Source: Bacteroidales bacterium
GTDB taxonomy: Bacteria; Bacteroidota; Bacteroidia; Bacteroidales; UBA932
NCBI GenBank assembly: GCA_017472115.1
Contig: JAFUQW010000136.1
Span: 1 to 13,818 of the forward strand
Length of the DNA stretch: 13,818 nt
Direction: 5' to 3'
Positions within the stretch are counted from its first letter, which is position 1. The number at the start of each line of letters is the position of its first letter. Below the pieces are notes generated by a model, which worked only from the letters and a program-made list of their open reading frames with translations, did no database searches and was not told where the DNA came from. Shown in pieces: positions 1 to 13,818 of the stretch. Both the position numbers and the translations under genes were made by a program.

Positions 1-39
1 GAATTTGCAAATAATCCCGCGAATATACGGATTTTTCTG

Positions 40-47
40 TATTTTTG
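40..47 (+). promoter_or_regulatory. Possible Bacteroidetes -7 element for yicC
   Basis: TATTTTTG matches the Bacteroidetes primary-sigma -7 consensus TAnnTTTG and lies 26 bases before the chosen yicC start, which would give a leader of about 20 nt. The only TTTG that could act as a -33 box is at 4-7, about 12 bases too far upstream, so the promoter is only half supported. Confidence 0.35.
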
Positions 48-73
48 TGGGCTCAAAACAGAAAAACATCAAT

Positions 74-961
74 ATGATCAAATCAATGACAGGCTACGGC
101 AAGGCCGAAGCAACCATCGAAGCAGGAAAGATTACAGTGGAAATACGTTCTCTCAACGGAAAGACAGCAGATATAAGCCTCAAGACATCCCTCCTTCCCA
201 AGGACAAGGAAATAGCCGTGAGACAGAAGATTGCAGCTGAACTGCAGAGGGGTAACATCGACATGTTCATGACATTCGAACCGAATGCGGCAGAGAATGC
301 GAAGCAGATCAACATGGAGCTTGCCATGCAGTATTATCAGCAGATCAGCGAGCTCGGCGGAAAGATGGGAGCGGTCAATCTCTGGATGCACAATCCTAAT
401 GATCTTCTGGCCATGATAATGAGGATGCCGGATGTCATGGATGCCAGGAAACAGGACGTAATTACAGATGAGAACTGGCCTGTCGTAGAGAATTGCATCA
501 ACGAGGCCATTGCCAACATCTGCGCATTCAGGGCACAGGAAGGCGAGGTGCTCTACAAAGACGTGACAGAGAAGGTTGCGAGGATCCTCGCACTGTCAGA
601 TCAGGTGGAGAATTTCGAGAAGGAGCGCGTGGAAGCTATCCGTGAAAAAATTTTGAGTCGCTTTGCGGAACTCAAGGCAGAGCCTGACCAGAGCCGTCTG
701 GAGCAGGAGATGATATTCTATATCGAGAAGCTCGACATCAACGAGGAGAAGGTACGCCTTCGCCAGCACTGCAGATATTTCCTGAAAACAATTGACAACG
801 AGCCATATCCGGGCAAGAAACTCGGCTTCATCGCTCAGGAGATGGGACGCGAAATCAACACCACAGGATCAAAGGCAAATCACACAGAAATCCAGAAACT
901 TGTCGTGATGATGAAGGACGAACTGGAGAAGATCAAGGAGCAGAGTCTGAACATTCTTTAG
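74..961 (+). CDS. yicC: YicC/YloC family endoribonuclease
   Basis: A 295-residue protein, the usual size for the YicC/YloC family of cytoplasmic endoribonucleases. It begins MIKSMTGYGKAE, the hallmark N-terminus of the family, which is why I start at 74 rather than at the in-frame ATG 69 bases upstream. The C-terminal part contains the conserved stretch around residues 230-275, with the EKLDINEE and GKKLGFIAQEMGREINT segments followed by a helical tail (KLVVMMKDELEKIKEQ). The E. coli and Bacillus proteins cut RNA; the substrate here is unknown. In many Bacteroidetes this gene is followed by guanylate kinase, but here the next gene is convergent and unrelated. The TAG stop overlaps the first bases of a 26-nt palindromic repeat that may end transcription. 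Confidence 0.93.
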   Translation: MIKSMTGYGKAEATIEAGKITVEIRSLNGKTADISLKTSLLPKDKEIAVRQKIAAELQRGNIDMFMTFEPNAAENAKQINMELAMQYYQQISELGGKMGAVNLWMHNPNDLLAMIMRMPDVMDARKQDVITDENWPVVENCINEAIANICAFRAQEGEVLYKDVTEKVARILALSDQVENFEKERVEAIREKILSRFAELKAEPDQSRLEQEMIFYIEKLDINEEKVRLRQHCRYFLKTIDNEPYPGKKLGFIAQEMGREINTTGSKANHTEIQKLVVMMKDELEKIKEQSLNIL

Positions 962-985
962 ATTCTTCGCTTTGCTCAGAATGAC
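960..985 (-). repeat. 26-nt GTCAT...ATCT palindromic repeat, copy A
   Basis: Read on the minus strand this is a 26-nt imperfect palindrome starting GTCATTCTGA and ending GAAGAATCT, with ATTCT/AGAAT at the stem ends. It fills almost the whole gap between the convergent yicC and porin stop codons, and its last bases overlap the yicC stop. It is closely related to the unit at 13009-13034. Such a hairpin could act as a bidirectional terminator, but there is no T-tract. Confidence 0.75.
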
Positions 986-990
986 AGTTG

Positions 991-2208
991 TCAAAGCACA
1001 GGGATTACATACACCAGGCCGATAGAGGCACGCTGGGTATCAGGCATAGAGGCCATTAGCGATTCCGCATTTGCGGATAGTTTATGGCCTTTATACAGAT
1101 AATGGGCGAACACTTTCAGACCCTTGTCTTCCTTGAACGGGAACCACTCTAAGCAGGCTTGCGCGTTCCATGAAGTCAGATAACGTCCCTTGCTGAAGAT
1201 TCCGTTTGCCTCATATACGCTTGCAGTCTCATAAACACCCTTGACATAGGCATTCCATTTAGGATGGAACTGATAATCGAAGTCGGCTATGAAAGTGAGA
1301 TACTGAGTATTCTGCGCGGTCACAGGAAGCATTCCCCTGCCCTGTCCCTGAAGGGTTGTGATACGCTGCTGTGCATCAAGGCCTCCACGAGCATAAAGCA
1401 CATCAAGATAGGCGATTACAGGACCTTTTTCATAGATATTTCCGCACATCAGATAGTATATGTTCTTTCCTTTGGCAAGCTGACCTGCAGAAGCGGAATA
1501 CATAAGATGAACTGCACCGTCTGCGAACCATCCGTTCCAGTTCACGGTACCCAGAAGAGGAACTTTCGAAGCCTCGACACCGTCTGGAAGACCGTACAGA
1601 AAGACATCGTTGTCCTTTCCGCTCCTGTTGTTCGCGATCTGTAGCATGAGATGCTGGTTCGGAGTGAACTTTATCACACCCATCAAGCCTGTCTGATATA
1701 TGTCAACATTATTGTTGAAATCACAGAATTCCCTGACTTTCAATGCATTCAGATAACCCTCATATCCTGCAAGAGCAAGAAACTGCTTTCCTGCCACGAG
1801 TTCGAACCTGTCGCTCTGATGCCATGTGAGGTTGGCGTATTCTATCGAAGAAGACAGGTTATCGACTGTGTGGGGATTGCTGTATTTGTTGAATGACTGA
1901 CGGAAATGATATGAAAGATGCTCGTTCAGACGACCTAAGATTTCGAGACGGACCCTATTGATCTTGAATGAGAATTCATCGAAACTGTTTTCTGTGAAAT
2001 ATGCATTTGCCGAGGATGCGAACTCAAGGTTGATATTGGACTTGATATGCCTGAGGTTGCTGAGCTTCTCTTCAGATGCATTCTGAGATATGAGTATCCT
2101 TTCGAGAAGAGAGGGTATAGAATCATTCTCGGTTATAAGTGCTTCATTCTGTGCCAAAGATACAAACGGGAGCAGGATGGTTGCGATCCAAAGGAAAAGT
2201 CTTTTCAT
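991..2208 (-). CDS. Outer-membrane porin, OprO/OprP (Porin_O_P)-like
   Basis: About 405 residues from the preferred start MKRLFLWIATILL at 2208; an in-frame ATG three codons upstream, at 2217, is the alternative. The N-terminus is a clear signal peptide (basic KR, hydrophobic core, likely cleavage after SLA before QNE). The mature protein has a short helical lead (residues 35-60), then alternating beta strands. The segments NRVRLEILGRLNEHLSYHFR, ELVAGKQFLALAGYEGYLNA and QTGLMGVIKFTPNQHLMLQIA resemble phosphate-selective porin O/P barrels common in Bacteroidetes. It probably sits in the outer membrane as a channel for small solutes; I cannot infer the substrate. It ends in VIPVL rather than an aromatic residue. 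A -7-like TATCTTTG lies just upstream and would give a very short leader, favouring the inner start. Confidence 0.8.
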   Translation of the reverse strand: MKRLFLWIATILLPFVSLAQNEALITENDSIPSLLERILISQNASEEKLSNLRHIKSNINLEFASSANAYFTENSFDEFSFKINRVRLEILGRLNEHLSYHFRQSFNKYSNPHTVDNLSSSIEYANLTWHQSDRFELVAGKQFLALAGYEGYLNALKVREFCDFNNNVDIYQTGLMGVIKFTPNQHLMLQIANNRSGKDNDVFLYGLPDGVEASKVPLLGTVNWNGWFADGAVHLMYSASAGQLAKGKNIYYLMCGNIYEKGPVIAYLDVLYARGGLDAQQRITTLQGQGRGMLPVTAQNTQYLTFIADFDYQFHPKWNAYVKGVYETASVYEANGIFSKGRYLTSWNAQACLEWFPFKEDKGLKVFAHYLYKGHKLSANAESLMASMPDTQRASIGLVYVIPVL

Positions 2209-2227
2209 ATCTGTCATCGATTTCCTG

Positions 2228-2235
2228 CAAAGATA
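2228..2235 (-). promoter_or_regulatory. Possible -7 element for the porin gene
   Basis: On the minus strand TATCTTTG is a full match to TAnnTTTG. It lies 19 bases before the preferred start at 2208 and only 10 before the ATG at 2217, so it helps choose the inner start. No clear -33 TTTG is visible at the expected distance. Confidence 0.45.
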
Positions 2236-2293
2236 GGGTAAAATAGCGATTAAGCATAGAGTTCTGAGGAAGAAATCTCCGGACTCGAAAGGA

Positions 2294-2722
2294 TCACTGT
2301 CTGTTTTTACGGAATATCACCCATTCTCCCATCGAGAAGTTGACCAGCCCTGATAAGCATAGGGCTGCAAGATTGCATATCACCACATTCCATCCGGTGA
2401 AAAGTTCGATCAGCAGCAGGATTCCCATCTTCAGAAGAAAGACCATCGTGGCCGAAGCATTGTAAAGGCCATATTTACGGAAGAACAACCTTACGCTGTG
2501 GCGGTCTGCTATGCGGTCTTTCCACACGAAGAAGAAAAAACAGCAGAAATTGGTGAATACCGCACACTCAAAAGAAATGAACGGCGCAAGAAGATAATCT
2601 CCTGAATACGATTCAAAGACGAAATGAGACAGGAGCCAGAGCACAACCGTGTCAACGACTGTGCCGGCTCCGCTTGTGAAAACAAACTTGGCCAAACGGT
2701 ATGAGACCTGCTTCAGATTCAT
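2294..2722 (-). CDS. GtrA-like four-helix membrane protein
   Basis: A 142-residue integral membrane protein with four predicted transmembrane helices (about residues 12-34, 43-66, 85-108 and 112-133) and short basic loops, the layout and size of the GtrA/DPMS family (PF04138). The FVWKDR after helix 2 and NFSMGEWVIFR near the end match the family pattern of a N-F...W-V-F motif after helices 2 and 4. Characterised members help move polyprenyl-phosphate-linked sugars across the inner membrane or support glycosyltransferases. Its start codon overlaps the stop of the upstream phosphatidyltransferase gene by ATGA, so the two are almost certainly co-translated. The pairing suggests a role in lipid or glycan assembly, but the substrate is not readable from sequence. 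Confidence 0.85.
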   Translation of the reverse strand: MNLKQVSYRLAKFVFTSGAGTVVDTVVLWLLSHFVFESYSGDYLLAPFISFECAVFTNFCCFFFFVWKDRIADRHSVRLFFRKYGLYNASATMVFLLKMGILLLIELFTGWNVVICNLAALCLSGLVNFSMGEWVIFRKNRQ

Positions 2723-3447
2723 CTGTCCGGACAGTCTTTATGCCATGCAGGCAGCGGATCGATCTTGGCGTATCCCCGGGCGTCTGTGAAAAAGTTATGG
2801 ATATGTATCACAATGAGTACCAGAAGGATGAACAGTCCGACATAGTCGAATGAGCCGATGGACACTCCCGTGCCGAGAATAGTGAAATGATGCACATAAT
2901 CGCGTACCGGAGCCACATAGATGAAAATTGTGTTGACTATCATCAGGATCAGTCTGAATTCCGTAGGTCCCATTCCGGCATAGGTCAGTTTGAATTCCCC
3001 CTTCAGATGAGCATTGATATAGACGGAAATCGACAGAAGAAGATATACGACAAGTACCGCCATTGCGATATAGAGATTCAGCATGTCGGAAAGTCCTGCC
3101 CCGATACACATTATGGCCATCGTGATGCCGTCGATGTTATGGTCGAGATAAAAGCCATAGATCGGTCTCTGGGTGTTGCGGACTCTGGCCAAAGTGCCGT
3201 CGAGAGAGTCTCCGTACCAGTTGATGGCAAATCCGGCTGTCGCCAGCCAGAGCCAGTTGATGTTGTAGTTGGAAAGGACGTAGCCGACAGCGACAATTAC
3301 TGAACCCGCCACGCCGATTGCTGTGAGTTTGTCTGAAGTCATCCATGCAGGCTGCCTCTCGGCCAGCCATACAAGAACCTTCTTTTCCAATGAATTCAGC
3401 AGTGAAGTCTGAATCCTCTTCGAATTTTCGCGGTGAATCTTTTCCAT
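2719..3447 (-). CDS. CDP-alcohol phosphatidyltransferase family protein
   Basis: A 242-residue inner-membrane enzyme with the complete CDP-alcohol phosphotransferase signature at residues 80-106: DSLDGTLAR, nine residues, then GFYLDHNID. All four aspartates are present (D80, D83, D102, D106); they bind the metal and CDP, and the last is the catalytic base in known structures. The first ~40 residues are soluble and basic, followed by about six transmembrane helices (around 44-58, 64-77, 108-130, 131-146, 163-183, 199-220). The family moves a phosphatidyl or related group from CDP-linked donors to an alcohol such as glycerol-phosphate, inositol or serine; the acceptor cannot be told here. The gene is the first of a two-gene unit with the GtrA-like gene. 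Its leader contains a hairpin ending 8 bases before the start. Confidence 0.9.
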   Translation of the reverse strand: MEKIHRENSKRIQTSLLNSLEKKVLVWLAERQPAWMTSDKLTAIGVAGSVIVAVGYVLSNYNINWLWLATAGFAINWYGDSLDGTLARVRNTQRPIYGFYLDHNIDGITMAIMCIGAGLSDMLNLYIAMAVLVVYLLLSISVYINAHLKGEFKLTYAGMGPTEFRLILMIVNTIFIYVAPVRDYVHHFTILGTGVSIGSFDYVGLFILLVLIVIHIHNFFTDARGYAKIDPLPAWHKDCPDR

Positions 3448-3455
3448 ATGAATAC

Positions 3456-3497
3456 GATTTTCGGATTACCCGTATGTGTGCGGATAACCCGAAAATC
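3456..3497 (-). promoter_or_regulatory. Leader inverted repeat with twin 11-bp boxes
   Basis: A perfect 9-bp inverted repeat (GATTTTCGG at 3456-3464, CCGAAAATC at 3489-3497) flanks two near-identical 11-bp boxes, CGGATTACCCG at 3462-3472 and CGGATAACCCG at 3481-3491, whose starts are 19 bp apart. On the minus strand the 3' arm ends 8 bases before the phosphatidyltransferase start codon. It could be an operator for a dimeric regulator, an RNA hairpin limiting translation, or part of a terminator for the upstream gene. The repeats are seen directly; the role is inferred. Confidence 0.5.
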
Positions 3498-3561
3498 AAA
3501 ATATATGCCTTTTATACCAGTAATTCGACCTTTATGAAATTACGTAATCCGGTTCCGCCAA

Positions 3562-4245
3562 TCATTTAGACGAAATATAAGTCATTACAGTCCTTTTGAT
3601 CAGCTCCAGATCTGTCAGTGAGTCCGAGACCTTCCTCATGAAGCCGACATAGGCTTCGTAATCATCCGCCTTGCCATATCCGGCAAGTTCTTCCTTAAGC
3701 TTTTTCTCAGCCCTTTCCTCTGCAATACGGACCCTGTACCGGAACAATCCTGTAACATACGCAGTCTTTTCCTGACCGAGCTGCTCGAGATTTACGAATG
3801 TGAAAACAACTCTCTGCACAGGCGTCATCTTAAGCGAAGTGCGGCAGAACAGTTCCCAGGCCTGGGTGGTGATGTAATCGTCGGTATTCTCCGCTTTCGG
3901 CTTCGATACCGCAAACAATGCCGGTCTTTTCCCGAAGAAATGTAGAATTCTCCGCCGGCTTATCCTCAGACGGGACAGATAGAATGTACGGCGGAGAAGC
4001 CATTCCTCAAGAGTGAATCTGTCGTCATATTGATCGAAATTATGCCACAGATAGATGAACACCTGCTTCGCGACAGCCTCGCTGTCATTCCGGTCACAGA
4101 GTATCCTGAAAGTGGTGCGTGAAATCAGAGGAAGATATCTGTTCATTATCTCCATGAATGCATCTTCGCGGCCTGCCGCAACATCGCGTAACAGAGCCAT
4201 GTCTCCCCTGTCACTCAGACTTATGAAAGTATCATTGTTGTCCAT
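3562..4245 (-). CDS. ECF sigma-70-like factor with degenerate region 4
   Basis: A 227-residue soluble protein. Residues ~28-100 resemble ECF sigma region 2: AFMEIMNRYLPLISRTTFRI, then NDSEAVAKQVFIYLWHNFDQYDDRF, EEWLLRRTFYLSRLRISRRR. This follows the usual pattern of RIL-D--DAE-V-QEVF--LW and a WL-RI--N---D--RRR helix. Residues ~130-190 align in position with region 4, but the normal helix-turn-helix core (LSYKEIA--LGIS--TVK) is replaced by LGQEKTAYVTGLFRYRVRIA, so DNA binding at the -35 is doubtful. A ~40-residue C-terminal tail follows. It is transcribed away from the efflux operon, with a 223-bp shared upstream region that carries the TTTACAC/GTGTAAA array. It may regulate that locus or a distant one. 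Calling it a working sigma factor is an inference. Confidence 0.6.
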   Translation of the reverse strand: MDNNDTFISLSDRGDMALLRDVAAGREDAFMEIMNRYLPLISRTTFRILCDRNDSEAVAKQVFIYLWHNFDQYDDRFTLEEWLLRRTFYLSRLRISRRRILHFFGKRPALFAVSKPKAENTDDYITTQAWELFCRTSLKMTPVQRVVFTFVNLEQLGQEKTAYVTGLFRYRVRIAEERAEKKLKEELAGYGKADDYEAYVGFMRKVSDSLTDLELIKRTVMTYISSK

Positions 4246-4315
4246 ATCTCATTGAATCTTTATCCGCAGAAAACATATTTCAAAAAGGATTCCTTTTGTC
4301 AGGTTGATTAAAAAA

Positions 4316-4345
4316 GTTTACAGCCTGTGTAAAGAAACTTTACAC
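4316..4345 (+). promoter_or_regulatory. Upstream activator-type inverted repeats, copy 1
   Basis: The core is GTGTAAAGAAACTTTACAC at 4327-4345, a perfect 8-bp inverted repeat around AAA. A further TTTACA half-site at 4317-4322 faces the left arm, so three half-sites alternate in direction. A near-identical array stands at 12010-12038 before the ATPase gene, at almost the same distance from a TTTGGCAC box (74 against 73 bp). That spacing fits an enhancer site for a sigma-54 activator; the activator gene is not in the window. Confidence 0.72.
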
Positions 4346-4398
4346 CGCAGCCGTCCGAGCAAACCACACAAATACACGTATATCAACTACTTACGCAC

Positions 4399-4415
4399 TT
4401 TGGCACACCTGATGT
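4399..4415 (+). promoter_or_regulatory. Sigma-54-type promoter before tolC-like gene
   Basis: TTTGGCAC is an excellent match to the sigma-54 -24 element (TGGCAC). The -12 region at the right distance reads ATGT, keeping the TG but not the C of the consensus TTGC. The predicted start near 4426 leaves a leader of about 42 nt to the ATG. The same TTTGGCAC with the same upstream repeats recurs before the ATPase gene, which is stronger evidence than the match alone. Confidence 0.65.
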
Positions 4416-4420
4416 TCTGA

Positions 4421-4452
4421 TTCCGGCGAAAACCGGAAAAAATCTTTTTTTT
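4421..4452 (+). other. Hairpin plus T-tract in the tolC-like leader region
   Basis: TTCCGG at 4421-4426 and CCGGAA at 4433-4438 form a 6-bp stem with a 6-nt loop, followed by an A-run and eight T residues at 4445-4452. This looks like an intrinsic terminator placed at or just after the predicted sigma-54 start. If transcription starts near 4426, the 5' arm is not transcribed and the hairpin would stop only transcripts coming from further upstream. The role is uncertain. Confidence 0.4.
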
Positions 4453-4468
4453 ATTTACAATAAAAAGC

Positions 4469-5944
4469 ATGAAACAACACATCATCACGACAATCACGGC
4501 AATCGCCCTCGCGACGTCAGCCATCCAAGCGCAGGACAGGATGACTCTGGGACAGGCAATATATACGGCCCGAAACAATTCGGTGGAAGCACTCGAGGCA
4601 AAGCAGGCTTTTGTCTCGACTTACTGGGCGTACCGTTCCTACAAGGCAAGCCGTCTCCCGTCGTTCTATTTTTATGGTAACCTGATGAATTTCGACAGGT
4701 CGCTCACACTCCTGCAGAACTATGAGGACGGATCGTTCAATTATGTCAGCAGCAACAATCTGCAGAACAGTCTCGGCCTGCAGGTCAACCAGAACATAAC
4801 CTTCACAGGCGGTACCCTCTCCGTGTCGGCAGATCTCTCCCGTATCGACCAGTTCGGCAACGACAGAAGCCTCACATGGTACTCAAGGCCCGTGACGGTA
4901 TCTTACCATCAGCCTCTCTTCACCTACAACCAGTTCAAATGGGACAAGCTGATCGAGCCGAAGGAATACGAGAAAGGCAAAAGGCAGTATCTCGAGGACA
5001 TGGAAGGCATCACCATCAACGCGGTCTATGCATACCACAACCTGCTCCTCGCCAAGATGAACAACGAGATCAGCAGAAGCAACTTCGACAATTCAAGCAG
5101 GATGCTCAAAGTGGCAAAGGAGAGACTTCTTCTCGGTAATGTGACCCGTGCGGAATACCTCCAGCTTGAGCTCAGGATGCTCAACGACAGCATTTCCATC
5201 AACGAGACCGACGTAACGGTCCGTGAGGCGCAGATGAGGCTCAATTCGCTTCTCGGCTATGATGAATCATTCCTTATCGAGCCGGTTCTTGAAGAGGAAC
5301 TTCCCGACATACGGATGGATTATGACCTTGTGATGGAGAAATCACTCAGCAATTCGACATTCAGCCTGAACAACGAGCTCAGCCTGCTCAATGCAGAATC
5401 GTCGGTGGCGGCGGCAAAGGCATCACGTGGTTTCTCGTTTGCACTGAACGCCCGCTTCGGAATGTCACAGACAGGGCCGGAACTGCCCCAGGCCTTCAAG
5501 GACCTTCTGGATCAGGAGACGGTGGGCATAACCTTCAGCATTCCGATCTTCGACTGGGGCCAGGGCAAAGGCAAGGTGCAGAGGGCTAAGGCGGCGCAGG
5601 AGGTCGTAAGGGCACAGGTGCAGCAGTCGGAGAATGATTTCAGACGCCAGATGTTTACGGCCGTCAGCCAGTTCAACAACCAGAGACAGCAGTGCCTTGT
5701 GTCGCAGAAGGCGATGACAGTGGCCAAGGAGCGATACGACCTTACGATGCACCGTTTCAAGGAAGGAAATGCTACCGTAACCGACATCAATATGGCACAG
5801 ACGGAAAATGACAGCGCCATGAGGCAATACATCAGCGATCTCAGCAATTTCTGGACATTCTATTATACGTTAAGGCAATATACGCTTTATGACTTCATCA
5901 ACGAATGTGATCTTGAGATCGATGTCAAGGAAATGATTCTTTAA
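4469..5944 (+). CDS. TolC family outer-membrane efflux protein
   Basis: A 491-residue outer-membrane channel protein. It opens with a signal peptide (MKQHIITTITAIALATSAIQA, cleavage before QD) and has no lipobox cysteine, so it is not a NodT-type lipoprotein. The mature protein begins MTLGQAIYTARNNS, the typical start of the outer membrane efflux repeat (PF02321), and has two helical-hairpin repeats (roughly residues 25-250 and 285-475). The second is marked by GITFSIPIFDWGQGKGKVQRAKAA and a long heptad-rich helix. TolC-like trimers form the exit duct of tripartite pumps. It heads the operon: the adaptor starts 20 bases after its stop. The leader is AT-rich with no Shine-Dalgarno, as is usual in Bacteroidetes. 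Expression is probably driven by the TTTGGCAC promoter upstream. Confidence 0.92.
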   Translation: MKQHIITTITAIALATSAIQAQDRMTLGQAIYTARNNSVEALEAKQAFVSTYWAYRSYKASRLPSFYFYGNLMNFDRSLTLLQNYEDGSFNYVSSNNLQNSLGLQVNQNITFTGGTLSVSADLSRIDQFGNDRSLTWYSRPVTVSYHQPLFTYNQFKWDKLIEPKEYEKGKRQYLEDMEGITINAVYAYHNLLLAKMNNEISRSNFDNSSRMLKVAKERLLLGNVTRAEYLQLELRMLNDSISINETDVTVREAQMRLNSLLGYDESFLIEPVLEEELPDIRMDYDLVMEKSLSNSTFSLNNELSLLNAESSVAAAKASRGFSFALNARFGMSQTGPELPQAFKDLLDQETVGITFSIPIFDWGQGKGKVQRAKAAQEVVRAQVQQSENDFRRQMFTAVSQFNNQRQQCLVSQKAMTVAKERYDLTMHRFKEGNATVTDINMAQTENDSAMRQYISDLSNFWTFYYTLRQYTLYDFINECDLEIDVKEMIL

Positions 5945-5964
5945 ATTGAAAAACAATAATCAAA

Positions 5965-7221
5965 ATGGATAGAGCAATAGAAAAGAAAAAGGGCATCGCC
6001 CTCGTATTCAGCAAGAAAGCACTCCCTTGGTGGTTCGGCGGATTAATGGTCATATTCATCATGTGGCTTATCTTCCGCGATGACGCAAGCACACTCCGCG
6101 TCAACGGAGAAACCCTCTCGGTCAGCGAGGTTACAGCCGGGGAATTCAACGACTATATCCGCATCAGCGGTCAGGTACACCCGATGACTACCATCCAGGT
6201 GAGCCCGCGAGAGGCAGGAATAGTGGAGGAGATCGTGTGCGAGGAAGGATCGCAGGTGAAGGCAGGAGACGTGATCGTACGTCTCAGCAACGACGATCTT
6301 GATCTTGAGATCCTCAATTCGGAAGCCAATCTGGCAGAGAAGGAGAATGCCTTGAGAAACACGATGATACAGATGGAGCAGGAGAAGATGCAGCTGAGCC
6401 TCAATATTCTCGAACTCGAGACTGAAGTCAAGAGGAAAGGCCGCACCCTCGAATCACAGAAAAGGCTTTTCGACGAGGGACTCATCGGGAAAGAGGAATA
6501 TCTGCGCAGTGAAGAGGACTATGTGCTCTTCTGCAAGAAGTTAGAGGTCACATTGGCCCGCGCGGAACAGGACAGCATGTACAGAAGCGTGCAGATCAAG
6601 CAGATGGAGGAAAGTCTTGAGAACATGAAGGTCAACATGCAGAGAATCCGCAAGAGAAAGGAGAATCTTGCCGTCAAGGCTCCTATTGACGGAGAGCTCG
6701 GCCTTCTTGAGGTGGTTCTGGGACAATCTATAGGCAGCGGAACGAAGATCGGACAGATAAACGATATGGGAAGTCACAAGATCGAAGCTATGATCGACGA
6801 GCATTACATCGACAGGGTCAGCGCAGGACTTAACGCCACTTTCGAGCGTCAGAACGAGACCTACGATGCAGTCATCCGCAAGGTTTATCCGGAAGTTCGC
6901 AGCGGCAAGTTCCAGGCAGACTTCAGATTCAGCGGAGAGCAGCCTTCAAACATCAGAACCGGCCAGACATACTACCTCAACCTCCAGCTGGGCCAGCCGG
7001 AAAAGGCTATCCTGATACCACGCGGAACATTCTACCAGAAGACCGGAGGAAAGTGGATTTATGTCATTTCTCCGGAGGGAGGCAAGGCTCTCAAGCGCGA
7101 GATCCGAATCGGCCGTCAGAATCCGCAGTTCTACGAGGTGCTTGAGGGACTGGAGCCGGGCGAGAAGGTCATCACTTCGGGATATGATAATTTCGGGGAT
7201 AACGAGGTGCTGGTATTCTGA
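5965..7221 (+). CDS. HlyD/MacA-type periplasmic adaptor (membrane fusion protein)
   Basis: A 418-residue adaptor that links the inner-membrane permease to the TolC channel. One transmembrane anchor at about residues 20-37 (PWWFGGLMVIFIMWLIF) leaves the rest in the periplasm. The first half of a biotinyl-lipoyl domain is at 76-110 (AGIVEEIVCEEGSQVKAGDVI), a long coiled-coil hairpin at about 112-235, the second lipoyl half at 236-266 (VKAPIDGELG), a beta-barrel to about 350 and a membrane-proximal domain to the end (GLEPGEKVITSGYDNFGDNEVLV). The order matches MacA and HlyD-family proteins. It lies between the tolC-like gene and two MacB-type permease genes, so this is an ABC-type rather than RND-type pump. 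The 107-base gap after it is filled by palindromic repeats. Confidence 0.92.
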   Translation: MDRAIEKKKGIALVFSKKALPWWFGGLMVIFIMWLIFRDDASTLRVNGETLSVSEVTAGEFNDYIRISGQVHPMTTIQVSPREAGIVEEIVCEEGSQVKAGDVIVRLSNDDLDLEILNSEANLAEKENALRNTMIQMEQEKMQLSLNILELETEVKRKGRTLESQKRLFDEGLIGKEEYLRSEEDYVLFCKKLEVTLARAEQDSMYRSVQIKQMEESLENMKVNMQRIRKRKENLAVKAPIDGELGLLEVVLGQSIGSGTKIGQINDMGSHKIEAMIDEHYIDRVSAGLNATFERQNETYDAVIRKVYPEVRSGKFQADFRFSGEQPSNIRTGQTYYLNLQLGQPEKAILIPRGTFYQKTGGKWIYVISPEGGKALKREIRIGRQNPQFYEVLEGLEPGEKVITSGYDNFGDNEVLVF

Positions 7222-7223
7222 TG

Positions 7224-7249
7224 AGATTGCCGGTCAAGCCGGCAATGAC
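7224..7249 (-). repeat. 26-nt GTCAT...ATCT palindrome, copy B
   Basis: On the minus strand this 26-mer has GTC, an 8-bp stem ATTGCCGG, a 5-nt loop CTTGA, the matching arm CCGGCAAT, then CT. It begins three bases after the adaptor stop codon and is inverted relative to copy C at 7290-7315. Both share the same 3+8+5+8+2 plan. Confidence 0.8.
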
Positions 7250-7267
7250 GACAGGACGACTTAAAAC

Positions 7268-7281
7268 GTCATCCCCGACTT
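7268..7281 (+). repeat. Truncated palindrome half-copy
   Basis: GTCATCCCCGACTT repeats the first 12 bases of copy C, which starts 22 bases further on, but lacks the second arm. The same kind of half-copy at a 22-nt period appears in the array before permease 3. Confidence 0.6.
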
Positions 7282-7289
7282 AACAAGAC

Positions 7290-7315
7290 GTCATCCCCGA
7301 CCTGATCGGGGATCT
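7290..7315 (+). repeat. 26-nt GTCAT...ATCT palindrome, copy C
   Basis: GTC, then ATCCCCGA, loop CCTGA, TCGGGGAT, then CT: a perfect 8-bp stem with a 5-nt loop. It ends 13 bases before the permease 1 start codon. Within the transcript this hairpin could stabilise the upstream message or reduce read-through into the permeases. Confidence 0.8.
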
Positions 7316-7328
7316 AAAAACATAATTT

Positions 7329-9668
7329 ATGAAAATCAAGGAAACAATAATAAAGGCTCTGTCGCTCGGTACAGGACTGGCGATCGGAATGCTGCTCATT
7401 GCAAAGGTATGCTACGAGATGAGTCAGGACAAGTGCTACTCTGACTATGGACAGATATATAAGATCCGCACCCTATATACACAGCATGGAGATGATATAG
7501 AATATGACAACATATCAGGTGCAGTAGCCCCTGGATTCAGGCAGCATGTCCCTGGAGTGGAGGCAGCGACAAGATGGACATTCATCTTCAATAGTGACCG
7601 TTTTACAGATGAAGAGAAGAACGTCATTGAAGGAGAGATAATAGTAGTAGATAGTTGCTTCTTCGATGTATTTGATACTGAAATACTTGCTGGCAATCCG
7701 AAGGAAGTGTTCTCGGAAATCGCATCTGCAATGGTCTCCGAGTCATTTGCAAAGAAGATGGGAGGTGTGTCCGAGAGTATCGGGAAGGTGATCTTCAATG
7801 AAGATATGCCGACTCTTCCGATCACCATCAAGGGAGTATTCAAGGATTTCCCTCACCACAGTTCGATCAGAAATGATGTGCTGATCTCTATGGAGACCAT
7901 TGTGAAGCAATCTACTGAAAACTGGGTGGGAAATGACAGATATAGAGGATATGTAAGGCTTGCAGAGGGAACCGACCCGGATATGCTTGCACCGGCAATC
8001 AGACAGATGCAGGAGAAGAACTATCCGCCTGAAATGGTACAGATGGCCGAGCAGTCAGGAATTGACATCCATTACTTTTTGAGTCCTCTGACCGGGATGG
8101 AGATGCTTCCGGATCAGACAAAGTCCATGATCATCATCCTGACTGTGGTGGCATTACTTCTGATAATGATATCTTTACTGAACTATGTGCTCATGTCTGT
8201 ATCAGCACTTGTAAAGAGGTCGAAGGAAATGGGAGTAAGGAAGTGCTATGGAGCAGAAGGCAGGACCATCTATGGAATTATGAGCAAAGAGGCACTGACT
8301 GATATTGCAGCAGCACTTATCGTAACTGCAGTGGTCATTCTTCCGCTGCGCTCAGTGATTCAGGACCTCATTGGTGTTCCTGTTGACGCACTTATGGTCA
8401 GCACCACATATTTTACTGTTGCAGGTGTCCTTGCAGTTGTATTCATCGTGGCTGCACTCGTTCCGGGCTATCTGTATTCAAGGATTCCAGCCGGAGCGGC
8501 CATCAGGAACTACAGGGAGAACAAGAAGGTGTGGAAACTCGGCCTGCTCTTCATACAGACAGGAATCTGTGCCCTTTTTCTGACACTGATGTGCGTGATC
8601 TCCGCACAGTACGACAAGGCTGTCAATGACAAGCCCGGTTATGAGTACAGGGACCTGCTCTGGACCGTACTCACAGGAACAGACAATGGAGTGCATCAGG
8701 GAATCATTGACGAGCTTAAGACTTTGCCCGGCGTGATGGACGTGCAGATGTCATATAGTCTGCCGTTAGATTTCAGTTCAGGAAACAACGTCTTACTTCC
8801 CGGAAAAGAATATACTGAGTTATTCAACATCGCCGATCAGTATGAAGGAACTGAAGGATTATTTGAGATGCTGGAGATTCCTTTCGTCGAGGGACGGTAC
8901 CCGCAGAATGCTTCAGAGATTGCAGTCAGCGAGAGTTTCGTAAAGAAGATGATGGAGTTCCAGGACTGGAGCGACGGAGCAGTGGGTAAGCAGATTGCAG
9001 TTACCGAGCATAGTCAGACTCCGGATGAGGTATTCACTGTAAGCGGAGTGTATAAGGACTACAGGATCAACACACTGACAAATCAGGATATGCGTGCCAG
9101 CGTCAAGTTCTTCGGAGAAGTAGGCAAGGCATACATGCCGTTCATGGCCATCAAGGTCAGCGAAGTGAATACAGATATCATTCAGAAGGTGGAGGAAGTC
9201 ATCCAGTCAAGGATTGAGAACAGAGAGGTGGAAGTCAAATCCTACAAGGACTCGATGAGGGAGGCTTATTCCGGTGAGAGACGAATGAGGAACACCGTGC
9301 TTGCGGGATGCATAATATCGATACTTATCGCCCTTTTCGGTCTGATCGGATATATCCGCGACGAGTCGCAGCGCAGAAGCAAGGAGATGGCTGTCCGCAA
9401 GATCAACGGAGCGACAGTCAAGGAGATAATGGGAATATATGTGGCAGAGATAATGAAGCTCAGCATTCCGGCAATCATCATCGGAAACGTGGGAGCCTGG
9501 TTTGCGGCATCAGCATGGCTCAGGAACTTCTCGGAGAAGATCGCTCTGTCGGCATGGTACTTCATCGCAGCAGATATTGTAATAATAGTGCTTGTGGCAG
9601 CCAGCATCGTGCTGAACAGCCTCAGGATTTCCCGAAGCAACCCTGTGGAATCGCTGAAGAACGAATGA
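7329..9668 (+). CDS. FtsX/MacB-type ABC transporter permease 1
   Basis: A 779-residue inner-membrane permease made of two MacB/FtsX-like halves. Transmembrane helices fall at about 7-27, 267-289, 321-340, 361-382, 403-425, 656-676, 711-728 and 743-763, with large periplasmic MacB_PCD-type domains at about 30-265 and 426-652. The cytoplasmic coupling motif appears twice and is well kept: RSKEMGVRK at 297-305 and RSKEMAVRK at 683-691. It carries no ATPase domain, so it depends on a separate ATP-binding protein, probably the one encoded at 12159. The start MKIKETIIKALSLGTG is shorter than usual for this family, and no better upstream start exists because the gap is filled with repeats. By hand count, parts of the first third are lower in GC than the flanking genes. 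The cargo is unknown. Confidence 0.9.
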   Translation: MKIKETIIKALSLGTGLAIGMLLIAKVCYEMSQDKCYSDYGQIYKIRTLYTQHGDDIEYDNISGAVAPGFRQHVPGVEAATRWTFIFNSDRFTDEEKNVIEGEIIVVDSCFFDVFDTEILAGNPKEVFSEIASAMVSESFAKKMGGVSESIGKVIFNEDMPTLPITIKGVFKDFPHHSSIRNDVLISMETIVKQSTENWVGNDRYRGYVRLAEGTDPDMLAPAIRQMQEKNYPPEMVQMAEQSGIDIHYFLSPLTGMEMLPDQTKSMIIILTVVALLLIMISLLNYVLMSVSALVKRSKEMGVRKCYGAEGRTIYGIMSKEALTDIAAALIVTAVVILPLRSVIQDLIGVPVDALMVSTTYFTVAGVLAVVFIVAALVPGYLYSRIPAGAAIRNYRENKKVWKLGLLFIQTGICALFLTLMCVISAQYDKAVNDKPGYEYRDLLWTVLTGTDNGVHQGIIDELKTLPGVMDVQMSYSLPLDFSSGNNVLLPGKEYTELFNIADQYEGTEGLFEMLEIPFVEGRYPQNASEIAVSESFVKKMMEFQDWSDGAVGKQIAVTEHSQTPDEVFTVSGVYKDYRINTLTNQDMRASVKFFGEVGKAYMPFMAIKVSEVNTDIIQKVEEVIQSRIENREVEVKSYKDSMREAYSGERRMRNTVLAGCIISILIALFGLIGYIRDESQRRSKEMAVRKINGATVKEIMGIYVAEIMKLSIPAIIIGNVGAWFAASAWLRNFSEKIALSAWYFIAADIVIIVLVAASIVLNSLRISRSNPVESLKNE

Positions 9669-9701
9669 ACCGGATAAATCAACTATGCAAAAGAGTGACA
9701 T

Positions 9702-12005
9702 ATGAACAGTTTCATCAACTTTCTGAAAAGAAACAAGGCTTATACGGCCATCAATCTGCTCGGTCTGACAATCTCGATGACTTTCGTACTCATACTTGCC
9801 GTATATGTGCAGAAACAGTTGTCAACAGATTCGTTCCATGACAAGGGCGACAGGATTATGATCATCGCAAATGACTGGTACGCAAGCGCATATCACCTGA
9901 AGGACCACATGAGGGACAGGTATCCTGAAATCGAGAGTTATTGTGCATTCATGCATGAGGACAAGATACAGGCGGAAATCGACGGAAATACATTCTCAGC
10001 AGATTACAATTATGCAGATTCCACTTTCTTCGACATATTTTCATTCGATATTGCGGAGGGTGATGCCGAAGCATTCAAGCATTCTGTCAACAACATCGTG
10101 ATCAGCGAGAGTTTTGCCCGCAGGATGTTTCCTGACAAGGAAGCGATCGGACAGCAGATCGGCGAAAACACTGTCGTGGCCGTAATGGAGGACATAAACA
10201 ATTCAGTCCTGCCATATTGCGACATTCTTCTGAGAGGTGAATGGATGGAAAAGCATAATCCTTCCCACAATATGGATCTCGGCAACAGCGGAAGTGTACA
10301 GACTTTCGTACTGGTGAAGGAAAACTGCGACCTGATGTCCCGCAGAGATGATATGCTCGAATATTTCAAGGAAATATGGTGGACATACAAAGGAGGCGTC
10401 AGCACCGAACTGCGCCTGATCCCGCTGCGTGACATCTATTTCTATGACACAGACAGCATTCCTCAACTGTTGAAAGGCGACAAAAGTGTGGTCGGAATGC
10501 TTGCCATGGTCTGCATCGTACTTCTCATATTCACCATATTCAACTATGTGAACATGACCACGGCGCTCAGCGGATTCAGGGCTATGGAAATGGCTTCCAG
10601 ACAACTCATCGGTGCATCAAGAACCGGCATTTTCGCGAAACTCATCTCTGAATCGACGATTCTATGCTTCATTGCGACCGCCTTGGCCTTCTTCATCGCC
10701 GAAGGACTGTCGCCTGCCGCATCGGGAATACTTGAATATGATTTCTCGATTTTCGAGGCGGCCACACCTGGCAACATGGTCATACTCATCGCCTTCATCA
10801 TGCTGCTCGGAACACTGTCAGGACTCATTCCGGCTCTCGTGCTTCTGAGAGTAAGACCGATAGACATCGTAAGGGGCTCATGGAGAACAAGCACCAAGAC
10901 CATAGGAAGCAGGATAATCATTGTCCTTCAGACCGTGACCACGATGTGCATGCTGACGGCGGCGTTAACCATGAACAGACAGATCAATCACATGCTCGAA
11001 GCACCTCTGGGCTACAACACAGAAAATGTAATCAATATCGAGAACAATTTCGGATTGCCGGATAAACTGAATGTGGTGAAGGAAAAACTTCTGACGCTGC
11101 CATGCGTTGCCAATGTAGGATACGGTCAGGGCACACCGCTCTACGGAACGAACAACAACACCATGGAGATCAAGGGACTCGGCTACATCTCCTTCCAGCA
11201 GTTCATTGGAGACCAGGGATATTTCGACATTCTGGGAATCCGGGAGAAACATGACAACAATGCCCCATACAAATACTGGTTCAATGAATATGCATTCAAG
11301 GAACTCGGAATCAGCGAGGACACTCAGATCATCATGGCCGGCAATGATGATTGGGAAAGCAAGATGCCTGTCGGAGGAGTATATTACGATTTCAAGGTGC
11401 GTCCTCTTCTTGAAGACCAGTCATCAGCAATGATTTTCAACTATCGTGACAAATGGCCGGACCAGCTTTATCCGTGGAGCATCCTCGTCCAGATTTCCGG
11501 AGACAAAGAGGAGGCGATAAGTGCAGTCGAGGCGGCATTTGCGGAAGTCTTTCCTGATGTCCTGTTCAAAGGCCGATACATAACGGATGAAGTTGCCGAC
11601 ACATTCAAGAAAGAAATGAAGATACTTGACATAATCTCGCTGTTCACCTTGATTTCGATCTTCGTGTCCATGCTCGGACTCTTTGCAATGAGCATGTACT
11701 ATATGAGTCAGGAAAGAAAGACCGTCGCATTGAAGATTATAATGGGGGCAGAGAGGAAAAGGGTATTTGCGGCACTTGTCGGCACTTTCATGAAGATGGC
11801 GCTTGTCGCTGTCGTGACAAGCATCCCTGTGGGATGGTTCGTGATGGAAAGGTGGCTCGACTCCTTCAGTTACAGGATTCCTATGTACTGGTGGGTATTC
11901 GCAGCGGCTGCCGGGATCACTCTCATGACATCCTTCGTCACCGTACTGTGGCAGAGTATCAGGACCGCTGACACCAACCCTGTGGAATCGCTGAAGAACG
12001 AATGA
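9702..12005 (+). CDS. FtsX/MacB-type ABC transporter permease 2
   Basis: A 767-residue permease with the same eight-helix, two-half plan as permease 1: helices at about 16-38, 262-284, 317-335, 357-382, 402-423, 643-668, 696-715 and 729-750, separated by two large periplasmic domains. The N-terminus (NFLKRNKAYTAINLLGL) is typical of Bacteroidetes members. Its coupling motifs have drifted: FRAMEMASRQLIGAS at about 292-306 and QERKTVALKIIMGAE at about 670-684, against the RSKEM(A/G)VRK of permease 1. It starts 33 bases after permease 1 with no promoter visible, so it is probably co-transcribed. Its last 31 bases, including the stop, are identical to those of permease 1. It lacks an ATPase domain and probably uses the ATPase encoded just downstream. 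Confidence 0.9.
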   Translation: MNSFINFLKRNKAYTAINLLGLTISMTFVLILAVYVQKQLSTDSFHDKGDRIMIIANDWYASAYHLKDHMRDRYPEIESYCAFMHEDKIQAEIDGNTFSADYNYADSTFFDIFSFDIAEGDAEAFKHSVNNIVISESFARRMFPDKEAIGQQIGENTVVAVMEDINNSVLPYCDILLRGEWMEKHNPSHNMDLGNSGSVQTFVLVKENCDLMSRRDDMLEYFKEIWWTYKGGVSTELRLIPLRDIYFYDTDSIPQLLKGDKSVVGMLAMVCIVLLIFTIFNYVNMTTALSGFRAMEMASRQLIGASRTGIFAKLISESTILCFIATALAFFIAEGLSPAASGILEYDFSIFEAATPGNMVILIAFIMLLGTLSGLIPALVLLRVRPIDIVRGSWRTSTKTIGSRIIIVLQTVTTMCMLTAALTMNRQINHMLEAPLGYNTENVINIENNFGLPDKLNVVKEKLLTLPCVANVGYGQGTPLYGTNNNTMEIKGLGYISFQQFIGDQGYFDILGIREKHDNNAPYKYWFNEYAFKELGISEDTQIIMAGNDDWESKMPVGGVYYDFKVRPLLEDQSSAMIFNYRDKWPDQLYPWSILVQISGDKEEAISAVEAAFAEVFPDVLFKGRYITDEVADTFKKEMKILDIISLFTLISIFVSMLGLFAMSMYYMSQERKTVALKIIMGAERKRVFAALVGTFMKMALVAVVTSIPVGWFVMERWLDSFSYRIPMYWWVFAAAAGITLMTSFVTVLWQSIRTADTNPVESLKNE

Positions 12006-12009
12006 GGAA

Positions 12010-12038
12010 CTTTACACTTGTGTAAAGAAATTTTACAT
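12010..12038 (+). promoter_or_regulatory. Upstream activator-type inverted repeats, copy 2
   Basis: CTTTACAC at 12010-12017 and GTGTAAAG at 12020-12027 form a perfect 8-bp inverted repeat with a 2-nt spacer, and a third half-site TTTTACAT follows at 12031-12038 after AAA. GTGTAAAGAAATTTTACAT differs from the copy-1 core at 4327-4345 in only 2 of 19 bases. It starts 4 bases after the permease 2 stop codon. Confidence 0.72.
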
Positions 12039-12090
12039 CCGCCCCGACGGAACAAAACCATACAAGACTGAATATTAACAAGTTAGACAC

Positions 12091-12106
12091 TTTGGCACGA
12101 TAGTGC
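12091..12106 (+). promoter_or_regulatory. Sigma-54-type promoter before the ATPase gene
   Basis: TTTGGCACG matches the -24 element including the trailing G. A GC dinucleotide, the -12 hallmark, is present at 12105-12106 but leaves 9 rather than 10 bases after the GG. A start near 12118 gives a leader of about 40 nt, matching copy 1. The short spacing is the main weakness of the call. Confidence 0.6.
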
Positions 12107-12158
12107 TACAAGAAAAGACATATTTGAAAACAATTATTAACAATCAATACAAAGAATC

Positions 12159-12839
12159 ATGATTACAGTAACAGAACTCAGCAAGGTTTTCCGCACAGAG
12201 GAAATCGAAACCACAGCACTCAACAAGGTTTCATTCGAGATCAACGACGGCGAATTCGTAGCCATCATGGGCCCTTCAGGATGCGGCAAGTCAACTCTCC
12301 TGAACATCCTCGGACTTCTTGACAACCCTACCGACGGCAGTTATATGCTTCTCGGACAGGAGGTTGCAAAGCTGAAGGAGAAGGACCGCACCAAGTTCCG
12401 CAAGGGCAATATCGGCTTCGTGTTCCAGAGCTTCAACCTCATCGACGAGCTTAATGTGTATGAGAATGTGGAGCTTCCGCTGAAGTATCTCAACATCAGT
12501 TCTTCAGAGCGCAAGCAGCGTGTGAACGATATGCTCAAGAGGATGAACATCAGCCACCGTGCACAGCACTTCCCTCAGCAGCTTTCCGGTGGTCAGCAGC
12601 AGCGTGTGGCGATAGCCCGTGCAGTCGTATCGAATCCTAAACTGATCCTCGCCGACGAGCCTACCGGTAATCTCGACTCGAAGAACGGAAAGGAGGTGAT
12701 GGATCTTCTGTGCGAGCTCAACAAGGAGGGTACGACAATCGTGATGGTGACCCACTCGCAGAAGGATGCGGCTGTGGCTCAGCGTACCATCAATCTTTTT
12801 GACGGTGAGATCGTCAGCGATGTAAAGAACGAACTTTAG
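12159..12839 (+). CDS. MacB/LolD-type ABC transporter ATP-binding protein
   Basis: A 226-residue ATPase with every motif needed for activity: Walker [10 protein letters not shown] at 38-46, Q-loop glutamine at 90 (FVFQSFN), signature LSGGQQQR at 142-149, Walker B LILADEP at 162-168 with catalytic E167, D-loop NLDS, and the switch histidine at 199 (VTHS). The close spacing and the [16 protein letters not shown] segment are typical of the LolD/MacB/FtsE branch that drives FtsX-type permeases. It is the only ATPase gene in the window, follows two permease genes and precedes a third. It has its own TTTGGCAC promoter with the same upstream repeats as the tolC-like gene, so it is probably made together with the whole pump. 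It ends at a TAG followed by a repeat-filled gap. Confidence 0.95.
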
Positions 12840-12895
12840 TAGATTGGACATAAATATTGAACTTGACAAAGGCACTGTCGTGAGATACTGCCTTA

Positions 12896-12960
12896 TTCAT
12901 CCTGACATTCCCCAATGTCATCCTGAATGTTCTCACATGTCATCCTGAACGTTCTCACAT
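12896..12960 (+). repeat. Tandem partial copies of the palindromic repeat
   Basis: Three head-to-tail partial units each start (G/T)TCATCCTGA, at 12896, 12917 and 12939, giving steps of 21, 22 and 22 bases to the full copy at 12961. The second and third are nearly identical (GTCATCCTGAA(T/C)GTTCTC plus ACAT). They contain only the left end of the 26-nt palindrome. The surrounding 296-base gap between the ATPase and permease 3 holds no gene that I can support. Confidence 0.75.
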
Positions 12961-12986
12961 GTCATCCTGAACGAAGTGAAGGATCT
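12961..12986 (+). repeat. 26-nt GTCAT...ATCT palindrome, copy D
   Basis: It begins GTCATCCTGAACGAAGTG and ends AAGGATCT, with ATCCT/AGGAT stem ends. It faces copy E at 13009-13034 across 22 bases; the two could pair as a long imperfect stem. Confidence 0.8.
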
Positions 12987-13008
12987 TTTACGCAAAAAAT
13001 CATATTAA

Positions 13009-13034
13009 AGATTCTTCGCTACGCTCAGAATGAC
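13009..13034 (-). repeat. 26-nt GTCAT...ATCT palindrome, copy E
   Basis: On the minus strand it begins GTCATTCTGAGCGTAGCG and ends AAGAATCT. It is nearly the same as copy A at 960-985 and is inverted relative to copy D. Confidence 0.8.
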
Positions 13035-13079
13035 AAGGAAAGGTTCTGAATGACAAGGAAAGGCACTGAATGACAGGAG
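13029..13079 (+). repeat. 20-nt tandem repeat of the palindrome's outer end
   Basis: AATGACAAGGAAAGG plus five bases occurs at 13029 and 13049, with a third shorter copy AATGACAGGAG at 13069. These carry the AATGAC outer end of copy E repeated outward, mirroring the tandem partial copies on the other side of the array. Confidence 0.7.
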
Positions 13080-13135
13080 AAAAATAAAAGAACATTGACA
13101 TATAGACACGAAATCAACCCTATAACAACTGACAA

Positions 13136-13818
13136 ATGGCATCATTCAACATATTCAGACGAGGCGGCTCGGCAATATCAGGAACACTCAATGTCCTGGG
13201 CATGGCTGTGGCGTTCGCAGCATTCTACCTCATTCTCGTTCAGGTGGATTACGACCTGACCTTCAACCAGGGCATCCAGGATTCGGAAAAGGTCTTTGTG
13301 ATGTCTTCCGGCAGCATGGACGGAGACGCCGACAAGAGACAGCTGAACTTCTGCCGTCCTCTGGCAGAAATCATCCTTGAGGCATCTCCGAATATCGAAT
13401 ACGGAGGTATCCTGAGTTTCAGCGGAACTGAGGACTCAAGATACTGGATTGAAAGAGATGGTGTAAAGCAGGATATAGACCTTGGCGTCACCAATTTCTC
13501 CGGAACGGCTCTGGAAGCGTTGGGAGTGGAAGTGGTGAGCGGCTCGATCGAAGACCTTTCTGATACAAAGTCGTTTGCCATCAGCGAAAGCATCGCCGAG
13601 AAGTTCGATCTTGAGATAGGAATGGGTCTCGGCTATGAAGGATATGCCAACCTCAGGACAATCAAAGCCATCTTCAAGGATCTGCCGGAGAACTCTCATT
13701 TCGCAGATGTGAAGGTCCTCAGAAATCTGGGAGATGACGGGATAACCAATTTCTCGGAATGGGGATACCATTATTTCATTAAGGTTTACGACCCTTCTCA
13801 GATCAAGGATATGGAGGA
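13136..13818 (+). CDS. FtsX/MacB-type ABC permease 3, cut by window edge
   Basis: An open frame of 227 codons from ATG at 13136 to the right edge without a stop. It starts MASFNIFRRGGSAISGTLNV, followed by a transmembrane helix at about residues 15-37 (LNVLGMAVAFAAFYLILVQV). A periplasmic domain then has the family pattern seen in permeases 1 and 2: the DYDLTFNQ segment after the helix, FAISESIAEKF (compare AMVSESFAKKM and IVISESFARRM), and IKAIFKDLPENSHF (compare IKGVFKDFPHHSS). This marks it as a third member of the same permease family. It follows the ATPase gene on the same strand after a 296-base gap filled with palindromic repeats, so co-transcription is likely but could be reduced by the repeats. 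I see no promoter directly before it. Confidence 0.85.
   Translation, partial: MASFNIFRRGGSAISGTLNVLGMAVAFAAFYLILVQVDYDLTFNQGIQDSEKVFVMSSGSMDGDADKRQLNFCRPLAEIILEASPNIEYGGILSFSGTEDSRYWIERDGVKQDIDLGVTNFSGTALEALGVEVVSGSIEDLSDTKSFAISESIAEKFDLEIGMGLGYEGYANLRTIKAIFKDLPENSHFADVKVLRNLGDDGITNFSEWGYHYFIKVYDPSQIKDME

Follow-up and report, generated by a model that had tools for sequence, protein, structure and literature searches.

A probable sigma-54 efflux regulon in Bacteroidales with an upstream enhancer and an IHF-like palindrome in its promoters

The locus and its genes

The window, i.e., the whole stretch of DNA analysed, is Bacteroidales DNA comprising positions 1 to 13,818 of contig JAFUQW010000136.1 (GCA_017472115.1). 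It carries a set of efflux-type genes and two similar control blocks, one preceding the TolC-like gene and the other preceding the ABC ATPase gene (Table 1). The permease-like gene at the right edge has a relative of 95% identity in one related locus (L020), also standing after the ATPase. The closest protein found for the window is 97% identical, and the closest loci in the species-genome collection are MAGs, many of them from ruminant gut by title, in which the identity of the TolC-like protein reaches 82-83%. Regarding known exporters, the ATPase, adaptor and FtsX/MacB permease families are common to the darobactin exporter DarBCD and to MacAB-TolC pumps; however, the proteins studied here score below the Dar cut-offs (ATPase 291/375 bits, adaptor 207/450), and their clusters possess many permease copies.

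Besides these genes, a 227-aa ORF runs divergently from promoter 1 on its upstream side (3562-4245, reverse strand); it has no Pfam match, resembles a small sigma-factor-like protein by eye and has relatives of 38-48% identity at the same place in five loci (L001, L005, L006, L008 and L020). Part of the interval that separates the ATPase from the permease-like gene downstream (12905-13085) is a run of short repeats (TGTCATCCTGAACG..., and AGAATGACAAGGAAAGG on the opposite side) that looks like a dispersed intergenic repeat.

Table 1. Coordinates of the genes and of the observed or predicted control elements in the window.
Feature	Position	Strand	Basis or remark
Extra half-site TTTACA, promoter 1	4317..4322	+	Upstream of full site
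Enhancer palindrome TGTAAA-N5-TTTACA, promoter 1	4328..4344	+	Pattern scan, conservation; proposed NtrC-type regulator site
IHF-like palindrome, promoter 1	4369..4393	+	Dyad 4381; 11/14 consensus positions, right half complete
Putative sigma-54 promoter 1	4401..4415	+	-24 TGGCAC 4401-4406; -12-like ATGT 4412-4415
TolC-like outer membrane efflux protein	4469..5944	+	Pfam OEP; first gene after promoter 1
HlyD-type periplasmic adaptor	5965..7221	+	Pfam HlyD_3
FtsX-type permease	7329..9668	+	Pfam FtsX
FtsX/MacB-type permease	9702..12005	+	Pfam FtsX + MacB_PCD
Extra half-site TTTACA, promoter 2	12011..12016	+	Upstream of full site
Enhancer palindrome TGTAAA-N5-TTTACA, promoter 2	12021..12037	+	Pattern scan, conservation
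IHF-like palindrome, promoter 2	12061..12085	+	Dyad 12073; 12/14 consensus positions
Putative sigma-54 promoter 2	12093..12107	+	-24 TGGCAC 12093-12098; off-register -12-like TGC 12104-12106
ABC ATPase	12159..12839	+	Pfam ABC_tran; first gene after promoter 2
Further permease-like gene, start only (cut by window edge)	13136..13816	+	Relatives after ATPase in related loci

Enhancer and promoter elements across relatives

The first-pass annotation had described the two blocks as one duplicated sigma-54-type region, in which an inverted-repeat array is followed by weaker similarity, TGGCAC and a short leader. The array is indeed shared, with the cores GTGTAAAGAAACTTTACAC at 4327-4345 and GTGTAAAGAAATTTTACAT at 12020-12038. 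A pattern covering both cores, with up to three mismatches, would occur by chance 0.01 times in the window; its sole matches are the two cores, the one at 4327-4345 being matched on both strands. Together with the reversed control, which yields 0 matches in the relatives' genomes, this rejects a chance origin, which had been judged hard to accept from the beginning. The distances agree as well, as the T of TGGCAC lies 74 bp (4401) and 73 bp (12093) from the G of the respective core, against the 73-74 bp formerly given, and a longer string, CACTTTGGCAC, begins 5 bp ahead of that T. The leaders, put at about 40 nt, measure 41-43 nt to the ATG at 4469 or 12159, assuming a start approximately 25 bp after TGGC.

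Rather than forming a single duplicated region, the blocks belong to a conserved set with many members. Among 38 related loci, the 37 whose sequence extends upstream of the TolC match were inspected for the enhancer and TGGC. Both stand, in some cases with a mismatch, before TolC in the 24 loci with at least 76% TolC identity and in the fragment L038 (69%); no enhancer was found before 12 more distant TolC genes (L024-L032 and L034-L036), where a one-mismatch scan of the loci was also empty. Genome-wide, TGTAAA-N5-TTTACA-N45-70-TGGCA gives 37 rows in 16 of the 17 relatives' genomes, with one place counted twice and one palindrome counted in both directions, and its reversed form gives 0; the conservation on which the first reading had been made to depend is thus present.

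For comparison of the elements, the sites of related loci and of the window having up to two enhancer mismatches and TGGC at 71-74 bp were collected (42 distinct), leaving 35 non-redundant sites after the removal of those at least 75% identical; because the clade sites are related by descent, they do not represent 35 independent events. Sites of shared descent stand before different genes. By BLAST, the first downstream ORF is TolC in 19, FtsX in seven and the ATPase in five, so that 31/35 fall in three families, in shares biased by the many loci fetched by TolC. Four are unassigned: the L001 site precedes its TolC gene by position, the L078 site precedes a 438-aa ORF ahead of an adaptor-like ORF, and the others belong to L074 and L087. 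TolC, the ATPase and the FtsX/MacB permeases would then form one sigma-54 efflux regulon. Such a link has a precedent, as predicted sigma-54 promoters were reported to be enriched for COG0577 in Bacteroidia and termed the first evidence for the FtsX-like family (PMC12316311, 2025). That work shares with ours the sigma factor, the target family of ABC permeases and the class; however, the passages concerned name no operator, activator or bending site for it, and the terms IHF, UAS and 'upstream activat' are absent from the main text.

In an order-wide survey, the enhancer pattern occurs in 60/393 Bacteroidales genomes (108 rows, compared to 12 reversed-control matches). After dropping four rows of G001 and two duplicates, the enhancer-to-TGGCA distance in the remaining 102 rows is 70-73 bp in 61, 80-83 bp in 16 and 74-79 bp in five. 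Peaks one helical turn apart are expected from contact on one face of the DNA, and they offer a natural phasing experiment.

The inverted-repeat array is real, but its composition differs from the one first given, consisting of one full 17-bp site, TGTAAA-N5-TTTACA, and an upstream half-site, TTTACA, found 10-11 bp before TGTAAA in 33/35 sites. Thus, the half-site is nearly invariant, while the full site is invariant by selection. The outward palindrome TTTACAC-N2-GTGTAAA was rejected as an operator, since it arises where the half-site meets the full site. A conserved left half, which would make a second dimer site upstream, was not found in the close clade (35 sites). One locus (L215, G363:C26) has two complete tandem TGTAAA-N5-TTTACA sites ahead of an FtsX-like ORF. 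A predicted sister operator, TGTCAA-N5-TTGACA, gave a weak result, with 19 rows in 18/360 genomes against eight reversed-control matches.

Regarding the promoter itself, the consensus -24/-12 pattern is found 23 times in the window against 31.7 expected; because this is not above chance, the claim rests on conservation. In the -24 element, TGGCA is present in 35/35 sites, TGGC being a selection criterion, and the next C in 32/35. The -12 element of sigma-54 promoters is TTGC at a fixed spacing. Here, G occupies the key position (+13) in 30/35 sites and is followed by C in only five, and the TGC of promoter 2 (12104-12106) lies one base closer than the consensus spacing, in line with the imperfect -12 half that had already been recognised. 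TTGM-like -12 elements at the correct spacing occur in several distant Bacteroidales promoters.

These features bear on a reading without sigma-54, where TTTGGCAC merely contains the TTTG box of a housekeeping promoter and a repressor sits at the palindromes. The housekeeping consensus of Bacteroidales includes TAnnTTTG, and TTTG does lie within the motif in most sites; however, TAnnTTTG fits 0/35 sites in either placement, and TGGCAC and the G at +13 are conserved, so that the housekeeping promoter was rejected and is held to be highly improbable. For Flavobacterium psychrophilum, a sigma-54 regulon with a -24/-12 motif has been described and one of its promoters was tested by mutagenesis, the main text containing no occurrence of 'ABC transporter' or 'IHF' (PMC9723704).

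The linked regulator and kinase

Both rpoN and PF00158 activators are found in 17/17 of the relatives' genomes, and the absence of rpoN or of NtrC-family genes would have spoken against the first reading. A class of NtrC-type response regulators of approximately 450 aa, bearing GAFTDA or GSFTDA and with a kinase gene after it, is present in 14/17, being absent among the PF00158 matches of G014, G015 and G016. In 12 of these genomes, G004 and G006 being the exceptions, the regulator gene and a site occur on the same contig, separated by less than 1 kb in L117 and L118 and by approximately 50 kb in G003, the extremes of the range. The gene is located beyond the FtsX cluster (e.g., L103, L105, L106, L108, L113 and L114) or divergent from the TolC promoter (L116-L118), and in distant Bacteroidales the enhancer is divergent to an NtrC-type regulator in four loci (L239, L241, L242 and L243), the first of them Pfam-confirmed.

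Pfam assigns receiver, Sigma54_activat and HTH_8 domains to both clade regulators tested and to 4/4 others, and the ORF after the regulator shows HATPase_c and PAS in 2/2 tested (403 and 374 aa), with HisKA absent or below the cut-off and an N-terminus that is hydrophobic by eye. Thus, a response regulator and a kinase of the kind foreseen near the locus are encoded in the relatives at these positions. The receiver, AAA+ and HTH_8 architecture is the same as in regulators of the NtrC, ZraR and AtoC types; however, the linked regulator is below every curated cut-off among the models listed, and GAFTDA or GSFTDA replaces GAFTGA, the canonical loop of the NtrC family.

It could be argued that another PF00158 activator reads the enhancer and that the linked regulator controls something else, as each of the 17 genomes has other such activators and as G014 and G015 have sites where the regulator class was not found. 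Against this, regulator and site share a contig in most genomes, stand side by side or divergently in several, distant relatives included, and are both missing from G016, making this alternative unlikely. That the two blocks are sigma-54 promoters, probably driven by a two-component regulator, is, as judged from the comparison of genomes, well supported, and the sigma-54/NtrC reading of the first-pass annotation gains from the rpoN and NtrC-type genes and the blocks kept in relatives.

Other ORFs were observed in these clusters. ORFs of approximately 156-168 aa beginning like MKNYRLAVDENGSPFVLNSKGSIDF, sometimes in tandem, lie in or beside the FtsX/regulator clusters of L103, L107, L109 and L114, and in L108-L110 (G001:C27) the stretch from TolC to the regulator is occupied by many consecutive long FtsX/MacB-like ORFs, most beginning MKSYLRFLSRNKLYTAIEVVGLS.

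The spacer palindrome and a candidate bending protein

The weaker similarity reported between the core and TGGCAC is real and corresponds to an element overlooked at that time. This is a 25-bp palindrome, YAAnnnnYTGAnnnTCARnnnnTTR, conserved in the 35 sites at a constant register relative to TGGCAC; it is centred at -20, counting from the T of TGGC. When the sites are aligned on TGGC, A at -31, A at -16 and T at -9 occur in 35/35 and T at -24 and T at -10 in 32/35, all of them positions outside the selection criteria. The palindrome scores a mean of 12.1/14, compared to 5.1 when the spacer is shuffled (sd 0.30, maximum 6.3, 5000 runs) and to at most 6.6/14 at 31 other registers. Moreover, a matrix of the right half applied to the reverse complement of the left half gives +5.8 for an offset of -33, whereas 40 other offsets all score -7.5 or less.

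Compared with the IHF consensus WATCARNNNNTTR, the right half matches at a mean of 6.3/7 and the left half, as a mirror image, at 5.8/7. In its complex with the lambda H' site, IHF presumably has its structural dyad at the position matching the dyad of the palindrome. As given in the passages concerned, the consensus reads WATCAANNNNTTR (PMC8942017) or WATCARxxxxTTR (PMC3897727), and the right half equals this published form, the whole being two face-to-face copies on one dyad. An FNR-type box was rejected for this element, whose centre is 3 bp.

In the order-wide rows, 77 of which have the whole sequence, the palindrome scores 8.6/14 (5.3 in shuffles) in the 65 at 69-73 bp and 4.1 in the 12 others. 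A strict palindrome with TTTGGCAY, allowing one mismatch, gives 43 rows in 31/393 genomes, compared to 15 with the register shifted by 5 bp and 6 in the reversed control, the latter being too lenient for palindromic patterns, as a loose search gave only 22 reversed matches; background may account for about one third of the 43 rows. That loose gapped search of the 393 genomes came out close to chance; the gap histogram was near-flat, with 18 of the 149 listed rows at gaps 5-6 against 11.5 expected (p 0.04), one duplicate row having been removed. Among the strict rows, 7/43 coincide with enhancer rows, and other inverted repeats are visible by eye upstream of such rows (17 loci and part of the fetched regions). 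Six promoters were chosen for an efflux-like next gene, and the Pfam assignments of these genes agree (TolC in three, otherwise HlyD, ABC ATPase and MacB/FtsX); near three of the promoters, NtrC-type regulators were likewise confirmed (L245, L247 and L248). Other rows precede other or unnamed genes (e.g., L169, L171, L176, L178, L190 and L195), so the element is probably confined neither to efflux nor to the TGTAAA enhancer.

The same observations touch a further alternative, which keeps sigma-54 and the activator and assigns the palindrome, as an operator, to some other regulator that these promoters share. A palindrome alone names no protein, and the HU-family proteins of the relatives are below the IHF cut-offs. 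However, the half-site is exactly the IHF consensus in the published passages, the enhancer-promoter interval is the classical place of IHF as these describe it, and related elements occur in promoters lacking the TGTAAA enhancer; this alternative is considered possible, if rather doubtful.

We regard it as likely that a four-part sigma-54 promoter, a regulator and DNABII bending together switch the efflux regulon. The four parts would be the 17-bp enhancer with its upstream half-site, the IHF-like palindrome, the -24 element TTTGGCAC and a degenerate -12. A histidine kinase with PAS and HATPase_c domains would sense a signal and phosphorylate the NtrC-type response regulator, which may then assemble on TGTAAA/TTTACA. 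Bending of the spacer at the palindrome would fall to a DNABII protein, probably the IHF-beta-like protein of the HU family acting as a homodimer, allowing the AAA+ domain to reach the sigma-54 polymerase and open the promoter, so that TolC, the ATPase and the FtsX/MacB permeases would be switched on together. Conservation, register, spacing, gene content and the presence of rpoN, regulator and kinase in relatives are read directly from the genomes; from these we infer the pairing of protein and site, the phosphorelay, the bending, the signal and a substrate.

As described in part of PMC3897727, the orp operons of Desulfovibrio vulgaris likewise have a palindromic activator site upstream and an IHF site before the promoter, with sigma-54 dependence expected; here, in contrast, the IHF-like palindrome is two-sided and its register is fixed, efflux genes are the target and the host belongs to Bacteroidota. 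The sigma-54/FtsX link in Bacteroidia was previously predicted, and in the open-licence literature no publication was found that describes the operator, the regulator or, for Bacteroidales, an IHF site of palindromic form. Sigma-54 control outside Pseudomonadota is called less explored (PMC12316311). The result offers an operator together with a candidate regulator and kinase, as well as a set of targets, the efflux pumps of gut bacteria, which are directly testable.

As for the bending protein, the 11 relatives searched have PF00216 (HU/IHF-family) genes, one in seven genomes, two in three and three in one, as counted in MAGs, which may be incomplete; one gene of the multi-copy genomes has an internal stop. 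Separate IHF alpha and beta subunits were not distinguished by the curated models, the best model being IHF-beta for both the common type (59/115 bits) and the second type (66/115), below its cut-off. For the common type, the best matches among solved structures are 2iif, entered as Integration host factor, and 1hue (HU). Because seven of the 11 relatives show a single PF00216 gene, a homodimeric IHF-like bender is proposed, working like IHF by analogy though not classed as IHF, and a homodimer would explain the palindromic site. Parts of PMC3897727 and PMC8942017 refer to IHF subunits binding or being active as homodimers, and the HU protein PG0121 of P. gingivalis is discussed as a homodimer in a passage of PMC3969353.

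In its most specific form, which we hold to be evenly balanced, the proposal is that a homodimeric, sequence-specific IHF-like protein of Bacteroidales reads the two-sided 25-bp site as the fixed-register scaffold of sigma-54 promoters for NtrC-type control of FtsX/MacB-TolC efflux sets. The palindromic site predicts how a DNABII protein of a single subunit could be sequence-specific; if true, the one-sided site and heterodimer of E. coli would be only one of two solutions. The HU-family proteins of the relatives (L153-L168) have Ile in RNIT where the aligned HU/IHF chains listed have Pro (RNP).
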